Shown here: positions 1 to 64,000 of the stretch, one piece after another
Layout of the letters: every line of letters begins with the position of its first letter
How positions within the stretch are numbered: position 1 is the first letter of the stretch
Origin: Mesorhizobium ventifaucium
GTDB lineage: Bacteria; Pseudomonadota; Alphaproteobacteria; Rhizobiales; Rhizobiaceae
DNA length: 64,000 nucleotides
NCBI RefSeq assembly: GCF_935822925.1
Contig: NZ_CAKXZS010000030.1
Coordinates: forward strand, 1 to 64,000
Direction: 5' to 3'
The notes under the pieces: generated by a model
Seen by the model: only the letters and a program-made list of their open reading frames with translations
Told to the model about the DNA's origin: nothing
Databases searched by the model: none
Position numbers and translations under genes: made by a program

Positions 1-659
1 GGAGAAGGAGGAGTGAGATCGCGCTCACCGATAGCAGCTCGACCTGGCAGCTCAAAGGAGATCGACGCCTTGATAGGTGTGGTGCTCGGCCCCACCTACA
101 CGCCCTTTACCGGTGCACGCGAGGCGTCATGGCAATCGCCATTGGATAGCCTGCTGTACTTGCGTTCGACGTTACCGTCTGGGTCAGGAATTGATCCAAA
201 TCGCCGCGTTGCAGCTTCGGCGGCAGGTGAGGGCGGAGCCACATCAGGGACCGAAAAACCGCCCCGGGTCGTCGGCGATAATCTACTAAGGCACTCGCGC
301 TAAAAACGAATTCTTGACTAGCACTCAGCCCTGGTAAGGACTCCGTTCCCAGAGAGATCGCCAAGGAACGCTGTCGTTGCGATCCATGGGACTAGCTCGA
401 AACTGGCCGATCTGGTTCAACTCGTACTTTTCGCGGCCGATCGAATCGACCGACATGATCCAAGCGGTGCTATAACCCTCGGAGCAGGGCGCGCTCAATT
501 TTATCGGCGAGCTCGGCCCTCGCGAGATGACGGGGAAGTTGTCGGGCGTGGGCATCGTGATCGGCAGTCCGTCGACGCAAGGGGCGCTGCTTTACGAAGT
601 TATCCAACTTGACGAATTTGCAACTTGTCTCACATTGATGGAAACAGGAGGTTGTCATC
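1..659. other. gene-free left edge
   Basis: No convincing gene was recognised here. The open frames are short, lack family motifs and have no good ribosome-binding sites. A ribosome-binding sequence (AGGAGG) belonging to the next gene sits just before 660. The stretch may hold decayed coding sequence, but nothing could be named. Confidence 0.5.
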
Positions 660-1346
660 ATGGCCGCTCCAAAGCGCAGCAATCATAGCGTGACCGCATC
701 GCATGCGGGCGTTACCACAATGGCATTTACCACGAAACTGCCGTCGCAGTCGGACTTCAAGAAGGTGCTGCTCGAGCGCTATCAAGAGGCGATCGCGCAT
801 AGTCGCAAGATCGGCCACCGCGTATCGTTCCGGGTCGAGGTTGATCCAGCCGTCGGCGCGCAGACGATCACGCCGGTCGAGGAACAGCCGATCGCCTCGG
901 ATGATTTGTTTCCTGCCGAAGACACGGGCATGCCCGACGCCGAACTTGAAGCGGCGCTTGCCGCTGCGCGCCAGCGTGGCCGCAAGCATGTCGCCGAAAT
1001 TGTCGCCGGCGAAGACATGCTAAGCGCGGAAGCCTTTGCCAAGCTGCTCGGCATGTCGCGGGTGACGGTCAACGCCAAGCGGCAGAGCGGGCAGCTGCTC
1101 GGGATCGATGGCGCCAAGCGCGGGTTCCGCTTTCCTGTGTGGCAACTCGACAACGACGGCCGACCATTCGGGGCATTGCCGGCGCTCTATGCGATGTTGG
1201 GTAACAGTGCATGGGGTGTCTACCGGTTTCTGATGTCTCGTCACGGTGCGCTCGATGGACGAACAGGTCTTCGAGCCCTTCAGCAGGGCGATGATGCGTC
1301 GGTGCTAGCCGCTGCGGAAGGTGTGGCACGGGGCGATTTCGACTGA
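660..1346 (+). CDS. Antitoxin of a Xre/RES-type toxin-antitoxin pair
   Basis: A 228-residue protein, probably the DNA-binding antitoxin of a RES-domain toxin. Residues about 119-146 (LSAEAFAKLLGMSRVTVNAK) read as a helix-turn-helix. The C-terminal part, about 170-228, has the pattern of MbcA/Xre antitoxin tails (GRTGLRALQQGDDASVLAAA). The start at 660 is supported by AGGAGG about nine bases upstream; an in-frame ATG at 720 is an alternative. The toxin gene follows immediately (stop at 1344-1346, next ATG at 1347), the usual antitoxin-first order, but it is broken. The antitoxin frame is intact. The function is inferred from the tail motif and the neighbour. Confidence 0.72.
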   Translation: MAAPKRSNHSVTASHAGVTTMAFTTKLPSQSDFKKVLLERYQEAIAHSRKIGHRVSFRVEVDPAVGAQTITPVEEQPIASDDLFPAEDTGMPDAELEAALAAARQRGRKHVAEIVAGEDMLSAEAFAKLLGMSRVTVNAKRQSGQLLGIDGAKRGFRFPVWQLDNDGRPFGALPALYAMLGNSAWGVYRFLMSRHGALDGRTGLRALQQGDDASVLAAAEGVARGDFD

Positions 1347-1765
1347 ATGCCGGGCGTTCCGCCTCCACCTGACTTCGGACGCGCAAAGCTCGAAATCGAG
1401 ACCATACCGCGGGTCGGACGTTCGGTCGGATCTACTGGAGTACCTATCCTGATCCGTTGGGTTACGGGAAGTCGCCAAGTCGCTTCAGCGATCCGCGGCG
1501 GCGGGTCCCTGCCAACCGGTTCGGCGTTCTCTATCTCGGCGATTGCCTGAAAGTATGCTTTCTCGAGGCCGTGCTGCGGGATCGGCGCGAAGGACTTGTC
1601 GACGATCTTCCGATAGAGGAGGTGGAGCTGACCCAACGGCGCTATGCGGAGATCGCGACCGGGGCGAACCTTCGCCTGGTCGACCTCAGGGGCGACAATG
1701 CGGTCAGGATGGGTGTGCACCGTAATGCGATCCGCGCCTGTGGTGGGCGCAGATCCGCCTCCTGA
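1347..1765 (+). pseudogene. RES-domain toxin, frameshifted and truncated
   Basis: Remnant of a RES-family toxin (known members act on NAD). The N-terminus begins in one frame (PPPPDFGRAKLEIETIPR), then the conserved body appears in another frame (FGRIYWSTYPDPLG, then SRFSDPRRRVPANRFGVLYL). A single base seems lost near 1410-1420. The C-terminal third is also missing: after LVDLRGDNAVRMGVHRNAIRA the frame leaves the family pattern and stops at 1765, whereas family members usually run roughly 100 residues further. The gene is therefore probably dead, leaving the upstream antitoxin as an orphan. A sequencing indel could explain the frameshift but not the missing C-terminus. Confidence 0.68.
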
Positions 1766-1797
1766 CGATAGTGCGCGTCCGCCCTGCCGCCGGGCCG

Positions 1798-2214
1798 TTA
1801 GGCTGATGGCATCTTCTCGAACGTCGTCAGCCCCGTTTCCATCTTGTCCCAGGGGAGGGCCCGGATACCGTAGGTCACCACGGTCGGATTGAACCGGCCT
1901 GGATCGTCAAGGCTTGCGGCATGGACCGTGATCACGTCCGGCATGGCGGCGTATGTCAAGTGTGTCGGCGTTCCGCAGACCGGGCAGAAGGAATGGATTT
2001 TCTCATTTCCGTTGTCCGCCGCGACACGCCAGTCCGTCGTCACGCCGGTGATCGTTACGTCCGCCCGCGACGGAAACGTCAGGTAAGATCCGTGACCGGT
2101 GCCGCTTCTTTTCTGGCAATCGCGGCATTGGCAGTGGTTCTCGAAGATCGGGGCTGCCTTTGCCTCGTAGCGGACCGCGCCGCACGCGCATCCGCCGGTG
2201 TAGGGAGTGCTCAT
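1798..2214 (-). CDS. GFA (CENP-V/GFA) family zinc protein
   Basis: A 138-residue protein of the GFA family, the fold of glutathione-dependent formaldehyde-activating enzyme. The zinc cysteines are visible: GGCACGAVRY (C9, C11), CQCRDC (C28, C30, C33) and CPVCG (C77, C80). The start at 2214 gives the family-typical N-terminus; a longer in-frame version to 2277 adds an Arg/Pro-rich leader that looks untranslated. Most family members have no proven formaldehyde role, so the C1 neighbourhood is suggestive only. It lies head-to-tail with the SRPBCC gene upstream (22 bases between them), so the two may be co-transcribed. Confidence 0.85.
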   Translation of the reverse strand: MSTPYTGGCACGAVRYEAKAAPIFENHCQCRDCQKRSGTGHGSYLTFPSRADVTITGVTTDWRVAADNGNEKIHSFCPVCGTPTHLTYAAMPDVITVHAASLDDPGRFNPTVVTYGIRALPWDKMETGLTTFEKMPSA

Positions 2215-2236
2215 CTGCTCGGTCCTTTGTCCTGGG

Positions 2237-2707
2237 TCAGGCCGCCCGTTCGGACGCGCGCGGCTTGGCGAAGACATCGATCGCCTGACCCGTTTCGAGG
2301 AAGGATTTCAGGCTGGAAAGGACGATCGGCCAACCCTTTTTGATGCCGTTGGCCATGCCGCTGCCGGCTTCGAGTTCGTCATGGGTGACGGTCAGCCGGA
2401 CCATGGCCTCGTATTCCTCGACCTCGAAGGTCACCCGGCTGTAGCTCGCCGGATCCGACGCCTGCGAAGCGTTTGCCCAGGTGATGACGAGACGGGTCGG
2501 CGGCGACACCTCGACGACCTTGCCGACGAGCTCAACTGTCCGGTCGTCATTGGCGCGGATATGCTGCCAGCTCGAACCGGGCTTCCAGTCGGAGACGTTC
2601 TCGTGGCCCCAGTAGCGCCGTGCGAGGTCCGGTTTGGTTATCGCCTCGAACACCTTTGCCGGTGTCGAGACAATATAGGTCGTGTAGATAAAGCTTTCCT
2701 TGGTCAT
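2237..2707 (-). CDS. SRPBCC / AHSA1-like domain protein
   Basis: A 156-residue protein of the START/SRPBCC superfamily, activator-of-Hsp90-ATPase-like subgroup. The N-terminus shows the typical pattern (YIVSTPAKVFEAITKPDLARRYWG), followed by the W-x-PG-S-W motif (DWKPGSSWQHI) and a C-terminal GW-x-x-x-L-x-x-L-K-x-x-L pattern. These proteins bind hydrophobic ligands; the ligand here is unknown. Start 2707 was chosen because it opens the domain after an AGGAGC-like ribosome site; a longer frame to 2788 adds no family sequence. Divergent from folP across about 100 bases. Confidence 0.82.
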   Translation of the reverse strand: MTKESFIYTTYIVSTPAKVFEAITKPDLARRYWGHENVSDWKPGSSWQHIRANDDRTVELVGKVVEVSPPTRLVITWANASQASDPASYSRVTFEVEEYEAMVRLTVTHDELEAGSGMANGIKKGWPIVLSSLKSFLETGQAIDVFAKPRASERAA

Positions 2708-2811
2708 TGCTACGCTCCTTTTGTTTCGCGGGCATAGGTAGATTGGAAACCGGGTTCGTGTGAGTGACAATCTTGTCGCGAATTGCATCTGATACGAAAA
2801 AAGGTTGACGC

Positions 2812-3645
2812 ATGACGCGCTGGCAGCTTGCTCATGGACGGCATCTCGATCTTGGCGCGAAATCGTTGCTGATGGGGATTTTGAACGTCACGCCGGACAG
2901 TTTTTCCGACGGCGGAGAATTCGACCGGCCGGAGCGGGCGCCCCAGCAGGCGCGGCGCATGATCGGCGAGGGCGCGGCGATCATCGATGTCGGCGGCGAA
3001 TCCACCCGGCCCGGCGCCGGCGCCGTTTCGGCGCGCGAGGAACAATCGCGCATCTTGCCGGTCATCGAGGCGCTGTCGTCCGACGGCGGCTGCCTGGTTT
3101 CGGTCGACACCTACAGGGCCGAGACGGCGCGGCTGGCGGTCGCGGCGGGCGCGCATATCGTCAACGACGTGCACGGCCTGCAGCGCGAACCCGACATCGC
3201 GCAGGTCGCGGCGGAAACCGGCGCCGGCCTCGTCATCATGCACACCGGGCGCGGCCGCGAAAAACTGGCGGATGTGATCGCCGACCAGTTCCTGTTCCTG
3301 AACAGATCGCTGGAGATCGCGCGCGGCGCCGGCATCCCGGACGATCGGATCGTGCTCGACCCCGGCTTCGCTTTCGCCAAGGACGGCGAAGAAAACCTCG
3401 AGCTCCTGGCTCGCTTCGGTGAATTGCGCGCGCTCGGTTTTCCATTGCTGGTCGGCACGTCACGCAAGCGCCTTGCCCATCACCTGGTCGGCGACGGTGA
3501 CGAAGGGCGGGACGTCGGCACAGCAGCAACAAGCGTCATCCTGCGGCTGAAGGGCGCTTCGATCTTTCGCGTGCACAATATCGCGGTCAATCGCGACGCA
3601 CTGGCATTCGCCGACGCGGTGCGCGAGCGCGAGACCGGGGAATAA
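2812..3645 (+). CDS. folP: Dihydropteroate synthase
   Basis: Dihydropteroate synthase, 277 residues, joining p-aminobenzoate to the pterin pyrophosphate in folate synthesis. It shows the two family signatures: GILNVTPDSFSDGG near residues 22-35 and IIDVGGESTRPGA near 58-70. Later TIM-barrel motifs include VDTYRAETAR, VNDVHGL, LDPGFAFAKD and LVGTSRKR. It is the only gene in this part on the plus strand and converges on pqqE with 95 bases between them. A separate, divergent DHPS-like protein is encoded at 41989-43383, so this copy is taken as the folate enzyme. Confidence 0.93.
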   Translation: MTRWQLAHGRHLDLGAKSLLMGILNVTPDSFSDGGEFDRPERAPQQARRMIGEGAAIIDVGGESTRPGAGAVSAREEQSRILPVIEALSSDGGCLVSVDTYRAETARLAVAAGAHIVNDVHGLQREPDIAQVAAETGAGLVIMHTGRGREKLADVIADQFLFLNRSLEIARGAGIPDDRIVLDPGFAFAKDGEENLELLARFGELRALGFPLLVGTSRKRLAHHLVGDGDEGRDVGTAATSVILRLKGASIFRVHNIAVNRDALAFADAVRERETGE

Positions 3646-3740
3646 TGCATGTCGCCCAAAAGTATGCCCTTGGGCCTGACCCGAGGGTGCGCAGCGGTTT
3701 TGGGATAACGACACGCATAACAACAAGAACTTCAGGCGCG

Positions 3741-4862
3741 TCAGGCGGGCTCGGTGACGACGCCGATCCGCCGGTAGACGAATTGTTCGTCGCTCGAAGG
3801 AACTGCCGCAGCACGCTGGGCTTCATCGATCAGCATGGCCATGCGCGCATGGATCGGCGATTTCGCGCAAGCCGGGTCCGTCGCGGCGGCGTCGCCGGCG
3901 ATCGCCATCGCCTGGCAGCGGCAGCCGCCCCAGTCGATCTCACGCCGTTCGCAACTGCGACAGGGCTGCTGCATCCAGTCGGTGCCGCGAAAGGCGTTGA
4001 ATGCCGGCGAATCAGTCCAGATTTCGGCCAGGCTGCGCGGTCCGAAACGCTCGAAGCTGAGCGACGGGATGGTCTGTGCGGCATGGCACGGCAGCACGGT
4101 GCCGTCTGGCGCCACCATGAAGGCGTCGCGCGCCCAGCCGCCCATGCACGGCTTGGGATAGATGGCGAAATAATCCGGCGTGACGAAATCGATGTTCATG
4201 ATGCCGGTCAGCCGTTCGCGCGCCGCCGCGACGATCTCCGCCTGACGGTCGACCGCAGCACGCTCGGGCATCAGTTGATCGCGATTGGTCAGCGCCCAGC
4301 CGGCATACTGCACGTTGGCGATCTCGAGCCGCTCCGCGCCCAGCGAAAGCGCCAGGTCGATGAATTCCGGCACCTCCTCGATGTTGTGGCGATGGATCGG
4401 CGCGTTGATGGTCAGCGGCAGGCCGGCCTTGCGGGCGCGGCGTGCCGTCTCCAGCTTCTTTTCGTGGCCGCCTTTGTGATTGCCGATGCGGTCGGTGGTC
4501 GTCGGCCGTGCGCCTTGAAAGCTCAGTTGCAGATGGTCGAGCCCGGCTTCGGCAAACGCCTCGATGCGGCCTTCGGCAATGCCGACGCCGGCGGTGATCA
4601 GGTTGGTGTAGACGCCGCGCGCCGAAAGCCCGGCGATCAATTGCTCGAGGTCGCGGCGCAGCGTCGGTTCACCGCCCGACAGATGCACCTGGAGAATGCC
4701 GAGATCGGCAGCCTGCGAGAACAGGTCGAGCCAGGTCTGTGTATCGAGTTCGCGATTGGCTTTCAGCAATTCGAGCGGATTGGAGCAATACGGGCATTGC
4801 AGCGGGCAGCGATGCGTCAGTTCCGCCAGCATGCCGATCGGAGGGAGAAGGGGCTCGCTCAT
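3741..4862 (-). CDS. pqqE: PQQ synthesis radical SAM protein PqqE
   Basis: PqqE, 373 residues, a radical S-adenosylmethionine enzyme that cross-links the Glu and Tyr side chains of the PqqA peptide. The 4Fe-4S motif CPLQCPYC (C19, C23, C26) lies near the N-terminus, followed by HLSGGEPTLRRDLEQLI. C-terminal SPASM-type cysteines appear in CMGGWARD, VLPCHAAQ, CRSCERREIDWGGCRCQA. The start at 4862 overlaps the pqqD stop by four bases (ATGA), which fixes it; upstream in-frame codons would lie inside pqqD. Last gene of the pqqABCDE run. Confidence 0.96.
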   Translation of the reverse strand: MSEPLLPPIGMLAELTHRCPLQCPYCSNPLELLKANRELDTQTWLDLFSQAADLGILQVHLSGGEPTLRRDLEQLIAGLSARGVYTNLITAGVGIAEGRIEAFAEAGLDHLQLSFQGARPTTTDRIGNHKGGHEKKLETARRARKAGLPLTINAPIHRHNIEEVPEFIDLALSLGAERLEIANVQYAGWALTNRDQLMPERAAVDRQAEIVAAARERLTGIMNIDFVTPDYFAIYPKPCMGGWARDAFMVAPDGTVLPCHAAQTIPSLSFERFGPRSLAEIWTDSPAFNAFRGTDWMQQPCRSCERREIDWGGCRCQAMAIAGDAAATDPACAKSPIHARMAMLIDEAQRAAAVPSSDEQFVYRRIGVVTEPA

Positions 4863-5155
4863 AGTTTTACCAGCAGCTTGTCCGACCATTCTTGCAGGAA
4901 GGCGACGACGTCGGCCGCCACGGCCTCCTGTTCGGCGTCATAGTCTGCGGCAAGGCCGGCAATGATGTGGCCGACCGTCGACCGTCCATCGCAGCGGCGC
5001 AATATATCGAGGCTGATGTCGTTCGGCCAGAACACCTTTTCCGGCGAGAGCACGGCGAACGCCTGCCGCACGGGGTCGTACTGTATGCGCACGTGCTTCG
5101 GCAGCGATGGCACCGACTGCGGCGACACCAAGGCTCTTTCGCGCAGCGCCATCAT
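4859..5155 (-). CDS. pqqD: PQQ peptide chaperone PqqD
   Basis: PqqD, 98 residues, the small winged-helix protein that binds the PqqA peptide and presents it to PqqE. Family features visible are LPKHVRIQYDPVRQAFAVLS, PEKVFWPNDISLDILRRCDG and the C-terminal helix DVVAFLQEWSDKLLVK. The open frame extends upstream through pqqC, but the start at 5155 overlaps the pqqC stop (ATGATG against TGA, four bases) and gives the usual family length. It overlaps pqqE by four bases as well, so pqqC, pqqD and pqqE are probably translationally coupled. Confidence 0.94.
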   Translation of the reverse strand: MMALRERALVSPQSVPSLPKHVRIQYDPVRQAFAVLSPEKVFWPNDISLDILRRCDGRSTVGHIIAGLAADYDAEQEAVAADVVAFLQEWSDKLLVKL

Positions 5156-5910
5156 CGGGCTGGCTCCGGACGGAAGGCGCCGGGCGGGATGTTTCCGGGC
5201 TCGCCATAGGCGTGTTGAAGCGCGTCGAGCATGGCCCACAGTATATCGCATTTGAACACCAGCGCATCGATCGCCTGCTGTTGGCGTTCCGCCGTGTCGG
5301 CATGGCTGAGCACGTAGGCGAGGGCGAAGTCGGAGTCGCGCGAGGCCTGTTCGGGCCGTCGGCTGAAATAGGCCAGCGTATCCTCGGTGATGTAGTCGTA
5401 TTTGGCCAGCATCGCCGGGACCCGTTCGCCGATGATGAGCGGCGAGAACATCTCGGTCAGCGACGAGGCGACCGCCTCGAACAGCGTCCGGTTCGTGCAA
5501 AAGGCGAGGTAGGCGCCGACCGCGAAACGTGTCGCCGGCAGCGCCAGCCTTTCGCTCTTCACGTCATCGGCATCGAGGCCGAGCGAGGTCGCCAGATGCA
5601 GCCAGCGCGCGATGCCGCCGCTCCAGCCGTCCTCGCCATCGTGGTCCTCGATGCGTTTGCGCCAGGCGGCGCGAAACGCCGGGTCCTGCGCATGTGCGAG
5701 GATCATGGCATCCTTGCGCGGGATGACGGCCTGGTAGCAATAGCGGTTCAGCGCCCAAGCCTGCATCTCGGTCCGCGACAGCGCACCGCTGGTCATCCTG
5801 TGATGGAAGGGATGGCGGTTGTGATAGCGCTCGGCGCCGACCTGCCGCAGCACCGCTTCGAGCGCGCTGGAGGACAGGCCGTTCCTGGCCGCGTCGTGGA
5901 AAGCACTCAA
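5152..5910 (-). CDS. pqqC: Pyrroloquinoline-quinone synthase PqqC
   Basis: PqqC, 252 residues, the cofactorless oxidase that closes the ring and carries out the final oxidations to PQQ. It shows the heme-oxygenase-like helical family pattern: YHNRHPFHHRMTSGALS near the N-terminus, LNRYCYQAVIPRKDA, the acidic segment EDHDGEDG, and YVLSHADTAERQQ with CDILWAMLDAL at the C-terminus. It overlaps pqqB by four bases upstream and pqqD by four bases downstream, confirming the operon. Confidence 0.96.
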   Translation of the reverse strand: MSAFHDAARNGLSSSALEAVLRQVGAERYHNRHPFHHRMTSGALSRTEMQAWALNRYCYQAVIPRKDAMILAHAQDPAFRAAWRKRIEDHDGEDGWSGGIARWLHLATSLGLDADDVKSERLALPATRFAVGAYLAFCTNRTLFEAVASSLTEMFSPLIIGERVPAMLAKYDYITEDTLAYFSRRPEQASRDSDFALAYVLSHADTAERQQQAIDALVFKCDILWAMLDALQHAYGEPGNIPPGAFRPEPAR

Positions 5911-6845
5911 AATTCCATCTCCATGCCGTCGCGGGCGACTTCCCAGCCAGCCGCTTTGACAGCTGCGTGTTCGGCGGAATTCTCGTCCAGAACAGGATTG
6001 GTGTTGTTGATGTGGACGAAGACACGGCGGCCGATCCTCACATCGGCCAGGCCGGCGATCGACCCATCGTCTCCCGACATTGCCAGATGCCCCATGCGCG
6101 CACCGGTCTTTTGGCCGACGCCGGCGGCAATCATCTCGTCGTCGGTGTAGACCGTGCCATCGAAAAGTACACAGGCGGCATCGGCCAGGCGCGTGCGCAG
6201 GGCCTCATCGATGCGCGCGCAGCCTGGGATATAGAAGACGGAGCCGCGGCTGCCGGCACCAGTGATACGGACGCCGATCGTGTCGCCGGCGTCGGAACTG
6301 AAATTGGCATCCGGGCGGCTTCTTTCCTCGAGGTAGAGGGCTATCTTGCCGGGCACGGGAAAGCTCTCGACAGTCACGCCCGTGTCGTGGCCGTCTGCAT
6401 CGCAGATCGCCAGTTCTTCAGCCGGCGGCAAGATGCGCCGCGGCACGAGCGCCGGATCGAGAACATTGAAAATCGAATTCGCCTCCAGCGTCGCCAGAAC
6501 CTGTGTCGTTGCGTAGATGGCGAAGGGCTGCCGCTCACGCAGGCTGAGCAGGCCGGCGACATGATCGACATCGGCATTGGTCAGCAACACCGCGCGGATA
6601 GGCGTCGAACGCAACGGCGCATCATGCGCGGGCTGCAATTCAGGCGTTTGCGCAATCTGCTTGCGAATATCAGGCGAGGCGTTGAAGAGAACCCAGCCGG
6701 CCCCATCCACCGAGGCGGCGATGCTTGATTGGGTTCGCGAATGCACGCCAGCCATCCCGGTGCGAGCCGCGCGGCTCAGGCGATAGTTGCAGTTCCACTG
6801 CGGAAAGCCGCCGCCTGCCGCCGAGCCGATGATCTTCAAGCGCAT
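5907..6845 (-). CDS. pqqB: PQQ biosynthesis protein PqqB
   Basis: PqqB, 312 residues, of the metallo-beta-lactamase fold; it is thought to hydroxylate the Glu-Tyr dipeptide intermediate. The N-terminus GSAAGGGFPQWNCNY is the family hallmark. Metal-site sequence TNADVDHVAGLLSLRE follows, then the C-terminal MGHLAMSGDDGS and VFVHINNTNPVL. The start at 6845 gives the standard N-terminus. Between it and pqqA lies a 13-bp hairpin that may set the ratio of the two messages. Confidence 0.96.
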   Translation of the reverse strand: MRLKIIGSAAGGGFPQWNCNYRLSRAARTGMAGVHSRTQSSIAASVDGAGWVLFNASPDIRKQIAQTPELQPAHDAPLRSTPIRAVLLTNADVDHVAGLLSLRERQPFAIYATTQVLATLEANSIFNVLDPALVPRRILPPAEELAICDADGHDTGVTVESFPVPGKIALYLEERSRPDANFSSDAGDTIGVRITGAGSRGSVFYIPGCARIDEALRTRLADAACVLFDGTVYTDDEMIAAGVGQKTGARMGHLAMSGDDGSIAGLADVRIGRRVFVHINNTNPVLDENSAEHAAVKAAGWEVARDGMEMEF

Positions 6846-6959
6846 TGCAATGCCCGCTCTGCGGCTTGTTCAACCAACAGCAAATCTTCGAACGCGAATG
6901 GCTTCGCGCCCGCATTGAACGCGTCAAAGCCTTTCACCAAGACCTCGCGCGGCAAGCCA

Positions 6960-6989
6960 GTGCGTGTCCCCGTTGCCGGGGACACGCAC
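6960..6989. terminator. 13-bp perfect hairpin between pqqA and pqqB
   Basis: A perfect inverted repeat: GTGCGTGTCCCCG (6960-6972), loop TTGC, and CGGGGACACGCAC (6977-6989). It starts 9 bases past the pqqA stop in the direction of transcription. There is no T-run, so it could be a partial terminator or a stabilising 3' end. In other bacteria pqqA is expressed far above the rest of the operon, and hairpins at this position are thought to contribute. Confidence 0.75.
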
Positions 6990-6998
6990 CTCTGCGGC

Positions 6999-7094
6999 CT
7001 ACTTCTTGGGAGGAATTTCAGCAGGCAGATACCGCGAAATCTCGAAGCCCGCAGCAACCTGGCACATGGTCGGTTTTGTCCAGCTCTTCTTCAT
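6999..7094 (-). CDS. pqqA: PQQ precursor peptide PqqA
   Basis: PqqA, 31 residues, the ribosomally made precursor of PQQ. The peptide starts MKKSWTKPTM and contains the conserved Glu and Tyr in the order GFEISRYLPAE (Glu18, Tyr22; Glu-x3-Tyr), the two residues that become the cofactor. The C-terminus is IPPKK. A ribosome-binding sequence (GAGGAG) lies upstream in the minus-strand sense. It is the first gene of the pqq operon, and its size hides it from length-based gene calls. Confidence 0.96.
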   Translation of the reverse strand: MKKSWTKPTMCQVAAGFEISRYLPAEIPPKK

Positions 7095-7158
7095 GGCATT
7101 TCTCCTCTTCTACCAGCCCGAAGGGGCCGATCTTTTCTCAGTCATCCATTGCTGGGCA

Positions 7159-7170
7159 CCATTGCAATGG
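7159..7170. promoter_or_regulatory. 12-bp palindrome upstream of pqqA
   Basis: CCATTGCAATGG is a perfect palindrome about 65 bases before the pqqA start, in the 164-base gap between pqqA and the CxxxCW gene. It could be an operator for the pqq promoter. No regulator is known for it, and chance occurrence is possible. Confidence 0.3.
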
Positions 7171-7258
7171 CTCGTCCATCAGCTCTCAAATGGACAAATG
7201 AAACGGCAGGTTCTGAAAAATCGAAAAACAACACGATTGAAAATAACAATGCTCCCGC

Positions 7259-7840
7259 TTAATTGCTAATCACATAAGGCTTCCTTTCCTCCAGCGGAAG
7301 GTTTGCACCTTCCCATCCATCGGCGCCGGGCGGATACCAGATCACCGAACTGTAGCCCCATTCGATGGCCCGTTTCGCGGCATTCCACGACATCCAGCAA
7401 TTCGTCATGCAATAGAACAGAATGGCACGCGACTTGTCGGGACCGGCTGCGGCCGCGAGGCCCTGGCGAAAATAGTTGGCAGTCTCCTCGGAGAGAGCAC
7501 CGTAGCCGACATTGGCCAGCCAGGTGCTGCCCGGGATGTCCTTTCTGATCGTGTCTCTCCAAATCGTTCCTGCCGGCAGATTGGTCGGCTTCAGCGTGTT
7601 CGGCATGACGTCGAAGAAGACTGCCTTGTTCTCCCGCCACAGCGCCTCCGCCTCCGCCGTCGTCACCACCTTCGCGCCCTGCAGCGTCTGCGGCACCGGC
7701 GCCCGATAGTCGTCCATCCGGTAGCCGCCGGGCTCGGCGATCTCGCCGGCCCACATCGGTTCGGCCCACATCGATCCGGTCAGACCCAGAAGGCCAGCAG
7801 CGACCAGCAAAATCGTCTCCTTTCCCTTCATACCCTTCAT
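7259..7840 (-). CDS. PQQ-linked CxxxCW rhodanese-like protein
   Basis: A 193-residue exported protein of the family found beside PQQ-dependent alcohol dehydrogenases (known as the PQQ-associated CXXCW motif protein). The N-terminus has a signal peptide (ILLVAAGLLGLTGSMWAEP). The body is rhodanese-like. The hallmark is LFYCMTNCWMSWNAAKRA, where two Cys are separated by three residues and followed by Trp. The biochemical role is not established; the cysteines suggest redox or sulfur chemistry in the periplasm. It follows xoxJ with 10 bases between, so it is the last gene of the xoxFGJ unit. Confidence 0.88.
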   Translation of the reverse strand: MKGMKGKETILLVAAGLLGLTGSMWAEPMWAGEIAEPGGYRMDDYRAPVPQTLQGAKVVTTAEAEALWRENKAVFFDVMPNTLKPTNLPAGTIWRDTIRKDIPGSTWLANVGYGALSEETANYFRQGLAAAAGPDKSRAILFYCMTNCWMSWNAAKRAIEWGYSSVIWYPPGADGWEGANLPLEERKPYVISN

Positions 7841-7850
7841 ACGTTTCTCG

Positions 7851-8711
7851 TCATTGCGTGATCGGATTGTCGTGTTCGTCGATCAGCGGCACATTGTACT
7901 CCAACAGGATCCTGTTGATTTCCGTCTGGTTTTCCCTGATCACCCGGTTGAGCGTCCGCTTCCATTCCTGGTCGGATGGACGCACGCCCATGGTGATGCG
8001 GTATGACATGCGGGCGCCGGTTTTTTCCTTCATCAGCGGAACCACAGTGAGATCGGCGCCCGATTTTCTGGCGTAGTAGCCCGCCATCGGCCCCCACACG
8101 ATGGCGGCGTCGATCGTGCCTGCCAAAAGATCCTTGATCATGACTTCAGCCATTGATGGGGCGATGCGCGTGTCCACCATCAACGGGTAGGTCTTGGCGC
8201 TCCGCATCAGCTTGGCCGCGGCCAGGTTGGAAGCCGGCGGCGTTCCGCCGACAATTCCGATTTTCTTGTCCGCGAGCCTGGCATCCTCGATGGTTTCGAC
8301 GCCGCCGAGGCCGCCGCCCTTCCGGTAAACCAGCACATAAGCCGACCGGTAATAGGCGTTGGTGTTCTGGACCAGTTCGTCGCCCTGCGCGTATCCCATG
8401 ATGACGTCGCAGCGGTTGGCTGTCAGCGTGTTGCGCACGAAACCGGTGATCATGGGAAACCAGGTATAAGCGACTGATTTCCGGCCGGTCTTCTCGGCAA
8501 CCAGTTCCGCCAGCCTGTTTTCGAAACCTTCGCCACTTTGGTCGGTGAACGGCATGTTCGAGGGATCGGCGCAGACGCGCAGCACTTCCGGGTCGACCAG
8601 CTCTCCGGCGGCGCCGAGGCCCGCATCTTGCGCCAGCGCATGGGCGGGGACGAACGCGGCCGCCGTGGCAGCGAACAGGAAGAGGCGCAGCCTATCGCGG
8701 TACCAACTCAT
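7851..8711 (-). CDS. xoxJ: Periplasmic binding-type protein XoxJ
   Basis: XoxJ (MoxJ-like), 286 residues, a periplasmic protein with the fold of an ABC substrate-binding protein that accompanies XoxF and is thought to help activate or mature the dehydrogenase. A signal peptide (LFLFAATAAAFVPAHALAQ) is followed by ELVDPEVLRVCADPSNMPFT, the family N-terminus. Further on are IMGYAQGDELVQNTNAYYRS and IGIVGGTPPASNLA. Start 8711 has GGAGGATG directly upstream and lies one base from the xoxG stop. A longer open frame to 8942 only overlaps xoxG. Confidence 0.92.
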   Translation of the reverse strand: MSWYRDRLRLFLFAATAAAFVPAHALAQDAGLGAAGELVDPEVLRVCADPSNMPFTDQSGEGFENRLAELVAEKTGRKSVAYTWFPMITGFVRNTLTANRCDVIMGYAQGDELVQNTNAYYRSAYVLVYRKGGGLGGVETIEDARLADKKIGIVGGTPPASNLAAAKLMRSAKTYPLMVDTRIAPSMAEVMIKDLLAGTIDAAIVWGPMAGYYARKSGADLTVVPLMKEKTGARMSYRITMGVRPSDQEWKRTLNRVIRENQTEINRILLEYNVPLIDEHDNPITQ

Positions 8712-8712
8712 C

Positions 8713-9237
8713 TCATCCTCCCATGCAGGACGCTTCATGGTCCTTGGCTGCCTGCGGCTTCTCCGCCTTCTTGGGCGGGCGGCCACGGGGAGCAGCGCCG
8801 ACCGCGCGTGCGCGCAGATAGACATAGAGGTCGTCCATGTAGCAGTAGACGTTCTTGTTGTCGCCGAAGGCCGGCATGACGTTTTCCTTGCCGCCGCCGA
8901 CGTTTTTGCGACCCTCGGCCACGATCGACAGAAAGGTTCCATAGTCGGTGTTCTTCATGGTCTCCGCCAGGGCCGGCGCGTAGCTCGAGCCGACGCCATC
9001 CGGCCCATGGCAGACATGGCAGTCGGAGTGATATCGGCGGTAACCGCTGAACGTGTACCAATCCACGCTTCCGTTCTCGATCTTGTAGGTCGGATTTCCG
9101 TCCGCGTCCAAATTCTTGCCGTCCTCTTCCGTCACTGCCTTGGCTTTTTCCGCGCTGTCCTGGGCTTGTGCGAGGCTTGAGCCTGCCAGAGGCAGCAGAG
9201 CCAGAGCGAGAGCGGAAATTACAATGCGAACCGACAT
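8713..9237 (-). CDS. xoxG: Cytochrome c XoxG, electron acceptor of XoxF
   Basis: XoxG, 174 residues, the c-type cytochrome that takes electrons from the lanthanide methanol dehydrogenase. A signal peptide covers roughly residues 1-26 (ending AQAQ). The heme site CHVCH is at residues 73-77 and the probable axial Met is Met121 in NVMPAFGDN. The segment before the heme (DWYTFSGYRRYHSDCHVCHG) is typical of MoxG/XoxG. The C-terminus, about 150-174, is a Pro/Lys-rich tail. It lies 189 bases downstream of xoxF, separated by a hairpin, and one base before xoxJ. Confidence 0.94.
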   Translation of the reverse strand: MSVRIVISALALALLPLAGSSLAQAQDSAEKAKAVTEEDGKNLDADGNPTYKIENGSVDWYTFSGYRRYHSDCHVCHGPDGVGSSYAPALAETMKNTDYGTFLSIVAEGRKNVGGGKENVMPAFGDNKNVYCYMDDLYVYLRARAVGAAPRGRPPKKAEKPQAAKDHEASCMGG

Positions 9238-9322
9238 TCAGACTCTTTCCTTCATTTCGCCTGCACACGGTCTTGCTGTCGTGAAGCGGCATTGATCGGT
9301 GTTTCGGGTACGCGGCGAAATC

Positions 9323-9360
9323 GAGAGCCCGGCGGGCATTCGCCGGTGATCCGGGCTCTC
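9323..9360. terminator. hairpin between xoxF and xoxG
   Basis: GAGAGCCCGG (9323-9332) and CCGGGCTCTC (9351-9360) form a perfect 10-bp stem with an 18-base loop that is itself GC-rich and partly complementary. It lies after the xoxF stop and before the xoxG start. It resembles an attenuator that would leave xoxF message more abundant than xoxGJ; there is no clear T-run. Confidence 0.6.
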
Positions 9361-9426
9361 GTTTCTCGGGCCATTTCTCAGGCCATGGGCCTTTGCATCG
9401 CAAGGGTCGTGCGATGCCCCGGAAGA

Positions 9427-11325
9427 TCAATCCGGGAGGCCGAAGACGGTGAGCTGACCGCCCAGCGTCGTGTAGTCGGCAAGAGCGGCATAGCCGCCGA
9501 CCGCGCCAAGACCAGCCGTGGAGATGGACTTTTCCTCATCGGTCGGAGCTTTCTCACCCGCCACTGCCGTTTGCCAGGCTGCGGCGCCTTCGGCTCCCAA
9601 AAGGCCACCTGCGAGGCCGATGCCAGCCCAGCCACCGACACCCGACAGGACGGCTATATACTGCTTGCCGCCATGTTCGAAGGTGTTGACGTTGCCGATG
9701 ATGCCCGACGGCGTCTTGAACTTGTAGAGTTCTTTGCCTTCGGTATCGACGGCCTTGATGTAGCCTTCCAGCGTGCCGTAGAAGACCACATCGCCTTCGG
9801 TGGCAAGCGCGCCGGACCAGACCGAGAACTGCTCGGGCTTGGACCAAACGATCTCGCCCTTGGCCGCGTCCCAGGCGATGAAGTTGCCCATGCCGCCATG
9901 GCTGTTTGGCGTCGGGTACATCGCCACCGTCGCGCCGACATAGGGCTGGCCGGCGGTATAACTTACCTTGTAAGGCTCGTAGTCCATGCAGACATGGTTG
10001 GTCGGCACATAGAACAGTCCGGTCTTCGGCGAATAGGTCGCGGGCTGCTGGTCCTTGGTGCCAAGCGCGGCGGGGCAGATGCCCGTCGAGTTGGTGTCTT
10101 CGCCGTTCTGCTGGGTCGAATATTTGGCCACGACCTGCGGACGGCCATACTGGTCGCTGTTGGGGTCCATGTTGACCTCGGTCGCCCAATTCACCGTGGG
10201 ATCGTATTTCTTGGCGACGAGAAGCTCGCCATTGGCGCGATCCATGGTGTAGGCAAAGCCGTTGCGGTCGAAATGCACCAGCACGTCACGCTTGGCGCCG
10301 TTGATCTCCATGCCGTCGACGAGAATGTTCTCGTTGACGCCATCATAGTCCCACTCGTCATGCGGGGTCATCTGGTAGAGCCATTTGGCCACGCCGGTGT
10401 CGGCATCGCGCGCCATGAGCGTCATCGACCAGCGATTGTCACCCGGGCGCTGGACCGGGTTCCAGGTCGAGGGATTGCCGGTGCCATAGTAAACCAGGTT
10501 CAGCTTGGGATCATAAGCGAACCATCCCCAAGTCGTGCCGCCACCGGTTTTCCACTGCTCGCCCTCCCAGGTGTTGATGCCGGAATCCGGCCCAACGGGC
10601 TTGCCGAGATGAGTGGTCTTTTCCGGATCGATGAGCGTCTCTGCATCCGGACCGGTGGAATAAGCCTTCCAGGCAAGCGAGCCATCCTTGAGGTTATACG
10701 CCGCGGTCCAGCCGCGGACACCGAATTCAGCGCCTGAAACGCCGATGATGACCTTGTCCTTGACGACCATAGGCGCGGCTGTGCCGGATTCGCCCTTGCT
10801 GCCGTCGGTCTCGCCGTTCTTGACCGACCAGACGACCTTGCCGGTCTTGGCATCGAGCGCCACAACAGTCGTGTCGGCCTGGTTGAGGATGATCTTGCCG
10901 TCACCATAGGCGACGCCGCGATTGACCGTATCGCAGCACATGATCGCAATGACGTTCGGATCCTGCTTGGGCTCGTACTTCCAGAGGATCTTGCCTTCAT
11001 TGTTGAGGTCGAGAGCGTAGACGATATTCGGGAACGGCGTGTGGATATACATCACGTCGCCGATCACCAGCGGGCCGCCTTCATGGCCGCGCAGCACGCC
11101 AGTGGACATCGTCCACTTGACCTGCAGGTTCTTCACATTGTCCTTGTTGATCTGGTTCAGTTTCGAGTAACGGGTGTTGGCGTAATCACCCGTGGGCATT
11201 GCCCAGTTCTTGGCATCAGAGGCCATTTTCATCAGCTCTTCATTGGCCGACGTCATGTGGACCGCGCCGAACGACATGAGCGCCGCGGTCGTTAGTAGGT
11301 AGGCAGTTTTCGCTAATACACGCAT
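9427..11325 (-). CDS. xoxF: Lanthanide-dependent methanol dehydrogenase XoxF
   Basis: XoxF, 632 residues, a periplasmic PQQ enzyme oxidising methanol (and possibly formaldehyde). Signal peptide about residues 1-27 (ending MTSA). The adjacent disulfide Cys pair is at 130-131 ([10 protein letters not shown]). Metal and PQQ residues include Glu200 (SGAEFGV) and Asn284 (GTGNPSTW). The decisive motif [12 protein letters not shown] carries Asp326 (catalytic base) and Asp328, the extra Asp that marks lanthanide enzymes; calcium-type MxaF has Ala there. No mxaI-like small subunit was seen. Residues about 575-603, between GIGLAGG and GLGAVGG, form a segment roughly 25 residues longer than in XoxF sequences I remember. 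An upstream Met at 11346 is possible, but 11325 gives the signal peptide. Confidence 0.96.
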
Positions 11326-11997
11326 CAAAGTCCTCCCAGGGTGCACAATGACGAATCGTCCGTTGAGCCCACCAGGGCTTGCCCAAGCGATTCATGTGGG
11401 GGAAGTATTTCCGGCAGCGTGTCACGACCTAAGCCGAATGAGCAGAGGGCACCGTTACTGCCCATCCCACTTGGCCTACGAAAGACTGTCGCCGCTCCCT
11501 AATGACGGTGACGCCCTTGAAGCCGGAAACAGGATGAAGCTATGTCATCGCCAGACGGAAGGCAAGAAAAATCACTTCCGCTTATGTTGCACTGCAATAT
11601 AGAGAAATAGATGTGAAAAAGCCCGGACAGAAAGCTATTGATCGACTGTGGATGGAGCGAGATTTATATAAGTGGTTAAATTTTGCGTATTTTTCTGGCG
11701 AAATGTATTGATTTTTATTTGGGAATATTCGTTGGAGCGTGTGACTTTAAGTATGCGCGCGTCGCTCCCTGTGCCGATAGTGGAGCAGACATGAAATGAA
11801 GGTCAGCACCAGGATTCGGAGCGGATGTTGGTGCTGTCGGGGAGGCCTTTTGCCGGCCGGGACGGCCCTGTCCTTTGGTACTATATGGCCTGCACGAGAA
11901 CTTGACTGGCGTGGGTTCGCGAGGCCAACTGGTGCGGTGATCCGTCTCGATCCAGTGGGCTCGATCTGTCACGTTCCGGGCCAATCGGAGGTTCTCC
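11326..11997. other. 671-base intergenic region upstream of xoxF
   Basis: No gene was recognised. The part around 11600-11760 is clearly AT-richer than the surroundings, with runs such as ATTTATATAAGTGG and TTGATTTTTATTTGG. This is where the promoter of xoxF (reading left) and the promoter of the small exported gene at 11998 (reading right) must lie. A lanthanide-responsive promoter is a reasonable guess, but no operator was identified. Confidence 0.5.
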
Positions 11998-12351
11998 ATG
12001 ATCAGATATGTCGGCTTTTCGAGCTTGCCGCTGTTGCTCACGTCGGCCCTGGCCTTCGCCAATCCGGCCGGCGCCGCCGGAGATTATCCGACAGTGACGG
12101 TTGTCGACTATGTGCTCGGCTGCATGCGGACCAATGGCCAGACGCGTCAGGCGCTGGAGCGCTGTTCCTGCTCGATCGACGTCATCGCCTCAATCGTTCC
12201 ATTCGAGGATTATGAAAGGGCCGAGACCTTCAAGAGCATGTCCCTGACGACAGGGGAGCGTTCGGGACTGTTCCGCGAAAACGCGCCGTCAAAAGCCGCA
12301 AGCACGGAGCTGAAGCGCGCGCAGGCGGAGGCCGACATGCGCTGCTTCTAA
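11998..12351 (+). CDS. Small exported cysteine protein near xoxF
   Basis: A 117-residue protein with a signal peptide (MIRYVGFSSLPLLLTSALAFA, cleavage near ANPAGAAG). The mature part has four cysteines: Cys42 in VLGCMRTNGQ, a pair in ERCSCSIDVIA, and one at the second-last position. It looks like a small helical periplasmic protein with possible disulfides. GGAGG lies just before the start. The family was not recognised. It is divergent from xoxF and convergent with the SoxYZ-like gene, so a role in the quinoprotein system is plausible but only by location. Confidence 0.72.
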   Translation: MIRYVGFSSLPLLLTSALAFANPAGAAGDYPTVTVVDYVLGCMRTNGQTRQALERCSCSIDVIASIVPFEDYERAETFKSMSLTTGERSGLFRENAPSKAASTELKRAQAEADMRCF

Positions 12352-12387
12352 AGCGCGTCGCACTTGAATGGATTCATGCGACGCGCT
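12352..12387. terminator. 11-bp inverted repeat after the small exported gene
   Basis: AGCGCGTCGCA (12352-12362) and TGCGACGCGCT (12377-12387) pair perfectly around a 14-base loop. It begins right after the stop codon of the gene ending at 12351 and lies between two convergent genes, as expected of a bidirectional terminator or a short palindromic intergenic repeat. Confidence 0.65.
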
Positions 12388-12405
12388 GCATGCCGTTTCG
12401 AGGTT

Positions 12406-13269
12406 TCAAAGCCCCGTAACCTCCAGCGGCCATTGATGGCGAAATACCTTGCCATCCGTATCGATCGCTTCGACCTGGATTTGGCCAGTGCCGTGCGCGG
12501 TGAAATCGAACCGGAAATTGGGATCTTCCGAAATCGATATCCCCCCTTCCATCGACAGGATTAGCCGGTCTGCCTGCGAGACCGACAGTTTCTGAACAAA
12601 ATGCGCCGGGATGAAATACTGGGTCAGCGGGTTGCGCTGCAGGCCCGAATTGTTCGGGTGGCGGATCATCAGCTGCAATTCCTGCGCCTTCGTCATCGTC
12701 TCTTGCGGCGGGAATTGGCGCAGCTTCATCTGCCCCATCGTCGCCATCGCCTCGTCCTGGTTCTTGACCGCCGGGGCGGAGCATCCGCCTGACGCCTTGA
12801 CGAAGGTCTGGGCCATGTGGAGCGCGCCGCCCTGCGTTTCTGCTATGGCACGCAGATAGGAATAGTCGTCGACGCGCACGCGCGTCGACAGATGCGTCAC
12901 GCCGGCGTCCTTGCCGATCTGGAACGTCGCCGCCACCGGCGCCGGGTTGACGTCGATGATCAAGGTGACGGATTTGATGCCGTCGGGCGCCTTGGCCGGG
13001 TCGATATAGATGTCGACGGGCACGATGGCGGCATCCTGCGCCCGCTTCGGCGCCTCGATCCTGACGACGCCGCTATCGACCAGAATTGCCCGATCGCCGA
13101 ACACGTCGCCTTTCAGATCCTGCCAGATCCTGTTCGAAGACGCGGTTGACTGCTGGGCGTTGGCGACTCCGGAGGAACCAAAGAGCGTGCCGACGGCCAG
13201 GACAATCGCTGCAAAGACGGCTGCGAGCGGCAAGCCGAGTTGCCGGCTCCGGTAAGCGTGGTTCTGCAT
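12406..13269 (-). CDS. Quinoprotein-associated SoxYZ-like carrier protein
   Basis: A 287-residue exported protein resembling a fusion of the sulfur carriers SoxY and SoxZ, of the family found next to quinoprotein dehydrogenases. After a signal segment (LPLAAVFAAIVLAVGTLFGSSGVANAQ) comes a SoxY-like half ending with a Cys in VKASGGCSAPA, then a SoxZ-like half (LQLMIRHPNNSGLQRNP, YFIPAHFVQKLSVSQ). In true SoxY the carrier Cys is at a GGCG C-terminus; here GGC is internal at the junction. What it carries is unknown. Start 13269 follows a ribosome site (GGAGGCATCGAA); the frame extends to 13356 without family sequence. It lies downstream of the metallo-hydrolase gene, 105 bases away. Confidence 0.88.
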   Translation of the reverse strand: MQNHAYRSRQLGLPLAAVFAAIVLAVGTLFGSSGVANAQQSTASSNRIWQDLKGDVFGDRAILVDSGVVRIEAPKRAQDAAIVPVDIYIDPAKAPDGIKSVTLIIDVNPAPVAATFQIGKDAGVTHLSTRVRVDDYSYLRAIAETQGGALHMAQTFVKASGGCSAPAVKNQDEAMATMGQMKLRQFPPQETMTKAQELQLMIRHPNNSGLQRNPLTQYFIPAHFVQKLSVSQADRLILSMEGGISISEDPNFRFDFTAHGTGQIQVEAIDTDGKVFRHQWPLEVTGL

Positions 13270-13374
13270 TTCGATGCCTCCACCAATCTCAGAGAGGTGG
13301 TGCCCAGGCCGATCTCGAGGATAGACCCTTGACGATGCGTTGGCAAATCGATCCACAACGCTTGTCGCTGTGAT

Positions 13375-14346
13375 CTATTCCCATTCGAGTTCGGCAAAGG
13401 CGGCCGTTGCATTGCGCTCGTTGTAGTCGTCGAAGAGATGCCAATTGCCCCGTTCGCTTGCGCCGGCGGTCCTGACGGCCTCGCGGAGCGGCATCCCGTC
13501 GGCGATCGCCTTGCGAACATCGCGCGCCAGAATTTCGAAATAGCGCCGCTGCGCCGTCAGCGCCGCCGGCCAGTCGGCCGGCACCGGGCCATGACCCGGC
13601 ACGACACGCACTGCGCCGATCGCGGCGAGCGCATCCATCTGGCGGAGCCAGCCGAGCAGCGATCCGTCGAGCGTCGGCAAGGAACCGATGAAAACCAGAT
13701 CGCCGGCAAACAGCGTGCGGGTCGCGCTGTCGAAGACGGTCAGGTCGTTGTCGGTGTGAGCCGCCTTCCATGCCTGCAATTCGAGCACGCGTCCGCCGAG
13801 GTCGAGCTGCAGGCGATCGTCGACCAGCATCGTCGGCGGTATGATCTCGATGCCTTTGATGAGCGCGTCGCCGATCTGTTCGCGAAAGTTTCGCAGGTAG
13901 AAGGCGCCGCGTGCCTCGAGGGCGCGCGGCAGATTGTGGTGGCCGATGATGGTGGCGCCGATCTGCCGGAACGCCGCGTTGCCGAAGACATGGTCGGGGT
14001 GCATGTGGGTGTTGATCAGGTAGCGGACCGGCTTGGCGCTTATCTTGCCGATTGCGGCGATGAGGGCGTTCGCCTCGATCAGGCTGCCGCCGCTGTCGAT
14101 GACGGCGACGGCATCGGTGCCGACGACGACGCCCAGGTTGGAGATCGCGCCCTGGTTGGCGGCGCTCATCAATTCATCGATGCCCTGGAAAGCGAAGACG
14201 CCGTCGGCGACCTTCCTGAGCTTGAATTCAAGGCCGTAGGCTGCGGCGACAGCGGCCCGCCCGAGGCAGCAGGGCAGCATCGCCGCGCTGACCGCGGTGC
14301 AGGCGAAGCCGTTCACAAGCTTGCGTCGTATCCTGTCGATCGGCAT
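13375..14346 (-). CDS. Quinoprotein relay zinc metallo-hydrolase (SoxH-like)
   Basis: A 323-residue metallo-beta-lactamase-fold hydrolase with a signal peptide. The zinc motif NTHMHPDHVFGN is present, with further ligands in HHNLPRAL, AHTDNDLTVF, LFAGDLVFIG and VPGHGPV. It belongs to the group named quinoprotein relay system zinc metallo-hydrolase, found with SoxYZ-like carriers and PQQ enzymes. The substrate is unknown; by analogy with SoxH it might act on a thiol-bound group on the carrier encoded next door. It lies 30 bases downstream of the ABC ATPase gene, in the same direction. Confidence 0.88.
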   Translation of the reverse strand: MPIDRIRRKLVNGFACTAVSAAMLPCCLGRAAVAAAYGLEFKLRKVADGVFAFQGIDELMSAANQGAISNLGVVVGTDAVAVIDSGGSLIEANALIAAIGKISAKPVRYLINTHMHPDHVFGNAAFRQIGATIIGHHNLPRALEARGAFYLRNFREQIGDALIKGIEIIPPTMLVDDRLQLDLGGRVLELQAWKAAHTDNDLTVFDSATRTLFAGDLVFIGSLPTLDGSLLGWLRQMDALAAIGAVRVVPGHGPVPADWPAALTAQRRYFEILARDVRKAIADGMPLREAVRTAGASERGNWHLFDDYNERNATAAFAELEWE

Positions 14347-14376
14347 GGCTTCCTCCCGATTACGAACTGTAGGCGA

Positions 14377-15117
14377 TCAGGCCACGCCCGGAAATTTTTG
14401 CTGGAATGACCGCAATAGGTCGCTCATCACCTGTGGATTGCGATAGTGCCGCGGCAGCCTTACGTCGAACATGCCGAGCACATGGGCCGGCCGCTGCGCG
14501 AGCACGATGATGCGGTCCGACAGCATCAAGGCCTCGCGCAGATTGTGGGTCACCATCAGGGCGGTCGTCGGCCGCGCCGACCACACGGTCAAAAGCAGGT
14601 GCCGAAGCCGCTCGGCGGTCCGTTCGTCGAGTGAGGCAAAGGGCTCGTCCAGGAACAGCACCGCCGGTTCGGTGGCGAAGGCCCTGGCAAGCGCTGCCCT
14701 GCGCGCAAGGCCGAGCGAAAGCTCCGCCGGATAGAGCGAGCGCATGCCGGCGAGGCCGAGCGTGTCGAACAGCCCGTCGAGATTTTTCGTTCTCAGGCTT
14801 TTCGGCAGCGCCAGCCTGACATTCTGCTCCACCGTCCGCCACGGCAGCAAGACCGGCTCCTGGAACACGGCGGCGATCCGGTCGGAGCCGCCTTCAGGCA
14901 GGTGGAACGAGCCGGAAAAGTCCTTGTCCAACCCAAGCAGGATGCGCAGCGTCGTGGTCTTGCCGCAGCCGGACGGCCCCAGCAAGCAGGCGAATTCGCC
15001 TTGCCGGACCTCGAAGGAAAGGTCCTGAAGCGCCGTGATCGAGACGCCTTGTGCGGACCTGAAGGTCTTTTCGGCGATGTCGACCCTAAGCGGGACGGCG
15101 GCGCCAACGGGTTGCAT
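14377..15117 (-). CDS. ABC importer ATPase with altered signature motif
   Basis: An ATP-binding subunit of about 246 residues for a NitT/TauT-type importer. Walker A is GPSGCGKTT, the Q-loop is in VFQEPVLLPWRTV, Walker B is AVLFLDEPFASLD, and the switch His is in MVTHNLREAL. The signature, normally LSGGQ, reads ELSLGLARRAALARAF (LSLGL), a notable departure. Start 15117 is chosen because it opens the domain; an in-frame Met at 15156 would lengthen the overlap. Either way it overlaps the permease gene end, which indicates coupling. The substrate is unknown; the operon also encodes the metallo-hydrolase and SoxYZ-like carrier. Confidence 0.88.
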   Translation of the reverse strand: MQPVGAAVPLRVDIAEKTFRSAQGVSITALQDLSFEVRQGEFACLLGPSGCGKTTTLRILLGLDKDFSGSFHLPEGGSDRIAAVFQEPVLLPWRTVEQNVRLALPKSLRTKNLDGLFDTLGLAGMRSLYPAELSLGLARRAALARAFATEPAVLFLDEPFASLDERTAERLRHLLLTVWSARPTTALMVTHNLREALMLSDRIIVLAQRPAHVLGMFDVRLPRHYRNPQVMSDLLRSFQQKFPGVA

Positions 15118-15916
15118 GTCGTTCAACGGGCTGCACCACAAGGAGTTCGATGACAAGCATCACCGCCACGAAAGCCAGCGTGTAGGCAAGGATGGCGGCG
15201 ACGTCGAAAAGCTGGAAATAAAGATAGATCTGGAAGCCGACGCCATTGGAGCGGCCGAGCAGTTCGACCACCAGGACGATCTTCCAGATGAGGGCGATGC
15301 CGGACCGTGAGGCGGCGGCAAGATAGGGCTGCAGTTGCGGCAGCAGGACGTGGCGAATGCGATCGAGGAGGCCGAAACGGTAGACGGCGGCCATTTCGGC
15401 GTAAGTCGGATCAAGCGCCCTGGCGCCTTCGCGCATCGTCACCACGACATTGGGGATCTTGTTGACGGCAACCGCGCCAATCGCCGCCGCTTCGTTGAGG
15501 CCGAACCAGATGTAGGCGAGCACGATGACGACCAGCGCGGGAATGTTGAGGAACAGAACCACCCAGGGAGCGAAGAACCGGTCTGCGCTGCGGTGGCTGC
15601 CGAGGAGAACGCCGATGAGCGAGCCAACAACCATCGCGACGACATATGCCGCGGCAACCCGGCCGAGCGTCGCGCCGAGATGGTAGAAAAGATCGCCGTT
15701 CGCCGCCTCTGCGAGCAGCACCTGCCAGACCTGTCCCGGCCCTGGAAAGGCGCGGCTCGGCCAGGCATGTGCCGCAAGACCCCACAGCAGGCAAAGCCCG
15801 AGCAGGGAAACCGCCACCGTCAGCACCGGTGTCAGCGCCGCTGCAAGACCGGATTGGCTGGACGTGCCGGCCGCAGCGCCAGGCGGGCGATCGCCGGTGT
15901 CAGGTGGGCTCATCAT
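15086..15916 (-). CDS. ABC importer permease
   Basis: A 276-residue inner-membrane permease of the SsuC/TauC type. About six membrane helices are visible, starting with LTVAVSLLGLCLLWGLAAHA and ending with AYTLAFVAVMLVIELLVVQP. The coupling loop shows the usual pattern EMAAVYRFGLLDRIRHVLLPQLQPYLAAA. It overlaps the binding-protein gene upstream by four bases and the ATPase gene downstream. It forms one importer with its two neighbours. Substrate not predictable from sequence. Confidence 0.9.
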   Translation of the reverse strand: MMSPPDTGDRPPGAAAGTSSQSGLAAALTPVLTVAVSLLGLCLLWGLAAHAWPSRAFPGPGQVWQVLLAEAANGDLFYHLGATLGRVAAAYVVAMVVGSLIGVLLGSHRSADRFFAPWVVLFLNIPALVVIVLAYIWFGLNEAAAIGAVAVNKIPNVVVTMREGARALDPTYAEMAAVYRFGLLDRIRHVLLPQLQPYLAAASRSGIALIWKIVLVVELLGRSNGVGFQIYLYFQLFDVAAILAYTLAFVAVMLVIELLVVQPVERHATRWRRRPA

Positions 15917-16896
15917 TGCGGCAGTTCCTGCCAGAACGTGCCGGGCGCCATCTCCGGCGCGCGGCCGACCAGCTTTTCGCCGCCGATCTCGGCCAGCACA
16001 CGGTAGAGCTTGCCGGCGTCGGCCGCATCCTCGGCGACGGGGCGTCTGGGAATGCCCTCGCGATAGCGGTCACGCAGTTTGGCCAGTTCCTTGCCTTGCG
16101 CGCGGATAATCGGCGCAAGGCGCAGCCACTCGTCGTCGGATCTGGCCAGCAAGTCCTTTGACTGGGCCGAAGCCTTGATGAAGCCGGTGACGGCGTCCGG
16201 ATGTTCGTTCGCCCATTTGTCATGAAAGACATAGCCGAGCGCCGACACGGCGCCCGAGGCCCCGAGCGCTTTCGCCGCAGCATCGGCGCCGATCAGCCGA
16301 CGAAAGCTGTTTGCCTCGAGGCGGGCGCAAAAGTGCCAGAAATTGAGCACCGCATCGAGCTCGCCCTGCATCGCCTTTTCCGAAATCAGCGGCGGCGCGC
16401 CAAAGACGATGTCGCTCGTTGCCGCCAGGTCGAGGCCGTGATCGCGTCTGGCCAGCGCCTGGATCAGCAGCCAGCTTTTATCGAGAGGTCCGCCGGCGAC
16501 GCCGATCTTTTTTCCCCTGAGATCGGTGATCGTCCGGATCGGCGCTCCCTCCTTCACCATGATCGCCCCGACCGCGGTCGAATAGGGGACCAATGTGAGG
16601 TCGACGCCTTCGGAGCGCTGGCGTGAGACCCACAGCCAGTCGGAGACGATCATGTCGATCGCGCCGGCCAGCATGGCGACGTTGGTTGCATCCTCGCCGG
16701 CGAAATCGACGACCTCCAGATCGATGCCGTTGGCTGCGTCGAACTTGTGGTGCTTCAGCGTGTCAAGCGCCCAGCTCACGGTGCCGAATTTTAGCACACC
16801 GATGCGAACCTTGACCGTGGCGAAGGACGGCTTTGGGACAAGCGCTGCGGCCATTCCGAGAGCTGCCAGGCGGAGCGTTCCTCGACGCGAAATCAT
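15913..16896 (-). CDS. ABC importer substrate-binding protein
   Basis: A 327-residue periplasmic binding protein of the NitT/TauT/SsuA type. The N-terminus MISRRGTLRLAALGMAAALV is a signal peptide with a twin-arginine look (SRRGTLRL). Mature features are VKVRIGVLKFGTVSWALDTLK, GAIDMIVSDWLWVSRQR and LRGKKIGVAGGPLDKSWLL. Start 16896 is set by GGGAGGAG about ten bases upstream. Importers of this class take up sulfonates, nitrate, pyrimidines or similar small molecules; the ligand here is unknown. First of the importer genes, 42 bases after a small cysteine protein gene. Confidence 0.88.
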   Translation of the reverse strand: MISRRGTLRLAALGMAAALVPKPSFATVKVRIGVLKFGTVSWALDTLKHHKFDAANGIDLEVVDFAGEDATNVAMLAGAIDMIVSDWLWVSRQRSEGVDLTLVPYSTAVGAIMVKEGAPIRTITDLRGKKIGVAGGPLDKSWLLIQALARRDHGLDLAATSDIVFGAPPLISEKAMQGELDAVLNFWHFCARLEANSFRRLIGADAAAKALGASGAVSALGYVFHDKWANEHPDAVTGFIKASAQSKDLLARSDDEWLRLAPIIRAQGKELAKLRDRYREGIPRRPVAEDAADAGKLYRVLAEIGGEKLVGRAPEMAPGTFWQELPQ

Positions 16897-16938
16897 GATG
16901 ATGTCTCCTCCCTGGGCCATAACAGGCCGGGGCGCCGA

Positions 16939-17148
16939 TCAGATCGCACGGTCTTTGTTCGGGAAAGCGCATCTCCAGCGCTTGACCTTGAGGGTCGGGT
17001 GCTCCTGCGACCATTTCGCGATTTCGGTGGGCGCCAGCATCATGCATTGCAACAGAGAGCCGCGGTTCTCGAAATAGAGATGTTCGTCTCGGCAGTTGCC
17101 AGGATTGGCGATCAGGCAAACCGTCAAGATGAGGTCGACCATATCCAT
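16939..17148 (-). CDS. Small Cys/Trp protein, member A of a local family
   Basis: A 69-residue protein beginning MDMVDLILTVCLIANPGNC. It belongs with two other small proteins in this window (33926-34126 and 49313-49513). Shared features are a short hydrophobic start, Cys-Leu-x3-Pro-x2-Cys, and a C-terminal pattern Ala-x2-Trp-x3-His-Pro-x3-Val-x-Arg-Trp-Arg (here AKWSQEHPTLKVKRWR). This member has two further Cys. The hydrophobic start is short for a signal peptide, so location is unclear. It precedes the importer genes by 42 bases and may head their operon. Function unknown. Confidence 0.7.
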   Translation of the reverse strand: MDMVDLILTVCLIANPGNCRDEHLYFENRGSLLQCMMLAPTEIAKWSQEHPTLKVKRWRCAFPNKDRAI

Positions 17149-17805
17149 TCAGCACCTCTTGCGGCTTGAAGACGCCCGCTTCGGCGAGATCCGGCCCGGT
17201 CTGCGAGCCTGGACAAACCGCCAATGCCGGAGTCCCGAGGTGCCCATGGAAAACCGGAATTGTTTGAGGCTACGCGTTCGCCCGATGGCCGTCAACAACG
17301 GCGAATGGAGAGGCGCGCCGATACCTGAAACAAAAACCCGCCTCATCGGGCGGGTCGTGGCGCAAATCAGGACCATGAATAAATTCCTAACACAACTGCC
17401 GTCACAAAGCAATGAAAATACGCGCGCAATCGCTCGCGGTATGCGCTGCCCCTCATCGCCCTGCCGGGCACTTCTCCGCGTATAGTGACGGGGAGAAGGA
17501 CGCCTTCGCAAAGGATTTCGCCAATCTCCAGAGTTGCAGAAAGGACGCCGACGTTGCGGCCAGCCCCTTCGCCCCGTCACTATACGGGGAGAAGGTGCCG
17601 GCAGGCGGATGAGGGGCAGCGCCGACGTTGACGGTGGCCAATACGACTTGGACGCGCTCCTTTGTCTGAAGCGACTGCCTTGAACTCGGGGTAGCGGTTG
17701 ACATCCCTCATCTGCCGGGTAGCTTCCAGCATGCAGGATGCCGATGATCAAACAAAGGCATGCGCAAATCGTCCAGGGCACCTTGACGATCAATGAGGAA
17801 ATGCC
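17149..17805. other. 657-base gap between the importer operon and a cytochrome c gene
   Basis: No gene was recognised. It contains the inverted-repeat element at 17443-17622, described separately. The rest holds the promoter of the leftward operon and of the rightward cytochrome gene. Confidence 0.5.
17443..17622. repeat. 180-bp element with long terminal inverted repeats
   Basis: The two ends are near-copies in opposite orientation, about 55-60 bases each. Left end: GCGCTGCCCCTCATCGCC, CTGCCGGGCACTTCTCC, then GTATAGTGACGGGGAGAAGG. The right end read backwards gives GCGCTGCCCCTCATCCGCC, CTGCCGGCACCTTCTCC, then GTATAGTGACGGGGCGAAGG. The centre is about 60 bases with no coding signal. This is the structure of a MITE-like intergenic repeat; similar palindromic repeats are, from memory, common in rhizobial genomes. 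It can fold into a long hairpin in RNA. Confidence 0.8.
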
Positions 17806-18186
17806 ATGCGTGCAATCGCATTTTTCGCCGTCGTGTCCGTTGCGACTGCTATCACGAACCAATCGCAGGCACAGGATGCCGCGGCGGGTGAGAAGGTCTT
17901 CGCCAAATGCAAGGCCTGCCACGTCGTCGACGAGGACAAGAACAAGATCGGTCCGTCATTGAGCGGCGTCATCGGCCGGACGGCCGGCACGCATCCGGGG
18001 TTCAAATATTCTAAAGCCATGACCGAGGCGGGCGCATCCGGCCTCAAATGGGACGACGCCACGCTGACGAATTACCTTCGCGACCCAAAGGGCATGATCA
18101 AAGGTGGGAAGATGGCGTTTCCCGGCCTCAAGAAGGACGAGGATCTCGCCAACGTCATCGCCTATCTGAAGCAATTCTCCAAGTAA
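17806..18186 (+). CDS. Soluble cytochrome c, class I
   Basis: A 126-residue periplasmic cytochrome c. Signal peptide about residues 1-22 (ending SQAQ). The heme site CKACH is at 35-39 and the axial Met is probably Met103 (GGKMAFPGLK). The body (VDEDKNKIGPSLSGVIGRTAG) matches the mitochondrial-type cytochrome c2 group. It stands alone between the importer operon and the cbb operon. It could carry electrons from XoxG to the terminal oxidase, a role known for such cytochromes in methylotrophs, but this is inference. Confidence 0.9.
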   Translation: MRAIAFFAVVSVATAITNQSQAQDAAAGEKVFAKCKACHVVDEDKNKIGPSLSGVIGRTAGTHPGFKYSKAMTEAGASGLKWDDATLTNYLRDPKGMIKGGKMAFPGLKKDEDLANVIAYLKQFSK

Positions 18187-18273
18187 CACGGTTCTTCCGC
18201 AGGAGGTAACCCGGTTCTTCCCCGGAAGTAACCCGGTTCTTCCCTCGGAAGTGCCCGGTTCTTCCGTAGGAAG
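18184..18273. repeat. four tandem 22-23 bp hairpin units
   Basis: Four units in a row (18184-18206, 18207-18228, 18229-18251, 18252-18273) follow the pattern TAACCCGGTTCTTCC-NN-GGAAG. Each holds CTTCC and GGAAG and can fold as a small hairpin. The array lies directly after the cytochrome stop codon and before the end of gph, so it may end transcription from both sides. It looks like a slippage expansion. Confidence 0.82.
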
Positions 18274-18329
18274 TAACTTCGCCGGCCGTTCGAAACTGCG
18301 TTCGGCCGGCGCCTTGGTGGTGGCGCCGG

Positions 18330-19031
18330 TCACGCGGCGTCTTGCAGCCTACGCATAGCGGAAGGCAGGTCGAGCAAGCCGTCGCAAACCAGGTCGGCGC
18401 CCAGCTCTTCAACGGCAATTTGCGTGTAGCCGCCACGCAGCAGAATGACGGGCATGCCGGCGGCGCGCGCGGCGGCCACGTCGGCGCCGCTGTCTCCGAC
18501 CATCAGCGCGTCACGAGGCTCGACCTGAAGCTGGTCGAGCGCCAGCAGCAGAGCGTCGGGCGCCGGTTTCAGGCAAGTCACCGCGTCTCCGCCGACGATC
18601 GTGCCGAGATATTCCGTCAGCCCGAAATGCAGCAGGATCTCGCGAGCCGCCAACTGCGGCTTGTTGGTCACCACGCCCATGGCTATTCCGCTCAAATGGA
18701 AGTGGGTGAGAACCTCCCTGACGCCAGGCATCAGCGTCGTCAGGCCGGTCAGATGTCTGCGGTAGATCGGCGTCATGGCGCGGTTGGCCTCGTCAAGCGC
18801 ACTGCCGAGCAGCGGCGTGCCGGAAGCGGCGAAGGCGCGCTCGACCAGTTTCCTGACGCCGCCGCCGATCATCGCCTTGACCTGCTCCAGGCGCAGCGGC
18901 GACAGATCGCGACCGGCCAGCAACTCGTTGACGGCGGCGGTTATATCAGGCGCCGAATCGACCAGCGTGCCGTCGAGATCGAACAGGATCGCTTTCGGCG
19001 ATCGAAACCGCCTGCCTGCCCCGACGTTCAT
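18330..19031 (-). CDS. gph: Phosphoglycolate phosphatase
   Basis: Phosphoglycolate phosphatase (cbbZ-type), 233 residues, of the HAD family. It removes phosphate from 2-phosphoglycolate formed by RuBisCO oxygenation. The HAD motifs are ILFDLDGTLVDSAPD (nucleophile Asp), VVTNKPQLA and LMVGDSGADVAAARAAGMP. The start at 19031 overlaps the upstream gene stop by four bases (ATGA). The open frame extends further up but lies inside that gene. Last gene of the cbb operon, matching its role. Confidence 0.93.
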   Translation of the reverse strand: MNVGAGRRFRSPKAILFDLDGTLVDSAPDITAAVNELLAGRDLSPLRLEQVKAMIGGGVRKLVERAFAASGTPLLGSALDEANRAMTPIYRRHLTGLTTLMPGVREVLTHFHLSGIAMGVVTNKPQLAAREILLHFGLTEYLGTIVGGDAVTCLKPAPDALLLALDQLQVEPRDALMVGDSGADVAAARAAGMPVILLRGGYTQIAVEELGADLVCDGLLDLPSAMRRLQDAA

Positions 19032-19585
19032 GCAGCATCCTTCCACTTGATCGAGCAGCCGATCGAAGCAATCTGGTCCAGCGGTCCGTCGCCGGTTCGG
19101 GCGATCTGTCTCATCGCCTCGAACAGGTCGCGTCTTAGCCCGGGCGGTCCGGCGTCGCGTCGCGCCGCGTCCAGCCGGCCGCGATATTGCAGCGTCAATT
19201 CGCTGTTGAGCCCGAAGAAATCCGGAGTGCAAACGGCTCCATAGGCACGCGCCACCGTCTGGCGCTCGTCGTGGAGGTAGGGAAAAGTGAAGCCGTTCGT
19301 CCTGGCGAAGAGCTTCATGTTGTCGAAGGAATCATCCGGATAGGCGTCGGCATCGTTGGAGTTGATCGCGACAAAGCCGATGCCTTCGGGCTTCAGGTCG
19401 TTGGCATCGCGGACGATGCGTGAAATCACCGCCTTCACATAGGGGCAGTGGTTGCAGATGAAGGCCACCACCAGCCCGTTCGGACCGGCCTGGCTGAGGA
19501 TCGAATGCGATTTGCCGTCGACGCCGGGCAAGACGGCATCGATGGCTTGCCAGCCGAAATCGCAGACAGGTGGGATTGCCGCCAA
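19028..19585 (-). CDS. Thioredoxin-family protein in the cbb operon
   Basis: A 185-residue thioredoxin-fold protein of the AhpC/TSA-like group, with the redox motif CNHC at residues 44-47 (FICNHCPYVKAV). A cis-Pro region is seen in AVCTPDFFGLNSE. There is no signal peptide, so it is probably cytoplasmic. It sits between rpe and gph in the Calvin-cycle operon, overlapping gph by four bases. It may tune or protect Calvin enzymes by thiol chemistry, but no such role is proven for this family. Confidence 0.87.
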   Translation of the reverse strand: MAAIPPVCDFGWQAIDAVLPGVDGKSHSILSQAGPNGLVVAFICNHCPYVKAVISRIVRDANDLKPEGIGFVAINSNDADAYPDDSFDNMKLFARTNGFTFPYLHDERQTVARAYGAVCTPDFFGLNSELTLQYRGRLDAARRDAGPPGLRRDLFEAMRQIARTGDGPLDQIASIGCSIKWKDAA

Positions 19586-19606
19586 GGTTTCCTCCGATGA
19601 AACGGT

Positions 19607-20293
19607 TTACGCGGCTTTCCGGATCGCCCCGTCGGCCGCCTGCCTGATGGCGCCGATATTGGCGCGATAGGCCGCCTCGCTGCCGCCCTTGAAGATTGCC
19701 GAGCCGGCGACCAGAACATTGGCGCCGGCCGCGGTGACCAGCGGAGCGGTCTCGGGGGTGACGCCGCCGTCGATCTCGATGTCGATCGGGCGGTTGCCGA
19801 TCAGCGCCTTGACCCGCCTGACCTTGTCGACGACAGAAGGAATGAACGCCTGGCCGCCGAAGCCCGGATTGACGGTCATCAGAAGCACCAGATCGAGCCG
19901 GTCGAGCACATATTCGATGACGCTTTCCGGCGTCGACGGGTTCAGCGACACGCCGGCCTTCTTGCCGAGATTCCTGATCGCCTGCAGCGAACGGTCGAGA
20001 TGCGGCCCGGCCTCGGCATGCACGGTGATGATGTCGCAGCCGGCATCGGCGAAGGCGGCGAGATAGACGTCGGCCGGCGCAATCATCAGGTGACAGTCGA
20101 AGACCTTGTCGGTTCGATTGCGGATCGCCTTGATCACCGGCGGACCGAAGGTGATGTTGGGCACGAAATGGCCGTCCATGACGTCGAGATGGATCCAGTC
20201 GGCGCCCGCCCGGACGACCGCTTCGACTTCGTCGCCGAGCCGCGAGAAATCCGCAGAAAGCACCGAGGGCGCAATGATTGTCTTGGTACCCAT
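19607..20293 (-). CDS. rpe: Ribulose-phosphate 3-epimerase
   Basis: Ribulose-phosphate 3-epimerase (cbbE), 228 residues, interconverting ribulose 5-phosphate and xylulose 5-phosphate. Motifs are [72 protein letters not shown] and VAGSAIFKG. Start 20293 has GGAG about nine bases upstream and gives the common N-terminus [10 protein letters not shown]; Met codons at 20308 and 20335 are alternatives. Between cbbX and the thioredoxin gene in the cbb operon. Confidence 0.95.
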
Positions 20294-20347
20294 GTTCGTC
20301 GGCTCCATTCCGTCTTCCGTTTCCGGTCGCTGCACGCAACCGGCTTG

Positions 20348-21286
20348 TCAGCGCGGCTTCGTCTCCGGTTCGCCTTCGAGCTTGCCTTGCGCGAACACGC
20401 GGCTGCCGCGAATATCGGATTCCTCAATGGTGATAAGGTCGGTCTTCGTCAACACCCGGTCGCGCGACGTGAAAAGCCGGTTGGCCTGGCGAAGCCGCGC
20501 CCGGTCGAGCCCATTGCGAACCGAGCGAGCGTTGGAGAAATGCGGCAGCCGCATGCGGATCGGCAGATACTCTTCGAGCGCCTTGGCCGCCGCCTCGCTG
20601 AGACGGTAATTCTGTTCCGCCAGCATGATCTCGGCGATCGATTTGAGCTCGCTGACGCCGTAGTCGGGAAAATCGAGGTGATGGGCGATGCGTGAGCGCA
20701 TGCCGGGATTGCTGTCGAAAAAGCGGTCCATCTTGTTCTTGTAGCCGGCAAGAATCACAGCCAGATCGTCACGGTTGTTTTCCATGCATTGCAGCAGGAT
20801 TTCGATCGATTCCTGGCCGTAGTCGCGTTCGTTCTCGGGCTTGTAGAGATAGTAGGCCTCGTCGATGAAAAGCACCCCGCCCATGGCGCGCTTGATCACT
20901 TCGCGGGTTTTGGGTGCGGTGTGGCCGACATACTGGCCGACGAGATCGTCTCGCGTCACCGCGACCATGTGGCCTTCGCGGACATAGCCGAGACGATGCA
21001 GGATTTCGGCCATCCTGAGCGCCACAGTGGTTTTTCCGGTGCCGGGATTTCCAGTAAAGTTCATGTGCAGCGTCGGCGCGCCCGAGGTCAGGCCGAACTT
21101 GCGGCGAAGCCGGTCGACCAGGAGCAGCGCCGCAATCTCGCGGATGCGGGTCTTGACCGGCTTCAGGCCAACGAGTTCGCGGTCGAGCTTGCCCAACACC
21201 TCATCGATGTTGGACGCCTCGAACTCGGCCTGCAGATCGACCGGCGCGTCCTGCGCGGCAGCGCCCTTTGCTATCGCGTCCAGCAT
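20348..21286 (-). CDS. cbbX: RuBisCO activase CbbX
   Basis: CbbX, 312 residues, the AAA+ activase of red-type RuBisCO; it pulls on the C-terminus of the large subunit to release inhibitory sugar phosphates. Walker A is in [18 protein letters not shown] and Walker B in [15 protein letters not shown]. The pore-loop region [16 protein letters not shown] and sensor region [11 protein letters not shown] are present. Located directly after cbbLS with 8 bases between cbbS and cbbX, as in other red-type operons. Confidence 0.96.
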
Positions 21287-21294
21287 GGTTTCGG

Positions 21295-21729
21295 CTAGCT
21301 CCGCTCGCCTTCGGGCCTGTCGGTCGCATAAGGCACGATCGAATAGCCCTGGCTGCGGCCGTCGCGCTCCTGGCGCAGCAGCCGGAACCCGGGTTCGTTG
21401 GGCGGCCGGTTGACCATGAACGACATGCGCGGCGCTTCCCAGCCCTTGCTCGAATCAAAGGCGGTGACCCGGACATACATGTTGGGCATGGCTTTGCGGC
21501 AATTGTTGACCTCAAGCAGGATGCCGGCTGGGTCCCTCAGGTCGAACATCGGGTTGCCGTACATTTCCCAATAGGTGTTTCGCGGATGCGGATCATCCGT
21601 GTACTCGACGCTGACCGCCCAGTGGTTTTTCAGCGCGTATTTGATCTGCGCCGAAATCTGCTCATCGGTCAGGTCGGGCAGGAACGAAAACTGTCCCTGC
21701 GTGACCTTGTTTCCCGGATTGGTCATCAT
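21295..21729 (-). CDS. cbbS: RuBisCO small subunit, red type
   Basis: Small subunit of ribulose bisphosphate carboxylase, 144 residues. It starts [17 protein letters not shown] and contains [24 protein letters not shown], typical of form IC. The extended C-terminus ([24 protein letters not shown]) is the hairpin found in red-type small subunits. Starts at 21729 or one codon later (two Met in a row). It follows cbbL with 18 bases between. Confidence 0.97.
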
Positions 21730-21747
21730 GGCGACGGTTCCTTTCGT

Positions 21748-24341
<2,594 letters not shown>

Positions 24342-24355
24342 TTTTGGGGTCCTTC

Positions 24356-26362
24356 CTAGATGATGAGCTTCAGTGCCGCTGCGGCGACGGCTTCGGGCGT
24401 GACGTCGAAATGCCGGTAGAGATCCGGGGCAGGGGCGCTGGCGCCGAAACCGGCCATGCCGACGAAAGCGCCGGTGTCGCCGATCCAGCGGTCCCAGCCG
24501 AGCCGTGCCGCGGCTTCGACGGCAATGCGCGGCGCCGAGCCTAGGATGGCCTTTCGTATACCGGTATCCTGTTCCTCAAACAGCTCCCAGCACGGCATCG
24601 AGACGACCGCGGCGGCGATGCCGTGCTCGGTCTCCAGCCGTTCGGCGGCGGCGACGGCGATCTCGACCTCCGAGCCGGTGGCGATCAGCGTCACGGCGCG
24701 GTGCCCGGCCGGCTCGCGCAGGATGTAGGCGCCCTGGCTCGACCGGTTCTCGTCGCCGTGCGCTTGGCGCAGCATCGGCAGGTTCTGGCGCGAGAGCACC
24801 AGCACGCTCGGCCGGTTCTTGCTCTTCAGCGCCAGTTCCCAGCACTCCGCCGTTTCGATGATGTCTGCCGGCCGGAAGACGTTGAGGTTGGGCGTCGCCC
24901 GCAGCATCGCCAGGTGCTCGATCGGCTGATGGGTCGGGCCGTCCTCGCCGAGCCCGATGGAATCATGGGTCATCACATAGATGACGCGCTGGCCCATCAG
25001 CGCCGAGAGCCGCATCGCGCCGCGCGCATAGTCGGCGAAGCACAGGAAGGTGCCGCCATAAGGCACGAAGCCGCCATGCAGCGCGATGCCGTTCATGGCC
25101 GCGGCCATGCCATGCTCGCGGATGCCGTAGTGGATGTAGCGGCCGGCATAGGCACCAGGCGCTATGCGATCCATGCCCTTGGTCATCGTCAGGTTCGAAT
25201 GCGTCAGATCGGCGGAGCCGCCGACGGTCAGCTCGGTTGCCGCGTTGATGGCGCCGAGCGCCATTTCGGAGGCTTTTCGCGTTGCGACCTTGGTCGCCTT
25301 TTCGACATGCTCCTTGCGGAAAGCGCCGAGCGCTTCGAAGACCGCGTCGGGCAGGGTGCCGGCGACCGCGCGCTCGAAGGCCTGGCGCTGCGGCGAGGCG
25401 GCAAGCCGCTGCTCCCAAGCGTGCCGCGCTGCTTGCCCGCGCTCGGCAATTTCGCGCCAGGCGAAAAGGATGTCGTCCGGCACCTCGAACGGCGCGCAGG
25501 CCCAGCCGATGTTCTCGCGCGTCGCGGCGATCTCGGCATCGCCCAGCGGTGCGCCATGCGTCTTTTCCGAGCCGCCCAGATTGGGCGCGCCCTTGCCGAT
25601 CACCGTGCGGCAGGCGATCAGGGACGGCCGGTCCGACTGCTGCGCCACTTCGATTGCCGCAGCCACGGCTTCCAAATCGTGGCCGTCCACCGACTGGACA
25701 TGCCATCCAGCGGCTTCGAACCGGGCCGGCTGGTTCATCGACGTCGACAGCGACGTCGGTCCGTCGATCGAGATCGCATTGTCGTCCCAGAAGACGATCA
25801 GCCGGGCGAGCTTCAGGTGACCGGCAAAGTCGATCGCCTCATGGCTGATGCCTTCCTGCAGGCAGCCGTCGCCGGCGATTACGTAGGTGAAATGGTCGAC
25901 GAGATCGGCGCAGTGGCGGGCGGCAAGCATGCGCTCGGCTAGCGCCATGCCGACGGCGGTCGAGATGCCTTGTCCAAGCGGACCGGTCGTCGCCTCGATG
26001 CCAAGCGCATGGCCATATTCGGGATGTCCGGCGGTGCGGCTGCCCAACTGGCGAAACCGCTGCAATTGCTCGATCGGCATATCTTCGTAGCCGAGCAGGT
26101 AGTGCAGCGCATATTGCAGCATCGAGCCGTGCCCGGCCGAAAGCACGAAGCGGTCGCGATCGGGCCAGCTGGGCGCCGACGGATCGATGTTGATGAAGCG
26201 GCCGAACAGCACCGTCGCGACGTCGGCCATGCCCATCGGCATGCCCGGATGACCGGAGTTGGCCTTCTGGACGCTGTCCATCGCCAATGCGCGAATGGCG
26301 TTCGCCATGTCGCGCTCCGAGACGGCGGCGACGGGCTTCAGGGCTGCTGCTTGGCTGTTCAT
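24356..26362 (-). CDS. tkt: Transketolase
   Basis: Transketolase (cbbT), 668 residues, thiamine-diphosphate-dependent transfer of two-carbon units in the Calvin and pentose-phosphate cycles. Motifs are [19 protein letters not shown] at the N-terminus, [13 protein letters not shown] with [10 protein letters not shown] (ThDP-binding), FRIREHGM-like sequence [14 protein letters not shown], and [18 protein letters not shown]. Start 26362 is preferred; an in-frame Met at 26383 adds seven residues. Separated by 10 bases from the phosphoribulokinase gene upstream. Confidence 0.97.
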
Positions 26363-26372
26363 GGCGTCCTCC

Positions 26373-27245
26373 TCACGACACACGGTTCTTGCGTTCGATC
26401 AATTGCAGGATGAGCGGCGTCAGGATCAGCTGCATGGCAAGGTCGAGCTTGTTGCCTGGCACCACTATGGAATTCGGCCGCGACATGAAGGAGTCGTGGA
26501 TCATCGAAAGCAGGTAGGGGAAATCGATGCCGCGGGGATTGGCGAAGCGGATGACCAGCATCGATTCGTCGGGCGTCGGAATCCAGCGCGCGATGAACGG
26601 GTTGGACGTGTCGACGATCGGCACGCGCTGGAAGTTGATGGCGGTCTGCGAGAATTGCGGGACGATGTAGCGGACATAGTCCGGCATGCGGCGCAGGATG
26701 ACGTCCATCACCGCCTCGGTGGAATAGCCGCGGGTTGCCCGGTCGCGATGGATCTTCTGGATCCATTCGAGATTTATGACCGGCACCACGCCGATCCTGA
26801 GGTCGGCGTGCCGGGCCAGGTCTATCTTGTCGGTGACGACGCAGCCATGCAGGCCCTCGTAGAAGAGCAGGTCGCTCGGCGGGAATTCGCGCCATTCGGT
26901 AAAATGGCCCGGCGGCGTGCCGTACTGCTTCTCCTCGTCCTCGTCATGGATGTAGGTGCGGGTCTTTCCGGTTCCGCGGCGCCCATATTCCTCAAACACC
27001 TCTTCGAGGATTGCGAGTTCGTTGGCCTCGGCATGAAAGTGGGTGAAGTTCGGATTGCCGGCCTTCTCCTGCTCGGCCACCTTGACCTTCATCGTGGCGC
27101 GGTCGTAGCGGTGAAAGGCATCGCCTTCGATGAAGGCGGCGTCGATGTTCTCGCGCCGGAAGATCAGCTCGAAGATGCGTTTGACCGAGGTGGTGCCGGC
27201 GCCCGACGACCCGGTGATGGTGATGATGGGGTGCTTTGCCGACAT
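26373..27245 (-). CDS. cbbP: Phosphoribulokinase
   Basis: Phosphoribulokinase, 290 residues, ATP-dependent synthesis of ribulose 1,5-bisphosphate, a committed Calvin-cycle enzyme. The P-loop is [14 protein letters not shown]. Further family features are [15 protein letters not shown]-like [10 protein letters not shown], and the [15 protein letters not shown] segment. Five bases separate it from the fructose bisphosphatase gene upstream. Confidence 0.97.
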
Positions 27246-27250
27246 GATGC

Positions 27251-28312
27251 TCAGGCCCTGAACAGGCCGCGGCGGCTGAACAGCGGCGCACGCTCGCCGA
27301 TCGCGCTGGGCTCGATGTGGTAGCGAGTGATGCGCGCGACTTCGCGTGCCGATCCGAACACCACGGGCACGCGCTGGTGCAGGCTCTCGGGTTCGATTTC
27401 TAGGATGCGGGTGATCGTGTCGGTGGCGGCGCCGCCCGCCTGTTCGATGAGATAGGCGATCGGGTTGGCCTCATAGACGAGGCGCAGCCGTCCCTGGCGG
27501 TAACCCTTGCGCTTGTCGCCTGGATACAGGAATACGCCGCCGCGCATCAATATGCGGTAGCAGTCGGCGACCAGGGAGGCGATCCAGCGCATGTTGAAGT
27601 CCTTTCCGCGTGGGCCTTCGGTGCCTTCGAGGCAGTCGTCGATGTAGAGCCGCACCGCCTCGTCCCAATGCCGGTAGTTGGCGGCATTGATGGCGAACTC
27701 CTGGGTACGCTGCGGGATGATCCGGCTCTCGTAGGCCTGGACGAAAGTGCCGAGCCTGGTCGAGAGAACGAAGACATGCGTGCCGCTGCCGAGCGACAGA
27801 ACCAGCGCCAGCTGCGGCCCGTAGATGAAGAAACCGGCGCCCAGCTGGTTCACGCCTGCCTGCAAAAAAGCGGCGGCCGGATTTTTGTCCGGCGCGCCAG
27901 TTGCAGGGAGGCCAGCTGCAGGGAGGAGCGAGAAGATCGTTCCGATCGACACGTTGGTATCGATGTTGGAAGAGCCGTCGAGCGGGTCGATGGCGATGGC
28001 GAGAGGCGCCTGGCTGTCGAGCAGGACCGGCTGCTCCAGTTCTTCGGAGGCATAGAGCGCGACCGGAGCGTGGCGCATGGCGTCGAGGAAGATGTCGTCG
28101 GCGAAGATGTCGAGATCCTTCTGGATGTCGCCGTCGGCATTGGCGCTGCGGGTCCCGGCAAAGGCGGCGCCGAGCACCCCCTGATTGATGGTGTTGCGGA
28201 CCTTGGTGGCGGCCTGCGTCAGCTGACGGACGGTGGCGACGACCGCGGAACGCAGTTCGTCGGGCGGGCCGAGATAGGAATTCAGAAATGCGTCGAGCGT
28301 TGCCGCTGGCAT
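27251..28312 (-). CDS. cbbF: Fructose-1,6-bisphosphatase class I
   Basis: Fructose 1,6-bisphosphatase (class I), 353 residues, first gene of the cbb operon. The metal and substrate motif IAIDPLDGSSNIDTNVSIGTIF is intact, as is FLYPGDKRKGYRQGRLRLVYEA near the C-terminus. Start 28312 is fixed by GGGAGGTTACG just upstream. A 15-base tandem duplication (27898-27927) adds five residues (LPAAG then LPATG) just after the active-site motif; the frame is kept. Divergent from cbbR across a 119-base operator region. Confidence 0.96.
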   Translation of the reverse strand: MPAATLDAFLNSYLGPPDELRSAVVATVRQLTQAATKVRNTINQGVLGAAFAGTRSANADGDIQKDLDIFADDIFLDAMRHAPVALYASEELEQPVLLDSQAPLAIAIDPLDGSSNIDTNVSIGTIFSLLPAAGLPATGAPDKNPAAAFLQAGVNQLGAGFFIYGPQLALVLSLGSGTHVFVLSTRLGTFVQAYESRIIPQRTQEFAINAANYRHWDEAVRLYIDDCLEGTEGPRGKDFNMRWIASLVADCYRILMRGGVFLYPGDKRKGYRQGRLRLVYEANPIAYLIEQAGGAATDTITRILEIEPESLHQRVPVVFGSAREVARITRYHIEPSAIGERAPLFSRRGLFRA

Positions 28313-28379
28313 CGTAACCTCCCGATCCAGCCGCAACTCCTCCGGCCGAATTGGGGAATGAGAACAAACGGCGTGAGAT

Positions 28380-28425
28380 AAGTAAAATTCAATAACTTTA
28401 CTTTCGTACTAAAAAAAATTTAGTA
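28380..28425. promoter_or_regulatory. Two inverted repeats in the cbbF-cbbR gap (CbbR operator)
   Basis: Two 7-bp inverted repeats lie in the 119-base gap. The first is AAGTAAA (28380-28386) with TTTACTT (28397-28403), spacer 10. The second is TACTAAA (28407-28413) with TTTAGTA (28419-28425), spacer 5, ending seven bases before the cbbR start. The region is strikingly AT-rich. LysR regulators such as CbbR bind T-N11-A type sites between their own gene and the target operon, so these are the likely recognition and activation sites. Confidence 0.7.
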
Positions 28426-28431
28426 TGGCGC

Positions 28432-29391
28432 ATGAGAAACCTCACGCTCAAGCAATTCAAGACCGTTCAGGCCATCGTCAGCCATGGAAAAATCGTGAGA
28501 GCAGCCAAGGTGTTAGGCTTGTCTCCTCCAGCGGTGACGATCCAGTTGCGGCAGGTCGAGGAGGAGTTCCAGTTGGCCTTGTTCGACCGGACATCGGACG
28601 GCATGCGTCCGACTGCCGCAGGCCTGGCCTTCGTCGAGACGGCGCAGGCGATCGAGGAGCGGCTTCGCCTGCTCGAAGACAAGATGGATGCGATCAAGGG
28701 CGTGCGCATCGGCAGCTTGCGGCTGGGCGTCGTTTCCACCGCCAAATATTTCGCGCCGCGGCTGATGGCCGGCTTCATGAAGGACCAACCCGACATCGAC
28801 ATGCGGCTCGCCATCGGCAACCGCGCCGAAACCATCAACAGTCTGAAGAACCACGACATCGACATCGCGCTGATGGGACGCCCGGCGAGGGAAGTCCCGG
28901 TGCGTGCCTCGGTCTTCGGCGATCACCCGCTGGTCATCATCGCGCCGCCCGACCACAAGCTGGCCTCGGCGCGCGAGATATCCAAGGAGCGGATCGCCGA
29001 AGAGCATTTCCTCATCCGCGAGCCCGGCTCCGGCACGCGCATCTCGCTGGAAATATTCTTGAGCGACGTGCCCGGCCGCATCGACGATCTCGGCGTCGAG
29101 ATGGGCTCGAACGAGACGATCAAGCAGGCGGTGATGGCCGGGCTCGGCATTGCCTTTATCTCTGCCCACACCATCGCCGCCGAAACCGAAGCCGGCCGGC
29201 TGGTCATCCTCGACGTCGTCGGCATGCCGATCCGCCGGCAATGGTTTTCGGTGATGCGCAGCGATCACGCGATCTCGCCGGCGATGGCGACGTTCCACGA
29301 TTTCCTGATGCGCAAGGGCGCGATGTACCTGCCGCTGTTCGGCAAGCTCTATCCGCACGAAGGACCCAACATTGGAGGTCACGCGAGCTAG
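28432..29391 (+). CDS. cbbR: LysR-type regulator CbbR
   Basis: CbbR, 319 residues, the LysR-type regulator of the Calvin operon, which senses metabolites such as RuBP or NADPH in studied species. The N-terminal winged helix-turn-helix is clear (LTLKQFKTVQAIVSHGKIVRAAKVLGLSPPAVTIQLRQ split over residues 3-40), followed by the effector domain starting KGVRIGSLRLGVVSTAKYFAP. Divergent from cbbF. No strong ribosome site precedes 28432, and the operator palindrome ends right before it, so the message may be short-leadered. Confidence 0.94.
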   Translation: MRNLTLKQFKTVQAIVSHGKIVRAAKVLGLSPPAVTIQLRQVEEEFQLALFDRTSDGMRPTAAGLAFVETAQAIEERLRLLEDKMDAIKGVRIGSLRLGVVSTAKYFAPRLMAGFMKDQPDIDMRLAIGNRAETINSLKNHDIDIALMGRPAREVPVRASVFGDHPLVIIAPPDHKLASAREISKERIAEEHFLIREPGSGTRISLEIFLSDVPGRIDDLGVEMGSNETIKQAVMAGLGIAFISAHTIAAETEAGRLVILDVVGMPIRRQWFSVMRSDHAISPAMATFHDFLMRKGAMYLPLFGKLYPHEGPNIGGHAS

Positions 29392-29533
29392 GCCGCGCGG
29401 CCCCAGGGCAAACGCTTCAGGAAAACGATGGCCGTTCGTCGCCTCTCAAAATAGAGAAGTTTGACCTTCTACATCGGCCCCACGGACGCGAGCTCTCAGC
29501 CAGCAGCACGCAGGCTGCCGTCTGCAAGGCGGA

Positions 29534-29893
29534 TCAGTGCATTGCCTCGGCGCGCAGGTGCACGTCGGTTTCGGACGACAATGTCACCTGCTCGCCGGAC
29601 CTTGAGAACGCGTAGAGCGGGCCGCGGTGGCCCGGCATCGAAAAGGCCACGGAGTCGCCGTCGGCGAGGCCCATGACGACGCGCTGCGGATCCCCGCCGA
29701 TCTTCGGCGCGAAGGTGGCGGTGACCTCAAGGAGGTCGCCGTCGCCCGGGTCGTAATAGACGACCATGTCGAGGTGTCCCTCGTGCAGGCTGCCGGCTTC
29801 GATCGGGCGTCCTATGGTGGCTTCCTCGGCAAACGCCGGGGCGGCAAGAAACAGCGCGGCCAAAACTGAGGCGCTCAGGGTTTTGCGGATCAT
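29534..29893 (-). CDS. Small exported protein, paralogue of 48917-49264
   Basis: A 119-residue exported protein. Signal peptide MIRKTLSASVLAALFLAAPAFA. The mature part (IEAGSLHEGHLDMVVYYDP, ATFAPKIGGDPQRVVMGLAD, GDSVAFSMPGH) resembles the protein at 48917-49264 (GGSIDLGGFQGVVYYTE, TLDEGQSLTISVPG): same length, VVYY motif and a likely all-beta domain. Family not recognised. A ribosome site GAGGAG precedes 29893, and a long operator-like palindrome (29907-29967) lies just upstream, similar to the one in front of the TetR gene, so TetR control is likely. Confidence 0.72.
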   Translation of the reverse strand: MIRKTLSASVLAALFLAAPAFAEEATIGRPIEAGSLHEGHLDMVVYYDPGDGDLLEVTATFAPKIGGDPQRVVMGLADGDSVAFSMPGHRGPLYAFSRSGEQVTLSSETDVHLRAEAMH

Positions 29894-29906
29894 CTCGTAT
29901 CTCCTC

Positions 29907-29967
29907 TTTTTTAGATTACCTTCGAACTCTATATATGCGAATTAGATTACGAATGCAATCTAAAAAA
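29907..29967. promoter_or_regulatory. TetR-type operator in front of the 29893 gene
   Basis: Half-sites TTTTTTAGATTACCTTCG (29907-29924) and CGAATGCAATCTAAAAAA (29950-29967) pair at 16 of 18 positions. The core TTAGATTGCRTTCG matches the half-site of the operator at 30781-30835. A third half-like site ATTAGATTACGAATG lies inside. It sits 14 bases before the start of the leftward gene and just before a degraded tetR copy, so it is probably a duplicate of the tetR operator. Confidence 0.72.
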
Positions 29968-29979
29968 TGAAAATTGATG

Positions 29980-30098
29980 ATGCGTGTGAGGCGCTGCAAT
30001 CGGGAGTGCGGCTTTGACGGCATCGGCCTTAAGCGGCGCAGAGGTCCAGGCGGGCGATGGAGAGCGCCTACCACCGATGGTCGGCCGCAGCCGCGGCG
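29980..30098 (+). pseudogene. Degraded partial copy of the tetR gene
   Basis: Three blocks match the tetR gene at 30849 in order with deletions between them: ATGCGTGTGAG at the start; CGGGAGTGCGGCTTTGACGG, then CATCGGCCT (gene: GCGCGGCTTTGACGGCATCG); and GGCGGGCGATGGAGAGCGCC followed by TGGTCGGCCGC. The frame is lost. The operator-like palindrome just upstream also matches, so operator plus gene start were duplicated together and this tetR copy then decayed. Confidence 0.75.
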
Positions 30099-30267
30099 TC
30101 ACCGTCGGGCAGGTTCTCCACGCGAGTTCAGCTGGTCGATTCTGATATTCGAGGCTCGGGAGGTGGCGAAATTTGCCGAGCGAGGCGACCGCCAGCCAAG
30201 CGATGAGGGTTCACGGGCTAGCGTACCCGCGGTTACGCAACGCTGGGAGCCGCCGACTGCGCCTCTG

Positions 30268-30726
30268 TTAGCCTGCAATTGGTTCGGCGACAGCTTCTTC
30301 GAGGCCAGTTGCCGCTTGGGTGGCAAGACCGCGGGCCGCAGCTTGTGAATCGTAGAATTCCTCAAGTGCATAGACCTTGCCCCATCGCAGGGTGAATACG
30401 TGGAGACCACTGTTGACGTAGGACGCGTCGCCGTTGAGCAGCGTTGCGGTGCCGTCCCACTGGGCAAATACGGTGGTATGCCACGGCCAGCCGTTCACCC
30501 AGATGTGGTTGACCGTGAGATGGAGATTGGGCAGGACGCGGCCGAGGCGCTCAAACCAGCGGCGCACGGCTTCTCTGTCGTGGCGCTCACCACCAAGCGC
30601 GTGGGTGCCGGAAACGCGGTGATGGACATGCGGCACGAGTGCTTTCACCGCCTCATCCCAGCGATGGTTGTTGACGTGGTCGAAGCTCTGCCGGATCGAT
30701 TTCTTGACGACATAACTGTATAGCAT
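30268..30726 (-). CDS. SnoaL/NTF2-like protein
   Basis: A 152-residue protein of the NTF2-like fold (SnoaL-like group), a cone-shaped fold used by small isomerases, cyclases and many unknown proteins. Features are a helical start (VVKKSIRQSFDHVNNHRWDEAVKALVPHV), HALGGERHDREAVRRWFERL and strands LHLTVNHIWVNGWPWHTTVFAQW and HVFTLRWGKVYALEEFYD. Start 30726 has GGAGAGG upstream; the frame to 30846 runs through the operator. Divergent from tetR and probably repressed by it. Substrate unknown. Confidence 0.82.
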   Translation of the reverse strand: MLYSYVVKKSIRQSFDHVNNHRWDEAVKALVPHVHHRVSGTHALGGERHDREAVRRWFERLGRVLPNLHLTVNHIWVNGWPWHTTVFAQWDGTATLLNGDASYVNSGLHVFTLRWGKVYALEEFYDSQAAARGLATQAATGLEEAVAEPIAG

Positions 30727-30780
30727 TTGACCTCTCCTCCAAACTTCGATGGCGTGATCCCTGGGCACCGTACGCAGCCA

Positions 30781-30835
30781 AATTAGATTGCGTTCGAATT
30801 CTATAGCTGCTATAGATGTCGAACGCAATCTAATT
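30781..30835. promoter_or_regulatory. 55-bp nested palindrome between SnoaL-like gene and tetR
   Basis: Outer arms AATTAGATTGCGTTCGA (30781-30797) and TCGAACGCAATCTAATT (30819-30835) are perfect 17-bp inverted repeats. Inside, TCTATAG-CTG-CTATAGA forms a second perfect inverted repeat. Only the two dinucleotides between the arms fail to pair. This is long for a TetR operator and could hold two repressor dimers or a promoter pair. It lies between the divergent SnoaL-like gene and tetR, 13 bases before tetR. Confidence 0.88.
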
Positions 30836-30848
30836 AAGGAGGTCAACG

Positions 30849-31427
30849 ATGCGTGTGAGTCGCGTTCAGGCGGCGGAAAACCGCGAAACCGTGATCAATG
30901 TGGCAAGCCGGCTTTTTCGGGAGCGCGGCTTTGACGGCATCGGCCTCAAAGACCTGATGGAGGCTGCCGGGCTGACCCAGGGCGCGTTCTACAAGCAGTT
31001 CGCCTCAAAGGACGATCTGGCGATGCAGGCGTCGAGGCGGGCGATGGAGAGCGCCACGCTGCGGTGGTCGGCCGCGACTGCGGCAAAATCCGAGGATCCG
31101 CTTGGCGCGGTGATCGCATTCTACCTCAGTATGGACCATCGCGGAGAAAAGATGGACGGCTGCCCGATTGTCGCGCTCGGTTCGGATGCCGCCAGGCAGG
31201 GCAGCGACGTGAAAGCGTCGTTCGAGGCCGGGATCAAGGAGCATCTCGAAATCCTCGGCCGTTTCATTGCCGAAGCCAATGGCGAGGAATCCGACAAAAA
31301 GGCCATGGCCATTCTCTCGACGATGGTCGGCGCGCTGACGCTATCGCGCGTGGTCAACGATCCGGACCTCGCCCAGGCATTTCTGGACGCGGCGACCGAA
31401 CAGGTTCGCGAAGCAGCCGGCGTTTGA
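30849..31427 (+). CDS. TetR-family repressor
   Basis: A TetR-family regulator, 192 residues. The N-terminal DNA-binding domain shows VINVASRLFRERGFDGIG then LMEAAGLTQGAFYKQFASKDDLA, the classic helix-turn-helix. The C-terminal domain is of the YxaF/LmrA-like type (GCPIVALGSDAAR) found in regulators of NTF2, ketosynthase or oxidoreductase neighbours. AAGGAGGTCAACG directly precedes the start. It probably represses itself and the SnoaL-like gene through the 55-bp palindrome, and the 29893 gene through the related site. Confidence 0.9.
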   Translation: MRVSRVQAAENRETVINVASRLFRERGFDGIGLKDLMEAAGLTQGAFYKQFASKDDLAMQASRRAMESATLRWSAATAAKSEDPLGAVIAFYLSMDHRGEKMDGCPIVALGSDAARQGSDVKASFEAGIKEHLEILGRFIAEANGEESDKKAMAILSTMVGALTLSRVVNDPDLAQAFLDAATEQVREAAGV

Positions 31428-31474
31428 ACGGCGTGCGCAGCGCCGGCGACGCAGCCAAATCGTTAGGAAAGCAG

Positions 31475-32778
31475 ATGCGACGGATTGTTGTTACAGGCAT
31501 GGGAGCGGTCACGCCCCTTGCTGCCGATGTTGACGCGTCGTGGTCGCGGCTCCTGGCCGGTCGCTCAGGCATCCGCAGGCTTCCGGACGATGTAGTGGGA
31601 GAGCTGCCAGCCAAGATCGGCGGGGTGGTTCCCTCGCTGGAAGACGATCCGGACGCTGGTTTCGATCCGAATAGCGTCCTGGCTGCGAAGGACCAGCGCA
31701 AGGTAGACCGGTTCATCATCTTCGGGCTCGCCGCTGCACAAGAGGCCCTCGCGCAAGCAGGATGGGCGCCCGTCTCGGAAGCGGATCGCCTGCGCACGGC
31801 CACGATCATCGCCTCCGGCATCGGCGGGTTCCCCGCCATAACCGAGGCGGTGCGCACGGTCGACCAGCGCGGCGTCCGCCGCCTGTCGCCGTTTACGGTA
31901 CCGTCCTTCCTGGTAAACCTCGCGGCGGGCCACATCTCGATCCGCCACGGCTTCAAGGGGCCGCTCGGCGCACCGGTGACGGCGTGCGCGGCCGGCATCC
32001 AGGCGATCGGCGATGCGGCTCGCCTCATCCGCGCCAACGAAGCCGATATCGCCGTGTGCGGCGGAACGGAAGCCTGCATGAACATCGTCAGTCTCGGTGG
32101 TTTTGCTGCCGCACGCTCTCTTTCAACCGGCTTCAACTGGGCGCCGGCTCAGGCGTCACGGCCTTTCGACGTGTCGCGGGACGGCTTCGTCATGGGCGAA
32201 GGAGCCGGCGTGCTGGTCATCGAGGAACTGAGCCACGCGCTGGCGCGCGGCGCGAAACCGCTCGCCGAACTCGTCGGCTCGGCACGACGGCGGATGCGCA
32301 TCACGTCACCTCCGGTCCCGAGGATGGCGACGGGGCGCGCCGAGCCATGCAGATCGCGATTGCCCAAGCCGGCATTTCGCCGCGTGAGGTTCGCCACCTC
32401 AATGCGCACGCGACCTCCACACCGGTCGGCGACCTCGGGGAAATCGCGGCGATCAAAACACTCTTCGGCGCAGATTCCACCATCGCCGTCAGCGCAACGA
32501 AATCGGCGACCGGGCACCTGCTCGGAGCCGCCGGCGGGCTTGGAGCCATTTTCGCAATCCTGGCGCTCAGGGATCAGGTGGCGCCGCCAACCCTCAATCT
32601 GGGCGCGCCGGATCCGGCCGGCGATGGCATCGACTTCGTCGCCAACCAGGCCCGCCCGATGGCAATGGACCACGCGATCGCCAACGGCTTCGGCTTTGGC
32701 GGCGTCAACGCCAGCGCGGTGTTCCGGCGCTGGATGGATGAACTCGCCGGTGCGAACGCCAAAGGCGTTCATAAATGA
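31475..32778 (+). pseudogene. Beta-ketoacyl-ACP synthase II (fabF-like), one-base frameshift
   Basis: A fabF-like condensing enzyme split by a frameshift. From 31475 the frame reads RRIVVTGMGAVTPL, then the active-site Cys in PVTACAAGIQAIG and MGEGAGVLVIEEL. Near 32280 (CTCGGCACG) one G appears to be missing: the protein then continues one frame over as TTADAHHVTSGPEDGDGARR, with both His motifs (HATSTPVGD and KSATGHLLGAAGG) and the NGFGFGGVNA end. Everything needed for activity is present if the frame is restored, so this is either a recent mutation or a sequencing error in a G run. Next to tetR and an SDR gene, in the same direction. Probably not the housekeeping copy. Confidence 0.82.
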
Positions 32779-32839
32779 CGCCTCCGGCTTTCGTGCTTCA
32801 TCCATGCCAATCCAAAATCAGTCCGACCTGAAGAAAGAA

Positions 32840-33664
32840 ATGATTTCCATGAACAAGACCAATCCTGGCGTCGCCCTGGTGACGGGGGCGTCCTCCGGCA
32901 TCGGGCGCGCGACGGCCATAGCTTTGCAAAGCGCCGGTTTTCGCGTGTTCGGCACCAGCCGTCGCGCAGCCGCCAAAAACTCTGACGGCCTGACCATGCT
33001 GGCCTGTGACGTGACCGATGACGCGTCGGTGGCGACACTGGTCGACGACGTGCTGGCCGAGACCGGGCGCATCGACCTGCTTGTCAACAATGCCGGGATG
33101 GGTCTGTTTGGTGGCGCGGAAGAGTCCTCAATGGTCCAGGCTCAGGCACTATTCGATGTGAACGTCTTCGGCGTGCTCCGCGTGACCAACGCGGTCCTGC
33201 CGATAATGCGCCGTCAAGGCAAGGGTAGAATCGTCAATTTGAGTTCGGTGCAGGGCTTTATTCCAGCTCCCTATTTCGCGCTTTATGCGTCGACCAAACA
33301 TGCCATCGAAGGCTATTCCGAATCGCTCGACCATGAACTGCGCCCGTTCGGGATTCGCGTTGCATTGGTCGAACCCGCCTATACCCGCACGTCCTTCGAA
33401 GATAATCTCGCCAGGGCGGATCAGTTGCTTGATATCTATGACGCTGCGCGCGCTGGCATGAACGCAGTCGTGCGGAAAGCAATGGAAAAAGGCGATTCGC
33501 CCGAATTGGTCGCCAAGACCGTTTTGGCGGCTGCGACCGATCCCGTTCCGAAGAGGCGCTATGCTGCGGGAAAAATGGCGCGCCAGGTCAGTCTCCTGCG
33601 CCGTTTCGTCCCCGCATCCGCATTCGACAAGAGCCTGCGTAAGCAGAACGGGCTGCCGGCCTGA
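32840..33664 (+). CDS. Short-chain dehydrogenase/reductase
   Basis: A classical SDR oxidoreductase, 274 residues. The NADP-binding motif TGASSGIG is at residues 15-22, NNAG in LLVNNAGMGLFGG, and the catalytic Tyr and Lys in YASTKHAIEGYSES. The C-terminal part is long and ends with KRRYAAGKMARQVSLLRRF, as in the group annotated oxidoreductase. Start 32840 (MISMNK) is chosen; 32804 is an alternative in the same frame. Frame continuity with the broken fabF upstream creates a spuriously long open frame. Substrate unknown; likely part of the TetR-linked cluster. Confidence 0.88.
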   Translation: MISMNKTNPGVALVTGASSGIGRATAIALQSAGFRVFGTSRRAAAKNSDGLTMLACDVTDDASVATLVDDVLAETGRIDLLVNNAGMGLFGGAEESSMVQAQALFDVNVFGVLRVTNAVLPIMRRQGKGRIVNLSSVQGFIPAPYFALYASTKHAIEGYSESLDHELRPFGIRVALVEPAYTRTSFEDNLARADQLLDIYDAARAGMNAVVRKAMEKGDSPELVAKTVLAAATDPVPKRRYAAGKMARQVSLLRRFVPASAFDKSLRKQNGLPA

Positions 33665-33925
33665 CGACATTGAAGACACCGTGCGAGATCGGAATCATCG
33701 ACGTCGGCGCCAAATTGGCGCGGCGCAAACCTGAAGCAATTGCTCTGGAGAACGCCCGGAGATCGTTTGCGTTAGATAAGCGATATGTTATGTTGCAGTG
33801 CGAAAGAACGGGGGCCACGTCCTTTCACGCGACGTAAGCAATCTATACGTGCGACCCCTGCAGACTGGTCGGTATCACTGAAACTCCCGGGCATGGGGTT
33901 CGGGATTCGATGGGGACAAGGGGTA

Positions 33926-34126
33926 ATGCTTTACACGCTGGTTATGATGGTCTGCCTGACGGATGTGCCGCAGACCTGTGAAGAACGCGAACAGATGGTG
34001 GACGGCCTGGCGATGCGCCCTGGGACCGCCTTCATGCAGGCGCAGCCGCTGGTCGCCCAGTGGATCGAGACACATCCCGGTTATTTCGTGCAGCGCTGGC
34101 GCGTGCTGCCCGGCCGGGGATCGTGA
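33926..34126 (+). CDS. Small Cys/Trp protein, member B of a local family
   Basis: A 66-residue protein starting MLYTLVMMVCLTDVPQTC. It is very close to the protein at 49313-49513 and more distantly related to 16939-17148. Shared pattern: Cys-Leu-Thr-x2-Pro-x2-Cys, then AQPLVAQWIETHPGYFVQRW and a Gly/Arg-rich end (LPGRGS). The frame extends upstream to 33785, but the paralogues start at this Met. It converges on the PQQ-linked ABC module with 23 bases between stops. Function unknown. Confidence 0.72.
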   Translation: MLYTLVMMVCLTDVPQTCEEREQMVDGLAMRPGTAFMQAQPLVAQWIETHPGYFVQRWRVLPGRGS

Positions 34127-34149
34127 GATCCGCCCCGAGGATCGAGGTT

Positions 34150-34779
34150 CTACTTCTTCGCGGCGAGCGTTTCCGAGACGGCCTTGGACAATTGATAAAG
34201 CCGCTGCTCGATGATCGTCGGCACTTCACAGACGTAAGTCAGTGATTGGACGCGTTCATTGAAAATTCGCGTTGCGAATTTCAGCTGCTCGGTTCGCCGT
34301 TCGACGTCGTCGGGATCCGCATCCGGCTTTGCCCGCAACGCATCGACGTCGGACGCTGCCTTGCGCAAGGCGGCGGCCATTTCGAGCTGCTTGCGGGCGT
34401 AACGGGAAATGCCTGAGATCACGTGCGAACGCTCGGCGTCCATGTGATCGAACATGCCTTGCACCAGCATCGCCATTTTCGGCGCAAGCTGCTCGGCCGG
34501 CAGCGAGGCGGCGAAATCCTTGATCTTCTTCTGGGCTTCGGCAATCGGCACCCGCCGGGCCGCCACCTCCTCGACCAGGGCGGAGACGGCAGGGTCCTTC
34601 GAAAAATCCTTCGCCGCTGGCGGAAGCTCCGGCCCGTTCCAGATCTGGCCGAGCGAGAGTTGCGGCACCTTGCGCTGTATGCAGGGCCAGTCCTGATCGG
34701 TATTCGCCGCCCTGGCGTTCACGCTCGGCGTCAACATGGCAACCACAGCCAGGCAGCGAACAAGGTTCATTCGTGCCAT
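34150..34779 (-). CDS. Exported helical protein of the PQQ-linked ABC module
   Basis: A 209-residue protein with a signal peptide (LVRCLAVVAMLTPSVNARA). The mature part begins DQDWPCIQRKVPQLSLGQIWNG and is largely helical, with a coiled-coil-like stretch (ARYARKQLEMAAALRKAASDVDALRA-type pattern near the middle) and a second Cys in TYVCEVPTIIEQRLYQL. Family not identified. It overlaps the permease stop by one base (TGATG) and has GGAGGAAATGG upstream, so it is the last gene of the module. Probably a periplasmic accessory factor. Confidence 0.75.
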   Translation of the reverse strand: MARMNLVRCLAVVAMLTPSVNARAANTDQDWPCIQRKVPQLSLGQIWNGPELPPAAKDFSKDPAVSALVEEVAARRVPIAEAQKKIKDFAASLPAEQLAPKMAMLVQGMFDHMDAERSHVISGISRYARKQLEMAAALRKAASDVDALRAKPDADPDDVERRTEQLKFATRIFNERVQSLTYVCEVPTIIEQRLYQLSKAVSETLAAKK

Positions 34780-35654
34780 CAGCCATTTCCTCCCGTGTCC
34801 TGTTTGCGGGTCACCAGGCCGCGCGAAGGGTCGTAGGCGATGATGGCGGCGGCAAGGAACAGAACAGTGCAGCCGGCAACGACGCCCAGCGACAGCCACT
34901 CAATCTGGCCGTAGAAGGCGAAGCGGATCAGTTCGACGGCATAGGTGAACGGATTGGCGAGGCAGATCTTGTGGAGCAGCGGGCTCGCCTCCTGGATGCG
35001 CCACAACGGATAGAGCGCCGGCGAGGCGAAATAGCCGGGAAAGATGATAAAGTTCATGATGCCGGCGAAATTTTCGAGCTGCTTGATCATCGACGACAAA
35101 AGCATGCCGAGCGCGCAAAGCATCATACCCGACAGGAACAACGCCGGCAGCACCATGAGATAGCCGATCGGCGGCGCCTTGACGCCCCAGAACCAGGCAA
35201 CGATCAGGAACGCATAGACCTGCGCGATCGATACGGAGACGCCGGCGAGCATCTTCGACACCAGCAGGAACCAGCGCGGGAAGGGGCTGACCAAAAGGGT
35301 GCGCATGTTGCCCATCTCGCGGTCATAAACCATCGACAGCGAAGACTGCATGCCTGAGAACAGCAGGATCATGCCGCACAGGCCCGGCGTGATGTAGACC
35401 TCGTAGAGCACGTAGGTCTTGTAGGGTGGGATGATCGACACGCCGAGCACCTGCCTGAATCCGGCGGCAAAAATGAACAGCCAGATGAGCGGCCGAACCA
35501 GTGAGGATATGAAGCGCTCGCGCTGGTGCAGGAAGCGCAGGCACTCCCGCAGGACGACGCCCTTGAGGCAAATGAGATAATGGCGCAGGCCGAATTTCTC
35601 GAACTTCACCGCGCTGATGCCGGCGACTTTTTCGGGCATTGCGGGAGCGCTCAT
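34779..35654 (-). CDS. ABC-2 type permease of the PQQ-linked module
   Basis: A 291-residue inner-membrane permease of the ABC-2 export type, close to the PedC-like alcohol-system permease. Six helices are apparent, including LIWLFIFAAGFRQVLGVSI, MVLPALFLSGMMLCALGMLL and GVVAGCTVLFLAAAIIAYD. The segment SLSMVYDREMGNMRTLLVSPFPRWFLLVSK is typical of ABC-2 permeases. It overlaps the ATPase gene by four bases. Exported molecule unknown; the module accompanies PQQ alcohol dehydrogenases. Confidence 0.9.
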   Translation of the reverse strand: MSAPAMPEKVAGISAVKFEKFGLRHYLICLKGVVLRECLRFLHQRERFISSLVRPLIWLFIFAAGFRQVLGVSIIPPYKTYVLYEVYITPGLCGMILLFSGMQSSLSMVYDREMGNMRTLLVSPFPRWFLLVSKMLAGVSVSIAQVYAFLIVAWFWGVKAPPIGYLMVLPALFLSGMMLCALGMLLSSMIKQLENFAGIMNFIIFPGYFASPALYPLWRIQEASPLLHKICLANPFTYAVELIRFAFYGQIEWLSLGVVAGCTVLFLAAAIIAYDPSRGLVTRKQDTGGNG

Positions 35655-36439
35655 GGTGATAGCTCCGCGATGCCGGCCGCCTCGATGCGGCTCAACCTCG
35701 AAAAGGCGTCGCGGATCGAGGTGGCGCCGCTCGTCCTGATGACATCGGCCACCTTGCCCTTGGCGACCAATTCGCCCTGCCGCAGCACGACCACATGGTC
35801 GCCGTCTTCAACCTCGTCGATCAGATGCGTCGCCCACAGCACGCCGATGCCCTCGGTTTCGACAAGCTTCCGGATGGTGGCGAGAATGCCGGCGCGCGAC
35901 TGGATGTCGAGACCGACCGTCGCCTCGTCGAGCAGCAGCAGGGAAGGGCGGTGGAGCAGCGCCCTGGCGATCTCGATGCGCCGCATCTGGCCGCCGGAAA
36001 GACTGCGCGCCTTGTCATGCTGCCGGCCCGGCATGTCGACGATATCGAGCAGCGCGGCAATGCGCTGCCTGGCCTCGCCTGCGCCGATGCCATGCAACGA
36101 TGCGTGGTAGGAGAGGTTCTGGTGGACGCTGAGATCGAGGTCGAGCGTGCGCGCCTGGAACACGATGCCGACACGCCTGAGCGCCTCGCCCGAGGCGCGG
36201 CTGACGTCATGGCCGAAAATGCGGATCGATCCGCGGCGGGTGTCGTAAAGGTGGCTGATCAGCGAGAACAGCGTCGTCTTGCCGGCGCCGTTGAGGCCGA
36301 GAAGAACCGTGAACGTCGCCGGCGCGATCGAGAAAGAGACGTCGTTGAGCGCCCGCTTCGAACCATAGGAATGGCTGACGCCGGCGACATCGAGCGCCGC
36401 CGACTGATCTCCTGGTCCGCTTGTCCTCACATGCTGCAC
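35651..36439 (-). CDS. ABC ATPase of the PQQ-linked module
   Basis: A 262-residue ATP-binding protein of the type named ABC transporter, PQQ-dependent alcohol dehydrogenase system. Walker A is GLNGAGKTTLFSLI, signature LSGGQMRRIEIARALL, Walker B LLLLDEATVGLDIQSR, switch His in WATHLIDEVEDGD. It overlaps the permease by four bases, giving an export pair. Upstream lies a 115-base gap with two TCTAGCGCA repeats and then the cupredoxin-like gene. Confidence 0.92.
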   Translation of the reverse strand: MQHVRTSGPGDQSAALDVAGVSHSYGSKRALNDVSFSIAPATFTVLLGLNGAGKTTLFSLISHLYDTRRGSIRIFGHDVSRASGEALRRVGIVFQARTLDLDLSVHQNLSYHASLHGIGAGEARQRIAALLDIVDMPGRQHDKARSLSGGQMRRIEIARALLHRPSLLLLDEATVGLDIQSRAGILATIRKLVETEGIGVLWATHLIDEVEDGDHVVVLRQGELVAKGKVADVIRTSGATSIRDAFSRLSRIEAAGIAELSP

Positions 36440-36535
36440 GCCGGCTGGCTCCTTGTCGTCGACGATAGTCTAGCGCACCTGGCGCACCAGGAGTCTAGCG
36501 CATCGGGCCCGATCGCGATGGTCCTGGATCCGGCG

Positions 36536-36567
36536 ATCCTACTTGATCGTAATCCTACTTGATCGTA
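36536..36567. repeat. 16-bp tandem duplication at the end of a gene
   Basis: ATCCTACTTGATCGTA occurs twice in a row (36536-36551 and 36552-36567). It covers the stop codon and last codons of the leftward cupredoxin-like gene, so the extra copy lies just past the stop and leaves the protein unchanged. Confidence 0.85.
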
Positions 36568-37058
36568 ATCGTGCCCTTCATGCCCCTGTCGGCGAGGTCG
36601 GGTACCGACCATGTGTAGATGCCGGGCCTCACGGTGGTGAACTGCACCTGGATGGTGCCGTCGGAGTCGAATTCGAGCCATGCGGGTGCGCCGTTCATGT
36701 GCACCTCGAGGTCGTTGATGACGATCTGGTTGTTCCACACATTGCGGAACAGGTCGGTGTGGAATTTGTACTCGAGCCCGCCTGCTGCGGAGATCTTCCA
36801 GCGATAGCCCTGGCCGGCGATCAGCTCGAAGTCCTTCTGGTTGGCGGTGAACTGGTCTTGCTTGCTGCCGAGGATGAGTTCCGGCACGTCCTTGCTGGCC
36901 CGGGTCGCCTTCTCGGCTTGCGGACTGGCCTCCGTGCTGGCGGCCGCGCCGGCGGCTGCGTCATCGTCATCGCCGTCGTCGCCCTGCGCCCAGACCTGGC
37001 CCTGGGTGAGCACCATGCCCACCAGCGCGGCGAAAGCGGTTGCCCGAAATTTCCGCAT
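36555..37058 (-). CDS. Cupredoxin-like exported protein without a Cys ligand
   Basis: A 167-residue exported protein. Signal peptide FRATAFAALVGMVLTQGQVWA, then an acidic linker (GDDGDDDDAAAGAAAS), then a beta domain of cupredoxin type (ELILGSKQDQFTANQKDFELI, VWNNQIVINDLEVHMNGAP, GIYTWSVPDLADRGMKGTI). His and Met are present at plausible copper positions but the domain has no Cys, so a type 1 copper site is unlikely. A ribosome site (GGGCAGGAAATC) fixes 37058 as the start. It lies between the beta-propeller and ATPase genes and probably acts in the periplasm. Confidence 0.78.
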   Translation of the reverse strand: MRKFRATAFAALVGMVLTQGQVWAQGDDGDDDDAAAGAAASTEASPQAEKATRASKDVPELILGSKQDQFTANQKDFELIAGQGYRWKISAAGGLEYKFHTDLFRNVWNNQIVINDLEVHMNGAPAWLEFDSDGTIQVQFTTVRPGIYTWSVPDLADRGMKGTITIK

Positions 37059-37131
37059 GATTTCCTGCCCTTCTGCTGTTTTTCTGTCGGTTTGATTCAC
37101 TTGGTTTATTCAATGGTTCATTTGGCGGGAT

Positions 37132-38103
37132 TCATTTGGGAGAGACGACGACGCCCCACGGCAGCGCGCCGACGGTCACCGACTGCACCGGCTCGTCGGT
37201 CGCCACGTCGATGAAGGTGATGTCGTTCGACACGCCATTGGTCGAGATGATGGTTTTCTGGTCCGGGGTGAAGGCGAGCTGCCAGACCCGCTGGCCGACC
37301 AGCACATATTTCTCGACCTCGTATGTCTGTGTGTTGACCATCGCGACGCGGTTGGCCGGTCCGAGCGCCACATAGGCTTTCTTGCCGTCGGCGGTGATGC
37401 GCACACCGACCGGCTGGATGGATTCGGGCCTCAGGCCGGCAACCTCGAAGGTGATCTTCTGGACGACTTCGCGCGTTTGATTGTCGATCACCGAAACCGT
37501 GCCACCGATCTCGGCGCTCACCCAGGCCTGCTTGCCGTCGGGGGTGAACTCGACGAAGCGCGGACGCGCGTCAACCAGCACGTTGTCGGTGATCTCGTGC
37601 GTCGACGTATCGATGAAATGCGCCATGTTCGTCGTTTCCGACGTGTTGACCATGGTCTTTCCGTCCGGGCTGACACCCATCCCCTCCGGTTCGACGCCGA
37701 CCGGGATTTCCGCCAGCACCTTCTTGCCCTCGATGTCGATGACGGTGACGAGATTGTCGTCCTCATTGGCGACATAGAGCGTCTTGCCGTCAGGCGACAG
37801 CACGAACAGCTCCGGGTCGGGCCCGGAAGGCAAGGTGTCGACAATCTCCAGCGACGCCGTGTCGATGACCTCGATCGAATCATCGTCGCTGGCGCAGAGA
37901 TAAATGTGCTTGCCGTCGTGCGAGATGGTGATGCCGCGCGGACGCTGCCCGACATTGACGGTCTTCACCACCTGCATCGTCGCGGTGTCGACGACGGTCA
38001 TTGTGTTGTCTTTCTCGTTGGAGACATAGGCCATGTAGGCCGACGCCGGATCGGCCATGAAGCCGGTCGCAACTATGGCGAGTGCGCAAGCTCGTCTCTG
38101 CAC
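37132..38103 (-). CDS. PQQ-associated YVTN beta-propeller protein
   Basis: A 323-residue exported protein of the PQQ-dependent catabolism-associated beta-propeller family. After a signal peptide (CALAIVATGFMADPASA) come about seven repeats with the pattern YVSNEKDNTMTVVDT, SHDGKHIYLCASDDDSIEVID, LSPDGKTLYVANEDDNLVTVID, SPDGKTMVNTSE and so on. It likely serves as a periplasmic scaffold or binding protein. Located between the binding-protein and cupredoxin-like genes of the module. Confidence 0.92.
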   Translation of the reverse strand: MQRRACALAIVATGFMADPASAYMAYVSNEKDNTMTVVDTATMQVVKTVNVGQRPRGITISHDGKHIYLCASDDDSIEVIDTASLEIVDTLPSGPDPELFVLSPDGKTLYVANEDDNLVTVIDIEGKKVLAEIPVGVEPEGMGVSPDGKTMVNTSETTNMAHFIDTSTHEITDNVLVDARPRFVEFTPDGKQAWVSAEIGGTVSVIDNQTREVVQKITFEVAGLRPESIQPVGVRITADGKKAYVALGPANRVAMVNTQTYEVEKYVLVGQRVWQLAFTPDQKTIISTNGVSNDITFIDVATDEPVQSVTVGALPWGVVVSPK

Positions 38104-38123
38104 GGAATTTCCTCCCGATCTTT

Positions 38124-39374
38124 CTACTTAAGCACGCATTTTGTTTCCGGCTCGTCGACCCCGAGCGTATCGAGCTCCGACAGCTGGTGCAAAAATCCCT
38201 CCTGCGGCGATGTCGAGACGACCGACCTGGTGTCGCCGAGAAAGATCGGCTGCCGCAACTGCTGGTTCCATTTGCGGAAGGTCAGTTTCTGCCCTTTGAA
38301 GGCGGCGATCGAAAAATCGTCTGAGCGGATGAAATCGGCCATCTTGCGCGGGTCGGCGCCCTGCGTGCGGGTCGCCGCCTCGCCGAGGATGCGCACCGCG
38401 GTCCACGCCGCCATGTCCTTCGACACCATGCGGCGGCCGCTTGCCTTGGCGAAGCGGTTCTGGATCTGGGTGCCGCCCCATTGCTCGCTGGCCGGATGCC
38501 AGGCCAAGGGGGTGAGGCCGGCGGTGCCGGCGACCGGACGCGGAGTCCAGGTGCGGAACGGAACATAGGTGCCGAACACCTCGCTTTCATCGGCGACCAG
38601 CAGCACATCGTGCTCCGGCAGGTCCTGGGTGAAGACAGGCATCTGCCGCTGGATCTGGACGACGCCGGAATCGGTCCGCCGTGCCGTGCCGGTATCCTCG
38701 AACAGCTTTTCGCCGACGATCTCGCCGCCGAAGCGCGTCGCCGCCCGGCGCAGCGCCTCGGCAAAAAGCTGGTCGCGCTCGTGCGAGCCGTAGATCAGCA
38801 CCCAGCGCCGCCATTGCTTCCAGATGAGATATTGCGCCAGCCCGTCGGCCAGCATGCTGCGCGTCGGGATGGTGTGGAAGATGCTGGCGCGGCATTCCTC
38901 CTCGCGAAGACTGTCGTCGGTGGCGCCGGCATTGAAGATCAAAACACCGTTGTCGCGGGCAAGATCGACGATCGACAGCAATTGCCTGGCCGAGAGATCC
39001 GCGACCACAAAGCGGTTGCCTTTGGCGATCATGTCCTGGAAGGCGGGGACGACCTCGGCATCCGGCTTCACCTCGGTCACGTCGAGGCTGAATTTCTGGC
39101 CAAGGAAGCTGCCGGTCGTGTTGTTGTCGGCAATCGCCACATTGCCGCCGGCAACGCCTTCATCGCGCGGCGGGACGTCAAGCACCGACAAGGCCAGTTG
39201 CGGAGCATAGGCGCGCAAATAGCCTATCTTGATCTCGGTCACCTTTTTTTCCGGCTTGGCCGTTGCGGTCTGCTGCTTGCCCGTCGCTTCCTGGGCCAGC
39301 GCCCCCGGAACGTTGACGGTCAGGGAAAAAAAGCACAAAAAGGCCGCCAGAGTGCCCGGCACCGCGCTCGCCAT
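38124..39374 (-). CDS. Binding protein of the PQQ-linked ABC module
   Basis: A 416-residue periplasmic protein of the branched-chain-amino-acid-binding fold, group ABC transporter substrate-binding protein, PQQ-dependent alcohol dehydrogenase system. The signal peptide is LAAFLCFFSLTVNVPGALAQ. The mature part starts KVTEIKIGYLRAYAPQLALS, with NNTTGSFLGQKFSLDVTEV and WVLIYGSHERDQLFAEALRR. Start 39374 gives the signal peptide; longer frames to 39443 or 39581 are possible but lack it. First gene of the module, divergent from the H4MPT fusion gene. Confidence 0.9.
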   Translation of the reverse strand: MASAVPGTLAAFLCFFSLTVNVPGALAQEATGKQQTATAKPEKKVTEIKIGYLRAYAPQLALSVLDVPPRDEGVAGGNVAIADNNTTGSFLGQKFSLDVTEVKPDAEVVPAFQDMIAKGNRFVVADLSARQLLSIVDLARDNGVLIFNAGATDDSLREEECRASIFHTIPTRSMLADGLAQYLIWKQWRRWVLIYGSHERDQLFAEALRRAATRFGGEIVGEKLFEDTGTARRTDSGVVQIQRQMPVFTQDLPEHDVLLVADESEVFGTYVPFRTWTPRPVAGTAGLTPLAWHPASEQWGGTQIQNRFAKASGRRMVSKDMAAWTAVRILGEAATRTQGADPRKMADFIRSDDFSIAAFKGQKLTFRKWNQQLRQPIFLGDTRSVVSTSPQEGFLHQLSELDTLGVDEPETKCVLK

Positions 39375-39599
39375 CGATAAAATTACCCGTTCTTGCGCTA
39401 AAGTCCGATTGTTGTCGGACCGGCGCAAAGTCAAGGTGCCCATGATGAGCTTAGCTGACCCGCAAATTTTTTCAAATCCTGAAAGTGGACTTCTCCTGTC
39501 TGCTTTAGTGCCGTGCGTGCTCGCCGGAACGGCAACCGAGCGGAAGTCGGTATTCAGGCCCAAGAACGTGCTGTCCCTCATGCTGGAGAAAGTCCTCCA

Positions 39600-41441
39600 A
39601 TGACCAGAATGCTGGCCAGCGTCACCGGCGTCGACGAGGCGGAGATCGCGCTTTCAGGCGGCGTCGACATCGTCGACCTGAAGGATCCGAAGGCGGGAGC
39701 GCTGGGCGCGGTGTCCACGCAGACCATCCGCCGGACGATTTCGCTGATCGCCGGCCGGGCTCCGGTCAGCGCCGTCAGCGGCGACCTGCCGATGGAGCCC
39801 GAGACGATCCGCGCCAAGGCCGAAGAGATCGCCGGAACCGGCGTCGATTACGTCAAGATAGGCCTGTTTCCGTCGGCAAATGTCGCCGCTTGCGCGGCGG
39901 CGCTCGAGCCGCTCGCCGCGCGAACGAAACTCATCGCGGTGCTTTTCGCCGACCTGGCGCCGGATTTCGAGCTTCTGCCGATACTTGCCAAACATCGCTT
40001 CCATGGCGCCATGGTGGACACTGCGAACAAGTCCAACGGGCGGCTGCTCGACCATCTGCCGCCCGAGCGTATCCCGGGATTCGTCGATCGAGGCAAGTCG
40101 CTCGGTCTCATGGTTGGGCTGAGCGGATCGCTGGAAGCCCCTGATATTCCGCGCCTGCTGCCCTTCCTTCCCGATTTTCTCGGCTTTCGCGGGGCGCTGT
40201 GCGGCCACTCCGACCGCGTGGGTTCGATCAGCGCCGAGGCGGTTGCGCAGATCCGCGACTTGATCCCGGAAGCATCCCGGGCCGGCGGCGCGTCGAGCGT
40301 CGACTACCGCCTGCTGGCGGCGAGGGGCTATTCGCCGGGCACCGACCCGACACTGGGCACCGACAAGATCTTCGTGCGGGACTTTGTCCTGCCGGTCCAG
40401 ATCGGCGCCTACAGTTTTGAGCACGGCCATACCCAAAAAGTGCGTTTCGACGTGACCGCCGACGTGCTGCAAGTCACCGACCATCCCGAAGACATGCGCC
40501 ACGTGTTCTCCTACGACATCATCATGGACGGCATTCGCACCATTGTTGCGCGGGGCCACATCCAGCTTAGCGAGGCCCTGGCCGAGCAGGTGGCGACCTA
40601 CATTCTGGAGAACCCGCGTGTCGTGCGTGTCACGGTAAGGGTGGAAAAACTCGAACTCGGCCCAGGCGGCGTCGGCGTCGAGATCGAACGCAAGCGCCAA
40701 TCGGCTGGCCGCGGCGTCGCCTCCGGGCCTGCCGGCCGAAAAGGCCAAGGCGCTGTTTCCCAGCCGCGACAAGAAAGACCCGAAGTCATCAGGCGCGCCA
40801 TCGCCAAGCGAGCCGTCGTCAAGCTTGGCGGCAGCACGGCCGATGCGGCGGAAATGGCGGACTGGATCGCGGCGCTGGCGGGTTCCAAGCTGCCGATCGT
40901 CATCGTGCCCGGCGGCGGCCGCTTTGCCGACCAGGTGCGCGAGACGCAGATTTACATGGATTTTTCCGACACCGCCGCCCACGCCATGGCGATCCTCGCC
41001 ATGGAGCAGTTCGCCCAGATCATCCTCGACCGTGACGAAAGGCTCGCGCCGGCACGGTCGCTGGAAGAAATGCTGCGAGCCCTGGACGCGGGCACGGTCC
41101 CGGTGTGGCTACCGTCGTCATTGGCGCTGCCGGCGCCGGACATTCCGGCGTCCTGGGACGTTACCTCCGATTCGCTTGCCGCCTGGCTTGCCGGCAAGCT
41201 CGGCGCCAATGCGCTGCTCTTGATCAAGCAGACCGGCGCCTTCTCCGGCAGCGACACGATCGACAGCCTGGCGGCCAGAGGCATCGTCGACGCCGGCTTC
41301 GCCGCCATGCTGCCCGACGGTGTCGATGTCCATCTCGCCGGCCCGAAAGATGCCGCCGAGGCCGGGGCGCTGTTCGCGGCGGGCAATCTGCCCGGCATTC
41401 CGATCGCAGCCCCTGTCCGGTCGGCAAGAAAAGCAGGGTAG
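39600..41441 (+). CDS. Three-domain fusion: MfnB-like, FolB-like, amino-acid-kinase-like
   Basis: A 613-residue protein with three enzyme domains in one frame. Residues 1-235 match (5-formylfuran-3-yl)methyl phosphate synthase (MfnB), with the two lysines expected for Schiff-base chemistry: Lys28 in DIVDLKDPKAGALGA and Lys86 in VDYVKIGLF. Residues 254-366 match dihydroneopterin aldolase (FolB): FVRDFVLPVQIGAYSFEHGH, ending with Lys350 in VTVRVEKLELG. Residues 400-613 match the amino-acid kinase fold (AVVKLGGST, IVIVPGGGRFAD), like MfnE. Residues 367-398 form a Gly/Arg/Gln linker. Together they would serve methanofuran and H4MPT synthesis. Start 39600 is the MfnB N-terminus with GGAG upstream. 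Whether this fusion is common is not known to me. Four bases separate it from the next gene. Confidence 0.88.
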   Translation: MTRMLASVTGVDEAEIALSGGVDIVDLKDPKAGALGAVSTQTIRRTISLIAGRAPVSAVSGDLPMEPETIRAKAEEIAGTGVDYVKIGLFPSANVAACAAALEPLAARTKLIAVLFADLAPDFELLPILAKHRFHGAMVDTANKSNGRLLDHLPPERIPGFVDRGKSLGLMVGLSGSLEAPDIPRLLPFLPDFLGFRGALCGHSDRVGSISAEAVAQIRDLIPEASRAGGASSVDYRLLAARGYSPGTDPTLGTDKIFVRDFVLPVQIGAYSFEHGHTQKVRFDVTADVLQVTDHPEDMRHVFSYDIIMDGIRTIVARGHIQLSEALAEQVATYILENPRVVRVTVRVEKLELGPGGVGVEIERKRQSAGRGVASGPAGRKGQGAVSQPRQERPEVIRRAIAKRAVVKLGGSTADAAEMADWIAALAGSKLPIVIVPGGGRFADQVRETQIYMDFSDTAAHAMAILAMEQFAQIILDRDERLAPARSLEEMLRALDAGTVPVWLPSSLALPAPDIPASWDVTSDSLAAWLAGKLGANALLLIKQTGAFSGSDTIDSLAARGIVDAGFAAMLPDGVDVHLAGPKDAAEAGALFAAGNLPGIPIAAPVRSARKAG

Positions 41442-41444
41442 GCG

Positions 41445-41996
41445 ATGGCGACGCTGCATACGCCGCGCTGGGCATGGGTTTTGACCGGTTCCGGTCATTT
41501 TTTTACGGAGAGCTTCGCACTCATTCATCAGATCGAGCATTGCGATGTCTTCGTCTCGAAAGCCGCCAACGAAGTGCTGCGCATGTACAAGCTCAAGCTC
41601 GATTTCCCGGAGACGACGCGCGTGCTGCACGACAAGTCGGCGAGCGCGATCCCGGTCGGCGAATTCTATCACGGCGTCTATCATACGGTGGTGGTGGCGC
41701 CGGCCAGTTCCAACACCGTCGCCAAATGCGTGCACGGCATTTCCGACACGCTCGCTACCAACGTTTTTGCCCAGGCCGGAAAATGCCGGGTGCCGGCCAT
41801 CGTTTTTGCCTGCGACACCGCGCCGGAACTCGAAACCATGGCGCCGCATGGGCTGGTCAAGGTCTATCCGCGCAGGATCGACCTGGAGAATACCGACCAG
41901 CTGAAGAGTTTTGAGCGAACCCAGGTGGTCGAGTCGCTTGCCGATCTCGAAGCCTCGGTCAGGCGGCGCCACGCCGAACTCGCAAGCCATGGCTGA
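41445..41996 (+). CDS. Flavoprotein (AfpA-like) of the H4MPT cluster
   Basis: A 183-residue protein of the flavoprotein (PF02441) fold, similar to archaeoflavoprotein AfpA and to dihydromethanopterin-reductase-like proteins. It opens WAWVLTGSGHFFTESFALI and has the FMN-binding ASSN element in VVVAPASSNTVAKCVHGI. In methylotrophs such genes sit in H4MPT clusters and may reduce a pterin or serve cofactor synthesis. It begins 4 bases after the fusion gene and overlaps the next gene by eight bases. Confidence 0.87.
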   Translation: MATLHTPRWAWVLTGSGHFFTESFALIHQIEHCDVFVSKAANEVLRMYKLKLDFPETTRVLHDKSASAIPVGEFYHGVYHTVVVAPASSNTVAKCVHGISDTLATNVFAQAGKCRVPAIVFACDTAPELETMAPHGLVKVYPRRIDLENTDQLKSFERTQVVESLADLEASVRRRHAELASHG

Positions 41997-43383
41997 GCGG
42001 CTGGTCTTTCTTACCGGCCATCTGGCCAGGGTCCGGCTGAAAAGGCTGCTGGCCGGACTTGGTCAAACCGAATTTGCCTGGGAGATCATCGATATCGGCG
42101 TCAAGGTCGCGGCGCTGATGAGCGAAGACATCATCAAGCGGCGACTCACCCTGACGGGCGGCATCGACCGCGTCATCCTGCCCGGCCGCTATCGCGGCGA
42201 CATCGAGCATCTGTCGGAGCATTTCGGCGTGCCCTTCATACGCGGACCCGACGAGATCGCCGATCTGCCGGCCTTTCTCGGCCGGGCGGGCGAGCCGCCT
42301 GACCTTTCGCGTCACAGCATGCGCATCTTCGCCGAGATCGTCGACGCGCCAATGCTGTCGATCGAGGCGCTGGTGGCGAGAGCACGGACGCTGGCTGCGG
42401 CCGGCGCCGACGTCATCGATCTCGGCTGCCTGCCGGAAACACCGTTTCCACTGCTGGAAGAGGCCGTGCTCGAGCTGAAGGCACAGGGATTTCTGGTCAG
42501 CGTCGATTCGGCCAGCACCGACGAACTGTCGATCGGCGCACGCGCCGGTGCGGACTATCTTCTCAGCCTCGATGAGAAGACGCTGCCCTTGGCCTTCGAT
42601 TGCAAGGCCGTGCCAGTGCTGATCCCGTCCGCACCCGGCGACCTGGATTCGCTTGGCCGGGCCATCGAAGTGGCACAGAAGGCCGGCGTCGCCTTCATCG
42701 CCGATCCGGTGCTCGACCCGATCCATTTCGGCTTTGCCGCCTCACTCGGGCGCTTCATCGAGGCGCGCCGCCGCTGGCCTGAGGTCGAACTGCTGATGGG
42801 CACCGGCAATCTCACCGAATTGACCGATGCCGACAGTTCCGGCGTTACCGCGGTTCTGGCCGGGCTCTGCTCGGAGCTTCAGATCCAAAACGTGCTTGCC
42901 GTGCATGTCAGCCCGCACACGCTGCGAACGATCGAGGAGCACGACATTGCCCGCCGCATCCTGTTTGCCGCCAAGAGTGACGGTGCGCTGCCGCGAAGTT
43001 ACCATCCAGGGCTGCTGCAGGTTCACGACCGCAAGCCGTTCACCGCCTCGACCGGGGATATCGAAGCACTGGCGGCCGAGGTGCGCGACACCAACTTCCG
43101 CATCATGACCGCCGAGGACGGCATCCATGTTTTCAACGGCAAGGGGCACGCGGTTGCCACGGATGCGTTCGAACTGTTTGCCGGGCTTGGCGTTGAGGCG
43201 GATGGCGCGCATGCGTTCTATCTCGGAGCGGAACTGATGAAGGCCGAGATCGCGTGGCGCCTCGGCAAGCGCTATGTGCAGGACGAGCCGCTCGCATGGG
43301 GCGTTGCCGCGCCGGCTCCCGAAACCGACCGCAGCCGTCTTGCCGAAGCGGGCCACACGCTTCGCGCGAAGAAAGAGCGCTAA
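41989..43383 (+). CDS. Dihydropteroate-synthase-like protein (DUF6513 type)
   Basis: A 464-residue protein with an N-terminal methylotroph-specific domain (MAERLVFLTGHLARVRLKRL) and a DHPS-like TIM barrel (AAAGADVIDLGCLPETPF, FLVSVDSASTDEL, ADPVLDPIHFGF, LLMGTGNLTELTDADSSG). It is thought to form the pterin-to-RFAP bond or a related step in H4MPT synthesis. The canonical folate-type DHPS is encoded at 2812. Start 41989 overlaps the upstream gene by eight bases; four bases separate it from the next gene. Confidence 0.88.
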   Translation: MAERLVFLTGHLARVRLKRLLAGLGQTEFAWEIIDIGVKVAALMSEDIIKRRLTLTGGIDRVILPGRYRGDIEHLSEHFGVPFIRGPDEIADLPAFLGRAGEPPDLSRHSMRIFAEIVDAPMLSIEALVARARTLAAAGADVIDLGCLPETPFPLLEEAVLELKAQGFLVSVDSASTDELSIGARAGADYLLSLDEKTLPLAFDCKAVPVLIPSAPGDLDSLGRAIEVAQKAGVAFIADPVLDPIHFGFAASLGRFIEARRRWPEVELLMGTGNLTELTDADSSGVTAVLAGLCSELQIQNVLAVHVSPHTLRTIEEHDIARRILFAAKSDGALPRSYHPGLLQVHDRKPFTASTGDIEALAAEVRDTNFRIMTAEDGIHVFNGKGHAVATDAFELFAGLGVEADGAHAFYLGAELMKAEIAWRLGKRYVQDEPLAWGVAAPAPETDRSRLAEAGHTLRAKKER

Positions 43384-43386
43384 ACC

Positions 43387-43977
43387 ATGCCCTACATCAG
43401 CGAATCGATCATCACCACCGTCAACAAGGCCGGCGACGTCCACATCGCGCCGATCGGCATCATCGCCGAGAAGGACGGCTGGGTCATCGCGCCGTTCCGG
43501 CCGTCGATCACGCTCGACAATCTCGCCGAAGTGCCGTGCGCCATCGCCAATTACACCGATGACGTCCGCATCTTTGCCGGCTGCCTGACTGGCCGCAAGC
43601 ATTGGCCAACCGTTGCGGTAAACGGGTTTCCGGTGCCGCGGCTCGAGGCGGCGCTCGCGCATTCGGTGCTCGAAGTCAAAAGTGTCGATGACGATGCTAT
43701 GCGACCTCGCCATTTCTGCCGCGTGGTGCAGGAGGAAACGCATGCGCCGTTCACCGGCTTCAACCGCGCCAAGGCGGCGGTGCTGGAGCTAGCCATACTG
43801 GTCAGCCGCCTCGGCATGCTGCCACGCGACAAGATCGAGGCGGAAATCGCCTACCTTTCGATAGCCATCGAAAAGACCGCGGGCGAGGGCGAAAAGGAAG
43901 CCTGGGACTGGCTGATGCAGCGCGTCGGCGAGCACCTGTCGGTCCAGGAGTCGCACGGCGACGAGGTGCGGGGTTGA
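43387..43977 (+). CDS. DUF447-family flavin-binding-type protein
   Basis: A 196-residue protein of the DUF447 group, an FMN-binding split-barrel fold. It begins PYISESIITTVNKAGDVHIAPIG and has GWVIAPFRPSITLDNL and NYTDDVRIFAGCLTGRKHW. Such genes occur with H4MPT and methanogen cofactor genes; no reaction is proven. Start is four bases after the previous stop. Last intact gene of this half of the cluster; the next 10 kb is a decayed accessory region. Confidence 0.86.
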   Translation: MPYISESIITTVNKAGDVHIAPIGIIAEKDGWVIAPFRPSITLDNLAEVPCAIANYTDDVRIFAGCLTGRKHWPTVAVNGFPVPRLEAALAHSVLEVKSVDDDAMRPRHFCRVVQEETHAPFTGFNRAKAAVLELAILVSRLGMLPRDKIEAEIAYLSIAIEKTAGEGEKEAWDWLMQRVGEHLSVQESHGDEVRG

Positions 43978-44283
43978 GCCGGATATGCTGAACCAGAGTA
44001 AGCGTCCGGGCTGACGCGTTTTAGCATGGTACACGGTGGCGGTGGCGCTGATCTCAAACGGCGGTGTTCGACCCTTTGCGGTCATTGAGCCCGGTATGCA
44101 CGATGACCGGAGTGGGGCCGCAAGCAGTAGGTCTGCTTTTGGTCTGGCAAGAACGATAGCGGACATTCAACTTCCAATGTCCATTGTCGTGAGTTGACCC
44201 GGCGGGTGTTTACTCCGGCAGCCCCGCTTTGTGGAAGCCGTCCGCCAGATGGGCCGATCTTCGGGGCGCACCAAATGACTGTT
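43978..44283. other. 306-base gap at the left border of the accessory island
   Basis: No gene recognised. It contains a 42-base repeat (44159-44200) that recurs at 48661-48702, described separately. Confidence 0.5.
44159..44200. repeat. 42-bp repeat, copy 1
   Basis: Starts GCGGACATTCAACTTCC and ends GTCGTGAGTTGACCC. It matches 48661-48702 in the same orientation at 33 of 42 positions. A nearby GTCTGCTTTTGG also has a counterpart before the second copy. It may be a trace of a shared mobile or duplicated segment. Confidence 0.6.
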
Positions 44284-44600
44284 TCAGCCCGAGATCGTCA
44301 AAGCCGGCTCGAGCTTGCGGTTTACCTGGTCGTGGATGCTGCGCGACACATAGATCGCGCCTGGCTTGGCGAGGCTTTCTGACCGGGCCGCGATGTTGAC
44401 GCCATTACTGTAAACATCGCTGCCCTCGATGACGATGTCGCCGAGATTAATCCCGATATGCAGAACGATGCGGCGTGTTGTGGGCAGCGCGGAATTCGCA
44501 TCTGCCATCCTTCGCTGCAGTTCAATGGCCGCGGTCACCGCATTTACTGCGCTGGCAAACTCCATCAGAACACCGTCGCCCATCACCTTTACTTCAGGCC
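44284..44600 (-). pseudogene. Adenylate/guanylate cyclase fragment
   Basis: Part of a class III nucleotide cyclase catalytic domain: KVMGDGVLMEFASAVNAV, RRIVLHIGINLGDIVIEG, DVYSNGVNIAARSESLAKPG and RSIHDQVNRKLEPAL. Upstream of KVMGDG the match stops, so the first metal-binding Asp region and the rest of the N-terminus are missing, and after the domain the usual C-terminal region is absent. The fragment is too short to be active. Confidence 0.8.
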
Positions 44601-44721
44601 ACGAGTGCACCGAGATGGCGCCGACTGGACAGTTCCAAAGCGCTAGCTTCAACGTTGATCTTGCAAGCTTGGTCAGAAAGGCACGGACAAGCCGCGCCTT
44701 TCGGTTGCAAAGGAACGGCAG

Positions 44722-45678
44722 TCAGCTCGCCGCGACGAACTTGTAGGCAGTTCCGTCCTTTTCCGCGAAGCCGACGCCCGGATAGTTCCAGTGATAGCCG
44801 AGCAGCTTGGTCTTGTCGGCGGCTGCGCCGTCGAGCAGCGTCTTGCGGGTCTTGATCGCGGTGTCGTGGTCGGCATCGAAGCCGAATTTCCAGTCAGGCT
44901 TCTCGAACGAGACGATCTGGTTGGTCGTCGCGTCGCCGGCGATGATCAGACCCTCCCCTCCGGCAAGCCGCAGCGAGATATGGCCGGGCGTATGGCCGGG
45001 CGTGTCGATGACGGTGAGGCCTGTCACGATGTCCTGCCCGCCCTTGACCATCGTCACCTTGTCTCTCACAGCGGCAAAGTCGCGCTGCGCGCCCTTGACG
45101 AAGTCGCCCATTTCGGCCGGCATTTTCGAAAGGAGATTCGGATCGGTCCAGAAATTCCACTCGGCCTCGCCAACATAATATGCCGCGTTCGGGAAGAGCA
45201 GCTCGGCGTCGGCTTTGAGCGTGCCCGAGATGTGATCGAGATGGCCGTGTGTGAAGACGACCTTGGTGATCGACGCCGGATCGATGCCGGCCGCAGTCAG
45301 GTTTTCGGCGAGCTTTCCGGTTGTCTCCGGCATAAATTTTCCACCGGAACCGATGTCGATGAGGATCAGGTCGGTCCCGATCTTGAGGACCGGGAGGTTC
45401 ATGGACATCCGGGCACCGTCCGCCGGGTATCCGAGCCGCTTGGCGATCTCGGCGAGTTGTTCTGTCGACGCGTCGGTCGCGATGATGTTGAGCGGCAGCG
45501 TGAACTGGCCGTCGCTGACTACGGTGACCTGCGCGTCGCCCTGCGTGAAGCTGTGCGGCGCCGCCAGCGCCAGCGCCTTCCACGGCATCAGCGGCACGGC
45601 CGCGAGTGCCGCACTTCCCGCAAGGAAGAGGCGGCGATTCAGCAGATGAAGCACTTCCTGGGTGTCGATGGCTGTCAT
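44722..45678 (-). CDS. Exported MBL-fold metallo-hydrolase
   Basis: A 318-residue metallo-beta-lactamase-fold protein with an N-terminal twin-arginine-like signal (NRRLFLAGSAALAAVPLMP). The zinc motif is FTHGHLDHISG, with further ligands in DTPGHTPGHISLRL and IIAGDATTNQ. It resembles quorum-quenching or generic MBL hydrolases; the substrate is not predictable. Intact although in the decayed island. Upstream neighbour is a truncated arsC-like gene. Confidence 0.88.
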   Translation of the reverse strand: MTAIDTQEVLHLLNRRLFLAGSAALAAVPLMPWKALALAAPHSFTQGDAQVTVVSDGQFTLPLNIIATDASTEQLAEIAKRLGYPADGARMSMNLPVLKIGTDLILIDIGSGGKFMPETTGKLAENLTAAGIDPASITKVVFTHGHLDHISGTLKADAELLFPNAAYYVGEAEWNFWTDPNLLSKMPAEMGDFVKGAQRDFAAVRDKVTMVKGGQDIVTGLTVIDTPGHTPGHISLRLAGGEGLIIAGDATTNQIVSFEKPDWKFGFDADHDTAIKTRKTLLDGAAADKTKLLGYHWNYPGVGFAEKDGTAYKFVAAS

Positions 45679-45712
45679 GGCTAAGCTCCTGCTTGGCCCC
45701 CCGCATCAACGT

Positions 45713-46021
45713 CTACGAAGGCAACGCTATTCCCGTTTGACGACCGCGTGAATTCACCATCTGTTGAGCGGTGGTAGCTCGTGCAGGTATTTCCGTCCGT
45801 TGTGTGCTTCTGCCTGTTCTATGGTGTTTCAATGGGTCGTAACGGCGTAGCAGCTCACGCGGCGTAGTCTTCATCGACGTAATCACTTCGACAATCTTCT
45901 CGCGCGACGGCGGCGTCTTCAGCTTTTCGATCACTTCTGGCTCTTCGCCGGATTGGCGGATCATGGCAAGTGTGTTGCAGGACGTGCCGCATTCAGCATG
46001 GTGATAGATCGTTATCGTCAT
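45713..46021 (-). pseudogene. Arsenate reductase arsC-like, truncated
   Basis: The first 55-60 residues match glutaredoxin-type arsenate reductase: ITIYHHAECGTSCNTLAMIR, EVIEKLKTPPSREKIVEVI. The active-site Cys is kept, but the Arg normally found in CGTSRNTL is a Cys here. After ELLRRYDPLKHHR the sequence no longer follows the family, and the C-terminal half that supplies the other catalytic Arg residues is absent. Probably inactive. Confidence 0.7.
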
Positions 46022-46204
46022 TCTGCAACTTTCATCTGGCGCAAAGCGGTCATCGTCCTGCCTGGACTGCGCCACGACAGCCAGAGTCGAGAAAGTACTC
46101 GCGTCCAGTCTACGTGTGCGACCGTCAGCGAGCAGCTGACGGGGATCGTGGAACTGCCTTCCGCGCCGCTCGTTTTTTGTCCGAACCGAAGTGGGAGTGT
46201 CCAA

Positions 46205-46327
46205 TTGTCGACACGTTTGTTGAGCAGGCGCCTGTTCATCGGGACGGGTTTGGCGGGTGCGATCATTTCCGCTGCGTCGATGGGGCGCTTAGTGTCGGCG
46301 CAGGAGGCGCGCGTGGACCGGAAATAG
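46205..46327 (+). pseudogene. Twin-arginine signal fragment
   Basis: A 40-residue frame opening at a TTG: STRLLSRRLFIGTGLAG then AIISAASMGRLVSAQEARVD. This is a convincing Tat-like signal peptide that stops after the cleavage site. No mature domain follows in frame; the next coding sequence is a hydrolase in another frame. Probably the left-over 5' end of an exported protein gene. Confidence 0.5.
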
Positions 46328-47114
46328 AGTAACCTCGAAAGACGGGACTCGCATCGCCTTCGATCGGTCGGGCGACGGACCGGCGCTCATCCTGGTCGGC
46401 GGCGCCCTAAGCGATCGATCGGGGTGGGCGCCACTGGCAAAGCTCTTGGCGCCACGCTTCACGGTGTTCAGTTACGATCGCCGGGGCAGAGGCGATAGTG
46501 AAGACACGCCGCCATATTCCGTCGAGCGCGAGATCGAAGATCTCATGGCCCTCATTGACGAAGCAGGTGGAGCGGCGTTTGTCCACGGCCAGTCTTCTGG
46601 CGCGGTCCTGGCTCTGGAGGCCACGGTCAAGTTCCCCGCTATAGTCCGAAAGCTCTCTCTGTACGAGCCACCGTTTATTATCGACGACAGCCGCCCGCCT
46701 CCGCCTGAGAATTTTGTCGGGCAGATCAACGAACTCGTGGCGGCTAATCGCCGAGGTGACGCCGTAGAGTACTGGATGACCGAAGTGGTGCGTGCGCCTG
46801 CCGAAGCCGTCGCTGAGATGCGAAGGGCGCCAACATGGCCCGCGCTCGAAGCAGTGGCGCATACTTTGCCCTACGATATCGCCGTCCTGGGAGACAACAT
46901 GGCCGGCGACCCGCTGCCGCGTGATCAGTGGACTGCTGCCACCGCACCGACGCTCGTGATGGACGGTGGGGCCAGCCCTGTATGGATACGCAATTCGGCT
47001 CGAGCGCTAGCGGATGTCCTGCCCAATGCGCAGCACCACACGCTGGAAGGTCAGACTCACAATGCCGCGCCAGAAGTCCTCGGCCCGGAAATAAAACGAT
47101 TCTTTGTCGGTTGA
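46326..47114 (+). CDS. Alpha/beta hydrolase with a damaged start
   Basis: An alpha/beta hydrolase of about 260 residues. The sequence RVTSKDGTRIAFDRSGDGPA is the usual N-terminus of this group, followed by the nucleophile elbow HGQSSGAVLALE (Ser), and GQTHNAAPEVLGP with the catalytic His. No ATG or GTG lies at the N-terminus: the bases AATAGAGTAACC suggest that a G was lost from an ATGAGAGTAACC start. The first usable codon, TTG at 46446, would remove the first strands and oxyanion loop. The gene is therefore probably silent unless the lesion is a sequencing error. Confidence 0.65.
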   Translation, partial: RVTSKDGTRIAFDRSGDGPALILVGGALSDRSGWAPLAKLLAPRFTVFSYDRRGRGDSEDTPPYSVEREIEDLMALIDEAGGAAFVHGQSSGAVLALEATVKFPAIVRKLSLYEPPFIIDDSRPPPPENFVGQINELVAANRRGDAVEYWMTEVVRAPAEAVAEMRRAPTWPALEAVAHTLPYDIAVLGDNMAGDPLPRDQWTAATAPTLVMDGGASPVWIRNSARALADVLPNAQHHTLEGQTHNAAPEVLGPEIKRFFVG

Positions 47115-47526
47115 AGCGGCCGATGTAAAAGCCGCCCGCGATCCCGCGAATTCGAAAATCAGGCAAATCGAAGGGTCGCGTCGGAGCTGCGTCTGATGCT
47201 TGGTAGCCTCACCGGCCCAGCCTTCAGAAGGAGCGCAGCGTGGCTAACGACCGCTTCTGGCGGATTGTGTTGAAAAAGTTCGGCTGGCGTGAAACGCAAG
47301 CGGCATCGGCGCATGGCGGAGAAGAAGCGTTCCTTCTTTTTCTGGCAAATGCCCTCCAAGGCTCTCAGCGCCATCCACTGAAAGATGAAACTTCTACACC
47401 CGGACCAGCCGGGCTGGCGCAAAGTATTGCGGCGGATTTTTCAACATAATCGGTGGAGAGCGGACGATTCCTTTATACTCCCCGTTTAGGAAACGGACGT
47501 CCGTCCCGACGGAGTGACTGCTCGAT
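47115..47526. other. 412-base gap with possible insertion-sequence remnant
   Basis: No intact gene. The sequence around 47260-47450 (GTGTTGAAAAAGTTCGGC, later ATTTTTCAACATAATCGG) has the look of a transposon end, but no transposase could be read. Confidence 0.35.
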
Positions 47527-48423
47527 TCAGATGTCCGAATCATCGAGAATGCGAGAGATCGTGCTGCGCCCAAGCGCACTCATGGCGGGGTTGGTGCGAT
47601 GATAGTACCAGACGAGACCCATTGCCTGCTGGAATGCCCAAGCAGCACCACGCTTCCACGAAAGATCTTCAACTTGAAGGCCGTATCGAAAGGCCGCCCT
47701 TCGCTCGCGGTCTAGAAGATGCCACGCGACTACCAAATCTAGCGACGGGTCGGCTGGTCCGAAACTGCCGCCATCAAGTACTCCGACAAGACGCTCGCCC
47801 TGCACGAGAAGGTTTGCTGCGATAACGTCCCTATGACTCATCACGTCAGGCCCAGCGGATGGCAACTCCCGTAAGCGAGCCCACAAATCGCGCAGTCGAG
47901 CCACATCAAGAAGGCCCTCGCTGTTTTCAAAGCAAACAATCATCCAATCGTCATGATCGGAGAGATGTCCACCACGTCCTTGCCCGTCGAAGCGTCGGCC
48001 CCGTGTGTCCGCGTGGCGCAACGATGCCACGAGGTGTACAAGGTCTAGGGTGAACGCCGTCGATCCACTTAGCCCGTGCGGCGTGGCAACCTCGCCTTCG
48101 ATCCACGTTTGCAATGCCCATGGCATTGGATAGTGAGGACCTGGCTCGCCGAGCCCAATCGGTTGAGGCGTCGGAAATAAGCAATGCTCCCCAATCTCGA
48201 CCATAGCAGCGGCCTCTGACCGAAGCGTATCGGCGCATTCGGTCGGATTCATCGCCCGCAGTGGGAACCGCGCAGTGCTCTTCGAGCCAATGCGGAAGAT
48301 GGCATTAACGGTTCCCGACGATGCAACTGAGGTGATGTCCTCATGACGATACTGGGGAAACTGATCGCGGATCATCTGGCGGGCAATATCGATGTCGATA
48401 TCCACCTGATTGGCATGCATCAT
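47527..48423 (-). CDS. Aminoglycoside-phosphotransferase-family protein
   Basis: A 298-residue protein of the APH/choline kinase fold. The N-terminal lobe has RFPLRAMNPTECADTLRSEAAAM. The catalytic loop is VMSHRDVIAANLLVQG (Asp and Asn present) and the metal-binding Asp is in LVGVLDGGSFGPADPSLDL. All core residues appear present, so it may be active; the substrate could be an aminoglycoside, a sugar or another small alcohol. Located in the accessory island, with no obvious partner. Confidence 0.85.
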   Translation of the reverse strand: MMHANQVDIDIDIARQMIRDQFPQYRHEDITSVASSGTVNAIFRIGSKSTARFPLRAMNPTECADTLRSEAAAMVEIGEHCLFPTPQPIGLGEPGPHYPMPWALQTWIEGEVATPHGLSGSTAFTLDLVHLVASLRHADTRGRRFDGQGRGGHLSDHDDWMIVCFENSEGLLDVARLRDLWARLRELPSAGPDVMSHRDVIAANLLVQGERLVGVLDGGSFGPADPSLDLVVAWHLLDRERRAAFRYGLQVEDLSWKRGAAWAFQQAMGLVWYYHRTNPAMSALGRSTISRILDDSDI

Positions 48424-48660
48424 GAGTTCTCGTCCTGCTAGCTCGGCATGAAGGGCAAATAGTTTGTTCGTTGTAGCGATTGGATGGCAATGTCCGCTTT
48501 TGGTGAATGGACGGGACCGTTGCGATGACCGCCATGCGGCGCGTTGCTGACCGTCAGCGTTGGGCCGGATGCGGTCCGTCAGCTTTCGGGCTGCTTCATC
48601 CTGGTCGGCCGCTTAGGGGCCGGAAGGAGACGTTCAGCTTCTGGCTACGGATCTTTTAGG

Positions 48661-48702
48661 GCGGACATTCAGCTCACAGTGGGCATCGTCGTGATCTGAC
48701 CC
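48661..48702. repeat. 42-bp repeat, copy 2
   Basis: Starts GCGGACATTCAGCTCAC and ends GTCGTGATCTGACCC; 33 of 42 positions match 44159-44200, same orientation. The two copies bracket the segment holding the cyclase fragment, metallo-hydrolase, arsC fragment, hydrolase and phosphotransferase. Confidence 0.6.
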
Positions 48703-48825
48703 AATCCCCACCTTCCTGCGTTGGAATCTTTCCCAAAAGCCGACGTTGGGTGCGACCGGCGCTCATGACGCGATCCGCATCTTGCCACACGCGCCCGGCC
48801 TCGTTTTTGAATGCGTTGCCACGCG

Positions 48826-48865
48826 TGTGAGAATTCCCACAGACGAACCTACCCACTCCTCATAT
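48826..48865 (+). promoter_or_regulatory. CRP-like palindrome and -10, site 1
   Basis: TGTGAGAATTCCCACA (48826-48841) has the 5-6-5 geometry of Crp-family sites. TCATAT (48860-48865), 18 bases on, can serve as -10 element. With a start about seven bases past it, the palindrome centre falls near -40, the class II activator position. The flanks (ACAGACGAACCT) match site 2 (ACAGCCGAGCCT at 52229-52240). Faces the gene at 48917. Confidence 0.7.
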
Positions 48866-48916
48866 GCTTTGCGCACCGATCTTGTTCTGACCTGTTCGGT
48901 TGAGGAGGAAAATATC

Positions 48917-49264
48917 ATGTACAGATACACGGTCCTTGCAGCGCTTTGCGTGACGACGGGCTACGCCTCTGCAGGTGAACTGGACCCCCTACAAGGAGGG
49001 AGTATCGATCTCGGCGGTTTTCAAGGCGTCGTCTATTATACGGAAGCCGATAACAGCTTCCGGGTGGTCACCACGATCGCTGAAGGCGAGGCGGGCTTGC
49101 CTGTGCGCTTCGAGGCAACCCTCGATGAAGGCCAAAGCCTCACGATCTCGGTTCCAGGCAGGTTGGACGAGCGCAGCCAAACCGTCGAGATTTCGCGGGC
49201 CGGCGGCAAACTCTTCGTGGCAGGAGCCGAGCCCCCTCCCGAACTCGTTCGTGCCGGCCATTGA
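48917..49264 (+). CDS. Small exported protein, paralogue of 29534-29893
   Basis: A 115-residue exported protein with signal peptide MYRYTVLAALCVTTGYASAG. The mature domain contains GGSIDLGGFQGVVYYTEAD, VVTTIAEGEAGLPVRFEAT and GQSLTISVPGR, similar in layout to the protein at 29534-29893. Probably a small beta-sandwich; family unknown. GAGGAGG precedes the start. A small Cys/Trp protein gene follows 48 bases downstream, so the two may be one transcript from the CRP-like promoter at 48826. Confidence 0.75.
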   Translation: MYRYTVLAALCVTTGYASAGELDPLQGGSIDLGGFQGVVYYTEADNSFRVVTTIAEGEAGLPVRFEATLDEGQSLTISVPGRLDERSQTVEISRAGGKLFVAGAEPPPELVRAGH

Positions 49265-49312
49265 ATCTGTCGCCTCCGAGGACGAACTCGATCTCCGCGA
49301 AGGAACAAGACA

Positions 49313-49513
49313 ATGCTTTATACGCTCGTCATTCTGGCTTGCCTGACATCCGCTCCGGAGGCCTGCGAGTCGCGCGAGTTGATCGTCGGCGATTTGGCCA
49401 TCCATCCCGGGGCCGCTTTTATACAGGCGCAACCACTTGTCGCCCAGTGGACCGAAACGCATCCCGCCTTTTTCGTACAACGTTGGCGACTGCTACCTGG
49501 TCGTGGGACATGA
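49313..49513 (+). CDS. Small Cys/Trp protein, member C of a local family
   Basis: A 66-residue protein, MLYTLVILACLTSAPEAC at the start and AQPLVAQWTETHPAFFVQRW near the end. It is a close copy of 33926-34126 and a distant one of 16939-17148. The two Cys and the Trp, His-Pro and Arg-Trp-Arg positions are kept in all three. Downstream of an exported-protein gene whose promoter carries a CRP-like palindrome. Function unknown. Confidence 0.75.
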   Translation: MLYTLVILACLTSAPEACESRELIVGDLAIHPGAAFIQAQPLVAQWTETHPAFFVQRWRLLPGRGT

Positions 49514-49715
49514 ATGCTGCACTCGTCTGCAGTTCCGTGCCGGCACAGGGCACGACCGCACAGCCGATTCGGCGGTCGGGCGTAGGTCGGGATTGCCAAC
49601 GCTCCGTGAATGTCGGCAAATGGCGCTCTGTGCTCGTTGCCGCCGACCGATTCAAACGGCAGGGCCTAACCCATCTCGGCCATTCGCGGCATAGCCAGAA
49701 TGACTGAGTTTTACC

Positions 49716-50440
49716 CTAGTCTTCCTCCCGAAAATCCTGCAGCGAGGCATGGCGCAGATTCTCCTCGCCGCGGAGATGCTTCACACGGCCGATCAGCCCC
49801 GGCTTGACCCATTGCGTCGCCGGCCGTTTCATCCCGTTTGGCGCAGCCCAGAATGCTCCTGTACGCGCTCCCAGAGGCGTTCCCGCATCTCCCGGTTCAA
49901 GGTGATAAAGGCGCTCCCGACATAGCGTCCTGTGCCACGCTCGGCCATTCGGGCGAAAGCCGGCTTTCCGGGTTCACGCTCGACGCCGAGCAACTCGTAT
50001 TCATCGATGCTGTAAGCTTTGGTCTTGAGCCAAGCCGTCGAATTGCCGCTCCGGTATTTGCTGTCCTTGCGCCTCGACACCATGCCTTCGAGCCCCGCCT
50101 GGTCTATCAGGTGGAAGATCGCCTTAGCCTCGCCGGGAGGCGCCTGGCTGAATTGGATACGGCCACCGTCCGGGATCATCTCGGCAAGGATCTCGCGGCG
50201 GTCCTCCAGCGCCATGTCGCGCGGGTCGTGACCATTGAGATGCAGAAGATCGAAGGCGACGAATAGAGGTCGTGCTGGCGTCGGGTGATGGCTTTCCGCA
50301 AGGCTCCGAAGTCAGACAGGCCAGTCTCGTTCAATACGACGATCTCACCGTCGATGATGGCGCTTTCCACGTCCAGTTCAGCGGCGGCCTTTGCGAGGGC
50401 GATGCCGATGGCGAAACTGTCCGAAGGCGACACGATCACG
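49716..50440 (-). pseudogene. ATP-dependent DNA ligase fragment (LigD-type)
   Basis: Pieces of an ATP-dependent DNA ligase in three frames: AAAELDVESAIIDGEIVVLN, then AGLEGMVSRRKDSKYRSGNS with WLKTK, then TQWVKPGLIGRVKHLRGE near the end. Frame breaks lie near 50260 and 49835. The segment with the active-site Lys (KxDG motif) is missing at the 5' end. Upstream lie a small plus-strand frame and an IS110 piece, suggesting loss by transposition. Confidence 0.8.
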
Positions 50441-50719
50441 ATGACTGGCGAGGTGACGCTTGTTCACGATGACGGGACCGTCAAGGTTCGGCTTCACGGC
50501 CACGACGTTCCGGTGACGACGCGCGGGGAACGCCTCGCCGAAATACCGGACCTCTCCACCGCGTCCGCCCTCGGCAATCGCGACAGCATGCTTGGCTTTC
50601 GACACATCGACACCGACGTAAAAAACGTTATCTTGCTCCATGGCCCGTCCTTTCTTTGCTTGGGGCTCGGCTCGGCACTCCCGAGCAACCCCCGTTTGCT
50701 AAACAGCTGCAAAGCCTAA
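50402..50719 (+). CDS. Small hypothetical frame, fused into IS110 antisense
   Basis: The first 45-50 codons (MPMAKLSEGDTITMTGEVTL, VHDDGTVKVRLHGHDVPVTT) look like a real small beta-barrel-like protein. After about 50540 the frame runs antisense through the IS110 fragment and ends at 50719, so the natural 3' end seems to have been replaced. Family not identified. Overlaps the 5' edge of the ligase fragment on the other strand. Confidence 0.35.
   Translation: MPMAKLSEGDTITMTGEVTLVHDDGTVKVRLHGHDVPVTTRGERLAEIPDLSTASALGNRDSMLGFRHIDTDVKNVILLHGPSFLCLGLGSALPSNPRLLNSCKA
50534..50641 (-). mobile_element. IS110-family transposase fragment
   Basis: The first 36 codons of an IS110 transposase: MEQDNVFYVGVDVSKAKHAV then AIAEGGRGGEVRYFGE. 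The Asp in GVDVSK is the first catalytic DEDD residue. After this the sequence diverges, so only the N-terminus remains. No second catalytic region was found nearby. Confidence 0.78.
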
Positions 50720-51199
50720 GGGCGGGCCGCCGCTCAGACCACGGTCATAACGTCTAATAGCCATCGCAACCTTACCCGCCAAATCGTCCTTGTTGCGCCA
50801 ATATTTGACGAGCTTCTTTTCATACAGCTTTCGGAATCTCTCGAGTTTGGCCTTTTTCTCGAACTCGCCCTTTTCCGCGGCCCACGTCTTGCGAGCACCG
50901 CCTTCGAGCAAAAACGCCACGGTAGGCACGCCTTGGGCGACGGCGTACCCGTACTCCATCTGGGTGTAGCTCTTACCCTTCAACTCTGAGCCGTACCGCT
51001 CTGCTACGATGAGTACGTAGTAGTCGCTGTCATCGATGCGCCGCTTAATGTAATCCCATTGAGTGTCGTCGCTGGCTTGGAATGCCGCCATCCCCACAGG
51101 AATATGCCCGAGGTTAAGAACGGCCTCGATGACCGACCGTCTTTCGTCCACCAAATCGGCGTAGGTCGAGCTGACGAAGATTTGGTATTTAACGTCCAC
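50699..51199 (-). CDS. Stand-alone DUF4062 protein
   Basis: A 166-residue protein of the DUF4062 family: MDVKYQIFVSSTYADLVDER, HIPVGMAAFQASDDTQWDYI, YYVLIVAERYGSELKGKSYT, GVPTVAFLLEGGARKTW. The fold is related to TIR/nucleotide-binding Rossmann-like domains and usually forms the N-terminus of larger NTPase or defence-type proteins. Here it stands alone and ends after the domain, next to an IS110 fragment. It could be complete or the remnant of a larger protein. A role in defence is only a possibility. Confidence 0.82.
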   Translation of the reverse strand: MDVKYQIFVSSTYADLVDERRSVIEAVLNLGHIPVGMAAFQASDDTQWDYIKRRIDDSDYYVLIVAERYGSELKGKSYTQMEYGYAVAQGVPTVAFLLEGGARKTWAAEKGEFEKKAKLERFRKLYEKKLVKYWRNKDDLAGKVAMAIRRYDRGLSGGPPLGFAAV

Positions 51200-51423
51200 G
51201 CGGCTTCACCCTTCGATCCGCCCTTGTAAGTCTGCAAGCAGGCTGGGGGATAACGTTCCGTGCCCGCATCAAGAAGCCGAGTCATGATTCTTGCAAGGGT
51301 GAAGCGATCAAAGCCCGACCCGCGCGCTGGCACGCTAGGTTGCCCGGTTTGCCGGAAGGAATAATCACTTGCGGCCGAGGAGTATGAAACGTGCGGTGCC
51401 CCCCGCCGCAGCGACAGCCTTCG

Positions 51424-52116
51424 CTATTCCTTCTTGTCGACCAGCGCCCGTAGTGCCGAGACGTCATGCAGCAATAACCTGCTGCCGCGCTTTTCGATCA
51501 GGCCTCTCTTGGCGAGGTCGCTCATTTCGCGCGAGACCGCTTCCCTGTGCGTGCTCATCGTTGCCGCCAACTCGGAATGCGTCGGTGCCGGGCTTATGGA
51601 CACCTCGCCGTCCACGAGTGCGGCTTTCTCCGCCCGATGCAGGAGCTCGACGATCAGCCGTTTTCGCACGACCAGAGTGCTGTATTCGAATACCCGCTCG
51701 GTCATGCGCCGGAGCTGGGCAGACAGATGCTCAAGCAGCACCCAGGCAAAAGTAGGGTGGGTCATCACGATATCCCGGAATGCTGTGCCGGACAGCCGTG
51801 CAGCGCGGGTTGTCTCCAGTGCGACTACGCTGGCAGAGCGTGCAATCCCGTCAATGCCTCCGAGCTCCCCGAAAATGTCACCCGGTTCGACATCGCGATA
51901 CGCTATCTCCCTGCCGTCCGCTGAAACCAGTGTCACGCGAGCCCGTCCTTCCAGCAGGAAGAAGACATCGCGACCAGTGTCGCCGTGGGAAATGATTAGC
52001 TCGTTGTGTCGATAGCTGCGCTCGTGCCACCGTTTGGTCAGCGCGGCGAGGTCGGCATCGCAAAGTCTTGAGATGAAGGCCAGAGAGCCTGTCACAACGG
52101 TCTCTTGTTCAATCAA
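51424..52116 (-). CDS. Crp/Fnr-family regulator
   Basis: A 230-residue Crp/Fnr-type regulator. The cyclic-nucleotide-like domain includes ELIISHGDTGRDVFFLLEGR and EPGDIFGELGGIDG; the long C helix is HLSAQLRRMTERVFEYST; the helix-turn-helix is SELAATMSTHREAVSREMSDLAKRG (TMSTHREAVSREMS core). It lacks the N-terminal Cys cluster of Fnr. The start at 52116 is TTG. A Crp-like palindrome lies between it and the divergent gene at 52320, and a second in front of 48917; it is the natural candidate to bind both. Confidence 0.9.
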   Translation of the reverse strand: MIEQETVVTGSLAFISRLCDADLAALTKRWHERSYRHNELIISHGDTGRDVFFLLEGRARVTLVSADGREIAYRDVEPGDIFGELGGIDGIARSASVVALETTRAARLSGTAFRDIVMTHPTFAWVLLEHLSAQLRRMTERVFEYSTLVVRKRLIVELLHRAEKAALVDGEVSISPAPTHSELAATMSTHREAVSREMSDLAKRGLIEKRGSRLLLHDVSALRALVDKKE

Positions 52117-52216
52117 GTGTACTTCACCTTACTCCCTATCCAAGGAAATTTGATGGCCGCAGGCCCCGCTTTCCGGGATGCAAACTGGGAGCGGATTTCG
52201 CCAATGTTTTCCCCGG

Positions 52217-52257
52217 TGTGGGAATTCCCACAGCCGAGCCTGGTTCGACTGTCATAT
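52217..52257 (+). promoter_or_regulatory. CRP-like palindrome and -10, site 2
   Basis: TGTGGGAATTCCCACA (52217-52232) is a perfect 16-bp palindrome with Crp-type 5-6-5 spacing. TCATAT (52252-52257) follows 19 bases on as a possible -10, placing the palindrome near -40. Flanking bases match site 1. It lies between the divergent Crp/Fnr gene and the 52320 gene. Confidence 0.75.
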
Positions 52258-52319
52258 CCTTGTTGCAACGTCAGGCCCGCCGGCTCGTGTGCAAGCCGGC
52301 GAAGGGAAAGGGAACAGTC

Positions 52320-52475
52320 ATGAAATTCTTGGCTCCCGTCACAAAACTTGCTGCGGGGTTTCGCAAATTCGTCGCGCCGCGCTACCGCCCGGAGCTTTAT
52401 TACATGCGTGGCCCGGGGCCAGCCACCGCCCGCAGTATGGGCACGCCGCGGGAAAACCAATCCATCGACCACTAA
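52320..52475 (+). CDS. Small basic protein next to the Crp/Fnr gene
   Basis: A 51-residue basic protein: MKFLAPVTKLAAGFRKFVAP at the start, then RYRPELYYMRGPGPATARSM. GGGAAAGGGAAC precedes the start. The N-terminal 20 residues look amphipathic. No family recognised. It is the first gene after the CRP-like promoter at 52217 and divergent from the Crp/Fnr regulator, so it is probably a target of that regulator. Confidence 0.55.
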   Translation: MKFLAPVTKLAAGFRKFVAPRYRPELYYMRGPGPATARSMGTPRENQSIDH

Positions 52476-52573
52476 GCCTAACTTGCCTCGCGGACGGCTG
52501 ACGCTCTCGCCCGGAGTGCCGTTCGCGCCGTTCCGTACCGGTCAATTCAGATCAATGAAGGGACGATCTGATC

Positions 52574-52798
52574 ATGGTTATAATTCATGCTGCCGCCATT
52601 GGTCCATTTCGCAGGTGGTTACGCCTCCGCGCCGACCGAAAAGCTCTCTTGTCGGCAACGGACCAGTTGAGCCGTTTACCCGATGACGTTCTTGGCGACA
52701 TCGGCATCTCACGTGACGAAATCATGTGCGCTTTGACCATCCGTCATGCGGAGGCAGGCGCGGCCGGCACGACGATCGAGCGCACCAGGATCGCTTAG
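52574..52798 (+). CDS. DUF1127-type small protein
   Basis: A 74-residue protein with a DUF1127-like core: FRRWLRLRADRKALLSATDQ then LSRLPDDVLGDIGISRDEI. DUF1127 proteins are small, often Arg-rich, stress or RNA-linked proteins of alphaproteobacteria. Here the C-terminus is longer (ALTIRHAEAGAAGTTIERTR). It follows the 52320 gene by about 100 bases and may share its control. Confidence 0.72.
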   Translation: MVIIHAAAIGPFRRWLRLRADRKALLSATDQLSRLPDDVLGDIGISRDEIMCALTIRHAEAGAAGTTIERTRIA

Positions 52799-52814
52799 GC
52801 CTCGATCCCGAAAC

Positions 52815-52964
52815 GGTTGGCCGCCGGCAGTGGCTACGCCTCGGCCGAGATCCCCTTTGGCTGGTCCACGAGCGCGCGATCGAGCCTTACATCGCGGCTT
52901 CGACAAGCAGCGGCGCGCGGACGGGACCTTCGAACGGCACTACACCTGCGACCCCAAGGACTGA
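52815..52964 (+). mobile_element. IS1182-type transposase fragment
   Basis: Reading across three frames gives AAGSGYASAEIP, WLVHERAIEPYI and GFDKQRRADGTFERHYTCD, which together follow the mid part of IS1182-type transposases (pattern GYGSAE, HERGIEPHIPVFDKS, DGTFSR). The frame changes and short length show it is a decayed remnant. Confidence 0.65.
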
Positions 52965-52998
52965 ATGTTGACCGACGGGAGGTGGGGAGGATCTCAAA

Positions 52999-53239
52999 AT
53001 GATCATGTCAGTTGTTAAGTCCGTCGCGCCTGTGACGCTCGGCACCGTGCTGATCGCAATCAGTCCGGCTTCATTGTCGGCTTCTGACGCTCAGGACCTC
53101 GCGTTCGCTCACGCTGACATGCCAATCAAACAGCTGAATGACGTTTATTTGGATTGCGAACGGGGAGGCCGCCGGTGCGCTGGGGACGGAAGACGTGATG
53201 TACTGTTCGATGCGCGAGTTCCGACTAGGCGCGCGATAG
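52999..53239 (+). pseudogene. Small exported protein with a frameshift
   Basis: An exported protein start: VVKSVAPVTLGTVLIAISPA as signal, then DAQDLAFAHADMPIKQLNDV, YLDCER. After CER the frame breaks at GGGGAGG, and the likely continuation is one frame over (EAAGALGTEDVMYCSMREF, ending at 53239). In the original frame it runs to 53253 with unlikely sequence. Probably a one-base insertion. Family not named. Confidence 0.45.
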
Positions 53240-53618
53240 CAGTTTGCGCATAATCAACGATGCATGGCCTTCTGCACCGTGCGACGCGGCCCTGCGAACC
53301 ATGTTTGCGGTAAAAGGCCATTGCCCGGTCGTTTCCCTCGAGCACTTCGAGTGCGATGCTCGGGATGCCGGAATGGGCGGCAAAGACGGCGTGCAATATA
53401 TTAGCGGCTAGCCCGGTGCCGTACTCGCTTTGATCGATGTGGAGCCGGTCAAGCATGACGTCGCCGGCTTCATTCATCTTAGCCATCGCGTAGCCGGCAA
53501 TCGAGCCGTCTGGCCGTTCTGCCACGAACGACATTTTGTTGGTGTCTGTCAGTTCCGCCGCAATCCGCTGCAGCGTGTGATCTTCATCCGAAATCCGGGC
53601 CGCGGTCTCGGCACCCAT
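53225..53618 (-). pseudogene. GNAT acetyltransferase, C-terminal frameshift
   Basis: A GNAT-family N-acetyltransferase: MSFVAERPDGSIAGYAMAKM, MLDRLHIDQSEYGTGLAANI, ALEVLEGNDRAMAFYRKHG. After KHGSQGRVAR the frame should change to AEGHASLIMRKLLSRA and stop at 53225; in the present frame it runs on to 53145 with unnatural residues. A one-base indel near 53275 explains it. Most of the fold is present, so partial activity cannot be excluded. Confidence 0.65.
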
Positions 53619-54154
53619 GATTGGCGAGTACGTCCTGCGTCAAGACTCTCCAATGAGCAGCGATACCGACGGCACGTCCTGCTCAGTCATGGCTCTGATT
53701 TGCGTCATCGATAACGTCCCCTGCCGGTCAATTATAGCGTTGCCGGACGGGCCGCTCAAATTCGGAGCGGCGGCCTACCGCCGCTTCATCGCATGGGGTC
53801 ACGCCGTTCCCTTACACCTACCATCAGGCATGGTCCGCAGGTCGACTCCTACCGATGAGCTAACGTCCGCTCTGGAGAAGCACCGCGAATGTCTGAACAT
53901 GGCGCACCCGCGACCTCCCGAATGGTCGCCAACAATGTCTGCTTTCAGGCAGTGGCAACGGTCACCTCAATGGCCGATATTGGCGCGAACCGGACATGCG
54001 CCGAGCGGGTGCCGAACGTCGGGTTTCACCCTGTTGCGACCTTGCGCGCGGTCTGATTTTTGATGCGCTGGTACGGGTTGAGATCTTTCAAGCCGGGCCA
54101 ATTCCAGGTCAGTACCTCATAGATCCGATTGATCGGATGGCCATGATAGAGCGC
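53619..54154. other. 536-base gap at the right border of the accessory island
   Basis: No gene recognised. Frames here are open by GC bias but show no family pattern. The H4MPT locus resumes at 54155. Confidence 0.5.
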
Positions 54155-55189
54155 CTACAATTGCGATCCCGCCAGCAGCGCCACCGCTGACGCAGGCGCG
54201 ACGCTGCTGGCTTCGCCGCGAGCGGCGTCATCTGCGGGGATGATCTCGGCGAAATCGACGAAGCGGCGTTGCATGCGTTCGGCCAGCCGCCTGATCTGCC
54301 AGCGGCCGGTTCCGGCGCCGACGATCGGCACATCCCTAGCCAGGGGGCCGGCAACCAGGGATGCTGCATCGTGGATCTTGCGCAACTGCTGTTCGCTGAA
54401 CCAGCGCGCGACTTCACGCCATTCCGGCAGCGTCAGGTCGGCAGCGTCGCGCCCGATCATGCGCGCCAGCCGCGCTACCGAACCGTCGATCGTCTTTTCC
54501 TTGCCGTCGGCGGAAGCGTGCTTGTCGTCCTTTTCGTCGAGCACCCCCAGGATCCGGTGCGCGTCGGCGATCGAGGCGAAATACTCGTTCATCAGCGGTG
54601 TCAGCCTGCCGCGGACGGGGGCCGACGAGGCGACACCGAACAGGAACGTCCTGGTGAAGCCGGTATAGACCAGCTCGCCGCTCAGCAGCCGTCCGGCATC
54701 GGTGTAGCCGTCATTGGCGACGGTGCCATTTCTAATGGCGATGATGTCGGTGGTGGTCGAGCCCATGTCGACGAACAGGGCATCGCCGGCGAGCTTTGCC
54801 ACCAACGACGCTGTCGCATGCCAGTTGGCGGAGGCGACATCGGCGCTCAGCCGCGCTGCCTGCTCCACCCCGACAAAGCCGGACGGCCCGGCATAGATCA
54901 AGTTCTCGCCTGGGAAACGGGTTGAAATCTCATCCAGCAGAGCCGCGACGCCGGCATCGCGGGACGGAAAAACATCCGCCAGTTCGCCGGTCATGGTAAA
55001 TGCGTTGAGATCGGCGCCGGCATAGATCGGAGCCGTTTCCTCGAATGCCAAGGCCAGGGTATGGAGCCCGAGCCAAAGCGGCGTGGCGATCGTTACTGCC
55101 TCGACGATGCGGCCGTCTTGCGCGCGCGTCACCTTCAGATGCGCGCCGCCAATATCGAAGCCGGCAACGATGCTCTTTCTTTTTTCCAC
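54155..55189 (-). CDS. H4MPT-linked hydantoinase-like kinase (MfnF-like)
   Basis: A 344-residue protein of the hydantoinase/oxoprolinase fold, family H4MPT-linked C1 transfer pathway protein, related to archaeal MfnF, which couples tyramine-glutamate to the furan unit of methanofuran. ASKHA-type motifs are AGFDIGGAHLKVTRAQ, ALFVDMGSTTTDIIAIRNG and VPIVGAGTGRWQIRRLAERM. Divergent from the HisA-like gene with 53 bases between them. Confidence 0.9.
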   Translation of the reverse strand: MEKRKSIVAGFDIGGAHLKVTRAQDGRIVEAVTIATPLWLGLHTLALAFEETAPIYAGADLNAFTMTGELADVFPSRDAGVAALLDEISTRFPGENLIYAGPSGFVGVEQAARLSADVASANWHATASLVAKLAGDALFVDMGSTTTDIIAIRNGTVANDGYTDAGRLLSGELVYTGFTRTFLFGVASSAPVRGRLTPLMNEYFASIADAHRILGVLDEKDDKHASADGKEKTIDGSVARLARMIGRDAADLTLPEWREVARWFSEQQLRKIHDAASLVAGPLARDVPIVGAGTGRWQIRRLAERMQRRFVDFAEIIPADDAARGEASSVAPASAVALLAGSQL

Positions 55190-55242
55190 GCTTCAAGCTT
55201 TCATCACAGTTGGTCAGGGACAGTTGGTCGGCGAGAAAAGAG

Positions 55243-55941
55243 TTGCGTATCATTCCGGTTCTCGACCTGAAAGACGGCGAAGTGGTCCGCGCCGAGCAAG
55301 GAAAACGCGATCGCTACAGGCCGATCGTCACGCCGCTCAGCCAAAGTTCCGATGTCGTTGCGGTCACTGAGGGCCTGCGCCGGCTTTACCCCTTTCCGAC
55401 CTTCTATATCGCCGATCTCGATGCCATCGAAGGCGGAACGCCAAACAGCGGCGCGCTTGCCCGGCTGAAGGCGATGGCGGAGCCGCCGGAGCTTTGGCTC
55501 GACGCTGGCATCGCCGACGAGAAAACCCTTTCGGCGGCACTTGCCGAACCCTGGCTTTGCCCGGTCCTGGGTTCCGAATCGCAGCAGGACGACGGGCTGT
55601 TGCGGCGTTTTTGCGGTCATCCGGAGCTTATCCTGTCGCTGGATTACTTCGACGACGGGTTTCGCGGTCCGGCAACATTTCTCGATGAGCCGGCGCTTTG
55701 GCCGCAAAAATTGATCGTCATGACACTGGCCAAGGTCGGTTCCGGCTCCGGTCCCGATTTCACGCGGCTCGAGGCGATCAAGGCGAAGGCTGGAATCCGC
55801 TCCGTCATCGCGGCCGGCGGGGTGCGCAATGAGGCCGACATTCGCGCCCTTTCGTCCCTCGGTATCGCCGCGGCGCTGGTTGCGACCTCGCTGCATGACG
55901 GCACGCTGACGCCGGGGCACCTCGCAACGCTTGTCACCTGA
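55243..55941 (+). CDS. HisA/HisF-family protein of the H4MPT cluster
   Basis: A 232-residue TIM-barrel protein related to HisA: LRIIPVLDLKDGEVVRAEQG at the start, FYIADLDAIEGGTPN, ELWLDAGIADEKTL and IAAGGVRNEADIRALSSLGI. It lacks the length and full active site of histidine-pathway HisA. Such HisA-like genes are found in H4MPT clusters and methanogens; the reaction is unknown. The likely start is TTG at 55243, where the family N-terminus begins; no ATG fits. Confidence 0.84.
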   Translation: MRIIPVLDLKDGEVVRAEQGKRDRYRPIVTPLSQSSDVVAVTEGLRRLYPFPTFYIADLDAIEGGTPNSGALARLKAMAEPPELWLDAGIADEKTLSAALAEPWLCPVLGSESQQDDGLLRRFCGHPELILSLDYFDDGFRGPATFLDEPALWPQKLIVMTLAKVGSGSGPDFTRLEAIKAKAGIRSVIAAGGVRNEADIRALSSLGIAAALVATSLHDGTLTPGHLATLVT

Positions 55942-55985
55942 CAAACGCTGGGCACCTGACATTTTCGTGCAGCCTCGAACTTCGG

Positions 55986-56022
55986 CCTCGGAAACTGGGC
56001 CTTTCCTCGGAAACTGGGCCTT
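55986..56022. repeat. 18-bp tandem repeat with a 19-base period
   Basis: CCTCGGAAACTGGGCCTT occurs at 55986-56003 and again at 56005-56022. It lies just after the HisA-like gene and before a hairpin. Confidence 0.85.
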
Positions 56023-56023
56023 G

Positions 56024-56063
56024 TAGAGCGGCGGGCGATCAAGTCGATCGTCTCGCCGCTCTA
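56024..56063. terminator. Hairpin between the HisA-like gene and fae
   Basis: TAGAGCGGCG (56024-56033) pairs perfectly with CGCCGCTCTA (56054-56063); inner bases GGCGATC and GATCG extend the stem. It lies between two convergent genes (HisA-like ending 55941 and fae ending 56225) and is a likely bidirectional terminator, although no T-run is obvious. Confidence 0.6.
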
Positions 56064-56224
56064 TCGCTTTGCTGGAGCATCGGATTGCCAAAGCCAATCC
56101 CACCCTCGGTCAGGCCCGAGGGCAGTTTTGGGTCCGAACTCTAAAGGCCCAGAAGCTTTTTCAGGCGGCGCAACAGACCATCCGGCTCCGCGGAGGGTTT
56201 TGCCTGTGCGGGGCTGTCTCTTGT

Positions 56225-56731
56225 CTAAGCCGCGAACGGATGCTTCACCTGATCCCGCTTGGCAGTGGCCTCGGCGGCCGTCGGCGTTCCCGAGACCGCG
56301 CGCTGGATGGCTTCCTTCGTCGCTTCGTAATTATACTGCTGGATCTTGGCGTCGTCGGCGGCGTCCCAATGGATGAAAACGCCGACGCAGATGAACACAT
56401 CGTCGGCCTCGTTGGCGGGAATGATGTCCTCGGCGACGGCATCCTGCACGGCCTTGGCGACCGCATGCTGGGCCGGGCCGAACATCTGCACGGCCTGCTT
56501 GGCGCCCTTGATCGTGACCTTGTTGAACATCACGGTGTTGGGCTTGCACTGAAGATTGGGCGCGATCACCGCCAAAAGGGAGGTAAAACCGTCCTTGTTG
56601 TTGGTCAGCGCGTTGCAAAATGCTGTTTCGACTGCGCTCCCCCGTGGGCCGATGAGCAGGTCGACATGCGCCACTTCGTTGCCGTCTCCCACCAGCGATT
56701 CACCGACCATTACTTTCGAGATCTTTGCCAT
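56225..56731 (-). CDS. fae: Formaldehyde-activating enzyme
   Basis: Fae, 168 residues, which joins formaldehyde to H4MPT to give methylene-H4MPT in the cytoplasm. The N-terminus [20 protein letters not shown] holds the catalytic His, followed by [40 protein letters not shown] and [20 protein letters not shown]. Start 56731 gives the family N-terminus [10 protein letters not shown]; the frame extends to 56884 without family sequence. GGAGGAG lies upstream. Confidence 0.97.
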
Positions 56732-56899
56732 GCCAATTCTCCTCCAAGACACAGTTATGGTGTCCAATGACGCCGCAAACCGAGCGAGCGCTCGATGGAC
56801 AGCTATCCTTGTTGGCAGCGCCCGGGGATCCGGACCGGTTGGCTGGATAGCCGCGGAAGCCCAGCTTCCGCTCCCGAAAGTCAACCACCAACGTTGCGA

Positions 56900-57757
56900 T
56901 TATGCAAGCTGAACGCCGAGGGTGTGGACTAAAAGAGTAGCCACGGTCAGGTCGGCCGAGGTGCCGGGGTTGACGTTGTTCGCTTTCAGCCGGCGGTCGA
57001 GCCCAATCAGCAGACGAATGCGTGACGTCTCGTCGTCGTCGGCATGCAGCGCCGCTTCAACGGCAAGGGCTTCTTGCCGCGCCTGATCTGCGGCTTCAGC
57101 GCCATGCTTGCGCACCACATGGCTGTCAGGGAAGCCGGCGAGAAACGACATATAGGCGAACACCGTCGGCCACATGCCGCCTTCGCCGCGCGCCAACGCC
57201 GCTTGCAGAGCCGCAAGCCCGACGCCGAACACGTCGCCGAAACCGGTAACATACTGGCGGGCGATCACGTCGCGGTCGGCCGCCTCCCGCATGGCTTCGA
57301 GCAGATGAACCTTCGGCTCCTGCCGCACATCGTTCGCCGCCTCTCCGAGGCCGCCCGGCGCGGCGGTGACGATCGCCTCGAACACCGCCCTGGTATCGTC
57401 CATGTTCATCGCGCGCAGCACCGAGTCGAGATTGACGTGCAGCCAATTGTCGTGCAGTGGGGCGCCCGCCATTTCAGCGGCGCATAGCAGAGGCCCTGCC
57501 AGAAGTATGATACCGAGATTGGTATTGGTCGCGACCGCCAGGCGTGTCGCGCGGACCGCTTCCAGCATGCGCTGTCCGACCGGCAGGCGAGGATCGGTCA
57601 GCGGCCCGGACGAGACCTCGGCGCTCGTCATGAACTGGGCAGCGGACATGCCGTGCCCGTCGGCGAACAGATGGACGTTGCCCGGTTTCAGCGCCTCGAT
57701 TTCCATCCGGCAGGCGTCCTTGTAGGCGGCGCGGAGGCGTTCTCGCGAAACCGCCAT
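56900..57757 (-). CDS. CitG-like triphosphoribosyl-dephospho-CoA synthase family protein
   Basis: A 285-residue protein of the CitG/MdcB family. Motifs are ALKPGNVHLFADGHGM, SSGPLTDPRLPVG, NTNLGIILLAGPLL and NNVNPGTSADLTVATLLVHT. In citrate and malonate systems it makes a CoA-like prosthetic-group precursor from ATP. In H4MPT clusters a homologue is regularly present; it may supply a ribosyl or phosphoribosyl unit for H4MPT, but this is unproven. Downstream of an ATP-grasp gene with 12 bases between. Confidence 0.87.
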   Translation of the reverse strand: MAVSRERLRAAYKDACRMEIEALKPGNVHLFADGHGMSAAQFMTSAEVSSGPLTDPRLPVGQRMLEAVRATRLAVATNTNLGIILLAGPLLCAAEMAGAPLHDNWLHVNLDSVLRAMNMDDTRAVFEAIVTAAPGGLGEAANDVRQEPKVHLLEAMREAADRDVIARQYVTGFGDVFGVGLAALQAALARGEGGMWPTVFAYMSFLAGFPDSHVVRKHGAEAADQARQEALAVEAALHADDDETSRIRLLIGLDRRLKANNVNPGTSADLTVATLLVHTLGVQLA

Positions 57758-57769
57758 GCTAGCGGCTCG

Positions 57770-58738
57770 TCACGAATTCGCCGGCGCGGTGAGGCGGTAG
57801 GGTCGCGCCGCCGCCGACTCTGGGCGATCAGCTGGGCGATCAGCCAGGAATTTCAGGAGGGCGTCAGCAATCGCATCGGCGATGTTCACCGCCACGACCG
57901 ATTGAAGCCCCGACCAGGCGGGCATGCTGTTGACCTCCAGCACGAACAGCTTGCCGTCGGCCGCCGGCACGATATCGACGCCGGCGAAATCCGCTGAGAT
58001 AGCGGCGGCGGCGGCCCTTGCCAGCGCCGCCAGTTCGGTTTCGCCATGCCCCGAAACCAGCCCCGAAACCAGCTCTGGCACCGCCCCGCGATTGACGTTG
58101 GTGATCCAGTCGTCGCCACGGCGGCTCATCATCGCCAAAACCTCGTCGGCGCAGACGAAGACGCGAAAATCGCGGAAAGGAGGGCCGGGACGCGGCACGT
58201 AATGCTGGAGATAGTAGACGCCGTTCACCTCGTCTTCGGCGGGGAGATCGGACAGTGTTTCGATCAGCCGGATGCCGCGGCCCTGGGCGCCGAAAAGCGG
58301 TTTTAGCACCAGCGGCGTGAACGGCAGTTCGCGTCTGGCGACCGCTTCGGCCATGGCAAAACCCTCGACCGCTGTTGTCGGCGGCGTCGGCAGGCCGGCA
58401 TTCTTCAGCAGGAAGGTCGTCATCGACTTGTCAACGCAGCGTTCTATCGCCTGCGCGGAATTCCACACCGGAATTGAAAGCTTGCCGAATGCGTGCAGCA
58501 CGCCGAGACGCCGGGTGACCGCTTCGAACGATCCGGCGGCGATCGAACGGACCAGCACGGCGTCGGGCAGCGCGCCGTCGAAGCCGGGGATCGACAGTCC
58601 GCTCGGGCTGCCGGTGTCGAACGCGATCGCCGCCAGCGGCACGGTTGCGACCACGGCGCCGCGCCGGTCCAGCCTTGCCGCCAGGCCCTTGGAACGGGCG
58701 TCCGAGACGTCGCTGACGATCAGGATGCGAGGGATCAT
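57770..58738 (-). CDS. RimK-like ATP-grasp ligase of the H4MPT cluster
   Basis: A 322-residue ATP-grasp ligase of the RimK type, the group that adds glutamate to cofactors (MptN-like). Motifs are ERCVDKSMTTFLLKNAGLPT, LVLKPLFGAQGRGI, YYLQHYVPRPGPPFRDFRVF and VDIVPAADGKLFVLEVNSMP. Two 12-base duplications, at 57822-57845 (ADRP twice) and 58049-58072 (LVSG twice), lengthen it without breaking the frame. The substrate could be H4MPT or a methanofuran-like cofactor. Confidence 0.88.
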   Translation of the reverse strand: MIPRILIVSDVSDARSKGLAARLDRRGAVVATVPLAAIAFDTGSPSGLSIPGFDGALPDAVLVRSIAAGSFEAVTRRLGVLHAFGKLSIPVWNSAQAIERCVDKSMTTFLLKNAGLPTPPTTAVEGFAMAEAVARRELPFTPLVLKPLFGAQGRGIRLIETLSDLPAEDEVNGVYYLQHYVPRPGPPFRDFRVFVCADEVLAMMSRRGDDWITNVNRGAVPELVSGLVSGHGETELAALARAAAAAISADFAGVDIVPAADGKLFVLEVNSMPAWSGLQSVVAVNIADAIADALLKFLADRPADRPESAAARPYRLTAPANS

Positions 58739-58824
58739 GTCGCGCCTCGGATACCGGTATACCGAAAGCCGGAACGGGCGGCCCGGCAGGCGGATGACAG
58801 ACGAATCCCTTGCAGCGCCATGGC

Positions 58825-59781
58825 CTAACCGAGGCTCCGTTCGAGCATCTGCAGATCACGCTCGCCGGCGCGAAACGTATCGCCGGTCTCGATCGCCGTG
58901 ACGATCACTTCGGCCGGGCTGAACAGCAGCGGATCGATGGCATAGAAATCACCCTTGAACCGCTTGAAGATTTCGGCGAAGGGGTGGCCGTGGTCGCGCG
59001 AGGCGCGGCTCGGCAATCGCTCCGCGAGCTCGCTGGCGTCTTTCGACGAGCCTTTTACGAAGAGCTGGACGCTGCCGCCATAGATGATGGCGTCGTTGGT
59101 TCTGCCCATGGCGGTCAGGAAATCCGGATGGGGGGCGGGGATAGGCGCCGTGCCGATGCCGTCGACAACGTTCTCCAGCGGAAATTTGAGATCGTTGGTC
59201 TTGTGCAGGGCAACCTCGAGCGCGCGCGCAACGATCTGCACGCCGCCGGCCAGGCTTTGTGTCGGCGCATAGAGAAAGGTGAGCTTTTCGGGTGCCAGTC
59301 CGGTTGCCCTGCCGACCTTCTCGACGATCGTTCGGGGCGGCGGTTCGGCGGTCTCCAGGATCAGCACGGCGGACGACGCAGTATCGCGATAGGAGAGTGT
59401 TTCGAACAGCGGTTCGACGCGGGCGAGCGCCCGCGCCGGTCCCGATCCCATGGCGAAATAGCCCTGGCTCGACAGGTTCCAGCCCGCATACTGGCTGCCC
59501 AGGCAGGCAAGCACCGGCTGCGAGGACCGCACTTCAACGGTGAACGGCCATTTTTGTGACCCACGGTCCATGCACACCGAGATGCTGCCGAGGCCGCCCA
59601 TCGCGGCTTCCGCCATGCGCAGCCCGGCCTCGACGCCGCCGCCGGCCTTGGCGCCGGCATCGATCAGGCACTCACCCAATGGCCCCCTGGAAACGCCGAT
59701 ACGCAGGCGTTCGGCGTCGCCGATCATGCCATCGATGATGCGCTGCGCATTGTCGTTGAGGAATGCCGAACCGTCTTTCAT
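58825..59781 (-). CDS. mch: Methenyl-H4MPT cyclohydrolase
   Basis: Mch, 318 residues, hydrolysing methenyl-H4MPT to formyl-H4MPT. Family motifs are LRIGVSRGPLGECLIDAGAK, GGLGSISVCM, LACLGSQYAGWNLS, FAMGSGPARAL and MGRTNDAIIYGGSVQLFV. Start 59781 follows a ribosome site (GGAGACCGG) and overlaps the upstream ATP-grasp gene stop by four bases. Works between MtdB and the Fhc complex. Confidence 0.96.
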   Translation of the reverse strand: MKDGSAFLNDNAQRIIDGMIGDAERLRIGVSRGPLGECLIDAGAKAGGGVEAGLRMAEAAMGGLGSISVCMDRGSQKWPFTVEVRSSQPVLACLGSQYAGWNLSSQGYFAMGSGPARALARVEPLFETLSYRDTASSAVLILETAEPPPRTIVEKVGRATGLAPEKLTFLYAPTQSLAGGVQIVARALEVALHKTNDLKFPLENVVDGIGTAPIPAPHPDFLTAMGRTNDAIIYGGSVQLFVKGSSKDASELAERLPSRASRDHGHPFAEIFKRFKGDFYAIDPLLFSPAEVIVTAIETGDTFRAGERDLQMLERSLG

Positions 59782-60926
59782 GTCCGGTCTCCTTCCCATT
59801 GGTGTTGCAATCGGCTGGCTTGTCCCTTGATCAGCCGCCTGGTCAGATCGGCGCTCGCACCGCGCGCGAAGATGGTGCAGACCGGATCGCCGGCAATCAG
59901 ACGGGTGCCGGGCGACTGATGGTCGGCAGTCCATTCAGGCCAGGCAATCGATGGAAAGCGGGCGATCGGCGCCGCCGCGTAGGTCACCATCGACGCCATC
60001 GAATCGACGAAGCGCGGCAGACGGTAGGCCTTGCCTGCCGCGGCGCGCAGATGCGCTTCGATCAGCGGGGCGTCGGCATCGTCGAAAATGTCGAGCGTGG
60101 CGCCGGGCCTCGGATTGATCTCGATGAGCTTGTAGCCATCCGGTCCGCGAATGAGATCGGCGCTGCACAACCCAACCAGGCCCGCGCGGCGCGCCAGACC
60201 TGAAAGCCAGCCGCGGATCATCGCCGCCTGTCTGCGATCGAAGCGCCTCAACCGCACGGCGCCGCCATAGCGATAGGGCGCTGCCGGGGCGGGGGACGCC
60301 CATTGCTGGCTGAAGCCGACGATATCAGCGGTTTTGCCGTCGCCGACGAACAGGGCCGAGATGCTGCGGCCGGCAACGAAGCGCTGGAAATAGCGGCCGC
60401 TAGGAGCCTTACTCTGTAATACCGAGGTTTCTCCGGCGGCCCGTGTGATATGCGCGCCGCCGGCGCCGCCCGCGGTCTTGACCACCCAGTTCTCCGGATC
60501 GGGCGGCGGGTCCCATCGGAATTCGGGATGCGGAATGCCGAGTTCGGCGCAATCGGCTGCCAGCAATTGCGGGTCCTTGATCCTGCGGATCGCGGCGCCG
60601 CTGTTGCCGGCGAGCGGAAAATGGCGCGCGATCTCGTCGACGGTCTCTGTCATCCGCTCGAAGCCCGAGCCCAGGACGATGGCGACCGGCTGGTCGTCTC
60701 CAGCCAGTTGCCGAAGCGTCTCGACGATGCGCTCGCCGTCGATGCCGCCCTGCAGGTCGCCCGGCAGCATCGTCGCGCGCTCGGCAAGCGCCACCGTGTC
60801 GGTATCGCAAAAGAAATCGGCTACCAGCGGACGATAGAAGGCGCGGCGCGCAGCGGCAGCCAGCGCCCGGCCTGAAATCGCCGCGATCAGGAGAGATCCG
60901 GCGCTATTTGGCGGTCTCGCGTGCAA
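59778..60926 (-). CDS. ATP-grasp protein of the H4MPT cluster
   Basis: A 382-residue ATP-grasp protein of the type that accompanies mtdB and mch in methylotrophs. Motifs are KTAGGAGGAHITRAAG, RYFQRFVAGRSISALFVGDG and LIRGPDGYKLIEINPRPGAT, the metal-binding end. It may ligate an amino acid in methanofuran or H4MPT synthesis (MfnD-like role possible). It overlaps mtdB by 23 bases at its start and mch by four at its end, so the three are one transcription unit. Confidence 0.88.
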   Translation of the reverse strand: MHARPPNSAGSLLIAAISGRALAAAARRAFYRPLVADFFCDTDTVALAERATMLPGDLQGGIDGERIVETLRQLAGDDQPVAIVLGSGFERMTETVDEIARHFPLAGNSGAAIRRIKDPQLLAADCAELGIPHPEFRWDPPPDPENWVVKTAGGAGGAHITRAAGETSVLQSKAPSGRYFQRFVAGRSISALFVGDGKTADIVGFSQQWASPAPAAPYRYGGAVRLRRFDRRQAAMIRGWLSGLARRAGLVGLCSADLIRGPDGYKLIEINPRPGATLDIFDDADAPLIEAHLRAAAGKAYRLPRFVDSMASMVTYAAAPIARFPSIAWPEWTADHQSPGTRLIAGDPVCTIFARGASADLTRRLIKGQASRLQHQWEGDRT

Positions 60927-61797
60927 GGGAAAATGCTTCCTGGAAATCGAGCGTGATGGTTTTTTCGGATTCGATCATTCTTTTGAAGAGGCCGAATTCG
61001 ACCTTGTATTTCACGTTGCCGATGGCGAGCGGACCAATGCCGACAGCTTTTGCCGCTTCGAGCGGATCGCCATTGGCATTGACGGCCACGCCTTCGATGC
61101 CGGCCGGCGGAACCGCATTGACGTCGGCGGCAATAAGCAGGCCGTCGCCTTTCAACTGGGCTTTCGAGACCACCTGGACGCCGGCCTTGGCGCACGCCAG
61201 GATCACCTCGCTCGCCTCGACCAGCTTCGTCTTGAGGGCGTCGCTCGATCCGTCAGCCGCATCCACGGCGATGTTGAACCGGCTTTTGATCTCGGCCGCG
61301 ATCTGCTCGACCCTTGCGATGCCGTCATGACCGACAAGCGTCACCCCCGCGCCTTCCCTGGCGGCGATCACGGCGGTGCAGAAGCCGACGACGCCGGTGG
61401 CGCCGAATACAGCGATCCTGGTGTCTTTCAGCCCGCGTTCGAACTTCTTCTCCAGCGCTTTCTCGACCTTGGCCACCATCGCCGCGGCCGTGGTGAACGA
61501 GCCGGCCGGATCGGCGAATACCGAAACCTGGAAAGGCGGCACCATCGCTTTTCGCGCTGCGTCGAACATGTCGAGCGCCAGCGAGGCATCCTTGCCGGCG
61601 ATGAAAATGCCGGTATCGACGCCCGCATCGGGCGGGCGCGAGAAGATCGCGTCCTGCACGAGGCCTGTCACCTCGCCGAGGCCTACATCGACATAGGGGA
61701 CGACGGCGTCGAAACCTGCATCGAGCGCCATGTTCACGTCGAAAGGGCTCATATGCTTCAACGGCGTCAGCATGTGCAGGATATGTTTGCGGGCCAT
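60904..61797 (-). CDS. mtdB: Methylene-H4MPT dehydrogenase, NAD(P)-dependent
   Basis: MtdB, 297 residues, oxidising methylene-H4MPT to methenyl-H4MPT with NAD(P). The N-terminus HILHMLTPLKHMSPFDVNMA is typical; the dinucleotide motif is IAVFGATGVVGFCTAVIAA. It is an essential step of the formaldehyde-to-formate path here. 41 bases downstream of mptG, in the same direction. Confidence 0.96.
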   Translation of the reverse strand: MARKHILHMLTPLKHMSPFDVNMALDAGFDAVVPYVDVGLGEVTGLVQDAIFSRPPDAGVDTGIFIAGKDASLALDMFDAARKAMVPPFQVSVFADPAGSFTTAAAMVAKVEKALEKKFERGLKDTRIAVFGATGVVGFCTAVIAAREGAGVTLVGHDGIARVEQIAAEIKSRFNIAVDAADGSSDALKTKLVEASEVILACAKAGVQVVSKAQLKGDGLLIAADVNAVPPAGIEGVAVNANGDPLEAAKAVGIGPLAIGNVKYKVEFGLFKRMIESEKTITLDFQEAFSLARETAK

Positions 61798-61838
61798 TTT
61801 TCGCCTTTCTTCTTCAACCTGATCGCGTTGCCGGGCCG

Positions 61839-62807
61839 TCAGCTGCCGACGAGATCAAGTCTGGTCGAACTGATCTTCGCGCCGGAATTCCTGCCCTTGA
61901 CGATCCTGATCTCGATGCCGTCTTCAACTGTCTGCTGAACCGCGCTGACCAAGCTGACTGCAGCGTCTTGCGATGGGGCAAAGGCAAACCCTGTTGGCCC
62001 CCACGAGCTCTGGCCAATGCCGACGGCGCCTGCTTGGTTGAGACCGTGGGCCACGCTCTCGACCCGCTTGGAGGTGAACACGCCGCCTTGCGCCGGGGCG
62101 AAATGGGTGCCGATCAGCATCTGGATCGCGGTGACGGCGGCGCCGAAGGCTTGCAGGTCCTGCTCGACCAGAGCCGGCATGATGCCCATCAGCACCCGCC
62201 GGCAGATCTCGCCGCTGCCGGACGCCGGGAACGGCGGCAGCGAACGAAATGCCGCGATCTCGGCGTCGCCATGCAGTCCATGCCCGCCGTGGTCAAGGAT
62301 CAGGATGACGCGCCACTCTTCTGGAAACGGCAGTCGCGCCACGACCGGCGGCGGCCTGCCGCTGTCGTCCTTGCCGGCGTCGACAATGACGCCACCGCTT
62401 TCGAAACTGGCGATGCCGATGCCGGATCGGCCGCCGCGATCGAGCAGGGTCGCATCGCTGCCGATATCGAGAGGCAGCTTGTGGAGCGTGCGCAGCGCCG
62501 CGGCGACGGCAAGGGCGATCTGCGTGCCGGAGCCCAGGCCGGCATGGCTCGGGATCGACTGTTCGACCACCAGACGGTGCTGGCCGCGAATGCCGAGATG
62601 GCTGCAGAGCGTCGACAGATGTTCGCCGGCGCGACGGCTCTCGGTGCCTTCGACGATGGTCTCGCTGGATCGTGACAGAGTGACTGTTGTTTCGGGTTCG
62701 CTCAGCGGCAGGCCGACGCTGCCAAAGCGACGCCCGGTATCGCCGTTGAGATCGAGGAAGCCAAGATGCAGGCGGGCGGGCACTCGTATGGTAACAGAAT
62801 TCGACAT
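61839..62807 (-). CDS. mptG: Beta-RFAP synthase
   Basis: Beta-ribofuranosylaminobenzene 5'-phosphate synthase, 322 residues, the first committed step of H4MPT synthesis (PRPP plus p-aminobenzoate). GHMP-kinase-like motifs are PARLHLGFLDLNGDTGRRFG, IPSHAGLGSGTQIALAVAAA and GVGQSSWGPTG-like sequence VGIGQSSWGPTGFAF. Start 62807 gives the expected N-terminus. First gene of the mptG-mtdB-ATP-grasp-mch unit; divergent from the pterin dehydratase gene. Confidence 0.94.
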   Translation of the reverse strand: MSNSVTIRVPARLHLGFLDLNGDTGRRFGSVGLPLSEPETTVTLSRSSETIVEGTESRRAGEHLSTLCSHLGIRGQHRLVVEQSIPSHAGLGSGTQIALAVAAALRTLHKLPLDIGSDATLLDRGGRSGIGIASFESGGVIVDAGKDDSGRPPPVVARLPFPEEWRVILILDHGGHGLHGDAEIAAFRSLPPFPASGSGEICRRVLMGIMPALVEQDLQAFGAAVTAIQMLIGTHFAPAQGGVFTSKRVESVAHGLNQAGAVGIGQSSWGPTGFAFAPSQDAAVSLVSAVQQTVEDGIEIRIVKGRNSGAKISSTRLDLVGS

Positions 62808-62967
62808 CTGCCCCCCGATGGGTGCATCATAGACGCATCATGGAAGTTTAGGTGCCCGTCGCCATGATAGCTGTTTTCGTCGAAGGGGCAAGCCGGAGAG
62901 AGTGCATTCGTTTTATCTGTTTTTGGCCCCGGCGCGAGAACGGACCGGGCAATTCGCGGAGGTCGAG

Positions 62968-63348
62968 ATGAACGAGACGACGAGGGAAAAAGTCTATTCG
63001 GAAGCTGAGATTGCCGACCGGCTCGAGAAGGAGCTGCCGAAATGGCACTACGAGAACGGCTGGATCCGGCGCAAATACAAGACCCACAGCTGGAAATCGA
63101 CACTGATGGTCATCAACACGGTCGGCCATCTCGCAGAGGCGGCATGGCACCATCCCGACATCACGGCGTCCTATGCCTGGGTCGAGGTGCGCCTGATGAA
63201 CCACGCAGCCAAGGGCATCACCGACAAGGACTTCGAACTGGCCAAAAAGATCGAGGAAGTCGTCCAGTGGCAGCCGGCCAGGGAAGGCGGCGCGCTGGAA
63301 GGCACTCCGCCGACCGATCAGCGCTTCGCTTACATCAAATATGATTAA
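62968..63348 (+). CDS. Pterin-4a-carbinolamine dehydratase-like protein
   Basis: A 126-residue protein of the PCD/DCoH fold: LEKELPKWHYENGWIRRKYK, WKSTLMVINTVGHLAEAAWHHP and the short HHPD-type motif. PCD proteins dehydrate 4a-hydroxytetrahydropterins; in C1 clusters a homologue may act on H4MPT-related pterins. Start 62968 has GGAGG upstream; a longer frame to 62902 adds unlikely residues. 130 bases before fhcB, same direction. Confidence 0.87.
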   Translation: MNETTREKVYSEAEIADRLEKELPKWHYENGWIRRKYKTHSWKSTLMVINTVGHLAEAAWHHPDITASYAWVEVRLMNHAAKGITDKDFELAKKIEEVVQWQPAREGGALEGTPPTDQRFAYIKYD

Positions 63349-63478
63349 GCGCGGTCGGAATTTGTTGATGGCGCCAGAAAACATTCGCTAAAACATTGAC
63401 TAATCTGCTGACAGGCGGGGTTCACGACCAATCCAGTTTCGTCTAGGATCGGGCCGGCACCAGAAAGTAGCGTAATGA

Positions 63479-64000
63479 ATGGCGGTTGCTTGGATCGGCA
63501 ACCGGGAAACGCTGGTCGAGCGCGCGGCTGCACATGCCGCCGCGCTGTTGGGGTCAAGCCGGTGCCCGGTTTTCAGCCTGGATACGGATATACACGGCAC
63601 CAGGGCGGCGATCGCGCTGGCTGAGCGGGTTGGCGCGGCATACGATCATGCCGATGGCGCGGCAGTTTCCCGGGAGGCCGCGCTTTTTACCGACAAAGGC
63701 GCGATGACCGTTGCGCCCGGCGAGGCGCGCCGGCGCGCCGATGTCGTGGTGGTCGTCGGCGAACTCCCGCAGATCCATCATCAATTTGTCGGCGAACTCT
63801 CAGCCACGGTTCCCGATCTCTCGACCCCCGATCTCTCAGCCAGGAATCAACGCGAAATCTTTCTTATCGGGTCGAACGAAATGTCTGCACCGCGATTGAG
63901 CAACGGGCGGATTGCGACGCTCCTGTCCTGCGGCGAGGCAAGCCTCGGCGCGACGCTGGCGGCGCTGAGGGCGCAGTGGAGGGGGCGCCAGACATCGCGG
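63479..64000 (+). CDS. fhcB: Formylmethanofuran dehydrogenase subunit B, FhcB (5' part)
   Basis: The first 174 codons of a protein that continues past the right edge. It opens MAVAWIGNRETLVERAAAHA and has PVFSLDTDIHGTRAAIALAE and RRADVVVVVGELPQIHHQF, the layout of FwdB/FhcB, the molybdopterin-type subunit of the formyltransferase/hydrolase complex that converts formyl-H4MPT to formate. The ATG at 63479 overlaps an out-of-frame ATG at 63475. A 15-base duplication at 63812-63841 adds five residues (PDLST then PDLSA). Family call is moderate because the active-site part lies outside the window. Confidence 0.72.
   Translation, partial: MAVAWIGNRETLVERAAAHAAALLGSSRCPVFSLDTDIHGTRAAIALAERVGAAYDHADGAAVSREAALFTDKGAMTVAPGEARRRADVVVVVGELPQIHHQFVGELSATVPDLSTPDLSARNQREIFLIGSNEMSAPRLSNGRIATLLSCGEASLGATLAALRAQWRGRQTSR

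Follow-up and report, generated by a model that had tools for sequence, protein, structure and literature searches.

An MfnB-FolB-MfnE triple fusion in Mesorhizobium, a putative collapsed methylotrophy operon

MfnB and MfnE, two enzymes of the bacterial methylofuran pathway, are homologous to Orf22 and Orf21; for the aminotransferase step between theirs, no bacterial enzyme is known according to the accessible sections of the source (PMC8141765). In the MfnB protein MJ1099, Lys155 is described as a substrate-binding residue in the part of the study available (PMC11365854). Dihydroneopterin aldolase (FolB) of E. coli is an octamer in which each active site is formed by two neighbouring subunits, and its residues Glu21, Tyr53, Glu73 and Lys98 bind the pterin or carry proton wires (PMC4176595, available portion). 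A Methylosinus island has the order orf19-orf20-afpA-orf21-orf22 (PMC3615186), and a furan synthase, an aspartate kinase and a dihydroneopterin aldolase are among the coding regions of a Burkholderia symbiosis region (PMC9088363), as far as the accessible text of these two papers goes. In the portion of the literature on methylofuran, H4MPT, MfnB and dihydroneopterin aldolase that was covered, no description of the fusions reported below was found, and an earlier mention is possible; neither "folB" nor "dihydroneopterin" occurs in the main text of PMC4921024, which surveys gene fusions in metabolism.

The triple-fusion gene and its surroundings

The window, that is, the whole stretch of 64,000 nucleotides of Mesorhizobium ventifaucium (a soil bacterium with root-nodule symbionts among its relatives) that was analysed, contains a single frame translated as 613 residues. 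The original prediction had placed three enzymes in it, and Pfam indeed finds MfnB, FolB and an amino-acid kinase in that order, each matching a solved structure.

39585 to 39588, forward strand: GGAG, a possible ribosome-binding site of the ATG at 39600, picked out by eye
39600 to 41441, forward strand: mfnB-folB-mfnE triple-fusion gene, 613 amino acids followed by TAG
39609 to 40253, forward strand: MfnB domain (methylofuran ring synthase), residues 4-218, PF04476, structure 4rc1, with K28, D140 and K144
40368 to 40688, forward strand: FolB domain (dihydroneopterin aldolase), residues 257-363, PF02152, with E274, Y305, E325 and K350
40698 to 40805, forward strand: linker 2, between FolB and MfnE, with no in-frame ATG, GTG or TTG, dN/dS 0.40 and low pLDDT
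40806 to 41375, forward strand: MfnE-like kinase domain (furan phosphate kinase), residues ~403-592, PF00696, structure 7qrh, model pLDDT 91

A longer in-frame ORF of 642 amino acids begins at GTG 39513; homologous matches start at ATG 39600. The Pfam scores exceed the curated cut-offs for PF04476 (224.3 bits vs 22.4), PF02152 (61.5 vs 31.8) and PF00696, matched over residues 403-544 (45.8 vs 24.9). Against NCBIfam, all three parts stay under the cut-off: MfnB scores 275.2 against NF002576 (cut-off 297; a model that bears the name "hypothetical protein"), FolB 47.3 against the folB equivalog TIGR00525 (72.15) and MfnE 68.1 against the equivalog NF040622 (300). The domain names therefore rest on Pfam, fold, residues and context, and that of FolB on its fold, its residues and the copy number in relatives.

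The residues K28, D140 and K144 align with Lys27, Asp151 and Lys155 of MJ1099, of which we take the first two to have active-site roles; both Schiff-base lysines predicted for MfnB (K28 and K144) are thus present, in addition to D140. In the FolB part, E274, Y305, E325 and K350 align with Glu21, Tyr53, Glu73 and Lys98 of Yersinia/E. coli FolB once a chain offset of 24 residues is subtracted, so that the catalytic Glu and Lys positions expected there are accompanied by the Tyr and a second Glu. A sequence search of solved structures returned MJ1099/MfnB (6.4e-25), 7qrh (2.4e-15) and the dihydroneopterin aldolase 3v9o (1.1e-09), 7qrh being the best match of the kinase part among kinases. Structure prediction, which had been proposed as a check, gave a full-length AlphaFold2 model whose fold matches 4rc1/4u9p first (MfnB, TM 0.83-0.86 of target) and FolB structures next. 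Its mean pLDDT is 70.8, with MfnB confident, FolB fair and MfnE poor, probably because alignment rows were misplaced in the last domain (20% identity). MfnE was accordingly judged from a separate model (pLDDT 91), whose first fold match is 7qrh, the MfnE of Methanococcus vannielii (2.0e-12); the nearest kinase is thus the same by sequence and by fold, as expected of an MfnE-like third domain. A second protein of the genome (L002 1501-1980, G000:C1), 30% identical to the MfnE part, is perhaps another amino-acid kinase.

Since one frame change could make or break such a frame, an assembly or sequencing artefact has to be considered. It is practically ruled out, as separate assemblies agree: all 18 fetched named loci of the triple clade form one frame, with no stop or frame change between the domains, the observation that had been named as speaking against the prediction. 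Seventeen are full length, one (L126) ends at its contig end, and one (L106) comes from a complete genome, that of M. ciceri biovar biserrulae WSM1271. The closest named locus to the window protein is that of Mesorhizobium escarrei (95% identical).

Several genes of C1 metabolism lie downstream.

41445 to 41996, forward strand: DmrB-like flavoprotein, the next operon gene, PF02441 (TIGR02700 below cut-off), starting three bases past the triple-fusion stop
41986 to 43383, forward strand: DUF6513/TIGR00284 dihydropteroate-synthase-like protein, with a start codon of our choosing (an in-frame TTG stands at 41911)
43387 to 43977, forward strand: DUF447 protein
58825 to 59934, reverse strand: Mch, methenyl-H4MPT cyclohydrolase, PF02289
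60904 to 61797, reverse strand: methylene-H4MPT dehydrogenase-like protein (Mpt_N), PF09176

These five neighbours mark an H4MPT/methylofuran island, and the first three are annotated in the same order in Phyllobacterium zundukense. The window also encodes ATP-grasp proteins and a GHMP kinase, as well as a Pterin_bind protein of the FolP type (3e-73; 2812-3645, forward strand) besides the dihydropteroate-synthase-like protein listed above. RuBisCO, phosphoribulokinase and other Calvin-cycle genes (21748-28336) and a PQQ-domain dehydrogenase (9427-11346) accompany the island, a set that would suit the oxidation of methanol together with CO2 fixation.

Distribution, origin and selection

How often the fusion occurs was tabulated in several samples. 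Scanning a collection with one genome per species yielded 46 named loci: 18 with the triple fusion, 20 with an MfnB-FolB double fusion and a separate MfnE, and 8 unfused. In the genus sample, 8 of 61 genomes carry a fused FolB. An even sample of the order has PF04476 in 92 of 397 genomes, of which 76 are unfused, 13 have MfnB-FolB, 2 the triple fusion and 1 MfnB-MfnE; two genomes counted among the 13 (G133 and G337) may owe their frame to stop-free gaps or errors, and a third, G102, is spread over more than one contig. Outside the order, FolB was absent from the MfnB frame in 20 PF04476 genomes of the class and phylum samples, where flanks were about 1.5 kb or less. The homologues are therefore not always encoded separately, an outcome that would have counted against the prediction: the triple clade has its 18 fused loci, and outside it MfnE is a gene of its own. 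Two odd frames were also seen. The MfnB-MfnE protein (G144, L191 ~3036-4442) is a 765-codon frame without FolB and with ~144 extra bases inside MfnB; in Sinorhizobium sp. BG8 (L346 ~2842-4169) the frame shifts within the MfnB part and FolB is whole, through error or decay.

The arrangement of the genes in relatives suggests how the fusion arose. Two families (f2 and f31) have mfnB, folB and mfnE as three unfused genes, arranged in this same order. At the joint of the double-fusion loci, the TGA of FolB is overlapped over 4 bases by an NTG, a possible start codon, in the MfnE frame at 15 of the 17 named loci checked (L122, L123 and L125 of the 20 were left out), an overlap annotated as such in P. 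zundukense and strain T1293; the two Aurantimonas loci differ, and G151 (L062) has a different kind of overlap. In the triple-clade loci inspected, this TGA is lost and the frame differs, with 33 to 39 residues lying between one domain match and the next. The linker of M. ciceri keeps an in-frame ATG near the kinase, and that of the window has no usual start codon.

An MfnB tree built from 125 rows places the triple fusion in one clade (support 99), which requires one change and is nested in an all-fused clade of 31 rows (support 94). Fused versus single takes 4 changes in total, the other fused rows being G133, G337 and G448; G102 and G144 were not included, and the places of G448, G105 and G267, on long or open branches, are unsure. 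Independent MfnB-FolB fusions in f31 (G133 and G337) were considered and dropped, as these may be stop-free gaps or errors: the FolB start region of G133 lies in another frame than in its relatives, and G337 keeps the native N-terminus of FolB.

Judging from these gene arrangements, the triple-fusion protein appears to be a collapsed operon. Its source would be a piece of the "archaeal-like" methylotrophy operon in which mfnB, folB and mfnE adjoin in that order; MfnB and FolB would have fused within the Hyphomicrobiales, and MfnE would later have been added in Mesorhizobium, when the folB/mfnE joint lost its stop codon and shifted frame. The gene order in relatives and the stop/start overlap explain the link through the collapse of neighbouring genes. 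The physical connection of the furan and pterin branches in one chain, as originally predicted, is thus confirmed, but it needs no coupling of the pathways. The prediction was also incomplete, because the triple fusion has a single origin, in Mesorhizobium, within an older MfnB-FolB fusion.

Among 13 triple-fusion sequences, dN/dS is 0.16 for MfnB, 0.06 for FolB and 0.25 for MfnE; the linkers have 0.22 and 0.40, and the tail has 0.55. All three domains are under purifying selection. In the double group, whose proteins end earlier, the rows for linker 2, MfnE and tail were dropped, and the ratios there and in the Phyllobacterium pairs are rough, dS being near or beyond 1.

FolB copies, folate supply and genomes without Mch

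The number of FolB copies differs between the two architectures. All 16 triple-fusion named genomes counted have two FolB matches, of which one is fused and the other occupies a frame of 120 codons, and all 20 double-fusion ones have a single match, the fused one (36 of 38 fused loci; L101 and L109 left out). In the order sample, one match was likewise found in 13/13 double-fusion genomes, many of the double-fusion genomes in these counts being drafts. Among the 77 remaining MfnB genomes, which served as a control (76 unfused and the one MfnB-MfnE), 69 also have one match, so that a single copy is usual and the triple clade departs from this. A lone FolB is thus not peculiar to the fusions, and the agreement of copy number with architecture tracks a single split of the tree and hence few events. 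The ordinary FolB occurs in 61/61 genomes of the genus sample, with or without a fused copy; in G030, the only locus inspected, it is flanked by FolP and FolK, and it falls in a different FolB clade from the fused copy in a tree of 118 columns only.

The original prediction had assigned the aldolase to the pterin branch. This probably holds for H4MPT, but the domain is unlikely to serve H4MPT only, as it is the sole FolB found in the double-fusion relatives. A bypass through PTPS-III in these genomes was rejected: no PTPS match was found in 12 of the 28 double-fusion genomes searched, and the 22 PTPS sequences obtained, which come from 17 genomes (G000 and 16 with the double fusion), all lack Glu at the place of the PTPS Cys, the feature that we take to mark PTPS-III. 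Because the fused FolB is the only one found there and no such bypass was seen, it probably makes the pterin for folate as well as for H4MPT in the double-fusion species. In the triple-fusion genomes, where an ordinary FolB is present, folate synthesis may not need the fused copy; since that copy is not decaying despite the second FolB, a role in H4MPT synthesis is favoured.

Mch gives no match in 15 of the 92 MfnB genomes of the order sample. At least one of K28, D140 and K144 is lost in 14 of these 15, and all three are kept in the 76/76 assessable Mch-positive genomes, G102, split across contigs, being left out of the count; Fisher tests on these numbers ignore kinship. Three of the Mch-negative genomes carry MfnB-FolB fusions: G309 (K28 to T), G267 (K28 to E) and G448 (triad kept). 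The FolB residues of G309 and G267 are intact, and no other FolB was found in either. A separate degenerate MfnB-like gene lies near folB in G105 and in eleven genomes of genus g102, which also lack Mch, at a distance of ~490 bases in the latter; two alignments give different replacement letters for the g102 triad, and its loss in both. In G260, of the same genus, Mch is present and the triad intact.

Loci of g102 with the degenerate MfnB-like gene (11): L252, L256, L258, L192, L193, L302, L303, L305, L306, L308 and L310

In addition, two Phyllobacterium plasmids carry a dead MfnB joined to a FolB with intact residues, beside fae and without MfnE (L091 6001-7101, L092 6001-7113). In strain T1293 a different plasmid carries a live double fusion, which indicates that the dead copy there is a second copy and not a leftover of loss. 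For the two dead copies, dN/dS is 0.19 in MfnB and 0.013 in FolB, compared with 0.06 and 0.014 in a live pair (dS high in both); selection on the dead MfnB copies is relaxed, not neutral. In the genomes where Mch is missing, FolB is kept, sometimes joined to a dead MfnB.

Putative function of the fusion and comparison with known systems

It is probable, in our judgement, that the protein is a collapsed operon of three enzymes that would work independently in one chain and in equal amounts, its FolB serving H4MPT and, in the double-fusion relatives, folate too. MfnB would make the furan phosphate, MfnE would phosphorylate aminomethylfuran phosphate later in that pathway, and FolB would cleave dihydroneopterin to 6-hydroxymethyldihydropterin for H4MPT. 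Because the active sites of E. coli FolB lie between subunits and are shared by them, the fused FolB should need assembly to work, and the chain should assemble through a FolB ring, which would bear MfnB and MfnE. MfnB and MfnE had been predicted to act in one pathway; both are furan enzymes, but they are not consecutive, an aminotransferase step standing between them in the accessible part of the source (PMC8141765). As FolB, moreover, belongs to another branch, the fusion is most simply explained by adjacent, overlapping genes that collapsed into one.

Coupling of furan and pterin synthesis through the fusion is possible. That channelling or co-assembly joins the supply of the two coenzymes, and that the fusion was selected for this, would agree with the constraint on every domain and with the retention of the fusion in 18/18 clade loci and of MfnB-FolB across several families; we nevertheless regard it as unlikely, given that the joint is already explained by gene order and overlap, that 76 of the 92 order-sample MfnB genomes are unfused, and that FolB works in a different pathway from MfnB and MfnE, whose steps do not follow one another in the available text of PMC8141765. 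The presence of an ordinary FolB, with two matches in 16/16 triple-fusion genomes, might alternatively make the fused FolB of Mesorhizobium a passenger or mere structural spacer, which we hold to be quite improbable because it is the most constrained domain (dN/dS 0.06) and keeps all four residues. Its location between two furan enzymes, and a bacterial aminotransferase step without assigned enzyme (PMC8141765, same portion), could even suggest that the FolB-like domain acts in the furan branch between MfnB and MfnE rather than on pterins. This was considered and found highly unlikely: every FolB row examined retains all four residues of the pterin site, the domain is the sole FolB found in double-fusion genomes, it is intact where Mch is gone and MfnB dead, and the FolB fold is no transaminase.

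Beyond the collapsed operon, we put forward more tentatively, as something that may well not hold, that FolB has become locked into a methylotrophy protein, that a dead MfnB then serves as its structural carrier, and that the triple fusion is the furthest stage, a ring with both furan enzymes. If so, the C1 operon could not be freely lost in double-fusion Hyphomicrobiales, where the only dihydroneopterin aldolase hangs on a furan synthase, and after loss of the H4MPT pathway a dead furan synthase would survive as the structurally needed carrier of a folate enzyme. Enzymes of two archaeal-type C1 coenzymes stand in one chain, with folate probably tied in among sister lineages. Questions that become testable are what makes a folate enzyme accompany the methylotrophy genes, whether folate production suffers when the C1 operon is lost, and whether a protein can retain a catalytically dead domain because it carries one that is needed.

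RefSeq already contains double-fusion proteins, named after one domain. Annotators should be warned that names are misplaced in Phyllobacterium, where the MfnE kinase is called "dihydroneopterin aldolase" (L090 10194-10832; L348 4167-4802) and the FolB domain is in the preceding CDS, named furan synthase.

Compared with known systems, the first domain resembles MfnB (4-HFC-P synthase; MJ1099, PDB 4rc1 and 4u9p; Methylorubrum Orf22) over the whole domain, in fold and in the K27/D151/K155 equivalents; MJ1099 and Orf22 are free-standing proteins, whereas the MfnB of the window is part of a fusion. The second shares its fold and the Glu21/Tyr53/Glu73/Lys98 equivalents with FolB structures (PDB 3v9o, 3r2e, 2o90 and 1dhn), but the known FolB is a free-standing octamer (PMC4176595, available portion) and that of the window an internal domain within a methylotrophy operon. 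For the C-terminal domain, the nearest kinase is MfnE (aminomethylfuran-methyl-phosphate kinase; PDB 7qrh; Orf21), a separate protein in the archaeon and in most of the MfnB genomes seen. Also close is the MfnB-FolB double fusion found in Phyllobacterium, Pseudaminobacter, Aurantimonas and others, which has the first two domains in the same order as the window protein and, where annotated, the same operon, with MfnE as a separate gene.
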